Source: Kappaphycus alvarezii (taxonomy: Eukaryota; Rhodophyta; Florideophyceae; Gigartinales; Solieriaceae). From it: DNA of 64,000 bases. Both the position numbers and the translations under genes were made by a program. This document shows, in pieces, positions 1-64,000 of this stretch; the first letter of the stretch is position 1; every line of letters starts with the position of its first letter. The notes beneath the pieces were generated by a model, which was not told where the DNA came from, made no database searches, and saw only the letters and a program-made list of their open reading frames with translations. Where the stretch lies: assembly GCA_002205965.3 (NCBI GenBank), contig NADL03000034.1, positions 574,828 to 638,827 on the forward strand, read 5' to 3'.

Positions 1-95
1 CTTGACGCCAAATTCCTTGAGGTTGTGTGCCTGTTCTTGCTCTGAGAAGTTGTGCGTGGCTGAAGTATATGAACTTCTCATTCAGTAAAGTGTCC

Positions 96-861
96 TCAAG
101 TTACTTCCTTTGATCTAATGATCCATAGATCCGTTTGAATGTTGGGGTGCCTCTTCTTGATAATCTTCCGAAGAAGTGCTTGGCTCATGGACTTTGTAAG
201 TCCGTCAGCGACATGATTTGCGCTTCGAACGAAGCCTATGTCAGAAATTAATCTGTCGCGAAAGTCTTCTCGGGCAGCTGCAACATCAAGCATTGTTCGT
301 TTCTGGGAAGTCCTTGAGACCTTAGATATCACGTCGAACAAACTTTTGCTCTCCTTGAACAGCTGTACGAATACAGACTTGTTGATTATCACTTCCAGTT
401 CCTTTCATAGCGCAATTGATATATCGAACATGTCGCTAAAGGAAATACCTTCTCCAAACATCGCAGAACGCGTAACCCGGCGAGACTTATAGGACTTAAA
501 CGATATTGGGGGTACATTGTCATCTGCATCGGCAATGAATATGACGTCGCCGAGTTGTGATGAGAGATACTGGATATTTGAGAAGGAAGAATCTGAAAAA
601 CCGACATTTCGTATGTTTTCCAGTTCTAATTTGGAAAATGTTTAGGCGCACGCGATTATCAATTGCGTATTTGATCTTCTTGTTTATCCTTCCCACAACT
701 TTACGCCGATTTTGCTCGAACTTTTTCTCCGTGAACTGCGAAAGCAGCGATATTTCGAAAAGGCAGTCGGGTCTTGAGTTAGCCAGCCATTCCAATTTCA
801 TGCGCATCGATCTAAATTTCTTGAATGATGCTTCCTTGGGTAGGCATTCGAGTTTCCGCAA
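96..861 (-). pseudogene. copia RT-connection and RNase H remnant
   Basis: The 520-861 frame carries the stretch joining RT to RNase H in copia polyproteins. After a frame change near 580 comes a piece reading SSQLGDVIFIADADD and then KSYKSRRVTRSAMFGEG, the usual start of copia RNase H. After another frame change, 96-392 ends the domain with KSLFDVISK, MLDVAAAREDFRD and a terminal VADGLTKSM motif. The order of motifs is diagnostic of the family. At least two frameshifts separate them, so no functional enzyme can be made. The C-terminal motif is very close to the family consensus, which suggests fairly recent decay. Confidence 0.8.
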
Positions 862-1387
862 AAAAGAGATTTGGTCGATGTAGAAGTCGCCGTTGTTTTT
901 GTCTAGTACGAATCCGGTGAATTATGACGGTAAGGAAGGCTCTTCTTTCATATCAAACCTGTTGTTTGTAAGCTTTGAGAGCTTTCGAAAGTCTTTGTCT
1001 CCGCAGCGGAGGAGGTCTTCCGCGTAACTACCACTCAGGCACTTTAGCGTCTCTCTATCCTATAATATGTAGAGTGGAGGGTCCATGTGGAGTTGTGCAA
1101 TCTTCATTTCCTTGCGATGATGTTTATCCAAAGTTTTATGCCATGAGTCTCCTGCGTCGCATAGGCCGTAAAAAGGTCGAAGAAACTTAAGACTTTGATC
1201 CGGTTTGAGTTCGAATTCTGTTAGGGGTTCTTTTATGTATATATCCCTTGCGAGCGGTTCTGAAGATTGGAGATAGGCTTGGGTTATATCTGCTGTCTAT
1301 ACGTCCAACTCGAATATCGCTTCCAGCACTTTGAGCAGTCTCACGGATTGAGGCTGAAAGTATAGGATGTGTGTACTAGGATTTTTT

Positions 1388-2010
1388 TCATCTTATCACG
1401 ATGACCCCCAATAATGTAACGTGCTTTGTTTTTTGATTTTCCGTGGATTGGTGACTTAAATGACAGGAACAATTGTCCGGGTAAAATGTTACCATAGGTG
1501 GAAAATCTTCCTTAAAAATTACTTTGAATGTTCGACATTTCAGTAGGGCTCTTATCTCTTGCTTCTTTGCATTGTCCATTTCTGAAGATTTGGCCCGATC
1601 GTCGTTTTCGTCCAATACTTCTGTCGTCAATATTAAGACATCTTCAGGTGACTTAAATTGAGCCAATGATTCCCCAAGATCTGCAAAAACGTGGAAGAGA
1701 GAATTTTGGGAGTGAGATAGGGCTTAAATTGAGCTATGTTGAATGGTTCTGGAGGTCCAATATCGCAGTCTTGTACATAAACCAACATTCTGTCGAGTTC
1801 AACAGTCGAGACTCCAAAGGGTCCCTCCCGGTCTCCCATTAGACTACTGACGGTTTTCTCACGGCAGCCAATAACCTGATCCCCTGGCTGATAGGTACCG
1901 TCGGTCGAAGGTGGGACTGTGTATTTTAAGGCACGTTGCGGTTTTAGTTTTGACATATGGACTTGCATCTCTTTTCTTGCAGTTCCGGCGACTTTCCCGC
2001 GGTCAAACAA
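1388..2010 (-). pseudogene. copia integrase-RT linker and RT N-terminus remnant
   Basis: Two overlapping frames (1633-2010 and 1388-1666) cover the variable linker after the integrase core and the start of RT. The second holds the family signature AKKQEIRALL followed by TFKVIFKEDFP, matching the block just before the copia RT palm. The rest of the palm, including the YxDD motif expected around 0.9-1.4 kb, is not readable in any long frame. This is inferred from position within the polyprotein; the linker itself is too variable to identify alone. Confidence 0.6.
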
Positions 2011-2199
2011 AGGTGGACGGGCTGTGCGAGTTTCAGGTGGTACAGAAAGCTGAGGAAACCATCTAAATACGAGTGCTTATGGGACAAGTCTCACTGGGCC
2101 AAGGGTATCGTTCATTGTCTTCACAGAGCAGACTAATGTAAGATCCATGTCGATATTGGGTTGATTATCATGATTTCTCGATACGTTCGTCTCAAGGGC

Positions 2200-2663
2200 T
2201 CATGATATCGCTCGCATAGTCCCAGGCTGGAGTGTGACTGAAAACCATTTTTCTCGACCTTTATATCGTAGAGACGGGTGAGATGGGTTAATTTCTCGCC
2301 AAGCTGTGATCTTTGAACAGTTAAAATGCGAGTCGGAAGCCCAGTGTATATTGAGGACCATGAATGAATTATTGCTTTCCATACATCTTCAGTTGAAGCT
2401 CCTTCAAGAAATCATGCCGCGCTGAATTTTGTTCCTACATAGACGATGTGTACGACGGGGGACCCGTCGATATACATGATGTCTAGGAGTATTCGTTCGT
2501 TGAAGCAAACATTTTCGGATCCTAGAGTTACTCGAAACCTCGGTGGTGCGTTTTGAGTTATTTTGCTCGGATCACACTTCCTCGAAATGTCGTTGAGGAT
2601 TTTCATCGTTTCTGGAGTAGCAACCTTCGGGCGCGAGATTTTTATCTTGTTGAACAGCTTCAT
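2200..2663 (-). pseudogene. copia integrase core remnant
   Basis: The 2412-2663 frame reads RFRVTLGSEN, then LDIMYIDGSPVVHIV and GTKFSAA, the zinc-binding to catalytic-core transition of copia integrases. The first catalytic aspartate, in LDIMYIDG, is present. The sequence then drops out of frame and continues weakly in 2200-2382. The second Asp and the Glu of the DDE triad are not recognisable, so the integrase is broken. Confidence 0.7.
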
Positions 2664-2841
2664 GGAAGATGGGTGGAAAAGTTACGGTGTAACTTCGAAA
2701 ATTGCGTCCTTGTAACGTGTTTATCAGAGCACGCTCATGCAGGTGCGTAGAGGTGATTACTCTAAGATCTGAACATCTTTATGTACCAATTATCGATGTA
2801 GACTACTCCGTTATTTGGAGTAGCCTGGGCGACTCGTTTTA

Positions 2842-3186
2842 TTAGTCTGTTCGGGACTGTACAAGGGGTAAGCGCCTCCTTGTCCAATATGTCCATTCGA
2901 AGTAGCGCGGGTTCACGATATCGAAATTGACATAAATAAATGGGGTACTGGGAGGCGTGGAGAGTGGGGCTGATTCTCGACCGAAGCTGGGATTGGATGC
3001 ATTGTCGAACCTGAATCTGTTGACGGATGGAAGTACCTTATTCGCCCGCATGCCAAGAGCGTGCTGCATACGAGTTATTTGTTTGCCACCTTCTACATAT
3101 TTCGGTGCCCTAATATCGCATAGGAAAACTATTGGGCGATGTTGAAAGAATTCTTTTTCCATCTTTGCAACATAAATATTCCCCAT
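2842..3186 (-). pseudogene. Probable copia protease/pre-integrase linker remnant
   Basis: A 114-residue open frame between the gag-like and integrase pieces of the same element. Position makes it the protease-to-integrase linker. I see no intact DSGA/DTGA protease motif, so the assignment rests on context alone. The 3190-3590 stretch between it and the gag piece holds only short, stop-rich frames. Confidence 0.35.
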
Positions 3187-3589
3187 GAAGATTTCACGCT
3201 TGGGATCTGTATTCTCACTGCTATTAAGACGACAAGAACTTAAATGTAAACTGTGTCGCCTAGAAGAAAATATGAGGGCGACTGATTAAAACTAACCATC
3301 GTAGAAGTAATATGACTGAAGTAAAATTTCATATATTGCGCGGTTTCTATTCCGCATTTTCCGTATTCTTCACATTGGTTGCTTAAAGTATCACCAGGAT
3401 AGGCGAAGTGAGAATCATATTCAGCTATTTACTCGTTTTAATCGGGAGATTCAGTGTTGTCACGAACTTATAAAATAAATATCCTTGAGAAACTATGTTT
3501 TGAATTGGGATACGCGACCAATGTTAAAATTCAGTGACTACTTTCCTAAGATAGTAGATCATATGGGAGTCGGTGCGGAATTTGGGCGG

Positions 3590-4146
3590 TCATTGCGGTA
3601 CAAGCTCGTTAATTTGAGCCACCATCTTCGTTAGACCTTCCGATACATCAGATGTGTTTCTCTCTCGCATAAAAGACCTCAGTCTTAGCGTTTTCAAAGT
3701 CCCTTTGATTTTTAGTTTCCGGGCATCTGAAGTGTACTCACTTTCCATAAAATCCACGAACTCAGCGTAGTTCATATTGTCGCGACAGTTTTCGAAGTAG
3801 AAACTGCGAGCAGCACCATCTAGAATATGAACAAAGTAGTCTGCTTTCTGTTTTTGCGAAAGCCGGTACTGGCGACAACAAATTCCATACAACTTTAGGA
3901 TTTCGGCAATATATTGGCTTAGATCTCCACAGAATTTGCAGTCCTTAAACATTTGCTGGACATGATTTGCCTTCCTGGAGTCATCAAGGCTGTTTTAGTC
4001 ACAATTGCGATGATGCTCTTCCCAATACGGAGGTTCAATCCTATTCTCTGGATCCCCAATTGTAACCTGTCGTCCAAATGCTTTGATTCCGGTTTTCGAA
4101 CGAGGAACTTGTTCCAATTCATTGGTAGGATGGCTAGGATTTCCAC
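3590..4146 (-). pseudogene. copia gag-like capsid remnant
   Basis: The 3590-3952 frame (120 residues) starts FKDCKFCGDLSQYI and continues with a helical, charged segment containing AARSFYFENC and a METEY-like block (MESEYTSDARKL). This pattern resembles the capsid region of copia gag proteins of the type paired with the LDIMYIDG integrase. An overlapping frame at 3919-4146 may carry the upstream part after a frameshift. A zinc knuckle is not visible. Confidence is moderate because gag is poorly conserved. Confidence 0.5.
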
Positions 4147-4262
4147 CTACTGCCGGAACTAGAATGTTACCTTGATGAAGATTCTGGACAGTCTGCCTTA
4201 CAGATAGCTGGACTGCACGGTGTAAATCTTCCGTTGGACGGTCATAGGAGTCCTATTTCAGT

Positions 4263-5050
4263 AAAGTTTTGGCAGATCCATGCCTTATTTTGAACTTGTC
4301 TACAACTCTCCCAGTATATTTCGGGTCAATTTCCATGGAAGAGCAGAGCCAGAACATTGTAGATAAGCGCTTGTTCTTTTTTCTCGAGGTCCTAAGCTAT
4401 AAGAACTCTAAACCGTATCGGAATTTCATCAAAACCAAACAATTTCACGATTTCATGCAAAACTGATACGGGAAACATCGGCATAGTAAAGAAGCCCTCT
4501 GTGAAGACTTGATTCGGTGGTGACAACAAATCAATGAGATACTCTGTAACATCTTCAGGGTTCGGGTGTGTAAACAGTACGTCTGCAGCGGAGCCGCTCA
4601 GTCCACCTGAGGGGGAAAAATTCCATGGTCGACTTGGCGGCATTCAGTATCGATAATGCCGGTATGTCGGAGAATGAAAACGTTCTTATCTTCTTCATGA
4701 TCTTATCGCACGTAAACTAGAAACGAGAACGGGAGATCGGAGCTACTTGGACCAGTTTGAATGTGACACAAAATTCCCAGATACTCGACCGTTTGGATTG
4801 AAGTTATAATGATGTTGATGAGACACGAAGGGGTGGGAAAGCAGGTTGGTCGGCGCAGCAAAGTAGCGAACGAATCAGGATTGTCGTGTTTACTACAATG
4901 AATGCGAGCGCTATCGTACCCATGTACAATCAGTGGTAATTATCGATATCCCAGGGGTATCGTTTGATAGGTATAGGTAGTGTGAGTAGGCAAGGGAGAA
5001 ATAAAATTGAAGTAACTTTACTTCAATGAGTATCTATTGTGTACATTGCA
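4263..5050. other. No recognisable gene
   Basis: Two short frames (4269-4466 on plus, 4392-4643 on minus) are antisense to each other and resemble nothing I know. The minus one could be N-terminal gag of the neighbouring element. No LTR-like direct repeat of the 1-100 region is seen. Confidence 0.4.
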
Positions 5051-5065
5051 GGACTGACTATACGG

Positions 5066-6060
5066 CTAAGAAAGGACCAGATGTTCCACGTCAGGCACGT
5101 GCAGTGATGTTCGCGATAAAATAGCCATTGCAACAGAAGGCCACAGTGTGCCACTAATGCGCTCATTAATACGTCTGCGGATCACTCCTGTGGTTGTGTT
5201 GAACTTCTCTGCGATGTGCGGGATCAAGTCATCGAGGAACAGAATAGAGGTGGGGGATGGCACACTCAGGGAGTCCAAAGCCAGCGCCTGAAACTTGAAG
5301 TTCGGTTCTTGGAGGGTGTTGTGCAAAGGTGGCGGGATCCAGTGTACCAGTTTCCGTTCCAAGTGTTTGACTTTTGCTCGGTGGGCAATGCAGGCGACGC
5401 CGCCGGACATTTGAATGGCCCTTGTGCGTACGCTTTGTTTGAACAGCGAGACGAAGGTTAGTTCGAAGGCTATGGGGCGGACCTATTGGCCTGTAGGCAG
5501 GGTAAGGTTGTGTGAGAATGTCCGCAGGGCAAATATTCGTTCCCGGGACAAAGAATGAGACTTCGTATTGGCAGTCCAGGCCCGCAGCGCGAGCAGCGTG
5601 ATAGGCGAAAACGTTGCGCCGCGAGTTGTGGCGGTGCGGGCGGCCGAAGCCGACAGGGCAGAGGTCCGTCGCGTGGTCCCCGAGTACGTCCATAGTTTGG
5701 TTGCAGTGGGCGCAGGTGAGCGGACGAGAAACGTCATATATGGGGAGGCCGAGCTGCCGGGGGATCATGGTCTTCCAGTAGGCCGAGGACACCACCGTAG
5801 CGATTGGGGGTGAGCGATCAGAAAAGCGGCGGCGGGAATGATCCGGAACGCCAGGCCACAGATCCTATGTCGAACTTCTTGAGTGCTGTGCGGAGCCGGA
5901 TTGGGCTGTGTCACCCAGAAGTGGTCGAGCCAATGGATACTTGCCTGTGCCTCCTGCTGCACACCACTTGGAAAGGTTTAGAGGTTGGATGGTTTGGCAG
6001 CAAGCAGGCATAGGTAAAATGGGCCAATGTCGACAGTGTACGGACGCCTGGGGATACATT
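5066..6060 (-). pseudogene. Truncated reverse-transcriptase element, copy A (C-terminal part)
   Basis: The 5229-5795 frame (188 residues) has the C-terminal domain of a retroelement RT family. A Cys-rich knuckle (LTCAHC...VLGDHATDLC) is followed by RHNSRRNVF, a small helical region and PADI. After a frameshift near 5.45 kb the protein continues in 5066-5410 with the terminal helices, ending close to an SVAMAILSR motif. Upstream, 5765-5962 reads WLDHFWVT and is probably the piece just before the knuckle. The polymerase palm itself is not found here. The same C-terminal architecture recurs at 18.05-19.6 kb, giving mutual support. It is decayed by at least two frame changes. Confidence 0.6.
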
Positions 6061-6730
6061 GCAAGAAGTCATGGATTCGCGGCAAGGTTTTTCGGACCAG
6101 AAACGACCTGCCACCCGGTATCGTTGACCGGAGAGGGCAGCAGAACGTTGTGTGGTGTCCCGATGCCAATCTCTCACATGCTGGAACCGCGTCAATGATA
6201 CTAGCTGCGACTGACCCGTGTAGAAACGGGGGGATGAGGATAATCTCCTGACCTTCCTGGCGAATCGGTGGCGTGATATAATGGAATAACATTTACTTAC
6301 GGAGAAGGGCCTGGAGCTGCACACCTCGGCTGGACAACGGACCTGAATGTCGACGCTGCTAAACTTCTCGATTGTACCTCCCGTCAGCGAGGGCGCGGGT
6401 GTGCGCGCTGACCGGTATATATGTAGCACGACCGGCGCACTGTAGTCTCCATTACAGTGGGCATGACAATACTGCATTGTAATTCGACACTTTAGTCGAG
6501 GGGTTAGCTGTCCGATTGAATGTTGAGTCGCCATTGAGTGAGTCGCCTGATGTATTACTTTTCGGGCTTACAGTAACCGAAAAGGCTGTAAGCGCGAAAG
6601 CCCCTTGTGCATTGATCCAAATTTCAATGCTGACAGACCTGTTGCATAACTTGAAGAGAAGTGAAGCAGGCGAGGTCCCAAAGAATACTTTAACCCAGTG
6701 GGTTTATGATTTTCAAACAAGAACCCTTGG
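6061..6730. other. No confident gene; possible upstream part of RT copy A
   Basis: Overlapping minus-strand frames at 5911-6534 and 5978-6292 may hold scrambled upstream RT sequence, but no palm motif is visible. 6535-6730 contains nothing recognisable. Confidence 0.3.
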
Positions 6731-6732
6731 TT

Positions 6733-7256
6733 TACAGTACGGAGCTACTGTACTGCACACTGTATGAAAAATATCATATTTGCGTCCACGGTAGTATACG
6801 AAATTTAGAATCTGCAGCTGTTAAGCTGCAACTGCGGTGGGTATTGGGGCAACTACTGTATGTACAGTACAGTACTGCTTGGATACGGAGGCTTACAGAG
6901 AAGTGCTTCGATGGAAATCGGTTCAACAAAAATGTCACATGTACATATCTGCCAAATAAATGGCTCTCCTCCTGAAAAAGAATCTGTCGAGCATTAATAA
7001 ATGTCAATGTTTCTTGAATCTTGCGAGCCCCCAAGTATCGGACACAAAAATGAACAGGAAATATTCTTTCAACATGAAAAAGCCTTAGAAAAATTACAGT
7101 TGGTATGTACAGCACATCTGTACTGTATAATGTTGAGCATGTCCAGCACCCTGTACCGAAAGTACAGAATGTTGGCAGTAGTGTACAGTACAGTAGTGTA
7201 CAGTACGAAGCAAAGCAACTGCACGTTATCATACCGTAAGATTGTCGATTGAACTG
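6733..7256. repeat. GTACTGTAC-type palindrome cluster, upstream of SNF1-beta gene
   Basis: Repeated GTAC/ACTGTAC/TACAGTAC words occur at 6733-6765, 6855-6875 and 7095-7256, several overlapping as in ACAGTACAGTACTG. The cluster lies about 390-900 bases before the start codon of the gene at 7640. It is not a tandem microsatellite: words are unevenly spaced and separated by unique sequence. Confidence 0.75.
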
Positions 7257-7639
7257 TACTCTAGGTTTTTGCGCTTTTTACTTTATTTCGACGATTTTCT
7301 TTGCCCGGGAACTTGAGTACGAAGAAACGCTACTCGAAAAAAAGATTAAAAAACATGCATGAAAATGAACGTTTCCGGCACGTATAATTCGACCGTGCCT
7401 TTAAATGAAGAGGGATCACTGCAGGCGTACCCTACCCTGTTAGTCACCTACTTTGGGGCTCTCCCCTTGCGACCAACCTCGTCTCTATCACCTGATTCTG
7501 CTACCCCCACTTTCCCTCTCCCACCGTAACTTCCTCTCCCTCACTGTTTATCCTACCCTCCACTGCCCACCTCTCTGTTGTTAAATCCTGCCCAACCCCC
7601 GCAAACTGCCCGCACTCTCCTTCCCTTTAAGACAAGCAC

Positions 7640-8551
7640 ATGGCAGTGAGCGCTGCGTCCGCCCGCAGCGTGACCCCGTCCCGCCCGGCGCCCCCTCCTC
7701 TTCCCATGGGTATAACGCCTTCCCGTGCCCCCTCCACACCTCCTCGTCGTAGTTCCGCTCCCGACCTTGAGTCTCCTACTCAAGCTTCTAAACCGCCCCC
7801 GCCAATCACTCCACCCTCTCTTAGACATCCCTCCCAACCTCCCAACCCTTCAAACCCACTCTCCTTGGCCTCTGCCTCCGAGGATGACACTCTCGTCCCT
7901 ACTGTCTTCACCTGGAACTATGGCGGTCATTCCGTCTTCATCACCGGCGCATGGGATAATTGGCAAGCCAAGACCCCCATGTACAAAAACGGCAATGAAT
8001 TTCTCGCTCTCATTTACGTCCCCGTCGGAGAGCATCAGTTCAAGTTTTTCGTCGATGACAATTGGCAATGTGCCCCTAACATCGAGACCCGCACGGACGA
8101 ACACGGCAACACCAACAACTTTGTTTACATCGTTGCCCGGGATCCTGAATTCGACTGCGCAGCTCCGTTACATGCGAATGATCCTCCCTCGCCGTTATCA
8201 TCATATGATCAGATGTCGGCTGCGGACTTTCCGGTAGAGCCGCCGGTGTTGCCACCGCATCTGGAAATGCGAGCGTTGAAGCCATTGCCGGATGACATTA
8301 GTCCGGCCGTGACCGCCGGGAGGGTGGAGAGAAACGGCACCAGGGCGTTTACGTCGCATGTCTATTTGGATCATTTGTACACAGGGCAGGATGCAGACGT
8401 GCCAGCCATTGGCCAAGAAGATGTCCGTTCCTTGTCGCAAACCACTCGCGTGGGTCGTAAGCTTGTCCACACCGTCTTCGTAACCAGAGCCGCTCGAACG
8501 CTCGAGTCGCATCCAGACGGCAATGGATACGCGCACTTTGCGGCAAGCTAA
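7640..8551 (+). CDS. SNF1/AMPK beta-type subunit with CBM48 glycogen-binding domain
   Basis: A 303-residue protein, the regulatory and scaffolding beta subunit of the SNF1/AMPK energy-sensing kinase complex in cytosol and nucleus. The first ~85 residues are Pro/Ser-rich and disordered. Residues ~86-168 form a CBM48 carbohydrate-binding module, with VFTWNYGGHSVFITGAWDNW, the HQFKFFVDD strand and NNFVYI at its end. Residues ~205-292 match the ASC domain that contacts the alpha and gamma subunits, starting PPVLPPHLEM and including YLDHLYTG and a VGRKLVHTVFVTR strand. The length suits plant and fungal homologues. The gene is uninterrupted and the ATG at 7640 is the first in frame after a pyrimidine-rich leader. 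The ASC C-terminus is shorter and less typical than in fungi. The gene converges on the aldose epimerase gene. Confidence 0.88.
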   Translation: MAVSAASARSVTPSRPAPPPLPMGITPSRAPSTPPRRSSAPDLESPTQASKPPPPITPPSLRHPSQPPNPSNPLSLASASEDDTLVPTVFTWNYGGHSVFITGAWDNWQAKTPMYKNGNEFLALIYVPVGEHQFKFFVDDNWQCAPNIETRTDEHGNTNNFVYIVARDPEFDCAAPLHANDPPSPLSSYDQMSAADFPVEPPVLPPHLEMRALKPLPDDISPAVTAGRVERNGTRAFTSHVYLDHLYTGQDADVPAIGQEDVRSLSQTTRVGRKLVHTVFVTRAARTLESHPDGNGYAHFAAS

Positions 8552-9364
8552 TGGATCTTTTCCTGGTCGGCACTGTTGTCTTTTTTAATTTAATTTTTTT
8601 TTGGCTTTGGACAAGCGCTGTGCCTATGGTTCCGCGGCAGTCGAATTGGCTTGTCTATTGCCTACGCTTTTTATATTTGGGGGTTTATATTTCCATATCT
8701 TTCCTGGTTTTTGCATTGAATCACATCAGCATGGTCTTCATTCACCGCAAACTAAAATAGGAATGGCGATCGCACAAATTTGATATCAAAGGTTGACCCA
8801 AAAGTGAAACATCCACCATCGGGCGACAGACGAGGGTGCACAAACGGTTCATATCCTTTTTTCGTGCAAGGGTCGCACTACGACGCCGCTGAAGTGATGC
8901 GATGTAAGGTATCATCGGTGTCAACGTTTTGATTGCCCGCGGAGCGAAGCACACGAACACCTTCACCCCGTTCAGGATCACTTTTCTGCATGGCCCGTGA
9001 AATTGGCTCGGCGAATTATGGGCCTGTCCTTGTCGACGCATTTGCGCTTTATTTCTACCAGACGAGTCGTTCTTCCTGATCACTGATAGGCCTTTACTGT
9101 GCAATGCGCACAGCGTGAATCGGAATTGCTGTCAACATGCACTGTTACTGCAGATTTGATCGCGGGAGGCAATTGACTCAACATTTGGCTAACTTTGCGG
9201 ATTTGGTCTAGGGCGGGAATCCGAAGGTGGATTTGTCAGATACAGTTTTGGATCGAAGTGTTGCGGGAAGTTGTTGCTCGCCTTATCAATTTCGTTCATC
9301 ACATGCGTGATTCTGACCGTTTCCTCTACGTTCTAGTGGAACATACGTGGAATTATTACTACGA
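8552..9364. other. Convergent intergenic gap
   Basis: This holds the 3' ends of two converging genes. T-rich tracts follow the stop codon at 8580-8605. A 120-codon minus frame (8742-9104) has no recognisable family. No GTACTGTAC cluster is present, unlike the 5' flanks. Confidence 0.5.
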
Positions 9365-10690
9365 CTAAGATTTCCGTCCCGAATCCGACTTTCTCTGCTT
9401 TCGACAACGACGCTTGTCCAAGTTGGGATCTCGCTTGCCTGGTACAGTCCGGAATTTGTACGTGATCAACTGATTTCGAGTCTCTGACGGTTGCAGTGCA
9501 ATGGTGGGAAACTCAGCGTGGTTGACGGCATCAATGTAACCGCTTGGTTCCACCGCGACACTGCCGTATTGCTCAAAATTGCCCGGGCCGCCGCCATTAT
9601 AGCCATTGGCGGTATACATTTGAAACCCAGGCTGATTACTGAGCACCTCCATTTCCACCCCTGGCCCATAAGTACCGGGTGGGCATGAGATGGTAACCAG
9701 TGAGCGCACAGGGCCATCCAGGGAGCACTGCTTGCTGGCAATGAAATATTGATCATAGCCAAGAAACGGGCGCTCGGATTTGAGAGCGATTCGACGAGGA
9801 GTTTGGAAATCAAAAGCGTGTGTCATCGACAGAAGCGATTTTCCCTGTGGGGCAGTTGTACTGGTCGAGCTCAAGGTAATGGGTGCAATCCGGAGCGTGA
9901 ACAGTATAGTCGAAGACGGAGTTGAGCCGGCGGCCACCAAGGCCTGTCAGATCGAAATATGGATGGATCTTTTCCAAAGTGTAGAATATAGAGTAAGATC
10001 AGGAGTTTCGCCGACCATGGGAGGGAAGTTGATGTGAGAATAAAGAGGTGGATAGAGGTACGAGGTTAGCTGTGAACATTACGTGCAATGATGTGTATCT
10101 CAAGCAAAAATGAGGAAACTGAGGGACTTTTCAATAAAATATGACGTACCGTCATGTTTGTAACAGTGAGTTGGGGGTCCAACATTGGTTGTCGTTAGTT
10201 TGATGGCAATTTCGCCATTGCCTGTTAGTTGGTACCGAACCACAACATCCACAGAGCCCGGATAGCCCTGATCGCCATTGGGCGAGAACAGAGTAAGCTC
10301 GACGAAACTTTCAGATTGCTGCCTCACTGCGAACAGTTTCTTATCCCAGCCGCGTCGTCCGCCATGTATATGATTGCGATCGTTTTCATTTCGCTCAAGC
10401 TGTACATGAGGGAAAGAATCGTCACGACGAAAACGACCGTCCCGGATGCGATTCGCGGTGCGTCCGACAACGACGCCAACGTAAGCAGAGTCCTGCTGTA
10501 CTTCAGAAAGCGAGATGAAAGAGAGAATGATAGGACGACCATCGGGGAGGCGGAGGTCGACTAGACGTGCACCGTAGGTGAGGATGGAGGCTGTCATGCC
10601 GTCTGGGGAGGTGAGATGAATGGTTTTGACGAGGTCGCCATCGGTGGTGTACCCGGTGATATTGATGGGCGTGCGAGGAGTGTTTGACAT
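9365..10690 (-). CDS. Aldose 1-epimerase (galactose mutarotase), split by an intron-like gap and one frame break
   Basis: The enzyme interconverts alpha and beta anomers of aldoses in the cytosol. The 5' part (10690 to about 10149) has the N-terminal strands, VGRTANRIRDGRF and the NHIHGG motif carrying a catalytic His. Near 10149 a GTACGT donor-like site precedes stops in frame. Homology resumes near 9968 with IHPYFDLTG (the second catalytic His region), TVHAPDCTHYLELDQY and CPTGK. A single extra base in the A4 run at 9812-9815 then shifts frame; the remainder has RFLGYDQYF-like sequence and the acidic catalytic motif VAVEPSGYIDAVN. The likely gap is ~175 bases, but with the obvious AG acceptor at 9969-9970 the phase does not fit, so exact splicing is unresolved. 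A CAG at the end of TFDLTG-coding sequence restores phase but would remove the catalytic His. ATG at 10690 fits the family N-terminus. Confidence 0.8.
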
Positions 10691-11090
10691 GGCGATGGTG
10701 TGGCGGGACGTTGGAAAGGGTCTGGAGGGGATCTGCGAAGTGTCAGCGAGGAAGGAGAGCGAAGGTTTTCGGCGTTCAGATCACTACGTGCGTGTTTACA
10801 TCGTGAACCCTAGGAGAGTTATTTTTAGTCATTATTTATGTAGAGTGTGCACCGACCGATCAAGCAGAGCGCACAAGTCTCCTACGCAACTAAAATTAGT
10901 AAATAACGTACACAGCTGATCTGACGAATAACATGGTACTGCTGGTTATAAAGGAACTGGGTGTTTCACGTCGACTGCAGTCGAAGATTATAACGAAATT
11001 AAAAGTCGCACGAATGCAAAATGCCCAGCTCCATGAGTTTTCTTGTGGTGAAAAGTTTCCAGACCTAAAGTCTGCAGAGTATCTTTTGGA
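10691..11090. other. 5' flank of aldose epimerase gene
   Basis: Divergent promoter region between the epimerase gene and the G-rich ORF at 11.2 kb. No gene is seen. Confidence 0.4.
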
Positions 11091-11216
11091 CAAATACTGT
11101 ACTGTACTACTGTATAGCGCCCGTCCCGAACTGGGCTACTGATTACCTGCTTACAGTTGTCCCATTTCGCTTCAGTCTCAAATACAGCATAGTACTGTAC
11201 TGTACTGTACTGCAGA
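11091..11216. repeat. GTACTGTAC-type palindrome cluster between divergent genes
   Basis: Words such as TACTGTACTGTACTACTGTA (11094 onward) and GTACTGTACTGTACTGCAG (about 11194-11212) bracket a 70-base unique stretch. The cluster lies ~400-525 bases 5' of the epimerase start codon and just before the plus-strand ORF at 11236. Confidence 0.8.
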
Positions 11217-11235
11217 TCCCAACCGCGCGCCCAAC

Positions 11236-12358
11236 ATGCTCCACCACCCCCTTCCAGACCAGCCGCACAACCTCGCTGCAATGCCTTCCACGATGCATTC
11301 ATCTCGTTCCTTATTTCTCCCCCCACCTCCCCTCCCCCACCGTTCGTCACAACCATTATCCAGCCTTCGTTACCCAAACGCCGCAATAACATGCAGCTCC
11401 TCGACACCGTGTGTAGTGGCATTGACAACGGCTGCGGTTCTAGCGTTGGGAAGTATGCATCCGCGGTTACTGACACCCAAGGCACGACGGACGGTGATGC
11501 CGATGGCGGTGACAGCGGCATTGGTAGGGGGTTTGGTGCGACCTAGACGGAACGAGGAGGGGATGAAGAAAGGGGGGATAGGGGTTGTGAGGAGGGAGGA
11601 AGGGGTTGGTGAGGTTGGGGAGGGTGGAAAGGAGTTCAAGGGGGAGGGGGATGGTGAAAGTGGGGTGGGCGGTGTTTACTCGTACTCGTTTAAAAAAAGC
11701 AAGAAGAGTGAAACGCGAGGGGAGCGGGGGAAGGAGGAAGAGGGAATGAGTGGGGTGTTTGGGTACATGAGGGAGGAGTTTGAGCGGGAGGATGGGGAGG
11801 GCGGGGAGTGGGGATCGGGAGTGGAGATGGAAAGTGTGGGTTTTAGGGAATGGGAAAGCCAGAGACGGGAATGGGGGGGCGAAACGGTAAGGAAGGGGTT
11901 TCAGAAGGTTGAGAGAGGGGGTACAGGAGCGGGGCGGGAAGGGAACGGATATGGAGGTGGGGAATGCACCGGGCGCCGTGTCAGTGGCTACTGTAGTGAG
12001 AGGGGTGTTGTGGGTGCCGATGTGGGTGATGCGGGAGGTTGTAGTGCCGGTTGTGGAGGTTGTGTGGTGGGGATGGTATGAGTTGAAGGTGTGGTTGATG
12101 GCGTGGGGGAAGAAGGGAAAGGAGAGGTATTTTGGGCCTGCGATTCGACGACCGGGTGAACGATGGAGCGGAGCGGGCGAGAATGGCTGGGACCGCGAGG
12201 AGGTGAGGGATGAGGAGGTGTGGGACGAAGAGGAGGATCGGTTGACTGAGGAGGAGAGACAGTTGAGGCAGATGGGAAAAGCTGTGAAAAGAGGCGTTAA
12301 GACAGTTGAGGGCGGGGTGCGATGGATGCTCGGAGAGTTGTGGGATGCAACTCGATAA
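11236..12358 (+). CDS. Hypothetical Gly/Glu/Arg-rich protein, reading frame changes near 11.9 kb
   Basis: Two overlapping plus-strand frames look like one gene. 11236-~11900 encodes a Pro/Ser/His N-terminus, a hydrophobic stretch with CVVALTTAAVLALGS, an Arg-rich basic patch, then a long Gly/Glu/Arg low-complexity region. From ~11909 the coding look moves to the other frame. It starts at a TTG and reads a strongly hydrophobic, Trp-rich segment (VVRGVLWVPMWVM, VVEVVWWGWYELKVWLMAWG), then a charged helix with DRLTEEERQLRQMGKAVKRG and a stop at 12358. The Trp-rich and helical parts suggest a membrane-attached protein; the N-terminus could be an organelle-targeting peptide. No family is recognised. 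Either an unseen intron, an indel, or two unrelated frames would explain the switch. The strand is extremely G-rich, which inflates open frames. Confidence 0.4.
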
Positions 12359-12424
12359 GTGATACTGTAAAGTGCGGTATTGTGTACCCTCCGAAGGGTA
12401 GTCGCGCAACACGAATCGAAACCT

Positions 12425-12660
12425 TACAGTACCTGCCTGTGCTGTAACACTGTAAGGGATGTTTCCAGTGAACCCTACTTACTGAATGTACTGTACACTG
12501 TATGTACAGAGTGCAGTACAGTAGTACTGAGCACAATTTGATGCCACTGCAAGAGTTACAGCTTACAGTAATTCAATTGCTTAAAAAAGCGGAAAAGCTG
12601 CAGCTGTGACCTTACAGTTGATTCATTGGACGGCATTATACTGTACTGTGCTGTTCGGTG
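12425..12660. repeat. GTACTGTAC-type palindrome cluster, upstream of CNNM gene
   Basis: Words CTTACAGTACCTG, ATGTACTGTACACTGTATGTA and GCAGTACAGTAGTACTGAG (12424-12531), then TATACTGTACTGTGCTG near 12638-12654. They lie ~350-585 bases before the CNNM start codon. Confidence 0.75.
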
Positions 12661-13009
12661 AGAGGCAGATGCAATCTGCGGCGAATTTTCAACCACTCCT
12701 CACCATATATGCACTTCTCGGTTTCATTTCGTAATCCATCTTGACATTCGGAGGTGCAGAGAAAACTGCTCATGCCCAAAACAGACTTTCTGCCCGTCTG
12801 ACGCGCGCTTCATAGCGCGACCCCCAGGCTTCGCCCTGGCCTCCTCACACCCCCGGCCTCGACGCCTCTTAGGCGCTTTCCTTTCCTCCCCTGTCCCCTC
12901 AATTTTCACACTTCATCATGCATTCAATACGACAAGTCACTCCTCGCCGTTTCGTCTCTCAAGTTTCCCTCCATTGCTTCATCAAAGTCCTCAAAGGCCT
13001 TTGTTTCTC

Positions 13010-14944
13010 ATGAAAATATCCGAGGTTCCCCAGAAACCCGAGCGAAACATCCACGGAAATCCTATTATCGTTGTCCATTCTGTAGCAAGAATAGTACGAC
13101 GCGTTATCCTCGTTGCAACCGTGGCTGTGCTCGTCACTACTGCTAGTATGCCGTGGAGGAGACATATGCGAGGCATGACACCCGCAGAAGCTACCTCTAC
13201 ATACCATGCGTTACCATGGCGGGATGACGCTTTGAGTCGCCGACATGTGCGAGTACGATCTGCGTTTGTGTCTGTTTCAAGGGACACCTCAGGTACCCCT
13301 TTGCAAGTGGGCACCGAAGATAACGTGGGCACCGCATCCTTGACTAAGGTTCCGGTAAGGCAAAGCTTGATATGGTTGGCTGGCCTGATGTTTGTCGTCG
13401 GTGCCGCGCTGGCAGCCGCGGAAACCGCGATTACCACTCTCTGGCCCTGGAAGGTCAGGGAGTTGGCAGAGAAGGAGGGGGAGTCTTCTCCGTTTTCTGT
13501 ATTGGAATCAGATTTGACCAGGTTTTTGACCACCATTCTGGTAACAACTACTTCGGCAACTGTGTTCTCCACGGCCATTGCCACAGAGGTGGCCGGTGAT
13601 ATTCTGGGAGCCGCTGCAGTTGGCTATGTCACAGCAGGCTTGACAGTGTTCTTTTTGTTTTTCGGCGAAATACTACCAAAGGCCTTGGCGGTTCATGCAC
13701 CTGCAAAGGTAGCGAGAGTAATGGTGCCGGTCATTCGCTTGTTATCTGTTATTGTGTATCCAGTGGGAAAATTATTGGCCTGGGTATCGACGCAGATTCT
13801 GAGATTGTTAAAATTGCCTATGGAGAATGACGGGGCGGTGAGCGAAGAGGAGTTACGGTTGATTGTCGCAGGCGCTGATCAGTCCGGTAGTATTGAAAAG
13901 TACGAGTCGCAAATTATTCAGAATGTGTTGGATTTGGAGGATACTGATGTCAGGGCTGTCATGTGTCCGCGTGTGGACATGGTCGCGTTGCCGGCGACAC
14001 ATTCATTGGAGGCGTTACTAGAGATGGAGGCCGATAGTCATTACTCTAGGATGCCTGTTTACAATGGGAACATTGACAATATTGTTGGGGTGGCAATGGT
14101 CAAGTCCTTACTGAGATATCTCTCTGAGGATGCATCTGTGCTTCGAGAGACCCAGGTATCGGAGATTATGGAATCACCATTCTTTGTACCAGAAAGCATG
14201 TCGGTGTGGATCGTATTAGAGGAAATGAGGAAAAGAAGGTTGCACATGGCAGTCGTAGTTGATGAATACGGGGGTACAGCGGGCTTAGTTACGCTCGAGG
14301 ATATTTTGGAGGAGGTCGTTGGGGAGATCTATGACGAGGATGATGACGTCGAAGCAGAGGCACAGGTGATTGAAATTATTGCAAATGGACGATATGCCAT
14401 GGAAGGTCAGACAGATCTGGAAAAAGTTGATGAGACTCTAGCGCTTAAGCTCACTGAGGATGAACTGAATGACTACGGCACAATATCCGGGTTTTTGTGC
14501 GCTCGAATGGGAGGTATCCCAAATGTCGGGGACGAAATAGTCTTCAACAAAGTCAGATTTACTGTCGCTGAGGCGGATGACAGGAGAATATTGAGCTTGC
14601 GCGCGGAAGTCCTAACAGAAGCAGAGATTGTGCAGATTACAGATGATGATCCTGACCCAGCTGAGGTGGCTTCGGACGTGTCCTCTCGAGACGGTGGTAA
14701 TGTCGGAAAATCTGAACGCAGAGAAAGTGGCGCCAATGGGAGCAGCAAAGAGGTCTATGGTCAATCACCAGAGAACAGTCATGGTGAGGAGTTTGGGGTT
14801 GGAAAACTTATCTCGGGGATCTTTGAGGGTACATCCTCTACAACTAGTGATAACGGATCCCACAAGAACGAAACCTCCAAGAATGAGTCCAATTATCTGC
14901 AATCGACGGACAGCGAAACACGCCCGGGGGAGTCATCTAGCTGA
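13010..14944 (+). CDS. CNNM/CorC family divalent-metal (Mg) transport protein, plastid type
   Basis: A 644-residue membrane protein of the DUF21-CBS-CorC family, whose members carry or regulate Mg2+ (and Co2+) efflux. The first ~110 residues are basic and Ser/Thr-rich, as expected of an organelle-targeting sequence. DUF21 spans ~113-275 with at least three hydrophobic helices and GEILPKALAVHAP. Paired CBS domains, ~310-440, open with DVRAVMCPRVDMVALP and end with the conserved VVDEYGGTAGLVTLEDILEE and an acidic stretch. The CorC_HlyC domain follows at ~450-543, then a Ser/Glu-rich tail. The order matches bacterial HlyC/CorC and the chloroplast MGR8/MGR9 group of plants more than animal CNNM, which lack the CorC domain. 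The first in-frame ATG is at 13010; an in-frame TTG lies 12 codons upstream. Intron-free. Confidence 0.9.
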   Translation: MKISEVPQKPERNIHGNPIIVVHSVARIVRRVILVATVAVLVTTASMPWRRHMRGMTPAEATSTYHALPWRDDALSRRHVRVRSAFVSVSRDTSGTPLQVGTEDNVGTASLTKVPVRQSLIWLAGLMFVVGAALAAAETAITTLWPWKVRELAEKEGESSPFSVLESDLTRFLTTILVTTTSATVFSTAIATEVAGDILGAAAVGYVTAGLTVFFLFFGEILPKALAVHAPAKVARVMVPVIRLLSVIVYPVGKLLAWVSTQILRLLKLPMENDGAVSEEELRLIVAGADQSGSIEKYESQIIQNVLDLEDTDVRAVMCPRVDMVALPATHSLEALLEMEADSHYSRMPVYNGNIDNIVGVAMVKSLLRYLSEDASVLRETQVSEIMESPFFVPESMSVWIVLEEMRKRRLHMAVVVDEYGGTAGLVTLEDILEEVVGEIYDEDDDVEAEAQVIEIIANGRYAMEGQTDLEKVDETLALKLTEDELNDYGTISGFLCARMGGIPNVGDEIVFNKVRFTVAEADDRRILSLRAEVLTEAEIVQITDDDPDPAEVASDVSSRDGGNVGKSERRESGANGSSKEVYGQSPENSHGEEFGVGKLISGIFEGTSSTTSDNGSHKNETSKNESNYLQSTDSETRPGESSS

Positions 14945-15136
14945 GAGCTTTTTTTGTAAATATCGCGTGATCTTTCTTGGCACTGCCTTGTGCGGAGGAT
15001 CGCATAAAAGCGAGGACAGCGATGTGCAAGCGATTGACGAATATTCCTAATTCCTAATTGCCACCAGCCTCAAACAGCTTGGCAAGTTATGCCATAACAG
15101 AGATTTTGCACGCAAGTATTTTGGATCACAACGATA

Positions 15137-15577
15137 TCAAATATTCCAAGGATGATCAAGAGTCAGTTTTTCTCTCTCCCCAACAGTACTGATAACCAGC
15201 GCGAGATGATCGCAAGTTGGAACGGGCAGCCTTACCTGAAATCTCATAAGAGTATCAATAGTAATCCTCAATTTCGCGCTTTCCTGAATCAAGGCGAGGG
15301 TCTCTTGTGACGCCGAGTCCGCACCGGATATGGAGCTCTCAGGGACATCCAGCACCGCCCTGTTGCTTATGAGAGTCTGTCTTAAGCGGTGAAAATCCTT
15401 TTCTAGAGCTCTCAGCTTTCGTCGCCTAATGACGCAATGCATGCATTCATGGCGAGTACGTGTGTTTCCCAAATCTCCCGAGTAGGCGAGAGAGCCATCC
15501 AAGCTTTGTAAAAGTTTCAATCGCTGTAGAGACGTTAAGCCTGAAGAAGTCTTGCCACGTGGGGGTAAACCTGACAT
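15137..15577 (-). CDS. Small hypothetical protein, Cys pair plus helical region
   Basis: An open frame of up to 146 codons reading away from a Gly/Ser-rich N-terminus. It has the segment QRLKLLQSLDGSLAYSGDLG, then a Cys-x2-Cys (ECMHCVIRRRKL) and a long amphipathic helix (RALEKDFHRLRQTLI). No family is recognised. A good donor-like CAG/GTAAGG lies at 15236/15235, and a TTATCAG acceptor at 15191-15189. Splicing out those 47 bases would give a slightly shorter C-terminus. It converges on the CNNM gene with a 190-base gap. The helical character and low-complexity-free composition favour a real gene, but evidence is thin. Confidence 0.4.
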   Translation of the reverse strand: MSGLPPRGKTSSGLTSLQRLKLLQSLDGSLAYSGDLGNTRTRHECMHCVIRRRKLRALEKDFHRLRQTLISNRAVLDVPESSISGADSASQETLALIQESAKLRITIDTLMRFQVRLPVPTCDHLALVISTVGEREKLTLDHPWNI

Positions 15578-16119
15578 TGCGAACTCCGTTATCGCCTCAA
15601 GAGTTTTGAAGATGATATTCCGAAAGACTGCCCTCTAGTGGTGACTGGGCAACTCTGTAGATGTGCTAATTTTGATGGGTTAAGACTCTCGCATGACGAG
15701 TATAGTCGTGGCTTGTTGGAGCTCCTAACGGACTGTCAAGAGCATTCGTCGCAAACCACGGCCCGACGCGACTGCTACGTGGCCCGCCTTTGTATGCCTT
15801 GTTGTATTCGCTCTCTGCCGCCCTCGATGTCCTACCAAAAAATAGGGCAAAGAGGTGAATTACTTCCTAGAGGACGGATTTTAAGAGTTGCGGGACTACC
15901 CTTCTAAGCGCAGAACATGCTTTGGTGCCATGTCCCATGAAACGCGGGTGGTTTAAATTCTTCAACTAAGTACAGAGAAACCGCTGCCTATTCCCTTGGT
16001 GCAGTCACAATATTAATTGCGAAGGAAGACGCGGCTTGGCGCTTGAGGCAGGACTCGCACGGACGGTGTTCACATGATTTGCCGAAGTCGGCTTCGCAAA
16101 CGGCTCTGCTGCAGAAAAG
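15578..16119. other. No recognisable gene
   Basis: 3' flank of the reductase gene and 5' flank of the small ORF at 15577. The plus frame 15638-15907 has no family resemblance. No GTACTGTAC cluster. Confidence 0.4.
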
Positions 16120-17193
16120 TCATGAATCATCGACAGTGCTATCCTGCGTCAACAGCGGACTGCCGGCATCTCCTGCCAATATCTCCGATGAATTAAAGAT
16201 AGGCCAGTCCATCAGGATTGTCCTCTTCACTCTCTCCGGCAGCCTTTCGTACAATTCCGGAGGAATGGGGAATAGCAAACTCGTTCGTTGCTTATACTTG
16301 ATATATTGGGCATTTCCTCGATTCCTTTGATCTGCCCCCCTCTCCAAGATGGGAACGCCACTTAAGAAGATTAGCAATGCAGAGACGAGGATTGGAGACA
16401 GCATTGCAACATGCAAGGCCCCTTCCAAACCCGAAGCAGAGCCGAAATAGACTCCCCACCACACCAAAATCTCACCAAAGTAATTGGGATGGCGAGACCA
16501 ACGCCAGACGCCCTCATCTGGCCACGGCTTGCGCTCGCGTTGTGGACCCTTCTGGGAATCTGCCACGGTCTCCAATGCAAAGCCAGCTAGGAACAACAGT
16601 GCTCCAACCACATCTAACGAGGTTAATGGGGCGACTTTGGAGGAGGCGCCAAGTAATGTGGCGGGTAACGCGGTGACATAGGCCCAGATGGCCTGCAATA
16701 CCCAGAAACGAGCCATGGCGGACGGATCTCGGAAGGCTTCGAGGCGACGGTCTTTTTTCCACTTTGCAATACGTCTTACTAGGAATGTGCAGAGACGAAG
16801 GGCCCATGTGACTATGACGACTGGAATGGCGATATGACGGATGGACTGAACGGGGTTTGGGTAAAGGGAAAGAAGAGCTACGATGGCAATGTTTGAGGTT
16901 CCCGCAAGATCTGTCAGACGGTCTGTTTTGAAACGGAGGGAGAGAAAGTAGAACAGACCTTGGTAGGCAGCAGTAAATGCGGCAGGGATCAAAAGACGAG
17001 AGGGGAGGGACATGGTTGAGGTTTGAATTGGACGAGTGGCTAAAAGGATTCGACGGGCGTGATTCGAGGAAGTGAGAGAGAATGCTTGGCGGTAAGGCGG
17101 GAGAAGAAGAGTGGGTGAGATGGATGGTGAAGAGGAAGCGAGGCGACAAAGAGTGACGACATGTTCTGATCCTCTGTAAATCGTTGAGTTCAC
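16120..17193 (-). CDS. DUF1295 / steroid 5-alpha-reductase-like membrane enzyme
   Basis: A 357-residue integral membrane protein of the DUF1295 family, related to 3-oxo-5-alpha-steroid 4-dehydrogenases and isoprenylcysteine methyltransferases. Family members are thought to be NADPH-dependent reductases of lipid substrates in the ER or organelle membranes. Residues 1-60 are Ser/Arg-rich and may be a targeting sequence; a second ATG lies at residue 61 (MSLPSRLL) and could be the mature start. Six or so hydrophobic helices follow. The C-terminal signature GVWRWSRHPNYFGE lies at 228-241, followed by WWGVYFGS and GVPILERG, the cofactor-binding part of the fold. Length and motif order fit the family. 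Intron-free. The true substrate cannot be told from sequence. Confidence 0.85.
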   Translation of the reverse strand: MNSTIYRGSEHVVTLCRLASSSPSISPTLLLPPYRQAFSLTSSNHARRILLATRPIQTSTMSLPSRLLIPAAFTAAYQGLFYFLSLRFKTDRLTDLAGTSNIAIVALLSLYPNPVQSIRHIAIPVVIVTWALRLCTFLVRRIAKWKKDRRLEAFRDPSAMARFWVLQAIWAYVTALPATLLGASSKVAPLTSLDVVGALLFLAGFALETVADSQKGPQRERKPWPDEGVWRWSRHPNYFGEILVWWGVYFGSASGLEGALHVAMLSPILVSALLIFLSGVPILERGADQRNRGNAQYIKYKQRTSLLFPIPPELYERLPERVKRTILMDWPIFNSSEILAGDAGSPLLTQDSTVDDS

Positions 17194-17364
17194 TCAACTT
17201 TTGCAAAACTTGTCTCGGTTATGTTGCAAAGTGGAAAGACATAGAAATAACAAACTGTTTTCAATGGACTGGTTTTTCTGCTCGGGATGGATGCAGAATT
17301 GCTTAAATTAACATCAGCAAGCAAAGTATTGGTCTCGTTGATGTCAATGTGAACATTGCGAGGA

Positions 17365-18000
17365 CCTGTACTGTACCTCAACAAATGCGTAGTAACTGTA
17401 CGGGGATTCGCATGTCTGTGTGGATTTATTTACACGGCCCAAGCACATGCTACTCGTTTAGTGCACCCTCAAATTTACCAATTCTTGCCGCGTTTGCTCT
17501 AAGAATACACTACTCTATAACTTTCGGAGGCCATTTTCAGGAGTTCTGTACTGAGCAGTACGTGGAGAGGGCGAATCTTCACCTTTCAGGCATGAGGGCT
17601 TTATTAGATATAGCTACAATAATAAAAGGTAGTAGATAATGCAGACTAAAAAATCTATTTAAAGTAGCATTATCAACTGAAAAACCGCAAAGCCAAACAA
17701 CAATCGAATTTCCTATCAAAGGAACAGCAAGACAACATGCGAAGATAGATCCGTAAGAATGCCATGTGCAATCACGAATAGTGCAGCGAACATATAGCGC
17801 GCATACCATTATTATGTTGGTGAGTGCACTATATATGCTACACAACTCTCGACATCTGCACATTGGGCCATCTCCCACAACACGTGACAGCGGTGGACAG
17901 TTGTACAATACTTCTGTCTGTAATTTGGAGAAAAAGGTTGGGTTCTTTAATAATATTTGAAAGATGTGGGCCGCTGTGTCCCAGTGTACTGTACAGTATT
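17365..18000. repeat. Scattered GTACTGTAC words upstream of reductase gene
   Basis: GGACCTGTACTGTACC (17361-17376), GTACTGAGCAGTACG (17547-17561) and CAGTGTACTGTACAGTA (17982-17998). They lie 170-800 bases 5' of the reductase start codon at 17193. The intervening sequence, 17205-18050, has no recognisable gene. Confidence 0.6.
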
Positions 18001-18052
18001 TCGTCAGATAGCTGATATTCGTACTGATATCATATCTATACTGTAACCTTCT

Positions 18053-19616
18053 CTAAAGTAGCGGCTCAAGACCAGCCATCAAGCATGCTGCCTTGGACAT
18101 TACAGCAGTTGCAGCGTGCCTGTGAGAGGGCACTGCTCGGACCTCTCCGTTAATCTCCATCGCCCTCACAGCGACACCCCGGGCGATGTCGGTAAGCACT
18201 GAATAGGCATCTGGGTGCCAGCCTTCTAGGGTAGAAATTGGGATAGGCACAAGCCGACTTCTGGTCATGGTGGCAATGAAGGACTGATATCTTCTCCTCT
18301 TTGCGGATATAGCAGCGCTGAGCGAGGTGAGCGGGCCAAACGTGCGCACTCTCCTGTTGGAGGGAGCTAGGGGGTTGACAAATGTAACGTCGAAGAAATC
18401 TGTGCCTCCATTGCTTCCCATCGCACGAATATCCGGTCTTGTGCAGTGGAGTCCATTCCGGGGCTCGACAGCTGGGTAGCGTACTGCCTTTGCAAGTCCT
18501 GTGCGAGCAGGACGACCTGTCAGTCATGTCGCCGGATGCAGTGCCCTCCATGCAAGCAATGCATGAGATGATCGCCAAAATAGTCGAGAATCTCTGGGCA
18601 GCGGCGGCGAGGGCACGGGGTACCAGGGGAGAAGAGGGGGATATGAAAGTAGTATTGGAGCCACACCACGAATTCGCAGGGGTCAGTACTGGTCTTGAGT
18701 CCGGGGCATGGGGCACAGAAGACCCAGTCTTTGGCACCTGGGGAGAGCCATAGAAGCCCGGAATGCCTGTCTCCTTTGGTCCCGAGAGGAATTCCTTCTT
18801 GCACTGCTTCATGGATGGACTCTGTTAGTGCCTGCTGCGAGGGTGTTTTAGTTGAGCAGAACGCACTAAAAGGGAGAACTGATGAGCGCAGGCAGGAATG
18901 GGAGCATCTCCCATGAGCATCTAAGGCTGATTCATAGGTTGTCAATTACCTGATTGGCTGAGAGAGAATATCGCGCAATACATTGTTGGCCATCGCGCTG
19001 GAAGCAAGGAAGGCGGCGCCAGCGATGTTTCTGGCCGATCTGAAGCCGATCCCAATATAGAGGGCTTCTTAGAATCCTTTGGTTTCACTGGGAGTTGTAG
19101 CTCGCGAAAAACCTCAGAGTCCAGGACTCCCCCTGCCAATGTCCTGAGACACTGCTCCATCATATCATCGAAATGTGTTGCACCTTGGGCGGAGGACGAT
19201 GTCGGCACCACGCGCAGCAAGTAGCCAATCTTGCAGACCCCGAAGCAGTTCCGCAGGAGCTGAAAGGCTACTTGCGTATTCTCCAGGTTACCGATGGCCT
19301 CGAGAAATGGACGGAGTGATTGGACATGGGCTGTGAAGTGTTGCGTGGTGAATGCCTCTGAGCCGACAGGGGCGTTAAGCGCAAGTGTTCCTTCGCTGTA
19401 TTCTCGAGTTAGATTCATCGGGTAGAGGCGCTGTACTGACTCCGGCGGAGCAGTAGGCCACCAGACCTTGCATTTCGGTAGGGAGATGCAGACCCCTGCT
19501 AGTGGCGTCCAGCAAAGAAAGGATGTCGACGGCCCGGAGAAGTTGTTCGTGACGTGTGATGATGTACCCGTCATCGTGATACCATAGATGGAGCAACAGT
19601 TGGCCCATGGTCTCAT
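18053..19616 (-). pseudogene. Truncated reverse-transcriptase element, copy B
   Basis: This is the best-preserved copy of the RT family. The 19375-19608 frame has the palm motif C as LWYHDDGYI, followed by LDATSRGLHLPTEM. The protein then shifts to 18942-19616 with LNAPVGSEAF, a helical segment FQLLRNCFGVCKIGYLLR and FDDMMEQCLR. A further shift gives 18520-18945 with GAKDWVFCAPCPG and the knuckle CPRRRCPEILDYFGDHLMHC...RRHD. The last piece, 18053-18421, has FFDVTFVNPLAP and ends ACLMAGLEPLL. Frame changes occur at about 19.4, 18.9 and 18.45 kb, so it is inactive. The 5' truncation at ~19.62 kb is abrupt, as typical for target-primed insertions, but no poly(A) or target duplication was found. 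The lineage (non-LTR or DIRS-like) is not certain. Confidence 0.75.
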
Positions 19617-19869
19617 CTTCCCCAGAACCAGAGTTTAATTAGGCCGATCGCCATAGATAGTTGACACACAGGTAGGTAGGTAGTCCGATTGACCGCTTTT
19701 CCCTATCCTCTGTTTTTCTCCTATCGCCCCGATCGGGCGGAGAGCTCTGCCTTATACAGCCGTTCGCATGGCAATATAGGAATGGTAACAGCTCGATAAG
19801 TACTGTATTACCGGTAGCACTATACACCACTACAGCCACCTGTCAAATACGGCACACAAGTCATCGAAG

Positions 19870-20466
19870 ATGCCCAGTCACTGTAGTCGTGGCCCGCGAT
19901 TGGACACGACCGTTTGTGCAGTATGTATTGTACAACGCGTGCCTCACCTACAGCACATGCCTGTCCAGCAAAGCAATGGCAAATGGTTTTCAGAGCGCCA
20001 GCTGGTACGCCCCACCTCAAGAAGGCCACCATCACATACAGAGTATTGTCCACTTTGCCCAAACCGAATCCCTAAGCTCCACACAGTTGCGCAGCTGCTA
20101 GCGCATCTTCGCGCCTCTCACCGTCGGGGCTCCAAGTTAGGCACACCAAAGCAACACGAATTGGGAAAACTCCGGCAGTACCTGGGAAAGCTAGGTTATT
20201 GGTATTGCAGGTGCCATGACAAGTGTATTGGGTCCAAAGTTTCCGGACCAATTTCGGATGGTTATGAGTTTTTTGCTTGCAAGTTGCAAATAGTTGATGT
20301 TGACATCATAAAGCCCCATGATTCACCACTGCTGTGTGCCAGTAGGTCTACTGAAGACCTTTGTTTCAATGATCTGCCACATGGTCCCCTAAGAGATCCA
20401 TTGGCCTGTTGCGCTCTCCGCACCGCAGCGGTGCGGTGTTATCAAACTCGTATACTGGCTAGGTGA
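19870..20466 (+). CDS. Possible C2H2 zinc-finger protein, unidentified
   Basis: A 198-codon open frame with one clear C2H2-type finger: C60-x2-C63-x15-H79-x4-H84 (YCPLCPNRI...LLAHLRASH). A second Cys/His cluster (WYCRCHDKC) follows some 30 residues later. The rest has no recognised domain. It sits between two broken RT-element copies, both antisense to it. Some retroelement families encode N-terminal fingers of this C-P-L-C type, so it may belong to another decayed mobile element rather than to a host gene. The start is uncertain, and the N-terminal 50 codons overlap another open frame. Confidence 0.35.
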   Translation: MPSHCSRGPRLDTTVCAVCIVQRVPHLQHMPVQQSNGKWFSERQLVRPTSRRPPSHTEYCPLCPNRIPKLHTVAQLLAHLRASHRRGSKLGTPKQHELGKLRQYLGKLGYWYCRCHDKCIGSKVSGPISDGYEFFACKLQIVDVDIIKPHDSPLLCASRSTEDLCFNDLPHGPLRDPLACCALRTAAVRCYQTRILAR

Positions 20467-20469
20467 CAG

Positions 20470-21345
20470 CGTAGCATCACTGTCCACATTTCGTTGGATG
20501 TTCGGTTGACCACGGAGGGGTGAGCGGTGAGGACGGCTCCCACTTGCGTTTCCGGATATGCTTGGCGGTGGATTCTTCGCCGAATATCCGCTTCTAAATG
20601 CGATGCGGGGTTGGGCAACCTCGTCCACTCGTCGTCCTTCCAGAAGGACTTTGCTGCCGACTCGCACCATGGTCGATACAGAATGTTGTGTGTATTATCG
20701 GGCTTGACAGCGAGGCTGGCTGCTGTCAGTGTTTCCGGAAGACCGCTACATTCATTAAAGAGGGATGTAGGGAGCCGTCGGACAAACTCCCAGAGGTTCC
20801 TATCCGCTTGAGCATATCTGTACGCACAGTGTTCAGTCGCACCAGTCTCATCACAGGTTCACGGCTGCTTGGCATCATTTAAGCTCGCAGCATACGCTTC
20901 AAAGTTGAGCGTCGCAACAAGTGTAAAGCCGTGGTCGCAGTAGCGGAGACGTAAGAATACCTTCTGTCGAACTGCACCAGTCGTCGGTACGTTGTTGGAG
21001 CGTGTGTAGAATTCCAATTGCTCTTCGTCAAATCTCAGTGCAATGGCAGTGGTCACGCTCGGCGGAGTCAGCTTCACCGCGTGTGGAAGCTTACAAGCCG
21101 AGGCACAGACCCGGTGAAGGTGGACCGAATGCGAGCGCCTCCGATACCGCCGATCACGATTACAGCGACAAAGTCTGCTTGCAGCTTCTAATTTTCTCGT
21201 TGAGAAAGTCCTCCGTAAATTGGGATGACCGAATTGGGGCCCCAAGAGGATCGATGCCTTCGGTGGAAAAGCTTTCAATTGGGAAGCGGTGCAGTAGTGG
21301 CGATGTCCAGTTGGCGCGGCCAGGATAGACGGTTTTTTGCATGAT
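20470..21345 (-). pseudogene. Truncated reverse-transcriptase element, copy C
   Basis: Frame 21160-21342 reads DPLGAPIRSSQFTEDFLN, matching LNAPVGSEAF of copy B. Frame 20859-21446 then supplies ALRFDEEQLEFYTR and AYAASLNDAKQP, which resemble the post-palm helices of this family. The expected knuckle region at ~20.5-20.7 kb is broken over several frames. Strand, order and spacing agree with copy B. More decayed than copy B, with stops in every frame. Confidence 0.5.
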
Positions 21346-21446
21346 TCAGATACAACCGTGATCGGGTCCTCTGCAGCTGAAGATTTCGACTGCCTTTTCG
21401 AGCTCTGCCTGAGTGTGCCTATGCGGGTGCAGTCATCAACTATCAC

Positions 21447-22020
21447 ACTTTGCTCATTTGTCGCCTATGCCGACGCCTTTTCCATCTAGTGAGCTCACAC
21501 GGTTCTGAATGAGCAGTTGCACATCTTTCATCGGCAAGGATCGTCAATCGTGTAATCCAGTCCTCATTGAAAGCAATTGATGTTGATTTCGATTAACATC
21601 ACTAGAGCCATAGCTACGTGCTGCCGCTGGTACTGCACCTGGTTTCCTCGTTACTGAAAGTATGAGGGGTCCTTGCTAGGCATTGCCATAGGAAGACGTA
21701 CACGGTACTCGAGTTGACAAATGCCGACACCGTGAAATGGCATGTGCGCGCGGAGGGTAGCTGCGATACTGGACTATATCGCGAAGCTGAGACGTTGCAG
21801 TAAGTGCGCTTTGGCTGTATTACATGGACCCAAGGAGTGGATGTTTAGCGCACCGAAATGGCTTATGCAGTCGGCCTTCCTGGAGGGGCGACATGGCAAG
21901 AGGGCCCGGCTTCATCTGGATACCAGAAGGGCGGCCGATTCTGTCTGGATACCAAATGTGTGGACCTTTCTTCTGATATCCAAATAAGGCCGTCAGCGGC
22001 GTTGGGTAGTAGGGGAACGT
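21447..22020. other. No recognisable gene
   Basis: 5' flank of the Nup155 gene beyond the RT remnant. The 21742-21987 plus frame (81 codons) resembles nothing; it includes a near-duplicate pair reading CTGGATACCAGAAGGGCGG and CTGGATACCAAATGTG about 35 bases apart. Confidence 0.3.
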
Positions 22021-22021
22021 A

Positions 22022-22175
22022 TTACAGTACAGTACAGTAACTGTACTATTTTTTTTTTTTTTTTTTACTATACTGTACTGCACGGAATCACAGTGAAATA
22101 GATCCTGCCAATAAAACAGCTTTGCATCGTTGCGAATTGCGGATTTGTTAGTACAGTATTGAAATACCGTACAGT
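22022..22175. repeat. GTACTGTAC cluster with inverted arms around a poly(T) tract
   Basis: TACAGTACAGTACAGTAACTG at 22023-22041 and ACTATACTGTACTG at 22067-22080 face each other across an uninterrupted run of about 19 T (22050-22068). More copies follow at 22150-22175 (GTACAGTATTG, CCGTACAGTAAAC). The cluster is 360-510 bases before the Nup155 start. Confidence 0.75.
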
Positions 22176-22531
22176 AAACAAAGTTTCAATTTTATGCTCC
22201 GAAAACCTACCAGAATTGTTAAAAACCCATTGATTTTTTAGATCCGACGTATCAGGCTGGACGTTTGGCACAAACTGGCGGGCAGTTTATATTTTATTGG
22301 CAAAAGGCTTCCATTTGCGATCAATTTGCACATCCGCATCCTCGACGTTAGTACCCTGCGCTGCGCTACCCACTTCGGGATACAGTCGAATCCCCAGCTT
22401 AAACTGTCTCTATCCATTTCTGATCGGCCGAAGCACCAAAATCCTTTCTCACCAACAGTTGATGATATTGCCAAGACCACAGGCTTTCACTGTCTTGCCG
22501 CTGGTGGAGTAACGCAAAAGCTGAACCAGTC

Positions 22532-25500
22532 ATGTCGTCATTCATCGACTGTGCCGCCTGTATTGAGGAGGCAATGCTACGTTACCAGGCCTCCTTCACA
22601 GAATGGGAAAAGGCTACCGAATATGTATTTCCGTCCGCCACTACCTCTGCCCGTGATGTCCCGGATTTAGGTGTCAAACTACGTGCCGTTCATTCACTTC
22701 CTAACGCCTTTCTCTCTCAATATCGCAACGTCCAGTACAGGAGTTTCATGGGTCTCTTTCCCCAAATCCAACGAGCGTGGCTAACTATTGACAACAAACT
22801 TTTTCTTTGGGCCTATGGAAATCGTGCCGATGGTCTCGGTGCTGAGCAGCTCCCTCAAAACACGGATCTCCTCGTTTACGACGAAATTCAGCAGATTATT
22901 GTGTCAGTCGCCCTCGTCAAGCCCCGTCCTAATGTTTTCGTCGAATCAGTTCCATATTTGCTCGCCGTTGCCACAGGTGTTGATGTCACTTTACTCGCTG
23001 TTTCCTTCTCGCCTTCTGGAGAAATCTCTCTTGCACCTACCCACTTTTTCGTCGCAACAGACGGCGTTCTCATGCTCAAGATACTCTCATCTGCAGACGG
23101 ACGCATATTCATGGCAGGTTCAGATGGCTCAATTCACGAAATGGTCTATGAAGCACACAACCACCCTGCCATGTTTAACTTTGTCTCCAATCGTGGAGCA
23201 AAGCGCGTTCGTCGCATCGTCCACACCAGATCGCCGTTACCGGACTACTTTCCCGCCATACTACGCTCCATGTTCACTCGCAGTGATGAGACCATCGACC
23301 TGGCTATTGATGACTCACGCGCTGCATTGTACTCCCTTAGTCAAGGTGGCATTTTGTCTGTCTACGACATTACTGACCCGCGCGTTACACGCCATATTCG
23401 CTCCGTCAATGTCGTTCATGCATCTCGCAGTTTGATTTCCTTTTCGGTCCCGCTTGGGGAACGCGAGTTTGTCTCGATTCATGCGCTTGGTGTTAACGAG
23501 TCAGTGACTGTTCACTTGATTGTCGTCACTTCCTTGGGAGAACGCATCTACTTTTCAACCGCCTCTGGGGCCTCTATGGCCGCTGTTGGAAGTATGCCAC
23601 TCAATCCTTCAAAGCCTACCCAGAATAGCACCACTGTCACTGGCCCAAAAACCCTGACATGCGTAGGGTATCGACCGAGTCCCGATCCGGGCATGAGTCG
23701 TTCGTCGCTCCCTTGTGTACATATGGCATACTGTGATCGTGGAGCATTCATTGTCGCCGATTTGAGGGAGACAGAGTCAGATAGACTCATATACGCCTAC
23801 CCAGACATCAGTCTGGTATCTCCAACCAATCGCGCAGATTCCCGTCCTGGGGCATCCAAGACTGCAGAAGTTGTCGTGGAGAAGAATCTCGGCAGAGATA
23901 GCGCTGTTGTGAGTGATGATGCCTTACACAGCCACCGATATCTTACTGACACACCCGCCAGTAACTCCCGAGGTCCTAGCGAAGAAGCGATGGGAGACCA
24001 GCAAGCTTCGCTCACACGAACATTTGCAATTGCAGAGGTCCAGACTGATGGCGATTCAAGCATAAATACTGGTTCTAACGTGCCGAGTGAACCACCAAGG
24101 TTCTTTTGGGTGTTGACCTCCACGTGCATCTGTCTCTATGAACGTATGCAGCCAGTCGATCGCTTGATGGAAATTTTTATGTCGCAGAGTATGGACTCGA
24201 CAGAAGTAGAGGCTTTCTTCAAAAGGTACGGAGTTGCAGAAGCATGCGCCATTTGCCTAAATATTGCAGCGTCCCAATCGGCATACTTTTCCGCAGCAGC
24301 AAGTGCGTTCTATGCATTTGGGGACGGTCCTCGTACTGAAGCTCGTCAAAGTTCCGGTGAGCAACCCTATCGAAAGACCCAGTCCAAGGATACCTACCTG
24401 GATCGGCCTTCGAACCCAGCTGTCACTGGAGTCGGGAATAGCGCACATAATGGACCCGCAAGAGCTTCGTTTGATGTTGGTCGGCCCTCTTTGCAATACC
24501 CTCTCTTTCGATCGTCAGGAGCGTTCGAGGGGACATGCATGTTCCTTGCAAAGACGCTCCAGCCGCTTTGGAGTCACAGTCTTACTTCAAGCCGGGACAA
24601 TAATTCCTACGAGACTTTGATGACGTCGAAAAAGGTGATCGATGATCTCAGACAAAAGCTTTCCGCTGTTGTATCTCTTCTTCGCAACTACTCACCTGGA
24701 AGTAGACGCCACGAAGATTCTGTCAATGATGAGCGCGGGCGGGCTGTATCCAGTGGCCCACGTCCGCACAGTTCACTAATTACCGCCGGTGCCACCCTGT
24801 CAGGGGAGAATGTTCCTCCTATTGAACAGAGGCTCAGGGGCTTCGAAAATGACCGATTTAGCAGCCCAATGAGGATATGTGATGACGACAGCGTGTTTGC
24901 AGGAGAATCGGCCTCCATGTTTTGCCTACGAGCTCTCTGTCAGAAGATAATCCAAGCATTGTCGTTGCTGCGAGTATTATCAGATCATCAACTGCATCGG
25001 GTTACTGCATCCATGTCCGAGCCACGGAGAGCAATGCTTTCAAAGATGACATTCCGTGACCTTGTCATTTCCGAGGAGGGCAAAGTGCTTGCGTCTTCAC
25101 TTATTGAGGCTATTATCAGCAGTCACTCGGATGCCCAGGGCGCTGTTCAGAGAATAGGTGAGATTTTAAGGGATAGGTGTGGAACATTTTTCCATGATTC
25201 CGACTTTGAGGTCCATCGCGGTTTAGCACTGTTACGAGAAGCTGTCAAAAGTGCTGGTATTGTGGACGAAAACAGTGGCGTTTACGACACGATGATTTCT
25301 ACTGGTCACGATGGGGACTATCTCGATCCAGATCGCTCGTTTTCATCGCCCTCACATGCCCATACCTTAGCTGAAGAGGCTGCGAAGATCTTGAAGTCTG
25401 TACCTGATCGAATTTTTGACATTCATGCTGTTTGCAAAGACTTAATGATGCTAAATGCTCTTCCTGCACTCGTTAGCATTGCTTTATCAATAGGAAAAGC

Positions 25501-26782
25501 TGCCGAAGCATCCTCCAATCTCAATCGGGCGAAGGTTGCTTATGAGAGCATTCTAACAGCATTCAGGTCCGCTGTGCCCAGAAACAGGGCCGACTGTTTT
25601 GAGCAACCATCTATAGGAGATGACTCAGCGTCATTAAGGGATGCAGCAATGAGTTTGGCGCTGAATTCGAAGTCACGGTTGTTTCTTGAGAAATTGTACG
25701 AATTTTTGTTAGAATCAAAAGTTGGTGAGGAGCTCCTCATGGAACATACCTCCCCGTTTCTAGAGAATTACCTCGAAGAAAATAACAAACTGGATCTTCT
25801 ATGGAGGTATTGTGTCAAACACAGGAGGTACATAGAGGCAGCGGGAATATTGCTGAGGATGGCAGAATTAGAGCCAGGGTTGACGCTCACCGAGAGAATC
25901 AAATATTTGTCATGCGCAGTTCATAACGCAAAAACTGCGGCCTCGAAGGACGACAACAGATCAACGCCGCTGCTTGCAGAGATACTGGACTACCTTGATG
26001 TTGCAAAGGTTCAGCTTCGGACTCGGGAAGAGCTGTCGTCATGTAACGCTCAAGGTAGAGAGAGAGAAAGGGCGCTTCAGCAACTGGATGGGATGATACT
26101 CCATGTTTCAGAGCTGTTCAACAAGTATTGCCGGCCATTTCAACTTCACGAAGCGTCACTGGCAGCACTTCATTGCAGTGGATATCGAGATGATGCGTAC
26201 GTGCGAGGACTCTGGAGGGCCATAGTGGAACGCGAGGTTGCTTCAAATAGGCCGCCCAATGCTGTGAGCGAAAAAATTATCCACCTTAGCCGCGACTTTT
26301 ATCCAAGCGATGTTGCATTTCCAACTCCGTATATATTGGATCTGCTCGAGAGAATGATATTTAGCAACAAGTCTAGCCCGTTGTGGAGGGACAGTGACGG
26401 CTGGGTTTACCGCACCTTAAGCCAAGTGGGAGTCCCCACTTGTGAAATAATTGATGGATATCGCCAAATCGTCGAAACCCCCCAGACAGTAAGTGACGGT
26501 GACATGTGGTCATGGACACAGGAGAGCGCTCAGTTACACATTCTGGTTGCTGTCGAGAGGGCGGTCAGTTCATGGATCACTAGGTCAAACGGAGGTGAGA
26601 CAAACTTAAAGGGTGAAGTGATCGGCAGCTGTCCCACAACACTACGGTCAGATGCTGAAAGAATATTGACAGTTATCTCTTTGTGCAAGAGCAGGATACG
26701 AGGGATGAGAGCTACATTGCGTGCAAACCTCGTCGAACGATTCGACGTTCTCGAGATGAAAATCAGCCCATTCGGCGAATAA
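22532..26782 (+). CDS. NUP155: Nucleoporin Nup155/Nup170
   Basis: A 1416-residue, intron-free gene for the large scaffold nucleoporin of the nuclear pore inner ring, which links membrane, Nup93 complex and neighbouring scaffold units. The N-terminal ~500 residues match the Nup133/Nup155-type beta-propeller: LRAVHSLPNAF, IQRAWLTIDNKLFLWAYGN, then DEIQQIIVSVALVKPRPNVF and GRIFMAGSDGSIHEMVYE. These blocks are highly characteristic of Nup155. The remaining ~850 residues are an alpha-helical solenoid with HAVCKDLMML, LDLLWRYCVKHRRYIEAAGIL and PTPYILDLLERM. Length is close to the human protein (1391). A low-complexity Ser-rich insertion at ~430-500 interrupts the propeller-to-solenoid junction. ATG at 22532 agrees with the homologous N-terminus. 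Overlapping frames in 22.8-23.4 kb are shadows. Confidence 0.95.
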   Translation: MSSFIDCAACIEEAMLRYQASFTEWEKATEYVFPSATTSARDVPDLGVKLRAVHSLPNAFLSQYRNVQYRSFMGLFPQIQRAWLTIDNKLFLWAYGNRADGLGAEQLPQNTDLLVYDEIQQIIVSVALVKPRPNVFVESVPYLLAVATGVDVTLLAVSFSPSGEISLAPTHFFVATDGVLMLKILSSADGRIFMAGSDGSIHEMVYEAHNHPAMFNFVSNRGAKRVRRIVHTRSPLPDYFPAILRSMFTRSDETIDLAIDDSRAALYSLSQGGILSVYDITDPRVTRHIRSVNVVHASRSLISFSVPLGEREFVSIHALGVNESVTVHLIVVTSLGERIYFSTASGASMAAVGSMPLNPSKPTQNSTTVTGPKTLTCVGYRPSPDPGMSRSSLPCVHMAYCDRGAFIVADLRETESDRLIYAYPDISLVSPTNRADSRPGASKTAEVVVEKNLGRDSAVVSDDALHSHRYLTDTPASNSRGPSEEAMGDQQASLTRTFAIAEVQTDGDSSINTGSNVPSEPPRFFWVLTSTCICLYERMQPVDRLMEIFMSQSMDSTEVEAFFKRYGVAEACAICLNIAASQSAYFSAAASAFYAFGDGPRTEARQSSGEQPYRKTQSKDTYLDRPSNPAVTGVGNSAHNGPARASFDVGRPSLQYPLFRSSGAFEGTCMFLAKTLQPLWSHSLTSSRDNNSYETLMTSKKVIDDLRQKLSAVVSLLRNYSPGSRRHEDSVNDERGRAVSSGPRPHSSLITAGATLSGENVPPIEQRLRGFENDRFSSPMRICDDDSVFAGESASMFCLRALCQKIIQALSLLRVLSDHQLHRVTASMSEPRRAMLSKMTFRDLVISEEGKVLASSLIEAIISSHSDAQGAVQRIGEILRDRCGTFFHDSDFEVHRGLALLREAVKSAGIVDENSGVYDTMISTGHDGDYLDPDRSFSSPSHAHTLAEEAAKILKSVPDRIFDIHAVCKDLMMLNALPALVSIALSIGKAAEASSNLNRAKVAYESILTAFRSAVPRNRADCFEQPSIGDDSASLRDAAMSLALNSKSRLFLEKLYEFLLESKVGEELLMEHTSPFLENYLEENNKLDLLWRYCVKHRRYIEAAGILLRMAELEPGLTLTERIKYLSCAVHNAKTAASKDDNRSTPLLAEILDYLDVAKVQLRTREELSSCNAQGRERERALQQLDGMILHVSELFNKYCRPFQLHEASLAALHCSGYRDDAYVRGLWRAIVEREVASNRPPNAVSEKIIHLSRDFYPSDVAFPTPYILDLLERMIFSNKSSPLWRDSDGWVYRTLSQVGVPTCEIIDGYRQIVETPQTVSDGDMWSWTQESAQLHILVAVERAVSSWITRSNGGETNLKGEVIGSCPTTLRSDAERILTVISLCKSRIRGMRATLRANLVERFDVLEMKISPFGE

Positions 26783-27366
26783 GTTGTGACAACCAAACTA
26801 AAAATGGCAGCCTTACTCGTGCGTTTCTTTTGCACTCACTCGCTATACCACTGATATCGGTTTGTCAACAGACAGATCAGAAAAAGTTAGCCCTGCAATC
26901 GATAACAGGTGGGGACTGCGAGGATGCGCACGATACCGTGTGCTTAGGCGTCTTCGCTGTTGGCTTAGTTTGCGGCAGTGGAACAATCAGCTGAGCGCAA
27001 CATGTGTGGGGCTTCGCAAGAGGAGGTATTCCACGAGCCAGCAGGAAAAATCTGGGCTACGCTCAACGCTGGCACATGGCCTCATTGAATACATGTCAGG
27101 CTAAACATGGTAGCGACCCTCAAAAGAAATAAACGTCTGGCCTGCGTTGTGGTACAGATTTAGTTTCTAAACTCATTTCCATCAAGCACCGAGTACCCAG
27201 CTTTGCAATGATGAAGCCATCGATTGCTTTGAAGCAAACTTTAACAGGATGTTCTCTCCTATTTTCTTTGATCGCAAGGTTTTCAATTATTTTCTGAGGG
27301 AGAATAATCGCAAGTTCCGGAGATGTCTTCCGCGCAACTTTCACAGAACTCTCTGATTGTTTTTGT
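26783..27366. other. Intergenic, no recognisable gene
   Basis: Gap between two tandem genes. A minus frame (27120-27431) and a plus frame (26862-27104) have no family resemblance. No GTACTGTAC cluster here, making the GT7 gene the exception among recognised genes. Confidence 0.4.
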
Positions 27367-28767
27367 ATGCTTACCAGCTGCCTCGGCATCTTCTGGGTTC
27401 GGCCGAGAGAGAGAAATTCTACCGAGAGCACCTGGAGTCTTGCACGTCAGCGGGAAAAGTCGCAGCAGACAGCATACGCCCTGCTCAATTGTCTTGACGC
27501 CCCTGTCCTAAGTCTCCGTTCCTTCGACCCATTTATTCTCCAAGAAAAGTCGAAAGGCCTGCGAGAAAATGATGTCGAAAACAGATTTCAGGAAGACGTA
27601 TGGGATACAATTCTCGGTAAATACGCCGTTTACCCAGCATGGTCTGACATGACTTGGAACGTCCCTCAGTATGCGCGTGGCCTCTCGGACGATCTTGCCT
27701 TAACCCAAGCGCTTGCGAGTTCTTTACTTCAGCTTGCTCCCCCGAAATACTCAGAGAGGTCTCCGCGATACCTAAGCCCTTCTTCGCCAGTTCAAATTAA
27801 CTTCATGCATCATCGCCTTGACCGTTTACGAGGGTTGCAATACGTGGCTAACTTCAATCAACGCAACAAGCAGAATGGAACAACTTACAATCTTCATTGA
27901 AAAGTCACTTGACACGCACGCTGTAAGGTCTCTATAGCCGACTCACAAATTGCAGAGCCGGTCTACATTCTCCTCCCATACAAGGCGAGAGAGCAGCGTC
28001 TCCGCTTATTCTTTGAGAATTACCTTACCTTGAGGACGAAGTACAATGAAAACCTGATCCTTATTGTCTCCATCTTGCGGGGATCAACTGCGGATAGAAC
28101 TGTCGTGTTCAAACTGAAGGATGAGATATTTGGATCTGCTCATGTAGATATTATGAGTTCTGTCCTGATTCATGAAAACAATGGTGATGCTGACGGAGGC
28201 TTCTCACGGGGAGTAGCGCTGAGAGAGGCTGCAAAGTTGGCAAAGCACGAAAATTCTGTCATTTTTCAATGTGATGTAGACCTAATCCTTCGCTCCGGCT
28301 TCTTTGAACGTTGCAAGTCAAATTCTATCCTTGGCTCTCAGGTATATTACCCAGTCTTCTATAGTCTGTACCCATACGCGAACACGGATCCATCAATAAG
28401 GCAAAGGAACGGGTTTTGGAGGACAACAAGTTTTGGGATGGTTTGTATGCGAAAGGGTGACTTTGAACTGGTGGATCCATTTAATGATGCTGAGACGCGC
28501 TTTCGCGGATGGGGATCTGAGGATGTGCATCAGTTTGAAAAAGTACGAAATGCAAGTCACCTCGTAGCCTTCAGAGCAGTGGAACCCGGAATTCTCCATC
28601 GATGGCATACAAAAGACTGTGATACCTCATCTGCAGCGTATGAGGAGTGCATGAGAACAAACTTTGCGACGATGGGGCATCCAATAAGGATAGGACCGGC
28701 ACTTCTGACCGAGTTGAATGACGTCCAGATGTTCTTTCACAGACTACAGCATTTGGATCACCAGTAG
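27367..28767 (+). CDS. Chondroitin N-acetylgalactosaminyltransferase-like GT7 enzyme, two in-frame TGA codons
   Basis: The family (GT7, CSGALNACT/CHPF type) transfers GalNAc or GlcA to growing glycosaminoglycan chains in the Golgi of animals. Red algae lack chondroitin but have related enzymes, proposed for sulfated galactans. The frame is 467 codons with TGA at codons 178 (27898) and 182 (27910). Both sides stay in the same frame and are homologous. Upstream is a region with QEDVWDTILGKYAVYP and GTTYNLH. Downstream are PVYILLPYKAREQRL, the metal-binding DVD at 303-305 (FQCDVDLILRSGFF), FWRTTSFGMVCMRKGDF and GWGSEDV at 381-387. No plausible GT-AG intron in correct phase removes both TGAs. Pseudogene, TGA recoding or sequence error remain possible. 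The ATG at 27367 is the first in frame; no convincing signal anchor is visible, so the true N-terminus may lie upstream. Confidence 0.8.
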
Positions 28768-28843
28768 TATAGGTCACTAAGCGTTCCTTTACTACATTTG
28801 AGAGCATTCACATTAACGTTTACGATTCGCTTTTGTTTACACG

Positions 28844-30787
28844 CTAAAAGCGGAAGTCCTCTGAACTCTCCATTGCCCAAGCAAACTTAACAAGAAGGGT
28901 CTTCGGAAAGATTTTCTCTATCGGAACTTCATGCTTTTTGCACCAAGCGACAGTTATTCGGGGGTCAAGGTAGTTAACCTTTGAGGTGCCAAGGGCTACA
29001 GTCTTGAGATCGTCTTTCACCTGTATATCCGCCCTCAGTTTCGCGAGCCTGTCAGATGTTGTCCGAATTGCTCCTTCAATCTGTGCAGCAGTCTTGCGTC
29101 GTATTGCACGAACTCTAGGAGCTTCGGCAGCCCGTTTTCGTTCCTGGGCTCTCGCTTTGTCATCCATTTCGTCGGTGAACTGTGGCTTCTCCGGCATCAT
29201 CTGGACCAACTCCACCACATCGAGCTTGCCTCTCGATTTTTTGATCTTAGTCAGGCCGCCCTTCAGCTCTTTCAACCAGTCTTGAGTCTCAGAAAGCTTC
29301 TTGTCCATTTTCTCCATCTGAACTCCGTGTGACTTTGGGAGCGCACGCTGGTGATTACACAAAATCGCCACCTCCTTGTTTTGCTGGTTGTAAAAAACAA
29401 TCTTGTCGTTGAGTTCGGCGCTCTTAGCTATGTTCTGTAGCAAATTGTCGAGCGTTTGTGAAGCGTTGTAGGTACGAAAGACCTTCGCACTCAAGCCATC
29501 CATCAAGGACTTCAGGTAATCATTCAGACCTGTGACTGTGAGCCGGTGAAAAACTTCCTCATGTGGGTCCTTGCCCCGACAAAACAGTTTCAAGTTGTCA
29601 AATACAAGCTTTTCAACTTCAACACTGTTGAAGTAACGTATGCTATCCTTTCCAAGAAAATCGAGCTCGATCGTGCTTGGCGGAAGAAATTTGATATGCT
29701 CAACCCGCAATGAGCAACAACCAACGGTATCGGCCTCATCCTCCCCTTTTCATTCCCTACCCTGAGCGCGAGTTTATCGATGAGATACAGCGCAACAGCT
29801 CTTTGACGCTCTGTCTTCCCTTTCGCCTTCCATCCGTTGCGATAATCAGCTCTGATTTGGTCAATGTGATCTTTCAATCTCCTTGCCTTCTCAAATTTGG
29901 CATGATCGGACATCCCCTTGAAGGTAGAGCCTGCCGCGAGCCAAACGTACTTGCAGCCATTCGCAACCGAGTCCTTCCAGTAACATAACCAGGTTACATC
30001 ATGGTTGTGAATGACTCGTCCCCATTTGTGACCCTCAATTGGACAAGGTGGAATTGGTGCTCCTCCGATATTTATGGTGACATCTTCGGGGTAAATACGT
30101 GATTTGACCTTTCCCATCTTCGGATGCGCGCCGCGACCAAGAAAAAGGCCCGGAGGCTCAACGCGGAAGTTGCCAACCTTTCCGTCGTCCATCCACGGTG
30201 GCAAAGGTAAACTTCTTTGATCGCTCCGTTTCCTCTTCCTTAATTTTCTTTTTCTCAGCTGAGGACATTTCTTTCTTCTCCTTCTTGCGAAGCTCTAGGA
30301 AGGCGTGGATATCTGAAAAATCACAACTGCCCAACTTCTTGACCACTTTTGCGGCTGGAGTGCCTTTGAGAGCGGCCTTGAAGTCTTCAAAAAAGTTCTG
30401 GCAAAACAAGGGCTTCTTGACGTAGTCAGTTTCCAGCTTGGCAGCGTAAAATGTAGCTATTTCTTCACATTCGGGATTCAAATGAACCGGTTCGCCGTTG
30501 TACAATATGGGAATGCCGTGTGGTTCGTAAGCTGGTGGAAAGATAACGCCATTATGTTCAAGAGTTGTCCACCTTCTCTTCTTATCTTCCCCATCTCCAT
30601 CCTCATCCCACCAGCGGTAACTACCCTCCTTTCCAGGTTCCGGGGGGCCTCGTCCATCAGTAGCTCCTTGATTTTGCGCACTTGCGGAACTCGAAGGTTT
30701 GTCAGTCCGGCTTCTTTTCGTGGCACGAGAACCAGGTTTTTTCTGCGCATTTTCATCTGGAGTTTGTCGTTTTCTCGATGGAGCCAT
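28844..30787 (-). CDS. TOP1: DNA topoisomerase I (type IB), with two compensating frame breaks
   Basis: This nuclear enzyme relaxes supercoils by transient 3'-phosphotyrosine cleavage. The 30158-30787 frame has a basic, disordered N-terminus, then [27 protein letters not shown] and the core start. Around 30181-30190 the frame shifts (one extra base) into 29590-30204, with [39 protein letters not shown] and [10 protein letters not shown] (catalytic Arg). At 29743-29746 a missing base in a four-base C run (G on the coding strand) returns it to the original frame, giving [15 protein letters not shown], a coiled-coil linker with RALPKSHG nearby, and the C-terminus [15 protein letters not shown] with active-site Tyr at 28970-28972. 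The whole spans 648 codons, typical of the lower eukaryotic enzymes. All key regions are intact, so assembly error is the simplest reading. Confidence 0.92.
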
Positions 30788-30879
30788 TGCGTAAGGCGTC
30801 TGATTGCACTCCCATCACAATGACATCGGCAAACGACGGACGTGGGTTTTGCCTTGAAGAGAACAGCTATATGTGCCAA

Positions 30880-31054
30880 AGCTTATACCCAAATGATGCC
30901 AACGCAAATGGCCTCGTCGATTTGAATTCCGTAAACTAAGAAAATTTTTGAAAAAATCCTATCATGTTCATTTTTTATTGGAATTTTAGACGTATACATG
31001 TGATAGGTGCTTTCGAGCGTTTTTTTGCCTTTACAATCAACCAGAATGTAGTTG
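30880..31054. other. 5' flank of topoisomerase gene
   Basis: A+T-rich sequence with a T6/T7 tract at 31019-31026. No gene. Confidence 0.4.
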
Positions 31055-31127
31055 CTGTACAGCACTGTACAAATACAAAAACATGCACTGTACTCTACTG
31101 TACAGTACTGAACGGTACTGTAGAAGT
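31055..31127. repeat. GTACTGTAC-type palindrome cluster, upstream of topoisomerase gene
   Basis: GCTGTACAGCACTGTACAA, CTGTACTCTACTGTACAGTA and CTGAACGGTACTGTAG occur within 75 bases, 270-340 bases before the TOP1 start codon. Confidence 0.8.
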
Positions 31128-31129
31128 CA

Positions 31130-34100
31130 TAGGACAATCTTGAAAGACTGTCAGGGTCGACACTTTCTCACTTTCTCGTCATCTTTATTCTCCGAATAAT
31201 GAAAATACATGGACATGACACGTCGTCCAGCGATTTGCAAGCTCAATAAAACGTGTCAGACTTGCACACTGCGCCCATGGTGAGAAATTTCTAAACCGCC
31301 CATTGAGTCGCAGGGGGCGGTCATCGTCTTCCATAGAGAGAAAAAGAGACCTTTTGTTTCATGAGTTCTAGTGGCGGATCAGGCAAGAGCCCCGTAAAGT
31401 ACTTCTTGACCGACCATTCCGTAGAGTCAGAGCGGTTGCGCCAAGAGAAGGCCCCCAAACCAGGGCTACGTGATGCATTTACATCCATTCATCAGCATTC
31501 AAACCTCTCTCAAAATTCTATTGATTGCGAATCGGAGTGACGAAATAGAAGTCCGCGGCGGTTTGAAATCTCGTTAAACGGAAGTCTCTCTCTTTTGCGC
31601 AAGAATCGCAGGTATAATCGTTAGCTGCTGTCTTAAAAAAGCAGAGGGCAGTTGATCAGCAAAGTTGATTCCGTTTTCGGGTGCAGAAACACAACTTGTG
31701 CTGCCGCAGTCATATTGTAGTGTTGATGCCTTTCACCGCGCTAGCCCTTCAGAGATTGCGCACTATCGGGTTGTAACGAGGGCAGTGGCACCCGACCGAG
31801 GACGACGAAGCGTGAGAGCGATCGTAGACGTATTTATTCTTGAGGGCTGAAATTCTAAACACCGAAAGTATCAGCACACAAAGTCACTGCCTCTAATTAG
31901 TAAAGTGTCCAAAGTGTTCCCCTTGTAGTGCGGTTACGACGAACTCATCATTCAAAAAATGGAAGACTGTCCAGTTTAACCAAAAGACCGCAACCCTCAG
32001 TGAATTTCGAGCGATACCATCCTTTTGCTCTAGAAGGTCAGGTCCCAGGTATTTATCGTTTCTTGGGAGGCTTTCTGCGGTCTGAATCGATCACAAAGCT
32101 CGTCATGTTACCATCTCCCACGACCTTGAATCGCTCCCTGCAGAACCTACAAAGTTCTTACATTCAAGAATACGAGATAATGCTGTCTCTGAGAATTCGA
32201 GAGGCTTCGGTGCTAACGAGCAACTTTTGCCAGGAGTGATTGGTAAAGTTTCCAACGTTGGTAATGACTACTGACCGGTAAGGTTCAGCATCAGCCCGCA
32301 TGAACGAATTGACTTTAATGTTAGAGACGCATAGTAAGTATCTTCCCGTACACCTCTTCCCTCTAAAGATTCATCACGAAGATCATTTATTAAGGTATGC
32401 CCCTTTCGGTTATTAACAGCCGCTGCCTCTAAATTACATTAATAAAGCACCAAAGGTTTTCCCTCTTTATTCAGCAGTCAATCTCGAAATGCCCCCACGG
32501 GAAACTTCACGAAATAGCCAACGCCCTGTTTCTTTCATCTCTTGACAGCGTGGGATCCTTGGCTGCTAAGATGATTGTACAGGCCTCGCAGGTAGCAGAG
32601 TGAGCATAAGGGGCCATTGAGGTGGCAAAATGGGGAGCACCGAGCGCTTGGGTTCTCTTGCACCTTTCTGTCTGTAAAAGTGGGTCTTGTTGAGTTTGCA
32701 TTCCGACCGGTTGATCCTCTATTCTCCCCTACAACAAAGAGAAATCAGAATGTCGCTCCCATTTGCCGTGGTATCAGAATAACGACACTGTTTTCGAGCG
32801 TCTTATAGCGTAGATGCGGGAAACCTATAGCCAACCCGGTCTCCACTCGACAGGGCAATGAGCGCAGTTTATTCCCCTGTGAAGTCCCAAAATTAAGCCG
32901 GAGAGCTCTGCGTCGTTGAAGACAGTCTTCTTGAAATGCTGGCAGAACCAGCTGAACCGCCTACTTATGTGCAAACGTTAGCCATCGAATACAGAGTTTC
33001 GATGCTGTATTTGGACTCCGGAAAAACTGTTGCCGTCATTTCAAAACTAGAGGAGAGTGCAGTGACATTCTCATTTTTTCCCTTGCTTAGGGTGGTTAAG
33101 CTAAAATCGCACTACATAGCTAGTCCTCCAAACTGTTGCGTAAGACAAGAGTACGTTAGACTTCTTAGCTCTCCAACAGTCCAGCACCCCCGTTAGCGAT
33201 TGGAAATAATGTCTAGCATGGCATGTCTCAACAAAAACCACAAGTCACCTTGCAACTACTCCTTTCTCTGCGGTCGGGCGCTGCTTATGTTTCCTTTGCG
33301 TCAATCATGCAGGCATCATTCTTGGGAAGCGGGTCTTTGCAGCTGGCCTCCACAAGAGTCCAGCCGAACAAGGCGCGCTGTACCTCGTCATCCACTACCC
33401 TCTACTCGCGCCCATCGCACACACGGACTTGATTTCACCATTATCACCCTTCAGTCCCCGCCATAACGCAATCAGGCTGGTCGGGGATGACCCGGGCCGA
33501 ACGGCGGAAACGGGAATACTTCGCTCTACTGTGTCGTGCCGAAGGCATTGACTTTCTTTCTCTCGCTTTCTACACATACATAGCCAAATTGGGCCATCCG
33601 GATTTCAGGCTCTTCACGACCTTCATAAATTTAAAGCCGAACGTTGAGGGAAGCACCCACTCTTCGTATACGCCACATCTCGACGTCACAGAAATCGGCT
33701 GCTCGGCCACTCTGTCCAGGAGCACGCTGCAAAATTTGCCATCGCTCCTCCCGCCCTGCTCTACTCCGAAACCGCCGCTCCGATGTGGACATGTCGAAAT
33801 AAATCGAGCGGGAAATTACCTCCTCATTGGCACCGCCAGCGTTAAGGACATGCACACGCCACGACCAAGGCGCAGTAAGCTCAACGGCACTACCCACCGA
33901 CTCCTGAGAGCCACGGTCACCACCTTCCTCGCCATCTTCCGCATTTGCTGCTGCTTCCGGTTTGTCATGTGCACGCGTATCTACTCTGTGTCCAACAGGA
34001 CCCCAAGGTCGTTGCGGAACTGAGTCATGATCAAACAACTTCAAACTTAAATTGTGGGTGTTCTTTTTTGTCTTTCTTTTACGAACAACTCACAGCGCCC

Positions 34101-34790
34101 TTTTGTACTCAACTCGGTAACCATACGTAAGCCAAGAAACATCAAAACTGCAGAAAGCTATAAATAAAGGGAGACCGTCTTGTAGTCTCACATCACACAA
34201 CATACTGACTAACTACAGTGCAAAGTGAGTGGGGAAGTCTGGGGTGTTTTTGTCGGGAAAACAGAGTCCGTGTTATTTGAGTTGACCGGTTGGATAGAAT
34301 GTTGTGAAACCGATAACTTGTTAAGGCCGCTACTCGGCCGATCCCCTGTATTTATTTTACTCTAGGTAGACTATCAAAGTCAAAAATACGTTGACTAATA
34401 TTAATAAGGCGAGGCCTCTAGGAGGCCGAGGGCCCGTGAAACAGTGTAGATTCTAACATTTTGCTACCCAGCCAAGTATGGCAACAAGGGATACTACGAT
34501 AAGAAGTAGACTTCGACCCAATAGGATGAACCTACATACGAGAGGAACAGCTATCTATACGGGGAGCCTAAAAGGGAAATTGAATCATTGAACTATTTTT
34601 ACTGAGTATGCTGTGGGTGGCTATTTTCACTCACACACAATATTCGGCAATTAACTTACTGACTGCATTTGAATTGAGTCGAATTGACTAGGTCACCTAG
34701 GATATGATTAGCAGTTTTTACTGTCGGAAGATATATTTCATCTATCCAAAGACATTCACTAGTTGCAGATATGCTTCCAGCACTAGGTAA
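31130..34790. other. Gene-poor stretch
   Basis: Open frames at 31928-32239, 32936-33196, 33487-34023 (plus) and 33631-34044 (minus) show no family resemblance, and the last two are antisense to each other in a G+C-richer patch. A TATAAATAAAG box at 34160 followed by ACTACAGTG 3' of it looks promoter-like but leads to no recognisable gene. Confidence 0.35.
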
Positions 34791-37480
34791 GCCTAACTAA
34801 GGGACCAACGCACTGCATGGTTCGCGATTCTCACATCACAAGCAACAATGACTGCAGCTTGACTTGGAATTCGTCCAACATGCGGCTTTTACAATGGAAA
34901 TTCCTCTATAGAGAAATAGAAATGCCTAAAATACATTCACCGACCTGCCACCGGCGGTACTGCATATATATCGGGAAGGTAGTGGATCTTTCTGGCCCTT
35001 TGTTCCCATTCAAAGTATCCTGCAGTATCACCTACCATTGAACAAGTGTCTTCAAGATGGCTTAAAACCGAGTTGATAAAAGCCAAGCAATAAATTTATT
35101 TGACACAACGTATGCGTTAGACAAGACCTTGCCCGGAAATGGAATATACCATACTGCCATCAAAACACTTCTGCCTTTTACGGATCTGGTCATAATAATC
35201 GAAGCAAACAGCCAAGAGCGGTTGTTTTGGCTCTCTGAAATCTCGTTCAACCAAATAATATTCTCCTTCCTAGAGCAAGATGGAAACGATTTCGCAAAAT
35301 CTGTAAAAACGTAAGGTGATGATGCTTTGTTCCAGAAGTTTGACGAAATTGAACGGAATATTAGAAAGGAGAGAATAGCAACCATTAGGGCGTATGTGGT
35401 TTGCACCTATTATGTACTCAGAAATTTGAAGTTCTATGCTATGCTCTCTTTCTTATTCAATATTTTAGTGAACGGCAATATGCTACAGTCTGTGCTGAGC
35501 GACGTCAAATCTGCAGTAGAGGATGTTAAGAATCATTTTGAAGCACGACAGAAATGAGTACCACAAAAAAGAGAGCAGCAGAAGAGATTCCGTGACGTTT
35601 TAGAGAGAAAGAGAACGTCCTTGGCCTTTCGATTGAAGCGTGTTTCCCACCTCCTTATGTCATCTGAATCAAATTAAGCGGGGTGTGATATGCTGTCGCT
35701 TCATGTTTTTTGTATGCTGGGTGGATTTTTTAATTTTGAGAGGGATTGGAGCATGGGATACATCAGTAAGGACTGAATTTACCAGAAGATTTGGGAAATA
35801 ATTCCTAAAGGATTGTTTAACTACTTTATCTTACCACCACACTACTCGACTGTGATGCCTTATCTGTTATAGACGGAAATTTGAATATTGGTACGATATC
35901 TTCTGTTTCTAATGAACTCGTAGAAAGCCCAGAGAACACCGCAGATGAGGCACTTGGATTTTGTGAGGGGCTTATGGAAGTTATTTGCTGAGTGAGCTTC
36001 CTGATTCAGAAAAGGACGAAAAGTGTTCTGCGAAATGCTTTTATGAATCAGGCGGAGATTGGAAACATCGAGGGTGTATAAGGATAACGATAGGTTCGCT
36101 GAGTTGTCATTTTGTCGGGGCCTGCCGAATACAATTCGTTCTGTATTACGAAGAACTCACTCAATTGTCTGCAAGGCATAGGCTATTAGTCACATGGATA
36201 TGGAGTACTATTAGCTATTCTCATAGCTACAAGAAGGAAATAGAAATGCAGTTCTGCATAGTATTATGAAGGTAAAGAACCAGAAGACGTTCTGGAACAC
36301 GACTTTTGCCGGATAAAGCGAGTATGAGTGGTTCTAGTGAAATATCCAGGTCCACTCCGCGTTCTTGCGGAAATTGTGGTCGCAAATGAGCACAATAGCC
36401 CTAGCTTAGGAATAATTTCCGGATTTAATCTCAAGATTATGTAGCTGTAGATTATTGATGAAGGGGATGGTCGTTTAGAGGGGCTTCCATCAGTTGAAAT
36501 GAGCCAGGAAATGATGTGATTGCTACGACTCTCGCGCATATCCCCATCTTCTGTCAACAGATGTTAGAGGACCTATTTGGTGAAGTTTCCTTGTAATTAA
36601 TGTCCCACGTACATGCATGAACAAAGAAAACAGAAGTAGACTCCAAATTATTGATTATAGCTATATTATCAAATTAGATTATATGGTTAAATTACTATTA
36701 TAGTTGTTTTAATGCTCGTATATAACAAAAAGGGACGGGCAGAGCAGTTGAAAGCGCCGAAAAGATGAACGTGATGAAGGCAACGGGGGTGGTGAAGACA
36801 ATACAGAAACAACTTGGGCGCCATTAACACGTAGATAAATGAGTCAGGGCAGTGTAGGCGGTGCTGGATCTATTTCAGATGCAAAAAGAGCTGCGGGGAC
36901 GGACAAACACGTTCAATACACGACAAAGGAAACTCAAGCAAGAAGTGCAACTCAGAAGGCATAGCCGGTTGTGGAGGAAGCCAATAAACTTGAGGGGAGA
37001 GGTGCTACTCATATATAACAAACGGAGATGGAGAGGCATAGTGAAAGTGAAGCAGAGGTTAAACCTCATTCCATACAACCGGCGGTAGAGGGAATCAATA
37101 AGGATTTCAGGATTGTAGACACATGCTTTGGTGATAATACTGCTTAGGGCGCTAAAATCTTTGGAAGGGAACAGTTTACAAAAAGATAAAGATCTAGGAG
37201 AGAATGAGGAGAGCGAGGAGGTCCCCTTGTCAAAGGTGAACAACACAAGAGGTTAATCGGTGATTGATTGTGGAATCAGAGACGGGGTTCCACGGGAAAG
37301 ATTGATATCTTGAAACATGGGTTGGGCTGCGGTGTAGCCGATTTAAGTTGTCTCTGATTTTGTCTTTTATGCTTCATAAACATACCCACTAGGTACTAAA
37401 GTAAACTGCTGCACACAAGAATAATTTCTTCGCGAGAAATCATTTTGTTATGTTATTGTGTTGATATAGCGCACGATAAG
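34791..37480. other. A+T-rich stretch with coding-like fragments of unknown origin
   Basis: 35327-35557 (plus) encodes a helical fragment; a plus frame around 36270-36560 reads EDVLEHDFCRIKR, VLVKYPGPLRVLAEIVVANE and SLGIISGFNLKIM before stops. These look like remnants of a real protein but I cannot name it. 36861-37246 has open frames on both strands, rich in basic residues on plus, again without resemblance. Confidence 0.3.
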
Positions 37481-37584
37481 AATGGGTGTGAATATGTAAA
37501 AGCCACATCCTACAAAACCGTATTCTAATGGCGATTTTCCGTTGTGTTCTACCCTGACAAAATCCCAGTGTCGATAAAACGATA

Positions 37585-38420
37585 CATTGTTATTTGTGTC
37601 GACAACCCGAAAGAATATAAGTGTCGGTGTTGCTGCCAACCATTATTTGTGTTGGTATCCCAACACAATAGCTGTGTCAAAGTATCGAAAGACGACTAAC
37701 AGTGTCCAGATTTTGACACACAAGTAACTGAGTCCTTCGACAAACTATAAGTGTCGAGATACCGACATAATATTTGTCTCGATACACTTACACACGGTTC
37801 AATATGCCAAAAAAAGCAGTTCTAAGACTCACAAAACATAATTTTACGATACTGCGACACAAAAGAACTTGTTTTAATACCCCAACACAAGGTTTGATTC
37901 GCTTCTGCGATACAGGATTGTCTGATTAGACACCCTAACAAATTTCTGCTGTCTAGACCGCGACAGTAAAATTGGTGCTGATCGTTAAGACAAATTTCTA
38001 CACGGGTAGTACTACTACGTAATACGACAGTACTCAAACTGAGTAGTCTACCGGACATATTACTTGTGCATGGCGGGGCAGACGGGGGGATCATTTACTC
38101 TCAGAGATATGTTAGCTGGTACCCAGCCAACTTGTATGGAAGCGTGCATATACTGGTGCAAACCAATCCAATAGTCTACGCAATGATACGAATACCGTTG
38201 ATTGCACTCCAGTCTGCAGGAAATAACTGCTTAAATTCATTAGTTACTCACATTGCGGCCCCAACGAGATACTACATCTTGTCTCACCACCCGGACTAAA
38301 TTTTCGATTACAATAAAGGCAACAAAGTATTTATTTGTGTCGCCACTATGACAAATTGCTTTAAGCAAACAAGTTGTGTCACCAACCCTACCTTATTCAT
38401 ATGACGCTACCATGACACAC
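37585..38420. repeat. Degenerate array of TGTGTCG...CGACACA short palindromes
   Basis: Units with the theme (T)TGTGTCG-4-6 nt-CGACACAA recur irregularly at 20-60-base spacing. Examples are TGTGTTGGTATCCCAACACA at 37648-37667, GTGTCGAGATACCGACA at 37751-37767, CTGCGACACAAAAG at 37852 and TATTTGTGTCGCCACTATGA at 38332. Arrays of this style occur in the subterminal regions of CACTA-type DNA transposons in plants; that link is inference here. No transposase is visible next to it. Confidence 0.6.
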
Positions 38421-39639
38421 ATTAGTCTTCATAAAGTTTTGTGTATTCATCTTATAGCCCACGGACAACTTTTTAATCAAGTTGTCTGCACTAGGAAGAA
38501 GCGGATCCTGCTCTGCAAGGTCCATATTTAAAGCCCCTCTGTAAGATATAATCCACCGATGAAGATGTGTAAAGGCGCATGCGAAAAGATTATCACGTAT
38601 TTCGTAAAGCATGTACAATTGACCCTCGCTTGACCGCCAAACTTGCAATTTCTAAGCATTAACTCTACAAACGGCACCCTTTGGTCGTTTTAGGCGTTAA
38701 TTTTCACATCGCACCACCCCAGCTTCACTGGGTCGTCAATCCGTAGTTAAACTGTGAAACATAATGATTCAGCAGCCATCAGATATGTAGCCTTCAGAGA
38801 TTCTGACCAAAATTTACGAGCATATTGCATAATACTATCCATGTACTTTTAGCAGAACGGCCGTGCACGTTTGTATCCAGCTTTCCCCCCCGGCGCATGT
38901 AGTATTTCATACAGCCTTTTACAGTGTTTCCATTGAATCTATAGGATTAACCTTGGCCATGTCCCCAATGAAAGTTCGCTATCTTCCCTCCCTCCCAAAT
39001 CTATAATTATAAATGCTGGATAACGCTGATCTGATGTTCATGACTTCCCGTGGATCGCATTTTAGCTCCACTCTTTTGTAGTGAAAAAATCTTTATCTGC
39101 TATTTTTCCAACGATCGCCTCAATCGGCTCCCCATCTCCATCTGGATCAATGATATTGTCTAATCCATCCTGTACGGATTAGTTCAAACAGATGGATCGA
39201 AACTTCTTCCGTTTGCGATCTTAATCTGACTGGCTGGACTCTCGAACAAACGCCTTTGCTGTAAGGTCTGCTTCTATGTGAAGGGCTTCTCCCGTCATCA
39301 CTCGAACTCGCTTCTTAGATATTGCTATTTCAAAAGCGTCTGCACATGAGACGACAACGGATCTGTTAGTGTAATGAAGTAAGTACCCAGATGGGAGTTA
39401 TGCACGAGATAATTCAGTGGAAGCTGTCACATAATGGGCGTAGTATCGTGGAAGGATTAGGTTCTTACAGGTGGGCGCGATACTCAAGTGAGGGCGATGA
39501 TGGGGTAGAACGCGGTGAAGATATGGCCGCATTCTCCTGGCGGGATCGCATAAATAGTAGAAAAGAAGACTTAGTGCGTTTGGTGCTTCATTCAAGTGCG
39601 ACCTTGGATGGTTTCGAATGCTAAATTGGCAGAAACGGT
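38421..39639. other. No recognisable gene
   Basis: A+T-rich sequence with only short frames (for example 39391-39624, plus) that resemble no family. Confidence 0.35.
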
Positions 39640-40275
39640 AATTTAATTGCAATAAAGGACGTAATGGGGAGTAATGGGTGGAAATATGACGTGTTGGTAG
39701 CGGTGATGATACGAAAGCGGTGAAGGGGTGTGGTGCTTAGCTGTGATTGGGAGAAGTGATGTTGTACGAGTAGATATGATAGAGGCGGTGACAGGGTGGG
39801 AAGCTGTATTTGGGAGCCGTGATGGTGGTAGAGCAGAGATGTGGTGGGAGCGGCAACAGGACAAGGAGGTATGGGGAGGATCTGTGATAGCTTGGGAGCG
39901 GTGATTTCGTGGGAGGTGCAATGATAAGGGATGGTGGGAACACTGATCGGGTGGAAGTAAGAAAGGGGTGGGCAGAAGTACAAGGAGGCCTTGAACGGCT
40001 GCGGACGGTGATGGAGTTGGGAGCAATGCGGGTGTCTGAGCGGTAATAGGATTAAAGTAATGGAAATAATTGCCGAGGAGCGGAAATGTCTTGGATTAAG
40101 TACAGGGATGGGAGCGTGATCAAGAATTATAGTGTGGGATGGTATAAGGGGGAAAGTATTCGCAAAGGGACGGTTATGATATATTGCAATGGGGAAGAGG
40201 TGATGAGTGCGGGGAGTGATAGAGTGATGGGGGAGGGGTGCTGGGGAAGGGATGATAGAAGTGCACTCATGGGAT
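39640..40275. repeat. Degenerate G-rich minisatellite-like tract
   Basis: Words of the type GGGAG(C)GGTGAT recur: GTAGCGGTGATGATACG, GGGAGAAGTGATG, GGGAGCCGTGATGG, GGGAGCGGTGATTTC and GGGAGTGATAGAGTGATGGG. Spacing is roughly 30-45 bases and the copies are strongly diverged. The G-rich strand produces long antisense frames rich in Ser/Pro/His that are not genes. Confidence 0.55.
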
Positions 40276-41500
40276 GATGGGAGACGCTGTGATCACCGGT
40301 CCTGCGGATTATAAATATTACTTGGGCGCCTCTTACATGTGTCACTATATAGACATATGTGTACTTATAGAGACACAATGAGCGTTTTAAATTACGCTGG
40401 GGTCTTTTATCCCACTCAAAAGACAGTTGAATAGTTGATCCAAGGGGGCGACATAGTTGTATAGTTGGCTCGCACCTACTGCGCGGAGGACCTCGGGGGT
40501 ACATTGCATCATTGTGTCAGTGGTCCGACACGAGTTTATTGTTTCGCACTAGAAAAACAACTATATTGTTACATCACAGTGCCCCTGACACATTTTTGCA
40601 CCACCTTTGATGTTTGTTTAGAACATTCTTGTTGATTTTGATCTTCGATAAACGTCAATAGTACATCCCCAAACTATAGCAACCTCCGCCCTAATAGCAT
40701 TACTAGTGCGGAGATTGCACTCGTTGTACAGGTACGCCCAGTCAAAGAAGTCTGGTACCGCAATTCCATCATAACATTGAGTGGCTTTTGCTGCTTTAGA
40801 AATTCATTTGGAGTACACAGAACTTATAGTTAGTGATATTATCCAAAAGGCCTCCAGAACTCCAACACTTGTAAAACTTGTAGTGTGGTTACTGTATTGG
40901 AAATTGACTGAGTTAGAAAAATAATGTGCTGCAGTCCTTACGTAGTAATGTGATGGTCGATTAACTGGACCGGTGGGAATTATAGAAGTAAGCTGCTGGA
41001 CCCTTGCTCGTATTTCGCTGCAGTACTTTTACGAGCAGATAACTGGGTCGGATAGCGAGCTACTAGTTTCTACAGTATCCAAGGCCTCATTCTTTTACTT
41101 GCAGGGTTTGAATGGGTAGGAATAGTCGAAATCATGTTCTTGATCTACGAATGCTAATTGATAAACACAAATATTCGGATCAGCGGCGATAATTTGGGTT
41201 ACCAGGACAGCATACGTTCGACTTTCTTTTCGGGAACTCTACTTGCACTGGCCTTTTATCATGCTCTCAGTCTAACAAAAATCTGGTTATGGGTGGTCAG
41301 AACTCTTTCAATGATTGCTGTGAATGCGTTAAACTATATTAGGAGTGTTTGGTAGGACAGAAAATCTTGGTATTTCTCTTCCTTTGCACGAAATAGTTCT
41401 TCCAGGAGTACATTTGTATTCATAGTTTATTTTTAAAGTGAAACTTGAGCTCATGGGCAGGCGATGGTGATATGAACTGACATTTTCAAGTAAACCCTTA
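40276..41500. other. No recognisable gene
   Basis: Flank of the copia element. One short plus frame (41158-41355) encodes a hydrophobic stretch without resemblance. Confidence 0.35.
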
Positions 41501-41931
41501 TGTCTGTGGCTGGACTCTCTTTGCCGTTGGTTGATTGGGACTTACTTATTGCGCCCAATACTTTACTCAAGAATAGAATTAAATAATCAATCCCCCGGGT
41601 AGAACAAATGAGTTGTAGCGTAGTAAACCTACCTAACCTGAGGTACCCAAACGGCCCGAGCTGCCACGAACGTGGTAAGAGGCAGTCCTGACCACAAAAC
41701 TCTCCACAACCACGCTCAGCGAATACCTTCCACAGCCTTGTTACTTTCCTTCTGCAACCAAACCTTGCAACACCTCGTGCCTGCTGAATTGAAACTCTAA
41801 GAAGGATAACTATCAAATGACTGAGACATGACCGAGACTGATAAGTACAACGACATAGAATAACTATCAAAACGAAAAAATAACAGTCAAAACGCAGATA
41901 TGAGATAGTCGCACAAACTGATGTGACAACA
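41501..41931 (-). repeat. 3' LTR of copia element
   Basis: Direct repeat of 46297-46718. It is 431 bases, nine longer than the 5' LTR because of small indels, including a seven-base one near its 3' end at about 41516-41523. The minus frame 41451-41870 is inside the LTR and not a gene. Confidence 0.9.
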
Positions 41932-41956
41932 ATCCCTCTTACGGCTAGAACAATAT

Positions 41957-42508
41957 CTATGCTTGGGTTCCCTCGAAGTCACTAACCTCAAGACTGATTC
42001 GGTGCTGCTGAAACATCGTACGTGAGAGAGGCTTTGTAGGTATGTCTTCAGTCATCTCACCCGTTGGGCAATACGTTACTCGAATGATTCCCTCGGTGAC
42101 CTGTTCTCTGACAAAATTGTGCCTGATGGCAACATGCTTGGCGTGCCTAATGCCTTCGTTAGACCACACGATGGCTTTCTGATTGTCCTCACGTACTTCG
42201 GTGGGACTTATCTGCTCGCAGTCTAGGTCTCCAAGAAGATACCTGATCCATATGATAGACTTTGCACATTCACTCAATACGCAGAACTCTGCCTCAGTGG
42301 TAGAAAGGGCAACTGATCCCATCTTAACAGTCCTCCACGACATGGCAGAGTTTCCAATCAAAAACAAAGTTCCAGTAGTAGACCTCATATCTGCGTGATC
42401 CCCTGCCCAATCTAAATCGCTGTACGCTATTAGGGTAGGATCAGCTTCTCTCCCAAACCGAAGACAAAATGTCTTGGTCCCCTGCAAATACCGTAATATC
42501 CTCTTCAA
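41957..42508 (-). pseudogene. copia RNase H domain
   Basis: A 183-codon frame with the complete RNase H core: LIAYSDLDWAGD (first Asp at 31), VALSTTEAEF (Glu at 72) and VREDNQKAI (Asp at 108). It ends with PTGEMTEDIPTKPLSRTMF, the standard copia C-terminus. This is the best-kept part of the element; all catalytic acidic residues are present. It cannot be expressed normally because the upstream polyprotein is broken. Confidence 0.85.
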
Positions 42509-42568
42509 TGCAACCCAGTGAACGTCGCATGGAGTTGAGGAGTAACGACAGAGAATAGAGACTGCCGA

Positions 42569-43450
42569 TTATATGTCCGGTCGAGTACTCGTGAACAAGA
42601 ACAAGAGGCAACCGAGTAGCTCTTGATTCTGCCCCCTGTCCACAGCACTTCCCTTTGATGAAACAATTTCTCGCAGAGCTCCTTCACTCATTAGAGTTGA
42701 CACCGGTTTGCACGACGCCATGCTAAAGCGCTCGAGCACTTGCGTAACGTAGCGTGACTGTGACAAACATACGCCAGCAGCATCTTTCTTGAACATTATG
42801 TCCAGAAATGGGCCTAGTGTACCAATATCCTTCACATACAAGCGCTCCGATATCTCCCTTCTAACCTCCAAGACATCATTAGCCTTTTGTCCGATGAGTA
42901 CAATGTCATCAGCGTACAGCAAAACCCACAATGATCCCCTTCGATACAAAAAATCATCCGAACGTGATTGCACAAATACCGGAGTCGTCATTACTGTTCC
43001 CCACTTATCATACTAAAGCCTCGGGGCTTGCTTTTGCCCGTAAAGTCCCCGTCGGAGTCTGAGAGTCTCGTTCGGTTTGCAGAGATAAAATACCTCTGGG
43101 GCTTTGATGTACAGCTCTGCGTCTAGTTCACCGTGAAGGAAAGCTGTATGAACGTCCATCTGCTTGATGACGAAAACCTTCTTGATGGCAACTGTAAGGC
43201 AAGTTCTGACCGTAGAGAAATCAACTATAGGGGGGAGAGTATGTTGAACGTTTCATTGTAGGTACACTTTCGCAACAATTCTATCCTTGTACCTGATTAC
43301 CTTACCTTCATCTTCTCTTTTATGCAAAAAATAACCCTCTTCAGTAACGCTCGTACTGCCTGTGGCCGACACACCACCTCCCATGTTGCATGAATGAGCA
43401 TTGAGTCAATCTCTGAATCGATGGCCTCCCGCCATTTGTCTGCATCATGT
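42569..43450 (-). pseudogene. copia reverse transcriptase domain
   Basis: The palm begins near 43.2 kb with VIKQMDVHTAFLHGEL (catalytic Asp) and continues LYIKAPEVFYLCKPN and RRGLYGQKQAPRL. A TAG then stands where Trp is normal (about 43014-43016). The frame 42569-42991 carries motif C, LLYADDIVLIGQ, then MFKKDAAGVCLSQSRYVTQVLERF. Upstream, 43.3-43.45 kb has WREAIDSEIDSMLIHATWE, the copia pre-RT block, in another frame. A frameshift separates it from RNase H near 42.54 kb. Confidence 0.85.
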
Positions 43451-43656
43451 CGTTCCAACGCCTGCTTCATAGTGGTAGGTTCGGGGTCTGTATAACTTGA
43501 TATCTCTCCATTTGAGATCGCTGTCAGCCCAGCTTACGGGGAGTAATACTCTGGTGCTTTCCGTTCTCTCTGGAGGTAACGAGGTTCCTCGAGTTCAGTG
43601 CACTGCAAGGGACGGTGCGTGAGCAATTATCCTATTCCGCTGGTGTTCAAATCAGG

Positions 43657-44565
43657 CTACACCCCCATCTTCCTCATCAGTATCGCCGCCATTCTCGGGA
43701 GTAGGGCCTGTCGAAGTATTTTTCCCTGTAGTCGAAACTTGAGTGCCAGTGGTTGTGCTTGGGGGTTCTGCCTCGTCCTCTTGCAGAAGCGGAGGAGCTT
43801 CCTCTTCCTCGTTCCAATCTTTTGCCGAAAACTTTTCCTCGACAAATGCAACATCTCTCGCCAGTACTGCGACATGCAGGGACGGTATCCACAGCTTATA
43901 TTGACTGTTCTCATAAAAAGAAAGCAAAATTCCGATTTCTGACTTGGGTTCCCACGTAGGTTCTTTGGTATATGATACCATACGACACATCCAAAGACAC
44001 TCAGGTATCCGACATCGGGTACTTCCCCGGTCATGGCCTCATGAGAGGACTTAATCTTATCCTGTGGGCTTGGGAAGAAGTTTCGCAAGCTTACAGAATG
44101 GACAACTGCCTCAGCCCAGAATACTTTGGGGAGTGAGGCATGCTCTGGCATGGACCTTGCAGTCTCGACGATTGTCCTGTTGGTTCTATTTGCTAGGCCA
44201 TTCAAGTTCGGAGAGTACGGGCGAGGCATGGAATGCTCGATTTCGTTCTCGGCAAGATAGTCCTTCATAGCAATGTACTCTCCACCATTATCGCTCCTCA
44301 AACGCCTAATAGTACAGTCATACTTCCTCTCCAGCCACGCTTTGAACAGGTTGAACTTCGCAAGAACTTGGCTCTTTTCAACGATTAGAATGACAACCAC
44401 GTACCCAGAATAGTCATCGACGAAAGGCACAAAATATCTGGCTTTCGAGAAGGAATCCACTGACACTGGGCCACAAACGCCTGAATGGATTACAGCAACC
44501 TTATGCTTTGTCCTGTGGGTTTTTGTGCGGATAGTCTGTTTTGTCTGCTTGCTGCGCATGCGCAT
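43657..44565 (-). pseudogene. copia integrase domain, two catalytic residues lost
   Basis: A 302-codon frame with the integrase core: VIHSGVCGPVSVDSFSKARY, FVDDYSGYV, LRSDNGGEYI and SPNLNGLANRTNRTIVETAR. In this family the triad is D in H-x-D-x-x-G-P, D in SDNGGE and E in NG-x-A-E-R. Here the first is Gly (residue 29) and the third is Asn (residue 126); only Asp92 remains. After ~residue 215 the frame leaves the homologous one, which continues in 43652-43990 (RMVSYTKEPTWEPKSEIG). Confidence 0.85.
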
Positions 44566-46100
44566 ACGTCCAGTTTCAAGTTGGGAGGCCTGCTGTCAAG
44601 GCCTTTCACTATCCCTCCCACTTTCAACTTCCTGATCGAGTCCATGTTTGCGTGCCCAAGACGATTGTGCCACAGTTTCATGCCCGAGTCACTGCCAGTA
44701 TCTATGAACTGTACTGCGGTGTGTGACGACTCATCTCTTTCCAGGGAATACAAATTTACATGGTAGACCCCTCCAATGGCCTTACCAACAAACTGAATGA
44801 CACCTTCCTTAGTTCTGCTGCAAGTGTTCCTTCCAAGTTCACTCTGAATCAGTCCATGCACAGGCCTGCACATGATAGTAGTTTTTGGTGGAGACCTGGG
44901 ACAGGCAGCAAGTTCACGAATAAGAAGGATTATCTCATATTCATTGTATGGACGAAGGTAGGTTCTTACCCTTAGATCTCCCTGATTTGTAGCAAACAGT
45001 GCCCTTCCATCACCGAGCACTATGCCGCGCCGTTCAATTTCCCGTAACCCTTCTAGCCATTCCGCGTTCGAAAACATGTGGTTTGACGCTCCAGAGTCTA
45101 GCAGAAACGTGTGATTACCGTCAGGGGTAGTACCATTCCCGGCTACAAGGAAGGCAGTCTCATTTTCACTGTTGCAGATGGAGTCACGCACTGCCTTGTT
45201 AGATTCTGTGCCGGCCGTGGGGCGGCAATCATGCCCGGATCTGAGTTTGTTCCTTAGGGCAGTGAGTAGCCGGGGAGGGTGAGATGCCCCTCCTGAGCTG
45301 TCCCTCCTGCCAGTTTCATCGAAAAAGTTAGCTCTCCTTTCACTTGCCCTCCTGTTAGGGCAGTTCCTTTTGAGGTGACCGATCTTGTGGCAAGCGAAGC
45401 ATCTGCGCCTCTCCGATTCTTCCCCTCCTAATCTTCCTGGTCGAATGCTATTTCTGCTCCTAAAACCCGCCGTCAAGGCATGGCCATGATCTTCTCCACG
45501 AAGTTTGCTTCCACATCCGCGCATCAATTGCTCTTCATACTCTTTCAAGAGTGTCGATGCCACTGTCTCCCGATTTAGGGATCCTGGCCTAGTCTGCAGT
45601 GATGCAATGAACGGCCCAAACGGAGAACATGTCTTTCCTCCAAAAGCCGCTAGCAACATAGCAACCTGAATGTATTTTGCGATCTTACTCTCCATTGCCT
45701 CCAATCGGTTGAATGTTTGCTCAAAGGAGTCAACAAAATCCTGCATGGACTCACCACCATACTTCATTGCCGAGAAACTTGTCCGCAGCTGGACTTTACT
45801 GGCTGTGTTTGACACGGCGTACCTGTTTTGAGTCCTCTTGCACATTGCATACGGATTTCCTTTGACTGGAGTACAGAGCCTCAGTGGGCGATCGCTGAGA
45901 CTTTGAATCAAAATTGCACGGGCAGTTGCAATATCCTTGCGATCTACCGCACTGAGCTCCCTCCCTTGACCCAGTACGTCCACCTAGATGGTCCGAAGAA
46001 CTGACTTTGCCTCGAGTGGAGCTTCAATTCTCGCATACCACAGCTCAAAGTACTCTCCGTGATGACCAGGAAACTTGAAAACCTTCTTATCTTGCTCCAT
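44490..46100 (-). pseudogene. copia gag-protease and pre-integrase region, with in-frame TAG
   Basis: The natural start is the ATG at 46100 (MEQDKKVFKFPGHHGEYFELW). A TAG at 45984-45986 interrupts after 38 codons, and the frame then runs open to 44490. Within the 497 codons after the stop are a capsid-like helical region (MQDFVDSFEQTFNRLEAM), a CCHC zinc knuckle CFACHKIGHLKRNC at residues 195-208, the protease motif LLDSGASNHMFSN with Asp296, and the pre-integrase motif LWHNRLGHANM. The order is typical of copia. The overlap with the integrase frame at 44490-44565 marks a frameshift. Confidence 0.88.
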
Positions 46101-46296
46101 CACAGAAAGAGAAATGAAAGGGGGGTGCAGAGATCAGACGTCAACAAGCTTAGTGCTCGTGTCGAAGAAAACAAGGTTAACCCCCATCAATAAGGTAGAT
46201 AGAGAGTAGCAGTGGAAAACAGAAGGGATAGATTGAGTAAAGAATGAAAGTGTGCGAAACTAGGTTGATGGGTGGGCTAGGCCCATAATCCTTTTA

Positions 46297-46718
46297 TGTC
46301 TGTGGCTGGACGTTGGTTAGTTGGGACTTAATTGTTGCGCCCAATACTTTACTCAAGAATAAAATTAAAAAATAAATCACCCTGGTAGAACACATGAGTT
46401 GTAGCGCAGTGAAGCTACCTAACTTGAGCTACCCAAACGGCCCGAGCTGCCGCGAACGTGGTAAGAGGCAGTCCTGACCACAAAACTTCTCCGAAACCCA
46501 CGCCCAGCGAATGATTTCCGCAGCCTTGTTACTGTCCTTCTGCAACCAAACCATGCAGCACCACGTGCCTGCTGAATTGAAACTCTAAGAAGGATAACTA
46601 TCAAATGACTGAGACACGGCTGAGACTGATAAGTATAACGACATAGAATCACTATTAAAACATAGAAAAGGAGTCAGAACACAGATATGAGAGAGTCGCA
46701 CAAACTGATATGACAACA
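46297..46718 (-). repeat. 5' LTR of copia element
   Basis: 422-base direct repeat of 41501-41931, carrying the promoter side of the element. The stretch downstream of it (46101-46296) would hold the primer-binding site and leader; I could not match a tRNA end. Confidence 0.9.
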
Positions 46719-48060
46719 TTAAAAAGGAGCTTTTGGTACGCATGATGCGGAATGAACTGTAAAAGGTCGACTCATAAAGCTGTATTGACTCATAGGTTAC
46801 TTTCCTTACGTTAGTGCATTCTGCTCTGTTTAATGTTTTTGTTTTAACCATCGGGTTTTGAGAGCTTAGGCCACTTCCAAAAGTATAAACAACTAGGCCG
46901 CATTCAATTTGAAATATTTTGCGAATGTATCCCCCGGTGGTAGCGAAAATTCCCCTTCTACATTCAGGCCCTATAGAAGAGTCGTGCAGTGGCACGATAC
47001 GACCGTGCAAGTTTACATTTCTCAAGAAAAGTGTTGCAGGCGTCACGATTTCGGCGGCCTCTGGGCCAATCTAGCGCGGAACCTTTAAAAAATAATGGTT
47101 TTTGTACAAACGGCCAGCCGGAGGCGAGCTTGCGAACTCTTCTCTGGCTCGTTATTTACTACTTAGCGTGAAATAACCTAGTATGGTTGTCCGTACATGG
47201 GATGTCGCAATTTTCTTGTTGCCAACTGTGTTAATTGCCATTGCCTTGTACTAACCCGGCTGGAGATTATTTGATCCCGAAGATGGGCGATCGAAAACTT
47301 CCGATTTGGATTCTTCACAAATCCAATGAAACGTAAGACCTTCTCTAACAAGGCCTACACAGCCAAAAGGGACGAAAATAAAGTATCACCACATACAATT
47401 CTACCTGATCCGAACTATGGTTCCGAAAGCGCCATCATCGTTCTTTTTGCTTCTAAACATATCGGAATTGAACCTTCATTGTCTGCAGTCGACTTAAAAA
47501 ATCTTCATTGTGATAATTTCTCAACCTTTTTCACACACTGCAGTCCAAAGCTTACACCCATTTTCAGGTTTCCTGTCAAGGGCGACGTATTGTGTAAGTC
47601 CTTTTTGAATCCACTTCCCGCCAATTTCATACTACCTAGAAATGATTTCATCAAAACTAATTGAATATGAAGGATTGACATGACGGAGGCGATACTCTCC
47701 AATAGCTTCGAGAAAGTCTTTTAGTAGAATCTAGCGCCTTGAAGAAATGAATAATTCCTCAATTGCAAGAGGTTGAAATTCAAAGAGAGATATGTTACTC
47801 CGATGAGCCCCAAACCGTACAATGGCATTGTATTGCCAATAGTTACGGTCTGAATGTATTTGGCCAGAAATAAATTACCCCAAAAGCCCCTAATATCGCT
47901 AAAATCTGAGCATGTCATTAAAGTCAGAACCCAAAAAAATCTCAGAACTTTAGCTGCTGTGCATGAAATCAAACATCGAATCAAACAATCACAAAAATTT
48001 CCAAACCGACGTTTGAAGAGCAAAAAAATTGTAGAAAGCAGTATCATCACAAACAAACAC
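46719..48060. other. No recognisable gene
   Basis: A+T-rich. The plus frame 47326-47664 (112 codons) and the minus frame 46585-47046 resemble no family. Sequence at 47.7-48.06 kb is low-complexity A-rich. Confidence 0.35.
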
Positions 48061-48124
48061 ATTTATACTGCTAAGAATGCTCACTACAGTGGGCATTCTA
48101 GATTTTGCCAAAACGTCAAGCACG

Positions 48125-48146
48125 TATAAAATGCGCACTAAGGTGA
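48125..48146. repeat. Left inverted end of putative element
   Basis: ATAAAATGCGCACT matches in reverse complement the sequence AGTGCGCATTTTAT at 51956-51969. The arm itself is a half-decayed palindrome (GCGCACTAAGGTGAG). Confidence 0.6.
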
Positions 48147-48360
48147 GTATATAGGGGATTTAAAAAGGGATCTGCTCAACCGCACATTGCATGCTGCTGT
48201 TGTTAAAGATATTCCTATTCCGCCGAAAGGTATGTAGCAGCCGGTGATTGGTTTCTGATGTATGTCCAACATCTCAAATACGCAAAGGACTGCATACGTT
48301 ACGACCCCTTTCGTCGAGTCGTTACCAGTCCCCACTCAATCCGTTTTCACCCCCCTCAAA

Positions 48361-51300
48361 ATGCAAACCGCTGCGTCTGCTAGCGATGTAATTGTTGGGG
48401 ACCGTTTTCGATGGCGTACTCATATCTGTGGTTGTGGCTGACGAGAAAAAGTACGGAGTGGACGCGGTAGCGGCCGGCAAAAACTGGAAGGAAGGCAGGG
48501 AGACCTCTCGTAAGGATGGAGAATTTTTACAGCTCCCGGCCAAGACGTTATCATGGAGAAGGCGTTCGCCGATGAGATAATTGCAGAACGGAATCGTCTA
48601 TTCTATGGTTTCTCTGTAAGCCTGCTCGGCACGCAAAGACGCGCTAACGGTACAGATGGAACTAGATCAGGGCACATTGTTCTCATGATGGAGGATGTTT
48701 TAAAGCAGTGTCGGAAATGGTTGACCGGGATTTTTTGCGTTACATGGTCTTTTTAAGCGCCACATGGGCACAGACGACGTGTATAGCTCCGTCGCAGTCC
48801 TTCTCCATTCGTATTTGACAGGACTGAGCCCCTGAGAAATCGCTTTATGTTCTCGAAGCTCTCGGGTGCAATCCGACATCTCTCGAGCGGGTTAGTTTCA
48901 TCAGCATCAAAATTCCGGCGCACCCCGAGACTGGGCGCGGCAACCTGGGAGATAACGTTTGTGGATCATGGAGGGATGAAGTTTTCTTTCTGGACACATT
49001 TGAGAATACTACCTACGACATGTCCCGTAAGATATTTCTAACACCTGTTCATACCTTTGCGACGTTAGATGACGATGTTTACGGGACTAGAGCCAAATAA
49101 AATCAGGTCAAATACCTTAGCTCAAGAAAAACGGAGAGAGTGGGACATTTAGCAGATGATATAGCTGACGTCCTCTTCTGTGTGACACTCTCCGTCCGTT
49201 TTCTCCGCCGTGGAGAGCCACAGGCGGAAAACGTTGAGAAGCTTCTAGGAATTTTATCAGAAGGACGTGGATATCAGAGCCCGCATGGTCAAGTAATTAC
49301 CGCAGAGAAGTTATACAGTGATATGGCGCTTATCAGTACGTTTCTGGAGCTAGTTATAAGTTCTATATATTCACAATGCCTCAGCAACTCCTGCTTTGCT
49401 ACCGTTCGGGGGGAATAATTCTTAAACGCTGCAAGAAACGATGAAGAGGAGGATTGCGAGGAAATTGGCTAGCAGAAAGTCGACAGTGATAACTATAGCT
49501 ATTTCCGCTCCCTCTATACCTTGAGGAGAGGAATGATTCGCATAAAGTGATTAAAGAGGGTCACAATGCGGAGTCTTTGGTATCAAATGGTTCTCGGACA
49601 AGGTTTTATAGGCCGAGGCGATTTGTTTTTGAATGAAAGAGGTGATCTTTTCCCCAAATCTTTCCTTGCATTGAGGCTTGTGAAGTCGTTTGCCGGGAAC
49701 GGTGGAAGATCTGCAGTAAATACCGTGGCAGTGAGGGAGCAAGGAAGTAAGAAATACTACAACGTGCTTCGCTTCCTTTACCGAGTTCCCTCTTCTATGC
49801 CGGAGAATCTAGAGTCATGGATAGCAGTTCACCGCACTGAACCAGTAGCTCACATGCTTTTATGCAAAAAAGACGATTACGGGCGCTTGGGCACACCACC
49901 TGTCACCTCCACTAGCGACAAGGATTTCATCGAGGGAATGATTCTAGGAGACATCAATGTAACGATGATTGCACAGAGGTGTTCTGAATGGATTGGACTG
50001 AGGCAGTTTCGAATTACAGGTACCGGCGCCGGATAGACCATCCTAAATGACAATGCAGTTCGCGAGCTTATTGGAATGCAGTCGCGGGAGTCTACAGCGC
50101 AAGAGGTGATTTTGTCTGGGAAGCTAAGTCTATTTGTTAGTCCTTGGTTCTCAACTGCAAGGTTAACCAAAGAAATGATGAGAGGCACAGAAAACGAGAG
50201 CGCGGGGTTTGCTGAACTATCTGCAAAGCCCTTCATAAAGGATGTGTATGAGTGCGACATGGTTTCAGCATTCTCCCTTGATGGGGTCGCGTTAATTTAC
50301 TCTGCGAAGTTAGGGCTTTGTGGAGACGACTCCCCCTCACTCGCGTCTGTCAAGGTCAAGACCAGTGTGGCTAAAAGTTAGCCTAGACAGGGCTGTTGGA
50401 ATAGCTACGTCGGACATTATTACTTGCAGTGTTGGATAGAGGCGTTTTCTAGACAATTTTACTGAGGAAAACGTCTGTAAAGTGATGTACGAAATGATTT
50501 TGGTTTCATTGATTTTTGTTGTGTACGTGTCCACAGCGGAAGTTGGCGTCATGTAAATTCTTGTCGCGAAGTGTCCTTCACGAGTGCAAAGAAGCACTGC
50601 ACAGAGGCGCAGAATCAATTTTATCCTGGGCACAAGACGAAGACCCAGTGGTGCCACAATTCGCAGATCGCGATTCCCGCCGTATCATTAAAGCACAACT
50701 TCGTTTCTGGAGAATCATAAACATGCATGATAAAGGTAAAGGCCCCTTCCCCCCTCTAAAGCTCTTCAAACACGCTTCAAAAATTCTCTATTCAAAGACG
50801 AAAGAAAATATAGACGGCAGCGCGAAATGGCGACCTATTTTGCGCCCACCCACTTCATCATTTCGCTGGGAACAAAAACTCTGTCACAGACGTTAAAGTC
50901 TGTCATTTTGAAGGTATTTAGAGCTTAGAGGATGTCACCAAAGGAGCTGCTGGTATCATAGGAATACTTTGACGGCCTGGACGGGTATCGCGACGCTCTC
51001 AACCACGCGCAGTCCCTGGCTGACTTTTGCTTCAACTTCGAGAGAGAGTTGTTAGCACACGCATACAAGATCGAACGTAGTCACGAACCCCCCGGTACAG
51101 CTGCAGACACCGCAGATCTCATTGGCGAGGCCAATAGGCTAATTTTATTGGTCTGTAGGAGATGTAGCGCACGCCTCAGATCCTTTAACTTCCCGGATAT
51201 TGTTAAGCTGTGTCCAAAAGTGAATCCCAACAAGCAACGGCAAACACCAGGATCTAAGAGGTACTTTGCCTTATGCGTAAGTGTGGCCAAGTGACGCCGT

Positions 51301-51610
51301 ACGATGATCAAGTGCACTGCATGCACCAGCATCTGTTCGTCAGTGTGAACACAGGGCAGCGTAAAAGCTGCCAGGGGGAGGTTTGCACGAAGCGGCAAAA
51401 CTTATACCAAAAGAAAGTGAATCCTCAATAGCTGAACAAAATCACAGCATCGGCAGCGCTGCAGAGCCTCGCCCACGTCGGAGGTGGAGTAGACAAACAG
51501 GGCAAGATGCTGAAGGAGCTGACGTGCAGAATATGGAACTAACGCTTGAAATACCTCAAAGAAAAAGACGAATGCACGAAAGGTGGCCTTCCACGGTACC
51601 TACTGTCTGA
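48361..51610 (+). pseudogene. Large decayed ORF, transposase/nuclease-like, family unknown
   Basis: Coding-like pieces run in order on the plus strand: 48361-48756 (start MQTAASASDVIVGD), a stretch at 48.76-49.1 kb in shifting frames ending THTFATLDDDVYGTRAK, then 49140-49418 (GQVITAEKLYSDMALISTF), 49566-50036 (NVLRFLYRVPSSM, LESWIAVHRTEP, GLRQFRITGTGAG), 50076-50381, 50516-50896 (FPPLKLFKHASKILYSKT), 51049-51294 and 51383-51610. Together they imply a protein of ~1000 residues. TLDDDVYG and ITAEK are acidic motifs of the sort used by DDE transposases. AFSLDGVALI followed by SVKVKTS resembles a PD-(D/E)xK nuclease signature with Glu changed to Lys. Both assignments are tentative. Many stops and frameshifts: not functional. 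Confidence 0.5.
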
Positions 51611-51732
51611 AAGTAGAATGGAAGAGTCACCTGCTTGTAGTACCTAGCTGATCCAGGGCTGTGCAAAAACAGCGGCACTCGACCCACGGCCACAAAAAGA
51701 ATCTATTCGTAGTCACAAAAGGCATTAAACGC

Positions 51733-51972
51733 GCAAATAATGGCCACTACAGTGCGTATTTGCAAATCTCCACCTGATCTTCAGGTGCCAAAGTTCCGAG
51801 CTTTGACATTCCCAAATGCTTGGAAGCAATCTCCAGATAACTCTGAAATAACTCAACATCATTGGAACACGTGATTTCTTTGACACATTCTCGGGAGGCT
51901 ACTTGAGAGAGAGATTCGGCTTAGGTATTGGACTTAACATACGTTTCGCACTAAAGTGCGCATTTTATGGGT
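51733..51972. repeat. Right-end palindromes of putative element
   Basis: Two palindromes of the theme rATGCnCACTnnAGTGnGCATy: one at 51728-51757 (GCGCAAATAATGGCC...), the other at 51948-51969 (CGCACTAAAGTGCG, a perfect 14-base palindrome with a two-base centre), followed by CATTTTAT. Confidence 0.6.
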
Positions 51973-54480
51973 ACATTAGGGATATGAAATACGGAAATTT
52001 TTTCAAACCTTGGGGAGTACAAGCTGTAAAATTAAGCAAAACACTGGGCCGCAAAAATTTCAAAGTCTTGATTTGATAGATGTACTGAAATTCACCATTA
52101 TATCGCTTCCAATCCGCTATTTGCCATTTGCAACTGCTTTTGGCCACTCAGATTCCGTTATTAATGTTCTTAAACTTTTAAAATGAGGTTTTCGGTTTAA
52201 ATTGAGCCTTAACTCGGCTTGTACTTAGGCTCATCCCAACATCAGATTCCGCAGGAGCATCAGTCTCCACTGACGCATTTCCTTGGACCGGCCTTTCAGC
52301 TTCTTGTCTCCAGAGCTAATTGAATTGGGCATCAAACCTGCTATTTCCTCTAGAGAAGGAACTTCCCCTTTTTTGATACTCGATAAATGGATTGAAATTT
52401 GTTATCAAACATCGAGTAACACAGTTACTGACAACAATTATTTGGATCCGTCCGCAATTGCGCACTCTCTGCATTTCTACGACTGTTTTGGACAGGATTT
52501 TTGTCTCCCAACTAGATCCATAGAGCCTTCTGCGTCAGATATGAGTAATTCCGCTTTCATGTAAACCTTATTTCAAGGACGAGACGTCTTTCGTTTGACT
52601 TAACCATTTTGAAGTGATTTCGAGTGATATTGAGAGAGTGAGACGGTTTTCAGGGACAGTAAACGTGCAAAAACTCTGAATGAAAACATTGCACCCCTAG
52701 AAGGAACCTACATCTAGCAGAGCAGGCCTGCTGCACGGGCGATACGTGCCGGTTTTTGATACTGAACCCTGAAGATCACAGATCCGCTGTGTGGTCTAAC
52801 AACCTGTCCATGGGTCTTTTACAATGTTCTCAATTCCGAGGGAGCGAGTCATTGTAAATGGGCATTATGATGTAGCGGCGTTACACATTACTCCAGTACA
52901 CCGCAGACACTTCCGTATCGATGGTAGGATACACCAGTAGGAATGCGGCGCCGGGCCCTTTGCGAAATACGAGGCCGCGTATCCGGTTCCTCACTTCGGC
53001 GGCAGCGCGATGGTTGGGATTCAGGGAACGAGCCTATAATTCGTCGTTCCAGGGTTCCCAGGCCCACTTCTCCTTCAAAGTCCACGGTGATCACCATATA
53101 CACTACAGAAATGTCTCTCAACGGACTGACCGCCATGAAGACTCATACCTTTTGGGCCGTGGCACTACATAAGGGCTATTTTTTTCAGGGTAATCTTCAC
53201 AGTAGATACTTCAATGCAGAAAACTTACGCATCTTGTTCTGCCGTAATTGAATGTGTGTCATAAGGGCCCATTCAAGATCAAGATTCAGATGGTGGGTAG
53301 ATGCATTGTAGTGGCTGCTAGCGATGAGAATATGGTACGATGATGGCGGTCCATAGCTGTAGAAGCTGTATGTCGGTAAGGAAGTTGTTTCGGAGGACTT
53401 ATATGGTCTGGATAGCAGCTGTATGGGGCGTAGTGGTCGGCACTGGGGGATGTGGGAACCGGTGGAAAACCCAGCGAAGTGCAAGGCGACGCGGGTGCCC
53501 CTTGAGGATGTGGGAGGTGTGGAAGGATGGAAAGGACTAAATACGTGTCGTGGCGGATGCGTGGCAGGGTCAAAAGCGACGTTGAAGGCAGCATGAGGGG
53601 CTATTGTGGGTGTTCCAGACAGAAATATAAAGTTGAGATGGGTGCGACGGGGGAGGGGTTGTGATAGTTTTGTGGGGTACCAAGTTTGCTCAGTGCGTTG
53701 TGATGTATTATATGTTGAAGATATGTCCTTATCGCCTCTGTATTTTTGAAGTTGCTACCATTCTTTTCTTCTGTAAGGAGTCTTGCTGTTCGAGTTATGA
53801 GAAAGTATCTGTCTCGATATTAGTTTCATCTCTTGATGTTTTATTTTGATTGCGTGGAAGGTAGCATTAGCTCCAAGGGAGAGATTATATTTTGAACCCG
53901 CAATCCTGACGGGATTGTTGTCTATCCTTTGGATTAGTACTCATACTGAATTATGGTGACTGGATTTTTTTGCCGCATTTGAAGCTTTAATGGCTTTATT
54001 TGGCCTCGAACAGAACTGTCAAGTACAAGGTAGTGAAATCACACAGTATAAGTACGGCCACCTTCATGAAGGTAAAGAACTTGACCATCTACAGAGCCAA
54101 CGAAAAAGGTCTGCACGTATCAGTGTAATGTGCGGGCTTCCATGGTCTTCTGATTTCCTTTGCCCATCTGGGTGGTGGCATGGACCTTGGAGAGAAATTT
54201 TGAGGCTTGTCGGTGGAACACAATGTTGAGATCTGGGATTTGGAAGATGAATCGTACTCAAGATAAGTGGATGGTGTTGAAAGTACCTTTCCAGCGTAAA
54301 AAGGATTGATGAATTCCGCTTAAAAGATAGGTCGGTGCATACCCTCCGAATATATCTTTTAAAAACATTTTTTGTCCACCCTCGCATTCACTGGATTTTT
54401 TCTGACTCACGAAGACGAATAATTATCTAATTATGAATAATTTTTTGCTCTGTGAATTAGTCACCTTGTGTCACTATATC
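51973..54480. other. No confident gene; G-rich degenerate tract inside
   Basis: 53.28-53.66 kb is a G-rich, weakly repetitive tract similar in style to 39.64-40.28 kb. Frames at 52283-52564, 52888-53251 and 53990-54229 resemble no family. A plus-strand fragment near 54.07 kb reads VKNLTIYRANEKGLHVSV and looks coding-like, without identity. Confidence 0.35.
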
Positions 54481-54539
54481 ATTAACGTCCCACACGGCCC
54501 GAAGATTGGAATTAAAGTGCAAGGGGGGTTTGAGCTTCA

Positions 54540-55949
54540 AAGTTCGAGGGAAAACTACCACGGTGGAGATCTTTCAGTGCAAATAAGGCCGTAGGAAACC
54601 ATATTTCAACCATATTAAAAGTTGTGAGCAAAAAGAGAGGTCCAAGTACCGCTTGATATCAATGCCATTAGAGAGCTGCTGTCTTTTCAAAGCACTCTTG
54701 GCAAGTGACAACTCCTATTCTTCTCTCTCTCTGTGTCATAAGTTGGAGCCTTGCCAATTTTTAATCCGAACACGGCGCTGGACTCTTCTGGTGACAAATT
54801 AGCAGTAGCTCGGATAATTATCTAAACAATTCCACATTCAAATTTTGGATCGAGAATTATGGAAGCATTCTTTTTACTCTCAAATCTAGTATTGAGTACT
54901 TCTAGATAACTGGAATGAATAACCCCCTAACACCAAATAAAGTTACGTCATCCCATTGCAACTCTTTTGTAACAAAATCCAATTCTTTCATATTTTCAAC
55001 CAATTTGTCAATAGTCCTGTTTGGAGTCGCGTTTGGAGTCAACTCATCAATTTAATCTATCCGCAACTGCGAAATAAATTCACGAAGCAACTGATATCGT
55101 TTGAGCATCTCATAAGTTGAGCTCCACCTATCACAACTGCAGCCTTTAGCTCGGAGCGGTCTTAGTTTCCGCAGCTTCGCGGAAGGAACAAAGTTCTTGA
55201 GTTTTATCATTGTAATCTGTGAGTAGGAAATACAGTGTCAAGTTAAAACGATGACTGGCACAGCCGATAAAATGAACATCTGCTCTGGTTCCTAACGCCT
55301 TTTTGGTTGCGAAATTATCACCTATAAGAACTGCAAAGTTGCTCCAAATATAAGAGAAAAGCTCTAGAATATATGACAAGTACTCATGGTGTCCGTTTGC
55401 ACTGAGCGATTCCTCCTCACCCATCGGGGGAAAAGAAAGCAACACCCTATTATATCATCCGGGAAAATGTAGCAACGTAGTGAGTATGCATACAAGTCCA
55501 ACCGTCAAAAACAAGCGCAAAGTATCTGTCAAGATAGTAGCAATCTTTTTTTGTTCAACGCCCTTTGTTAGTTTTCCAATATACTTCAAGAGCGTTTCGA
55601 TTGAGATTGAATCATGCTTGACATGGCTTTTCATGAAACCGTTCTCTACAGTAGAGAACGGTTGCAATCAAAGACCAACAATTTCAATGCACGCATGAAT
55701 CGTTTGCGTTTTCTTTGAATAAAACGAGTGGTCCAGGTTCTTAATATCGTGACCGGTGCCATAGTTGTTGCCTATTTGCCTATACTCTGGATGAATTCTT
55801 GTTATGTGTGTGCACATATTGGTACAGCCACTTCCCTTAGACAGTCTCTTGACTCCACATTTGTAAGTCCATATCGAACTTCCTAATGCATCTCGAGTGA
55901 AAAATGCTTCTACCAGTTTCTTTCCGTAGAGCTTTCTTCCGCTGCTCAT
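54540..55949 (-). pseudogene. Decayed hAT-superfamily transposase with BED-type finger
   Basis: hAT transposases cut and paste DNA elements. Reading from 55949: a BED-finger-like N-terminus (WTYKCGVKRLSKGSG, MCTHITRIHPEY); then 55455-55667 with PFSTVENGFMKSH, SISIETLLKYIGKLTKGVE; 55146-55445 with FAVLIGDN (a catalytic-Asp type motif), GCASHRFNLTLYFLLTDYND; then, past stops, CDRWSSTYEMLKRYQLLREF and KELQWDDVTLFGVRGLF near 54.9-55.13 kb; finally ALKRQQLSNGIDIKRYLDLS and a broken dimerisation domain at 54.54-54.72 kb. The order matches hAT proteins. Several stops and frameshifts, so inactive. Terminal inverted repeats and an 8-base target duplication were not found. Confidence 0.8.
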
Positions 55950-56303
55950 TGTTGTAAAAGTGTTTCACGCGTTTAACGTGCGATTCACTTCCTAGAGTGG
56001 TACTCAGTCTGCTGTAGACATCAGAATGTAGACAGCAGATGTTTGCTATAAAAAAAGAAAAACAGATGAGCTGCCTTTTTTAGCGAGCAGAAGTGCTGAG
56101 GAAAGTTCGCTTCACGATCGCCGCAACTGCAAAATTTTTAAATATTTCAAGGGATGCTCAGGAACAATTCCCTAATTTAGGCTTCTGAATAATTATTTTT
56201 TGGTAACTTCCCAAGGGAAGTAATTTATTTTCTAGGAATTATTTAAATTATTAATTTTTAGATATATATTTTCGGGGGCTATGGGTCGGCGCGATGGAGG
56301 ATC
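55950..56303. other. A+T-rich, no gene
   Basis: Upstream flank of the hAT remnant. Contains the repeated short words AATAATTATTTTTTGG and GGAATTATTTAAATTATT. No open frame of note. Confidence 0.4.
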
Positions 56304-57055
56304 GAAATGCTTGTTACTGTTCATTTTCCCCTTTTTTGTCAAGCGTAACCTCAGCATGGCGGCGGCAACCCTCACGGACATCTGTCCAATAACCCGCAGA
56401 TACTAGGGTTATCTCTCATTACAGTACCACTATACTGTAGTAACTCTATTTCACGGTCCCTTCATTCGGACCCGAGTTGCCCCTCCTGGGCCACTTTCCC
56501 TCTACGAGTAGCACTGCAAACAACGGGTCTCTCACACACAGCACAGCGCTTTATGTGCCGTGCAGTACTGTTCCGTGCCTCAATCCCCCATTAAAATGGA
56601 TTGGTGTCGTGCCTCCACGCACTCTTCCGTTGGGCCTCAGCGGACTCGTATTTATTGACCCTCAGCGGTCACATTCCGTCCGGCCAGTGTACTGTACAGT
56701 GACACGGCGGCGCCAACCCTCATGGACAGCTGTCCCATATCCCGCGGACACTACTACGGTTATTAACAATTACAGTAGCCTACAGTACTGTACAGCCCAC
56801 ACTATACAGTAGCCAGACAATTTGATGGTCCCTTCAGCCGGACCCAGCTTGCCCCTCCTGGGCCGTTACGTACAGTGATAACGCCGCATACAAGCGGTCA
56901 TCAATATCCATCCCTCTCCTGATACGTAGTGGGGAGATACGCCTGGAGGCATCCAGACGTATCTCCCCAGGGTGCGGCGTTGTACAGTACTGTACGATAC
57001 CCACTGCGGGGCATGTACAGTACAGTACTCTGCCATCCCGGCCGTACAGTACAAA
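56304..57055. repeat. Interspersed repeat, long copy, with internal duplication and GTACTGTAC words
   Basis: Blocks here recur at 59296-59545 in the same order: GAAATGCTTGTTACTGT...TGTCAAGCGTAACCT, CACAGCACAGCGCT, then CATCCCTCTCCTG...GGGGAGA with a hairpin and GTACAGTACTGTAC. Inside this copy a ~110-base block (GGCGGCAACCCTCACGGACA..., 56360 on, and CTTCATTCGGACCC...CTCCTGGGCC, 56460 on) is repeated about 350 bases later (56710 and 56830). GTACTGTAC words lie at 56688-56702, 56780-56815 and 56983-57052. No coding capacity is recognised; probably a non-autonomous element. Confidence 0.7.
56931..56968. other. Strong hairpin within repeat
   Basis: GGGGAGATACGCCTGGA pairs with TCCAGACGTATCTCCCC across a four-base loop, ~17 base pairs with one mismatch. 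The second copy at 59449-59490 keeps the fold with small changes. Confidence 0.75.
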
Positions 57056-57723
57056 TACGGTCCGCAGATAAAATATTTTTTTCCGACCCTCGCCTCCCCT
57101 TTCATGCCGCATTACCCTTCCCAATCCTTGTCCCGCTTGTTCATGCTTCCTACTTCTGTACGCACCCACTAATGTGCGCACCCACTCCGGAGCCCTATTC
57201 TTCCCACTACTGCACACAACCTCTCCGGCGCCTTGTCCTTCCTCTTGCGCTTGTTTCCATTCTAGTCGGTGAGCAAGCGAACGCTGAGACGTTCCGTGCT
57301 GCAATAATACTACCGATGTACTAGTGGGAGAGCGCAAGACGACTGCGATGGGACAAAGTCACTTACACAAGGGGTGGGGAAGGTTGCCTGAGAAAGGAGA
57401 AGCGTGGCCTTCCGATCTCCGCTTTTCCTTTTCGCCTTCGCCCTCCTCTTGCAAACCGCATCCCTAACCCTATACTCTCTCTTTTTTTTCTTCTTCTTTT
57501 GTTCCATCTCACTCTTTTTCCACTCCTCTGTGCTTCTTTACCCCGTCAAATTCCCTTCGCTGACCTGACAAGGGCCGCGATATACCTCCTCCAGATGGGA
57601 CGAACATGACAGATGGCCGCCAAGAGCACAGGGGGTATGGCCCCTCTCGGTCTGCTGGTCGATAAAATAGCACGGATCTTTCCACTAAAAGCATCTCAAA
57701 TCACTCGCCCGGTGGTTGCCCGG
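57056..57723. other. Pyrimidine-rich, no recognisable gene
   Basis: Contains a CTTTTTTTTCTTCTTCTTTTG tract at 57480-57502. The plus frame 57613-57882 has no family resemblance and overlaps antisense sequence of the next feature. Confidence 0.35.
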
Positions 57724-59129
57724 TTACTTGGTTGCCACGAAACTGTCAACATTTCGTTCTGTGAACGGTCTCTGCTCCATTTCAAAGTATACTCCAAAAG
57801 ATCGCCGACCCCGACTTCTGTGAGAGGAAATAAGTTGCATGCCCTCTTCGGTCGCCAAATTTTCCATTGTGCGCGCTTTTGACGGAAAAAAGATAACGTT
57901 CGACGACGCGTACGCTCTTGGCCTCACAGAGTCAGCTCATGACCGCTGCTTGTGCATGTCGTTTCCCAGGGTACGGGGTCGATACTCGAAGTTGCCTGCT
58001 GCAGTGAGGACAAGGTCTACTGAGAGACCGACGAGGAGACAGGGAGACCTACGTAATTTTCCTGTATACTCCTGCCTCCGATGGTAAAAAATAAGAGCGT
58101 CACCACAGCTTCGACTCCGATACGTTTGACCTTGGTCATTCCGATCGGATTGGAGCAGTCCTGTACATACATTCCTGGTTTCAACCCCATCCAAACATAT
58201 AATTAGTTCTCTCGTCCTCTCAATTCCGAGAGCCTTGATCGGCCCCACATTCCCACAAGTTCCTACCCCTCTGTCGTGTACCATTCACGGACAGTCATGG
58301 GGTTACTATCGGCCCGTTAATCCCCAACGGTTTGCCCGAGCTCTGGGGTAACAATCAGGGACAGAAGTGGTCCAAATCCTTTCACACCTTTTCGGAAACC
58401 AGCTAGCAATATCCGTCTGCAGGCGGTCTCATGCAGTACCTTCGCTGCGCTCAGAAGCACCTCCCTCCGAGATACGTGGTCCTGCAGAAGTTCTTGCCGC
58501 ACAACGCATCCGTGTCCTCCCTTCTTTGCCTGCCGATGGGAGTACATATCATTATCTTAGCCGGTTCGAGCGGCGTCAACCACTGCGTTAAGGTGAACAT
58601 AGGACTAAAACAACTCCTAGACCCTTGAAAGCTAGGCTAACTAACCTGCGAGCTGGTCGACCACCTCTTCCAGCCAAAGCAGCTTCAAGGCTCGAGCATC
58701 AGGCCTCTGCAGAATCCTCCTTGAGGCTATCGGCGGTTCCCTGGTTTGATCGGAGAAGTAAGCTTCCTTGCCAACTTTAATATCTTTTTTCGCCTTTTTA
58801 AGCCCATTATAGTCCATTGGGGTCCGACACGTGATGAACTGTGCCAATTCTGGGTGCACCGCGACTGCTTCGCGAAGATTTCCGAATAATACCGTTTCAT
58901 TGAAGCCGACCCTCTTTTACAAGGCGTCGAGTCCCGCAAAAGACCCTCCTATGTCTCCGGCCTTGAGTCCAGTGATCAAGGTCTCGTGAATATCTTCTTC
59001 CGGGCTCATCTTCTTACTGAATTCCGCGATCAGTTTCTTCTTCACGACATCATAATTCTTCGCCTCCTCGGTGAGCGATCCTCCGCGTGCAAAAGCGCCG
59101 TAGTAGGCGTTAAATGCAGTCCTCTCCAA
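57724..59129 (-). pseudogene. Gag-like retroelement remnant
   Basis: Minus-strand frames 58917-59129, 58641-58859 and 58317-58547 share one phase, and 57937-58284 with 57724-57927 share another. The first reads RTAFNAYYGAFARGG, VVKKKLIAEFSKKMSP and ETLITGLKAGD, then AVHPELAQFITCRTPMDYNG, a helical capsid-like pattern seen in gag regions. The second pair (LIICLDGVETRNVC, RPRAYASSNVIFFPSKARTM) has no clear motif; LDG might be a protease-like site but this is weak. No RT or integrase lies beside it. Decayed by several stops. Confidence 0.4.
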
Positions 59130-59295
59130 GTGGAAAAGGATCTAGGGGTCTTCTCGTCGTCCGGTTTACCTCTCATCACGACGTTCTCGAACGCGAAGAG
59201 AAAACGGCCGATCTCGGACGAAGGGGATCCACCGAAGGATAAGTGGGGTGATTTTTGTTGGCGTCTGTCATGTCGAACCTTGGACGTGGTACCAT

Positions 59296-59545
59296 GAAAT
59301 GCTTGTTGCTGTCCTTTTTCCCTTTTTTGGTCAAGCGTAACCTACCTATTTACCTACTGCATTTCATGGGCGCGGCACAGCACAGCGCTGTATGTACAGT
59401 AGTGTACTGTGTCGTTCCTCAACCTCCATCCCTCTCCTGGCACGCAGTGGGGAGAAACGCCTGGAAGCTTCCAGACGTACAGTATCCCCCCAGGATGCGG
59501 CGCTGTCCAGTACTGTACTTGACATACAGTAATCTGCGTGCCACA
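59296..59545. repeat. Interspersed repeat, short copy
   Basis: Shorter version of 56304-57055 with the same block order. It has GAAATGCTTGTTGCTGTCC, GTCAAGCGTAACCTACC, CACAGCACAGCGCTGTATG, CATCCCTCTCCTGG and the hairpin at 59449-59490, then CCAGTACTGTACTTGACATA. The internal blocks duplicated in the long copy are absent. Confidence 0.7.
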
Positions 59546-59881
59546 GAAGTCTTCCTGGTGGACGACGGTCATATTTTTCTAGACCAACCCTACCCGCTAA
59601 CGATAGACATCTGGAAAGTTGAGAAATGCACCCTGTTTACCCAGCTGTCCCGATTGCTGAGGCGCAGCAAACACTGTTCGCTCCTCACGCGGCGAGAATC
59701 GCCCAGAGTAACGCCAGTCGTCTGTTGGAAGGGGTTTCGAGTGAATCTTATTGCTTCAGCAAGTATGCTCCAGAGAACTTGCGTTCTCAGATTACATCAG
59801 TCGCTACGCAATAGCGACGATGCAAAGACGGTTTTATGCAACGTAGCATGCCTTGTGGCTGGCCTCACACCAGTCCTGTAA
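59546..59881 (+). pseudogene. Reverse-transcriptase element, copy D (3' end only)
   Basis: On the plus strand, this ends AKTVLCNVACLVAGLTPVL followed by a stop. That mirrors the terminus of copy B (ATAVMSKAACLMAGLEPLL and stop). Upstream, in another frame, AEAQQTLFAPHAARIAQSN resembles the helical segment after the VNPL block of the same family. It is truncated 5' by the interspersed repeat and is the only copy on the plus strand. Confidence 0.5.
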
Positions 59882-60104
59882 GGTCGTCTACCTCACTCCG
59901 TCTCCAATGCTGAGACCCGCCCACCACTGCCCCGGGAAGTGGCCGCTCCACATCCCTACTCAGTGAAACACTCAAAAATTCACCCTTAAGCAAATTAGAC
60001 CATGTCTTCTTGATCTCTACCGCAACCCTACCTACCTTTGATCTTCACAATGAGAAAAAACAATTTCCTCGTTCTGACACTGGATGAATTTACAGAAGAG
60101 CCGT
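59882..60104. other. Short intergenic stretch
   Basis: No gene seen. Confidence 0.3.
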
Positions 60105-60156
60105 AATACTGTGGTACAGTACTGGACAGCAGTACTGTACTGTACAGTAGCAACGT
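60105..60156. repeat. GTACTGTAC-type palindrome cluster, upstream of hypothetical gene
   Basis: GTACAGTACTGGACAGCAGT and ACTGTACTGTACAGTAGC run almost end to end, about 185-235 bases before the ORF at 60339. Confidence 0.8.
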
Positions 60157-60338
60157 AGGGTTGCGGCCATTCTAATGGTCTCCTTACGGAATTTCATTAA
60201 CCACCTTTCGGCGTGGAGTAGATTCGGTATATCTTTGAGACTCAAACCTCGACTTCTCAAACCTCCCCGAACCTCTGGCCTGCTACGCAACAGCACCAAC
60301 AAGGACCATCGACTGACGGCATTTCATAATCGCCCGAT

Positions 60339-60800
60339 ATGCCCGGCGCCCCGAATGAAAGACTTTCTCCGTTTCCTTCTTTCACAGATGCGTTTTCTCA
60401 ACTATCTCGAGCCGCCCTTCTCTCAAATGCACCAATTTTTCGCTATGACGTTGTCGCACCCCTACCCTCTGATGGTAGCGCCACTATCAAATCTTCCACT
60501 GATCTCCTTGCGCGTGGCCTTCGGAGAACCGAAAGACCACGTGGGAAGCGGCAAAGAACTGCTGTGAAGCCTGAGCATTTCATGCCAAGAACTGCTCAGG
60601 AGAAGGACAGACAAGATGAAGATGAGGAGGCCTCAAACGAAATCAGGGGCAGAGTGAGACGAGAGGGGCCGGCAAGGTCGGAGGGGATTGTCACCAGGGC
60701 ACGCTCAAGAGCAACGAGAAAGAGGCAACGAGATGAGTCGCCTGAGCGGGAGGCGGATGTTGCTGGTACAAGGCCAAGCTCGGATGAGGATTTCATGTAA
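60339..60800 (+). CDS. Small basic hypothetical protein, probably nuclear
   Basis: A 153-codon frame. The first ~60 residues include FPSFTDAFSQLSRAALLSN and FRYDVVAPLPSDGSAT. The rest is charged and disordered with clusters RRTERPRGKRQR, RARSRATRKRQR and the acidic EKDRQDEDEEASNE, then an SSDEDFM end. The basic clusters look like nuclear-localisation signals. No family is recognised. The composition (Arg/Glu-rich with few aromatic residues), an ATG start, a clean stop and the GTACTGTAC cluster upstream support a real gene. An overlapping plus frame (60175-60567) might instead encode an upstream exon. Confidence 0.5.
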   Translation: MPGAPNERLSPFPSFTDAFSQLSRAALLSNAPIFRYDVVAPLPSDGSATIKSSTDLLARGLRRTERPRGKRQRTAVKPEHFMPRTAQEKDRQDEDEEASNEIRGRVRREGPARSEGIVTRARSRATRKRQRDESPEREADVAGTRPSSDEDFM

Positions 60801-61823
60801 GGTAGCATCTTCAAAAGATTGCGGTTGTACACTTGTGGCTCGTCATGAATGCGTACTGTAGAGTAGAGTGCCACCCATGTTGTTAGAGTAAATCGGTAGT
60901 TGAAGTAGTGTTGTCCAGGGATGATTATTGGCTTTGACTTGGCATCTGTCATTGAGTTTTACATGTATGTCTGAGAGCGGGAAATCAGTACTGCTTACAA
61001 CACGCAGAGGCCACAGAAGTATTTTGATCCTGACCATTTAGAGTCTAGTTGTGCTACAACGGCCTTCAAGCTTTTGCGTAGTCGCCAGAGTAATTGGAGG
61101 GCAGATTTACGATTTGATGCTGCGTCATTCACTGTTCAGGTGTTGAATGCAAAAAGTCACGAGGCGGATGGATCCGATCCCTCGATGAGGACTTCAACCC
61201 CCGATCAGAGTTTCAGGTCCTCTCGACAAATAGCTTTTTTTCTGCGAACGATACTGCAGAAGTAGCTCTGTTAGACAATGTGCAAGGTCCGCTGATCTCT
61301 GCAAAGACCCATGAATCCTTTCCGGCTCGATCCAATCGCATCCAGGACCCGTAAAGCACTAGTGCTTGATCAGTGCAACATATTCTACAACCGCAGATGT
61401 CTAGGGCTTATCATCTCAGTCCAGCAGTATGAACTGCCTAGCGAGGGTTTAGCCTCTGATTTATGAAGCCCAGGCAAGAGCTTGTGACTTGTCGATGCTA
61501 CTCGTGGGCCTACAGAAGCATGGATTCGTAGTAGCGTGGCAGGTGATATCTGACAAAAACTTAAGACTGACCCTACCGTCTTTTGGGACGTTTCTCTCAC
61601 ATACCCATCCTCGTGTGGTCACAAAAGACCTGTCCCACTCTAGCCGAGTGAGCAGGCTATCTCGGCAAAAAGTCAACCCGATGTTTACGGTGCACCAGTC
61701 TAGGGTCTGAAATACTCTAATAGACTTTCGAAATCGCCAAAGTTCATCTTAATCCACCCGAGTGGCAACACGAGAAACTACTATGGGCTGTCAAACACTG
61801 AAAGAAACTCTAAAACAGAATCC
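60801..61823. other. No recognisable gene
   Basis: 3' flanks of the hypothetical gene and of phosphoglucomutase. Frames at 61074-61265 (plus), 61385-61676 (minus) and 61489-61710 (plus) overlap or resemble nothing. A lone GTACTGTAGAG is at 60854. Confidence 0.4.
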
Positions 61824-63581
61824 TCAAGTAATCACAGTGGGCTTGTCCCGTCCCGTAAACTCTTGCAACTTGGACACACTCAATGCAACGTCAATGAAGG
61901 GTTTCAGCGCCGTCTGGGCATCCAACAATTGCCCTTCCTCGTTGGGCTCATAACGTTCCACGTACAAACGAATAGTAGCGCCCGAAGAACCTGTCCCAGA
62001 GAGACGGAAAATCACGCGGCTTCCGTCCTCAAACACAAATCGTCTTCCCTGTCCTGTCGCCTCCGATCCATCGACTGGATCGACATAACTAAAGTTATCT
62101 GCGAGTGCGACCTTTGTCTCAAAGCTGTCATCAATTGACATTGGCTCATCAGGGGAGCTCCGACCTGCGTTCATAGTCTCTTGAAGGGCGTCAATATGGG
62201 CCATCATTGCATTTGCGGCATCACTCTCGACCGTTTCGTAATCGTACCGGGAGAAAAAGTTGCGTCCGTATTTCTTCCAATGTGCAGTAACAATCTCTTC
62301 AATGCTCACCAATTTGTCCTTTCCCTCACTCTCGGCGGCCATGATGGACAACCAGCACAGCACCGCAAAGATACCATCCTTCTCACGGACATGATCAGAA
62401 CCCGTCCCGAATGATTCTTCCCCGCAAATTTGTGCCCGTCCGGCATCCATCAAATTGCCAAAGTACTTCCACCCAGTGGGCACTTCATGCAATTCAATTC
62501 CCAAATCCTTTGCCACACGATCCAGGGCCCCGGCCGTTGGCATAGACCTAGCAACTCCCTTAAGCCCTTCTCCAAAGTACGGGATTGCAGTCGGTGCCTT
62601 TGCCGCAATAACCGCGACAGAATCAGACGGAGTGACGAAAAATCCCTTACCCAAAATCATATTACGATCACCGTCACCATCCGACGCGGCGCCCATATCT
62701 GGCGCAGCACTGTTCTGCGCAGGATCACACTTTGCAACAAGCTCCGCAGCGTACGTAAGGTTAGGATCTGGATGAGCACCACCAAAATCCTCTAGCGGTT
62801 CGCCCCTCATAACACACTCGGGATTACCACCGAGCATTTGCACAAAAATACGCTTTGCATACGGGCCAGTGACACCGTTCATGGCATCGAAAAGAAATTC
62901 AAAGTCGGGGCGCGCAAAGAGGTTCTCAAGCTTGGAAAAGTCAAACATGGATTGCAGAAGGGTGACATAATCGTCAGCCGAGTCGACGACCTCAATTGTG
63001 AATGTGTCATCGCGGTCCGTGGAGGTGAAGACGGTTTCGCCCTTGTCAGAGAGATCGACCGAAGCAAACGGGTCGGCGGCGACATCTGCATCTGGAACGA
63101 CGGCGTACTTGTATTCAGTGATGGTCTTTGTATTCTTAAAAATGGCGGATGTAACCGACTCTGGTGCCGGGCCTCCATTAGCGATGTTATACTTGATGCC
63201 GAAATCGTCATCAGGACCACCTGGATTATGCGAGGCGGTGAGAATGATTCCGCCAAACAACGAACGGGCACGGATAATGGCGCTCATTGCCGGGGTGCAA
63301 AGAATTCCATTTTGGCCAACAAGGATTTTGGCGACGCCATTGGCAGCGGCGAGTCGAGAGATGATACGGATGGCGTCTTTGTTCCAATAGCGACCGTCAC
63401 CTCCTAGGGCGATTGTGGCGCCGGAGAGATTTTCGAGTGAGGAGAAGAGGGATTGGACCCAGTTTTGAAGGTAGTTGGGTTGCTGGAAGACGGCGACTTT
63501 TTTGCGAAGGCCGGAGGTACCCGTCTTTTGGCCGTCGATCGGGGATGTAGGAACAGAAGAAATGGAGTATAGAGAGGTCAT
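61824..63581 (-). CDS. Phosphoglucomutase (alpha-D-glucose-1,6-bisphosphate type)
   Basis: A 585-residue cytosolic-type enzyme interconverting glucose 1-phosphate and glucose 6-phosphate, at the branch between glycolysis, floridean starch and UDP-sugar/galactan synthesis. Motifs appear in the expected order: [11 protein letters not shown] (19-29), catalytic-Ser loop TASHNPGG with Ser117, metal-binding DGDGDRN (301-307), sugar-binding [12 protein letters not shown] (386-397) and the phosphate-binding [13 protein letters not shown] (526-538). All catalytic residues are present. Length matches eukaryotic PGM1-type enzymes (~560). No introns. ATG at 63581 gives the expected short N-terminus. No transit peptide is evident, favouring a cytosolic location. 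Confidence 0.95.
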
Positions 63582-63784
63582 GGCGAGTGTTGATTATACA
63601 ACGATAGGCGGCAAAGTAGAGGAGTTTTACGCAATCGCGGCGATGAGGGGCTTGGCGAATGGAAGCGAACTTTTATGCGTGTGGCCAGGTCGGATCGAAA
63701 CCTTGCCGTTTGACGACCAGCACTGGAAGGAATTTGTCTTTGTTGTTGTGTGGAAGAGAATCTGTATAGAATCCAATATGAACG

Positions 63785-63945
63785 GTGCTGTACTGTACTG
63801 TACAATTCAGGTACAGTCCTGTACAGTATTGTATTGTATTGTACAGCGCGAAAGTTATTTAGCTCGGATTGTCAAATAGGTTTTCTTGTTTGCCAAACCG
63901 CAACATGCCCTGGCCCGTTAACTGTACAGTACTGTACTGTACGTG
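63785..63945. repeat. GTACTGTAC-type palindrome cluster, upstream of phosphoglucomutase
   Basis: GCTGTACTGTACTGTACAAT, GTACAGTCCTGTACAGTATTG and ATTGTACAGCG (63786-63847), then AACTGTACAGTACTGTACTG (63918-63940). They lie 205-365 bases before the PGM start codon. Confidence 0.8.
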
Positions 63946-64000
63946 GTAAACTATTTGTACAGATAATTGCACCACTTGTTCACTTTTTATTGGTTTAATG

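What the first reader, a model, noticed from the sequence alone, without database searches (positions are those of the whole stretch)
48071..51972. Decayed 3.9 kb element with palindromic inverted ends and a large transposase/nuclease-like protein
Inverted 14-base ends and four related palindromes of the theme ATGCnCACTnnAGTGnGCAT bracket a single ~1000-residue broken reading frame. I see DDE-like acidic motifs (TLDDDVYG, ITAEK) in its first third and a possible PD-(D/E)xK signature (LDGVALI ... KVK) in its second half. A transposase joined to a nuclease domain would be unusual. The protein is not a family I can name with confidence.
Basis: partly seen in the sequence, partly recalled or inferred. 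Interest (0 to 1): 0.75.

Follow-up and report, generated by a model that had tools for sequence, protein, structure and literature searches.

The report
Transposon with nuclease inside its transposase
This is a worn-out copy of a large family of jumping genes, probably in a red alga, whose cutting-and-pasting enzyme resembles piggyBac but seems to carry a second DNA-cutting domain in the middle of its first one, a combination I found no earlier report of.

Summary
Window 48059-51985 is a decayed DNA transposon with near-full copies elsewhere in the genome and many protein relatives (132 matches from 83 scored of 1144 candidates). Better preserved relatives (L041-L043) encode a DDE transposase, a lambda-exonuclease/YqaJ nuclease (over Pfam's cut-off at 4 loci, all of this family) and a Cys/His-rich C-terminus. 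The likely third catalytic Asp lies after the nuclease, aligned to piggyBac's GGVD, so the nuclease appears nested inside the transposase core. Ends are CCCTA...TAGGG beside ATAT: 258 sites against 17 control; TTAA is not enriched. Four ~20-bp palindromes sit at fixed distances from the ends; letters change between families but agree within an element. In piggyBac the Cys-rich dimer binds such a palindrome. It fails two piggyBac membership tests (PF13843, TTAA), and support for kinship is mixed, but it probably works like one. Nuclease-bearing transposons are known (KolobokE, Dada, ISL2EU); this combination looks new. What the nuclease does is inferred.

The parts
48059..51985 (+). whole decayed element, tip to tip (ATAT/ACAT included)
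   Evidence: common limits of copies; right tip matches relatives' ATATCCCTAMTGC; P1, P2 and P4 offsets 20/74/24 as in relatives
48059..48070 (+). left tip ACATTTATACTG, read as a diverged ATATCCCTACTG
   Evidence: alignment by eye with the right tip and relatives; palindrome offsets agree
51974..51985 (-). right tip, reads ATATCCCTAATG inwards
48077..48096 (.). palindrome P1, ATGCTCACTACAGTGGGCAT
   Evidence: inner 18-mer at offset 20, 2 mismatches
48131..48150 (.). palindrome P2 (diverged, inner 18-mer 4 mismatches)
   Evidence: offset 74; exact palindrome in copy L005 at C625:1092718
51740..51759 (.). palindrome P3 (diverged, 4 mismatches)
   Evidence: offset 228 from right tip; relatives 226-231, one weak at 232
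51944..51963 (.). palindrome P4 (2 mismatches)
   Evidence: offset 24 from right tip
48460..48726 (+). N-terminal part of the transposase, broken
   Evidence: tblastn with L041 and L043 proteins, 27-30% identity
48837..50378 (+). DDE core (D1, D2) and most of the YqaJ nuclease, one frame with stops
   Evidence: tblastn with L042, 34% over 537 columns
49062..49085 (+). TLDDDVYG, presumed first catalytic Asp (D1)
49296..49310 (+). ITAEK, decayed form of TADRG (D2)
49974..50369 (+). nuclease motifs: QRC..LRQFRITGT, MMRGTENE (Glu), SLDG (Asp), SVKVKT (relatives VEIKT; that Glu is lost here)
   Evidence: PF09588 in relatives
50570..50881 (+). end of the nuclease region and presumed D3 motif KTKENIDG (Asp codon 50813-50815)
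   Evidence: tblastn 45% with L042 (50570-50881) and 62% with L043 (50747-50881); motif at 50807-50818
50875..51249 (+). region after D3, broken
51250..51430 (+). remnant of the C-terminal Cys/His-rich domain, badly broken (by eye)
   Evidence: searches compared with A6; inference

Best explanation
A cut-and-paste DNA transposon that works like piggyBac. The transposase binds each tip (CCCTA) through its core and, through its C-terminal zinc-binding domain acting as a dimer, the palindromes beside the tips (two per end, 54 bp apart at the 5' end and about 205 bp apart at the 3' end); it cuts at ATAT sites and inserts into new ATAT sites. Between its second and third catalytic Asp it carries a lambda-exonuclease/RecE (YqaJ) type nuclease, at the place where piggyBac has its insertion domain. 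The nuclease most likely trims DNA set free during transposition (flanking donor ends or the non-transferred strand). Shown by sequence: a two-domain protein, the order of its domains, the ends, the ATAT preference, the palindrome geometry, a conserved nuclease active site. Supported but not proved: the third Asp and kinship with piggyBac. Inferred: the chemistry, the palindromes as binding sites, the substrate of the nuclease. The window copy is dead.
For: Copies: 8 DNA matches, the window itself included; 132 protein matches from 83 scored of 1144 candidates. Nuclease: PF09588 over cut-off at 4 of 4 matched loci, all this family; active-site residues Glu 14/16, Asp 14/16, Glu 18/18, Lys 17/18, Gln 16/17 readable rows of 60, the ExK pair strictly above 97% and 95% of 719 columns. 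Transposase: DDE_Tnp_1 E 0.026; D1-D2 distance 78 residues in L042 if D108 is D1, equal to D268-D346 of piggyBac (PMC7351741, passages); a PDB search with the 60-row profile puts the piggyBac transposase 6x67 first of two hits, E 0.021, aligned on the D3 segment; profile comparison with seven ordinary piggyBac proteins of the same genome gives E 8.4e-4 for that one pair, gapless over 49 columns on the same Asp, and its best D2-region alignment is on piggyBac's D2, E 0.064. C-terminus: zf-Tnp_2 E 0.0019 (L041) and C1_2 E 0.002 (L043), both below cut-off; a C1-like fold is described for the PiggyMac domain (PMC8086355, passages). Ends: ATATCCCTAMTGC 258 sites vs 17 control, TTAA version 7 vs 12; 8 alignments from 4 loci run across L043's joined flanks without an insert, ATAT intact in 3 of 8. 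Palindromes: in 10 elements picked by tips only, at most 2 mismatches in P1 9/10, P2 10/10, P3 9/10, P4 3/10 (P4 9/10 at most 3); shuffled ends 0.2-2.1%; within-element identity 0.81 vs 0.64 between, 0 of 2000 permutations.
Against: No piece given to Pfam matched PF13843, and none of the 119 PF13843 matches listed for this genome overlaps by eye the family places listed (116 of 951 candidates scored). The first profile comparison with ordinary piggyBac found nothing (prob 0.2%); the whole-protein profile reached only E 0.069 and the profile of 655-890 E 0.0031 at prob 10%; family profile against single piggyBac proteins scored below zero bits; single-sequence alignments were not significant (72, 32 and 208 of 500 shuffles); two narrower profiles put 6x67 behind unrelated proteins (E 0.65, fourth; E 0.41, second). 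In the loose alignment the presumed D3 is Asp in only 11 of 16 rows. ATAT as a 4-bp duplication is not settled: elements with GTAT at one or both ends (C622, L031, L037) fit a 2-bp TA duplication or none as well or better. 5 of 56 palindrome sites have 4 mismatches, two of them in the window. No structure was predicted and no function tested.
Confidence: 0.65

Rival explanations
1. It is a separate, so far unnamed superfamily of DDE transposons, not a relative of piggyBac; the CCCTA ends, AT-only palindromic target, GVD motif and zinc domain are convergent or shared only through the wider IS4-like group.
For: No PF13843 match; failed or weak comparisons; TTAA not used.
Against: D2 and D3 align in register with ordinary piggyBac, 6x67 ranks first in the PDB for the full profile, same kind of termini and the pairing of palindromes with a Cys-rich domain.
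Confidence: 0.27
2. [quoted passage not shown]
For: The same pairing of domains is described, and Kolobok is reported from rhodophytes (PMC9587614, passages).
Against: Those passages give Kolobok termini 5'-RR, TTAA duplications and a catalytic Glu; here termini are CC, TTAA is not enriched, the likely third residue is Asp, and the nuclease is not downstream of the core if D3 is right.
Confidence: 0.08
3. The nuclease domain is only a structural or DNA-binding insert without catalysis.
For: No activity shown; the window copy has lost the Glu of the ExK motif.
Against: ExK and Gln are among the most conserved residues of the family.
Confidence: 0.2
4. Chance: a pseudogene without element structure; the palindromes are accidental.
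For: In the window alone the palindromes are not clearly above shuffles.
Against: Copies with shared limits, 258 vs 17 tip sites, fixed palindrome offsets in 14 elements.
Confidence: 0.01

Closest known systems
piggyBac transposase / piggyBac superfamily (6x67, PF13843)
   Same: D1-D2 distance of 78, D3 motif xGVD aligned, CCC termini, palindromic AT-only target, C-terminal zinc-type domain, palindromic ~19-bp internal repeats near the ends (PMC7351741, passages)
   Different: ATAT not TTAA; no PF13843 match; a YqaJ nuclease in the stretch where piggyBac has a beta insertion domain (residues 372-433); two palindromes per end
KolobokE (Kolobok superfamily)
   Same: DDE transposase with a lambda-exonuclease-like nuclease (PMC9587614, passages)
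Dada transposons of Laccaria bicolor and Ectocarpus siliculosus
   Same: a nuclease domain nested inside the DDE core after the second Asp (PMC3706591, passages)
   Different: that nuclease is DEDDy DnaQ-like, the third residue is Glu, targets are small RNA genes
ISL2EU (PHIS superfamily)
   Same: a transposon that encodes a YqaJ nuclease (PMC4482050, passages)
   Different: YqaJ is on a separate ORF in most autonomous candidates, AT duplication, GG termini

Membership tests
piggyBac superfamily | match to PF13843 (DDE_Tnp_1_7) over cut-off | tested here: not met
   no hit for the window pieces or for L041-L043; the PF13843 places listed in this genome are others
piggyBac superfamily | TTAA target and duplication | tested here: not met
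   TTAACCCTAMTGC 7 sites vs 12 control; ATAT version 258 vs 17
piggyBac superfamily | DDD triad with D3 in a GGVD-type helix | tested here: inconclusive
   in register, E 0.021 in the PDB search and 8.4e-4 for one profile pair; weaker or nothing
piggyBac superfamily | C-terminal cysteine-rich domain | tested here: inconclusive
   zf-Tnp_2 19.1 bits vs cut-off 24 in L041, 14.4 in L042, 11.7 in L043; Cys/His in 6-11 of 8-11 readable rows per position
piggyBac superfamily | CCC termini | tested here: met
piggyBac superfamily | palindromic internal repeat bound by the C-terminal domain | tested here: inconclusive
   palindromes present; binding not testable here
YqaJ / lambda-exonuclease nuclease family | PF09588 over cut-off | tested here: met
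   4 loci of the family, best 36.6 bits vs 22; window pieces have no hit and L043 only 18.1 bits
YqaJ / lambda-exonuclease nuclease family | PD-(D/E)xK active site | tested here: met
   Asp 14/16, Glu 18/18, Lys 17/18 readable rows; the window copy lost one Glu
Kolobok (KolobokE) | TTAA duplication and 5'-RR termini | tested here: not met
Kolobok (KolobokE) | similarity to Kolobok transposases | not tested
   no KolobokE sequence at hand
ISL2EU | YqaJ on a separate ORF and GG termini | tested here: not met
   one open frame of L042 holds the DDE, nuclease and Cys-rich regions; termini CC
Dada | DEDDy exonuclease nested in the core | tested here: not met
   the nuclease here is YqaJ type

The most novel reading that the evidence does not exclude
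A lineage of piggyBac-like transposons in which an active RecE/lambda-exonuclease nuclease has become the insertion domain of the DDE core, and in which four palindromic sites at fixed distances evolve together with the transposase's zinc domain, so that each family has its own private end code.
Probability: 0.4. Interest if true: 0.75.

Novelty: new variant of a known kind. Interest (0 to 1): 0.6.

Why it matters
Several unrelated transposon groups carry exonucleases, and why is open (the PHIS paper says the function of the extra ORFs, YqaJ included, is unknown; PMC4482050, passages). Here the nuclease seems to lie inside the transposase core, is conserved at its active site, and comes in many families in one genome, some with long open frames, so its role in excision or repair could be tested directly. 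The palindromes at fixed offsets with family-specific letters give a natural series for studying how a transposase and its ends change together.

Tried and rejected
Pfam on single window pieces: nothing useful. PDB sequence search with one protein: nothing. Relatives in viral contigs: 27 pattern matches, none confirmed. NCBIfam: one weak zinc-domain hit below cut-off. Rfam and tRNA scans of the window: nothing. The early idea that this is an ISL2EU was dropped once DDE and YqaJ were found in one frame. A 4-bp ATAT duplication was my first reading of the empty sites; I widened it to 'ATAT target, duplication of 4, 2 or 0 bp' because ATAT repeats with period two and because the C622 copy reads GTAT...ATAC. 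The second empty-site query (L042 flanks) did not complete. No structure was predicted: structure prediction names only loci from the search for related loci, the DNA search or the look-up of encoding contigs, and the useful relatives came from the genome search, so I did not send them. The metagenome and prokaryote collections were not scanned.
Full report
Setting. The window is G000:C34:574828-638827 of an unnamed 336-Mb genome in 884 contigs. Phycobilisome proteins are over Pfam's cut-off at 3 places (4 candidates), so the host is probably a red alga; this is inference.

The element and its copies. A DNA search with the element found 8 matches, the window included: C598 (79%), C625 (76%), C641 (76%, without its left end), and partial ones on C2, C767, C656 and C736. 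C598 and the window are alike over about 6.4 kb, beyond the element on both sides, so they are one old insertion copied with its surroundings; C625 and C656 share flanks and are a second insertion, and C641 differs beyond its right end. Sequence common to independent copies begins near 48071-48073 and ends near 51983-51985. Relatives with sharp tips (below) place the left tip at 48059: ACATTTATACTG stands where they read ATATCCCTACTG, and the palindromes then fall at the offsets seen elsewhere. The three other near-full copies of this subfamily are broken too.

The protein. A search with the window's main frame gave 132 matches from 83 scored of 1144 candidates, a lower bound. Better preserved relatives are L041 (open frame of 975 codons, then 232), L042 (958) and L043 (867, then 394). 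Against them the window is collinear from 48460 to 51249 in three frames, E down to 7.8e-109. Pfam sees in L043 DDE_Tnp_1 (E 0.026) and YqaJ (E 0.0034), and at its C-terminus C1_2 (E 0.002); in L041 zf-Tnp_2 (E 0.0019); all below cut-off. PHROGs adds RecE-like exonuclease at E 1.4e-5 in L043. Searched the other way, YqaJ is over its cut-off at 4 places in the whole genome (12 candidates, all scored), best 36.6 bits against 22, and all four lie in members of this family, 39-61% identical to L042 in pieces. The PD-(D/E)xK residues are conserved: Glu 14 of 16 readable rows, Asp 14/16, Glu 18/18, Lys 17/18, Gln 16/17 (60 rows in the alignment; the others do not cover these columns). Glu and Lys of ExK stand strictly above 97% and 95% of 719 columns. 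In the window copy this Glu is lost (VKVK), and so is the second catalytic Asp (AEK).

Where the nuclease sits. In L042 numbering D1 is among 107-109, D2 at 186 (Glu in L042 itself, Asp in 17 of 19 rows), and the nuclease spans about 380-570 (my conversion of the Pfam span 592-779 in L043). A profile of the 60 fragments searched against the PDB gives two hits up to E 10; the first is the piggyBac transposase 6x67 at E 0.021, aligned from our SFYSKTKAGVDGATQQ to its MYYNQTKGGVDTLDQ, which carries D447 (D268, D346, D447 from PMC7351741, passages). Comparing family profiles with seven ordinary piggyBac proteins of the same genome, the segment around this Asp (660-730) aligns without gaps over 49 columns on the same Asp (E 8.4e-4 for one pair, probability 24%), the D2 region aligns best on piggyBac's D2 (E 0.064), and the nuclease region gives E 0.17 in an unrelated place. 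The Asp is present in 9 of 9 rows that cover it in alignment A6 (by eye), though in 11 of 16 in the looser A2. If it is D3, the nuclease lies between D2 and D3, where piggyBac has its insertion domain. Results against: searches (nothing; family profile against single piggyBacs below zero bits, though two of three weak hits fall in the stretch just after D3; 6x67 at E 0.65, fourth, and E 0.41, second, behind unrelated proteins; 72, 32 and 208 of 500 shuffles reach the score), whole-protein profile E 0.069 and 655-890 profile E 0.0031 at probability 10%, no PF13843 match.

Ends and target. ATATCCCTAMTGC occurs 258 times against 17 for the reversed pattern; among the places listed there (about 100) I count by eye 25 facing pairs 2.4-5.2 kb apart. 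TTAACCCTAMTGC: 7 against 12. BTATCCCTAMTGC: 52 against 36, part of it from repeats on C43, C308 and C680. L043 sits in what looks by eye like a Tc1-like repeat; its joined flanks with one ATAT matched 24 places, 15 of them across the join by their ranges; I aligned 8 matches from 4 loci and all 8 run across the join without an insert, with ATAT itself intact in 3. Because ATAT has period two, this fits a duplication of 4, 2 or 0 bp. Of about 11 ends found in protein-search loci without asking for ATAT, two have GTAT (L031, L037), with ATAT at the far end. C622, from the BTAT search, reads GTAT...ATAC, which a 4-bp duplication would not give. Ordinary piggyBacs here read CTAT...ATAG in two of four copies, the same ambiguity.

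Palindromes. In L041, L042, L043, in 10 further elements chosen only by paired tips, and in the window, 18-base palindromes begin 20 and about 74 bases from the 5' tip and 24 and about 229 from the 3' tip; 51 of the 56 sites have at most 3 mismatches, the other five (two in C3:155026, one in L043, two in the window) have 4. For the 10 tip-chosen elements: at most 2 mismatches in P1 9 of 10, P2 10 of 10 (one at 82), P3 9 of 10, P4 3 of 10 (9 of 10 with at most 3). Shuffled ends reach 2 mismatches in 0.2-2.1% of 1400; the shuffles do not allow for the choice of the better orientation that I made for the real elements. The letters differ between families (TGATCAGTATACTGATCA, TGATCGATATATCGATCA, TGTTCACTATAGTGAACA, TGCACTGTATACAGTGCA, the window's TGCNCACTNNAGTGNGCA) but agree within an element: mean identity 0.81 within, 0.64 between, 0 of 2000 permutations; some elements are close relatives, so these are not 14 independent cases. 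In piggyBac the two Cys-rich domains bind together to one palindromic 19-bp internal repeat (PMC7351741, passages), so the palindromes here are most simply such sites. That is inference.

Mechanism. I take it as a cut-and-paste element. The conserved ExK site argues that the nuclease cuts DNA. The Dada authors suggest that their nested exonucleases process cleaved 3' ends, and the Kolobok authors that KolobokD's exonuclease degrades intermediates (PMC3706591 and PMC9587614, passages); trimming of freed DNA is the corresponding guess here. Lambda-exonuclease relatives usually work 5' to 3' (recalled), which would suit opening the donor site for annealing repair.

Novelty. Ten literature searches were made. 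Their listings, some cut short (15 of 228, 12 of 35, 10 of 72), and the passages opened in six papers (PMC4482050, PMC8086355, PMC7351741, PMC2872659, PMC9587614, PMC3706591) showed no report of this combination. Subscription papers and Repbase reports are not held, so it may be known there. Precedents are KolobokE, Dada and ISL2EU as listed. I file it as a new variant of a known kind: it works like piggyBac, and is not shown to be a member.

Noticed in passing
window 46722-53142: An old duplication about 80% identical lies within C598:1642241-1649131 and contains the same insertion.
   Followed up: partly
window 41960-45983, - strand: Broken frames that look like a Ty1/copia retrotransposon (zinc knuckle, integrase, RNase H by eye; recalled, no profile run).
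   Followed up: no
window 22466-26779, + strand: One open frame of 1438 codons, looks like a nucleoporin by eye (not tested).
   Followed up: no
L044-L047: Ordinary piggyBacs (PF13843, 119 matches listed in the genome) have CCCCTCGTCTGTA tips flanked by CTAT, ATAT, GTAT or GAAT rather than TTAA.
   Followed up: partly
C622:10750-14844 (L078, L079): An element with the same tips and palindrome layout but GTAT at both tips, which does not fit a 4-bp duplication.
   Followed up: partly
C43, C308, C680: CTATCCCTACTGC recurs at steps of about 7.8-7.9 kb on C308, C680 and part of C43, perhaps a tandem repeat or another element.
   Followed up: no
L014, L027, L031: More distant relatives (L014 35%, L027 37% alike in protein; L031 43%) share the window's palindrome theme (TGCGCAGTTAAGTGCGCA and similar).
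   Followed up: no
L043 flanks: L043 is inserted in a repeat that looks Tc1-like by eye and has copies in both orientations side by side.
   Followed up: partly
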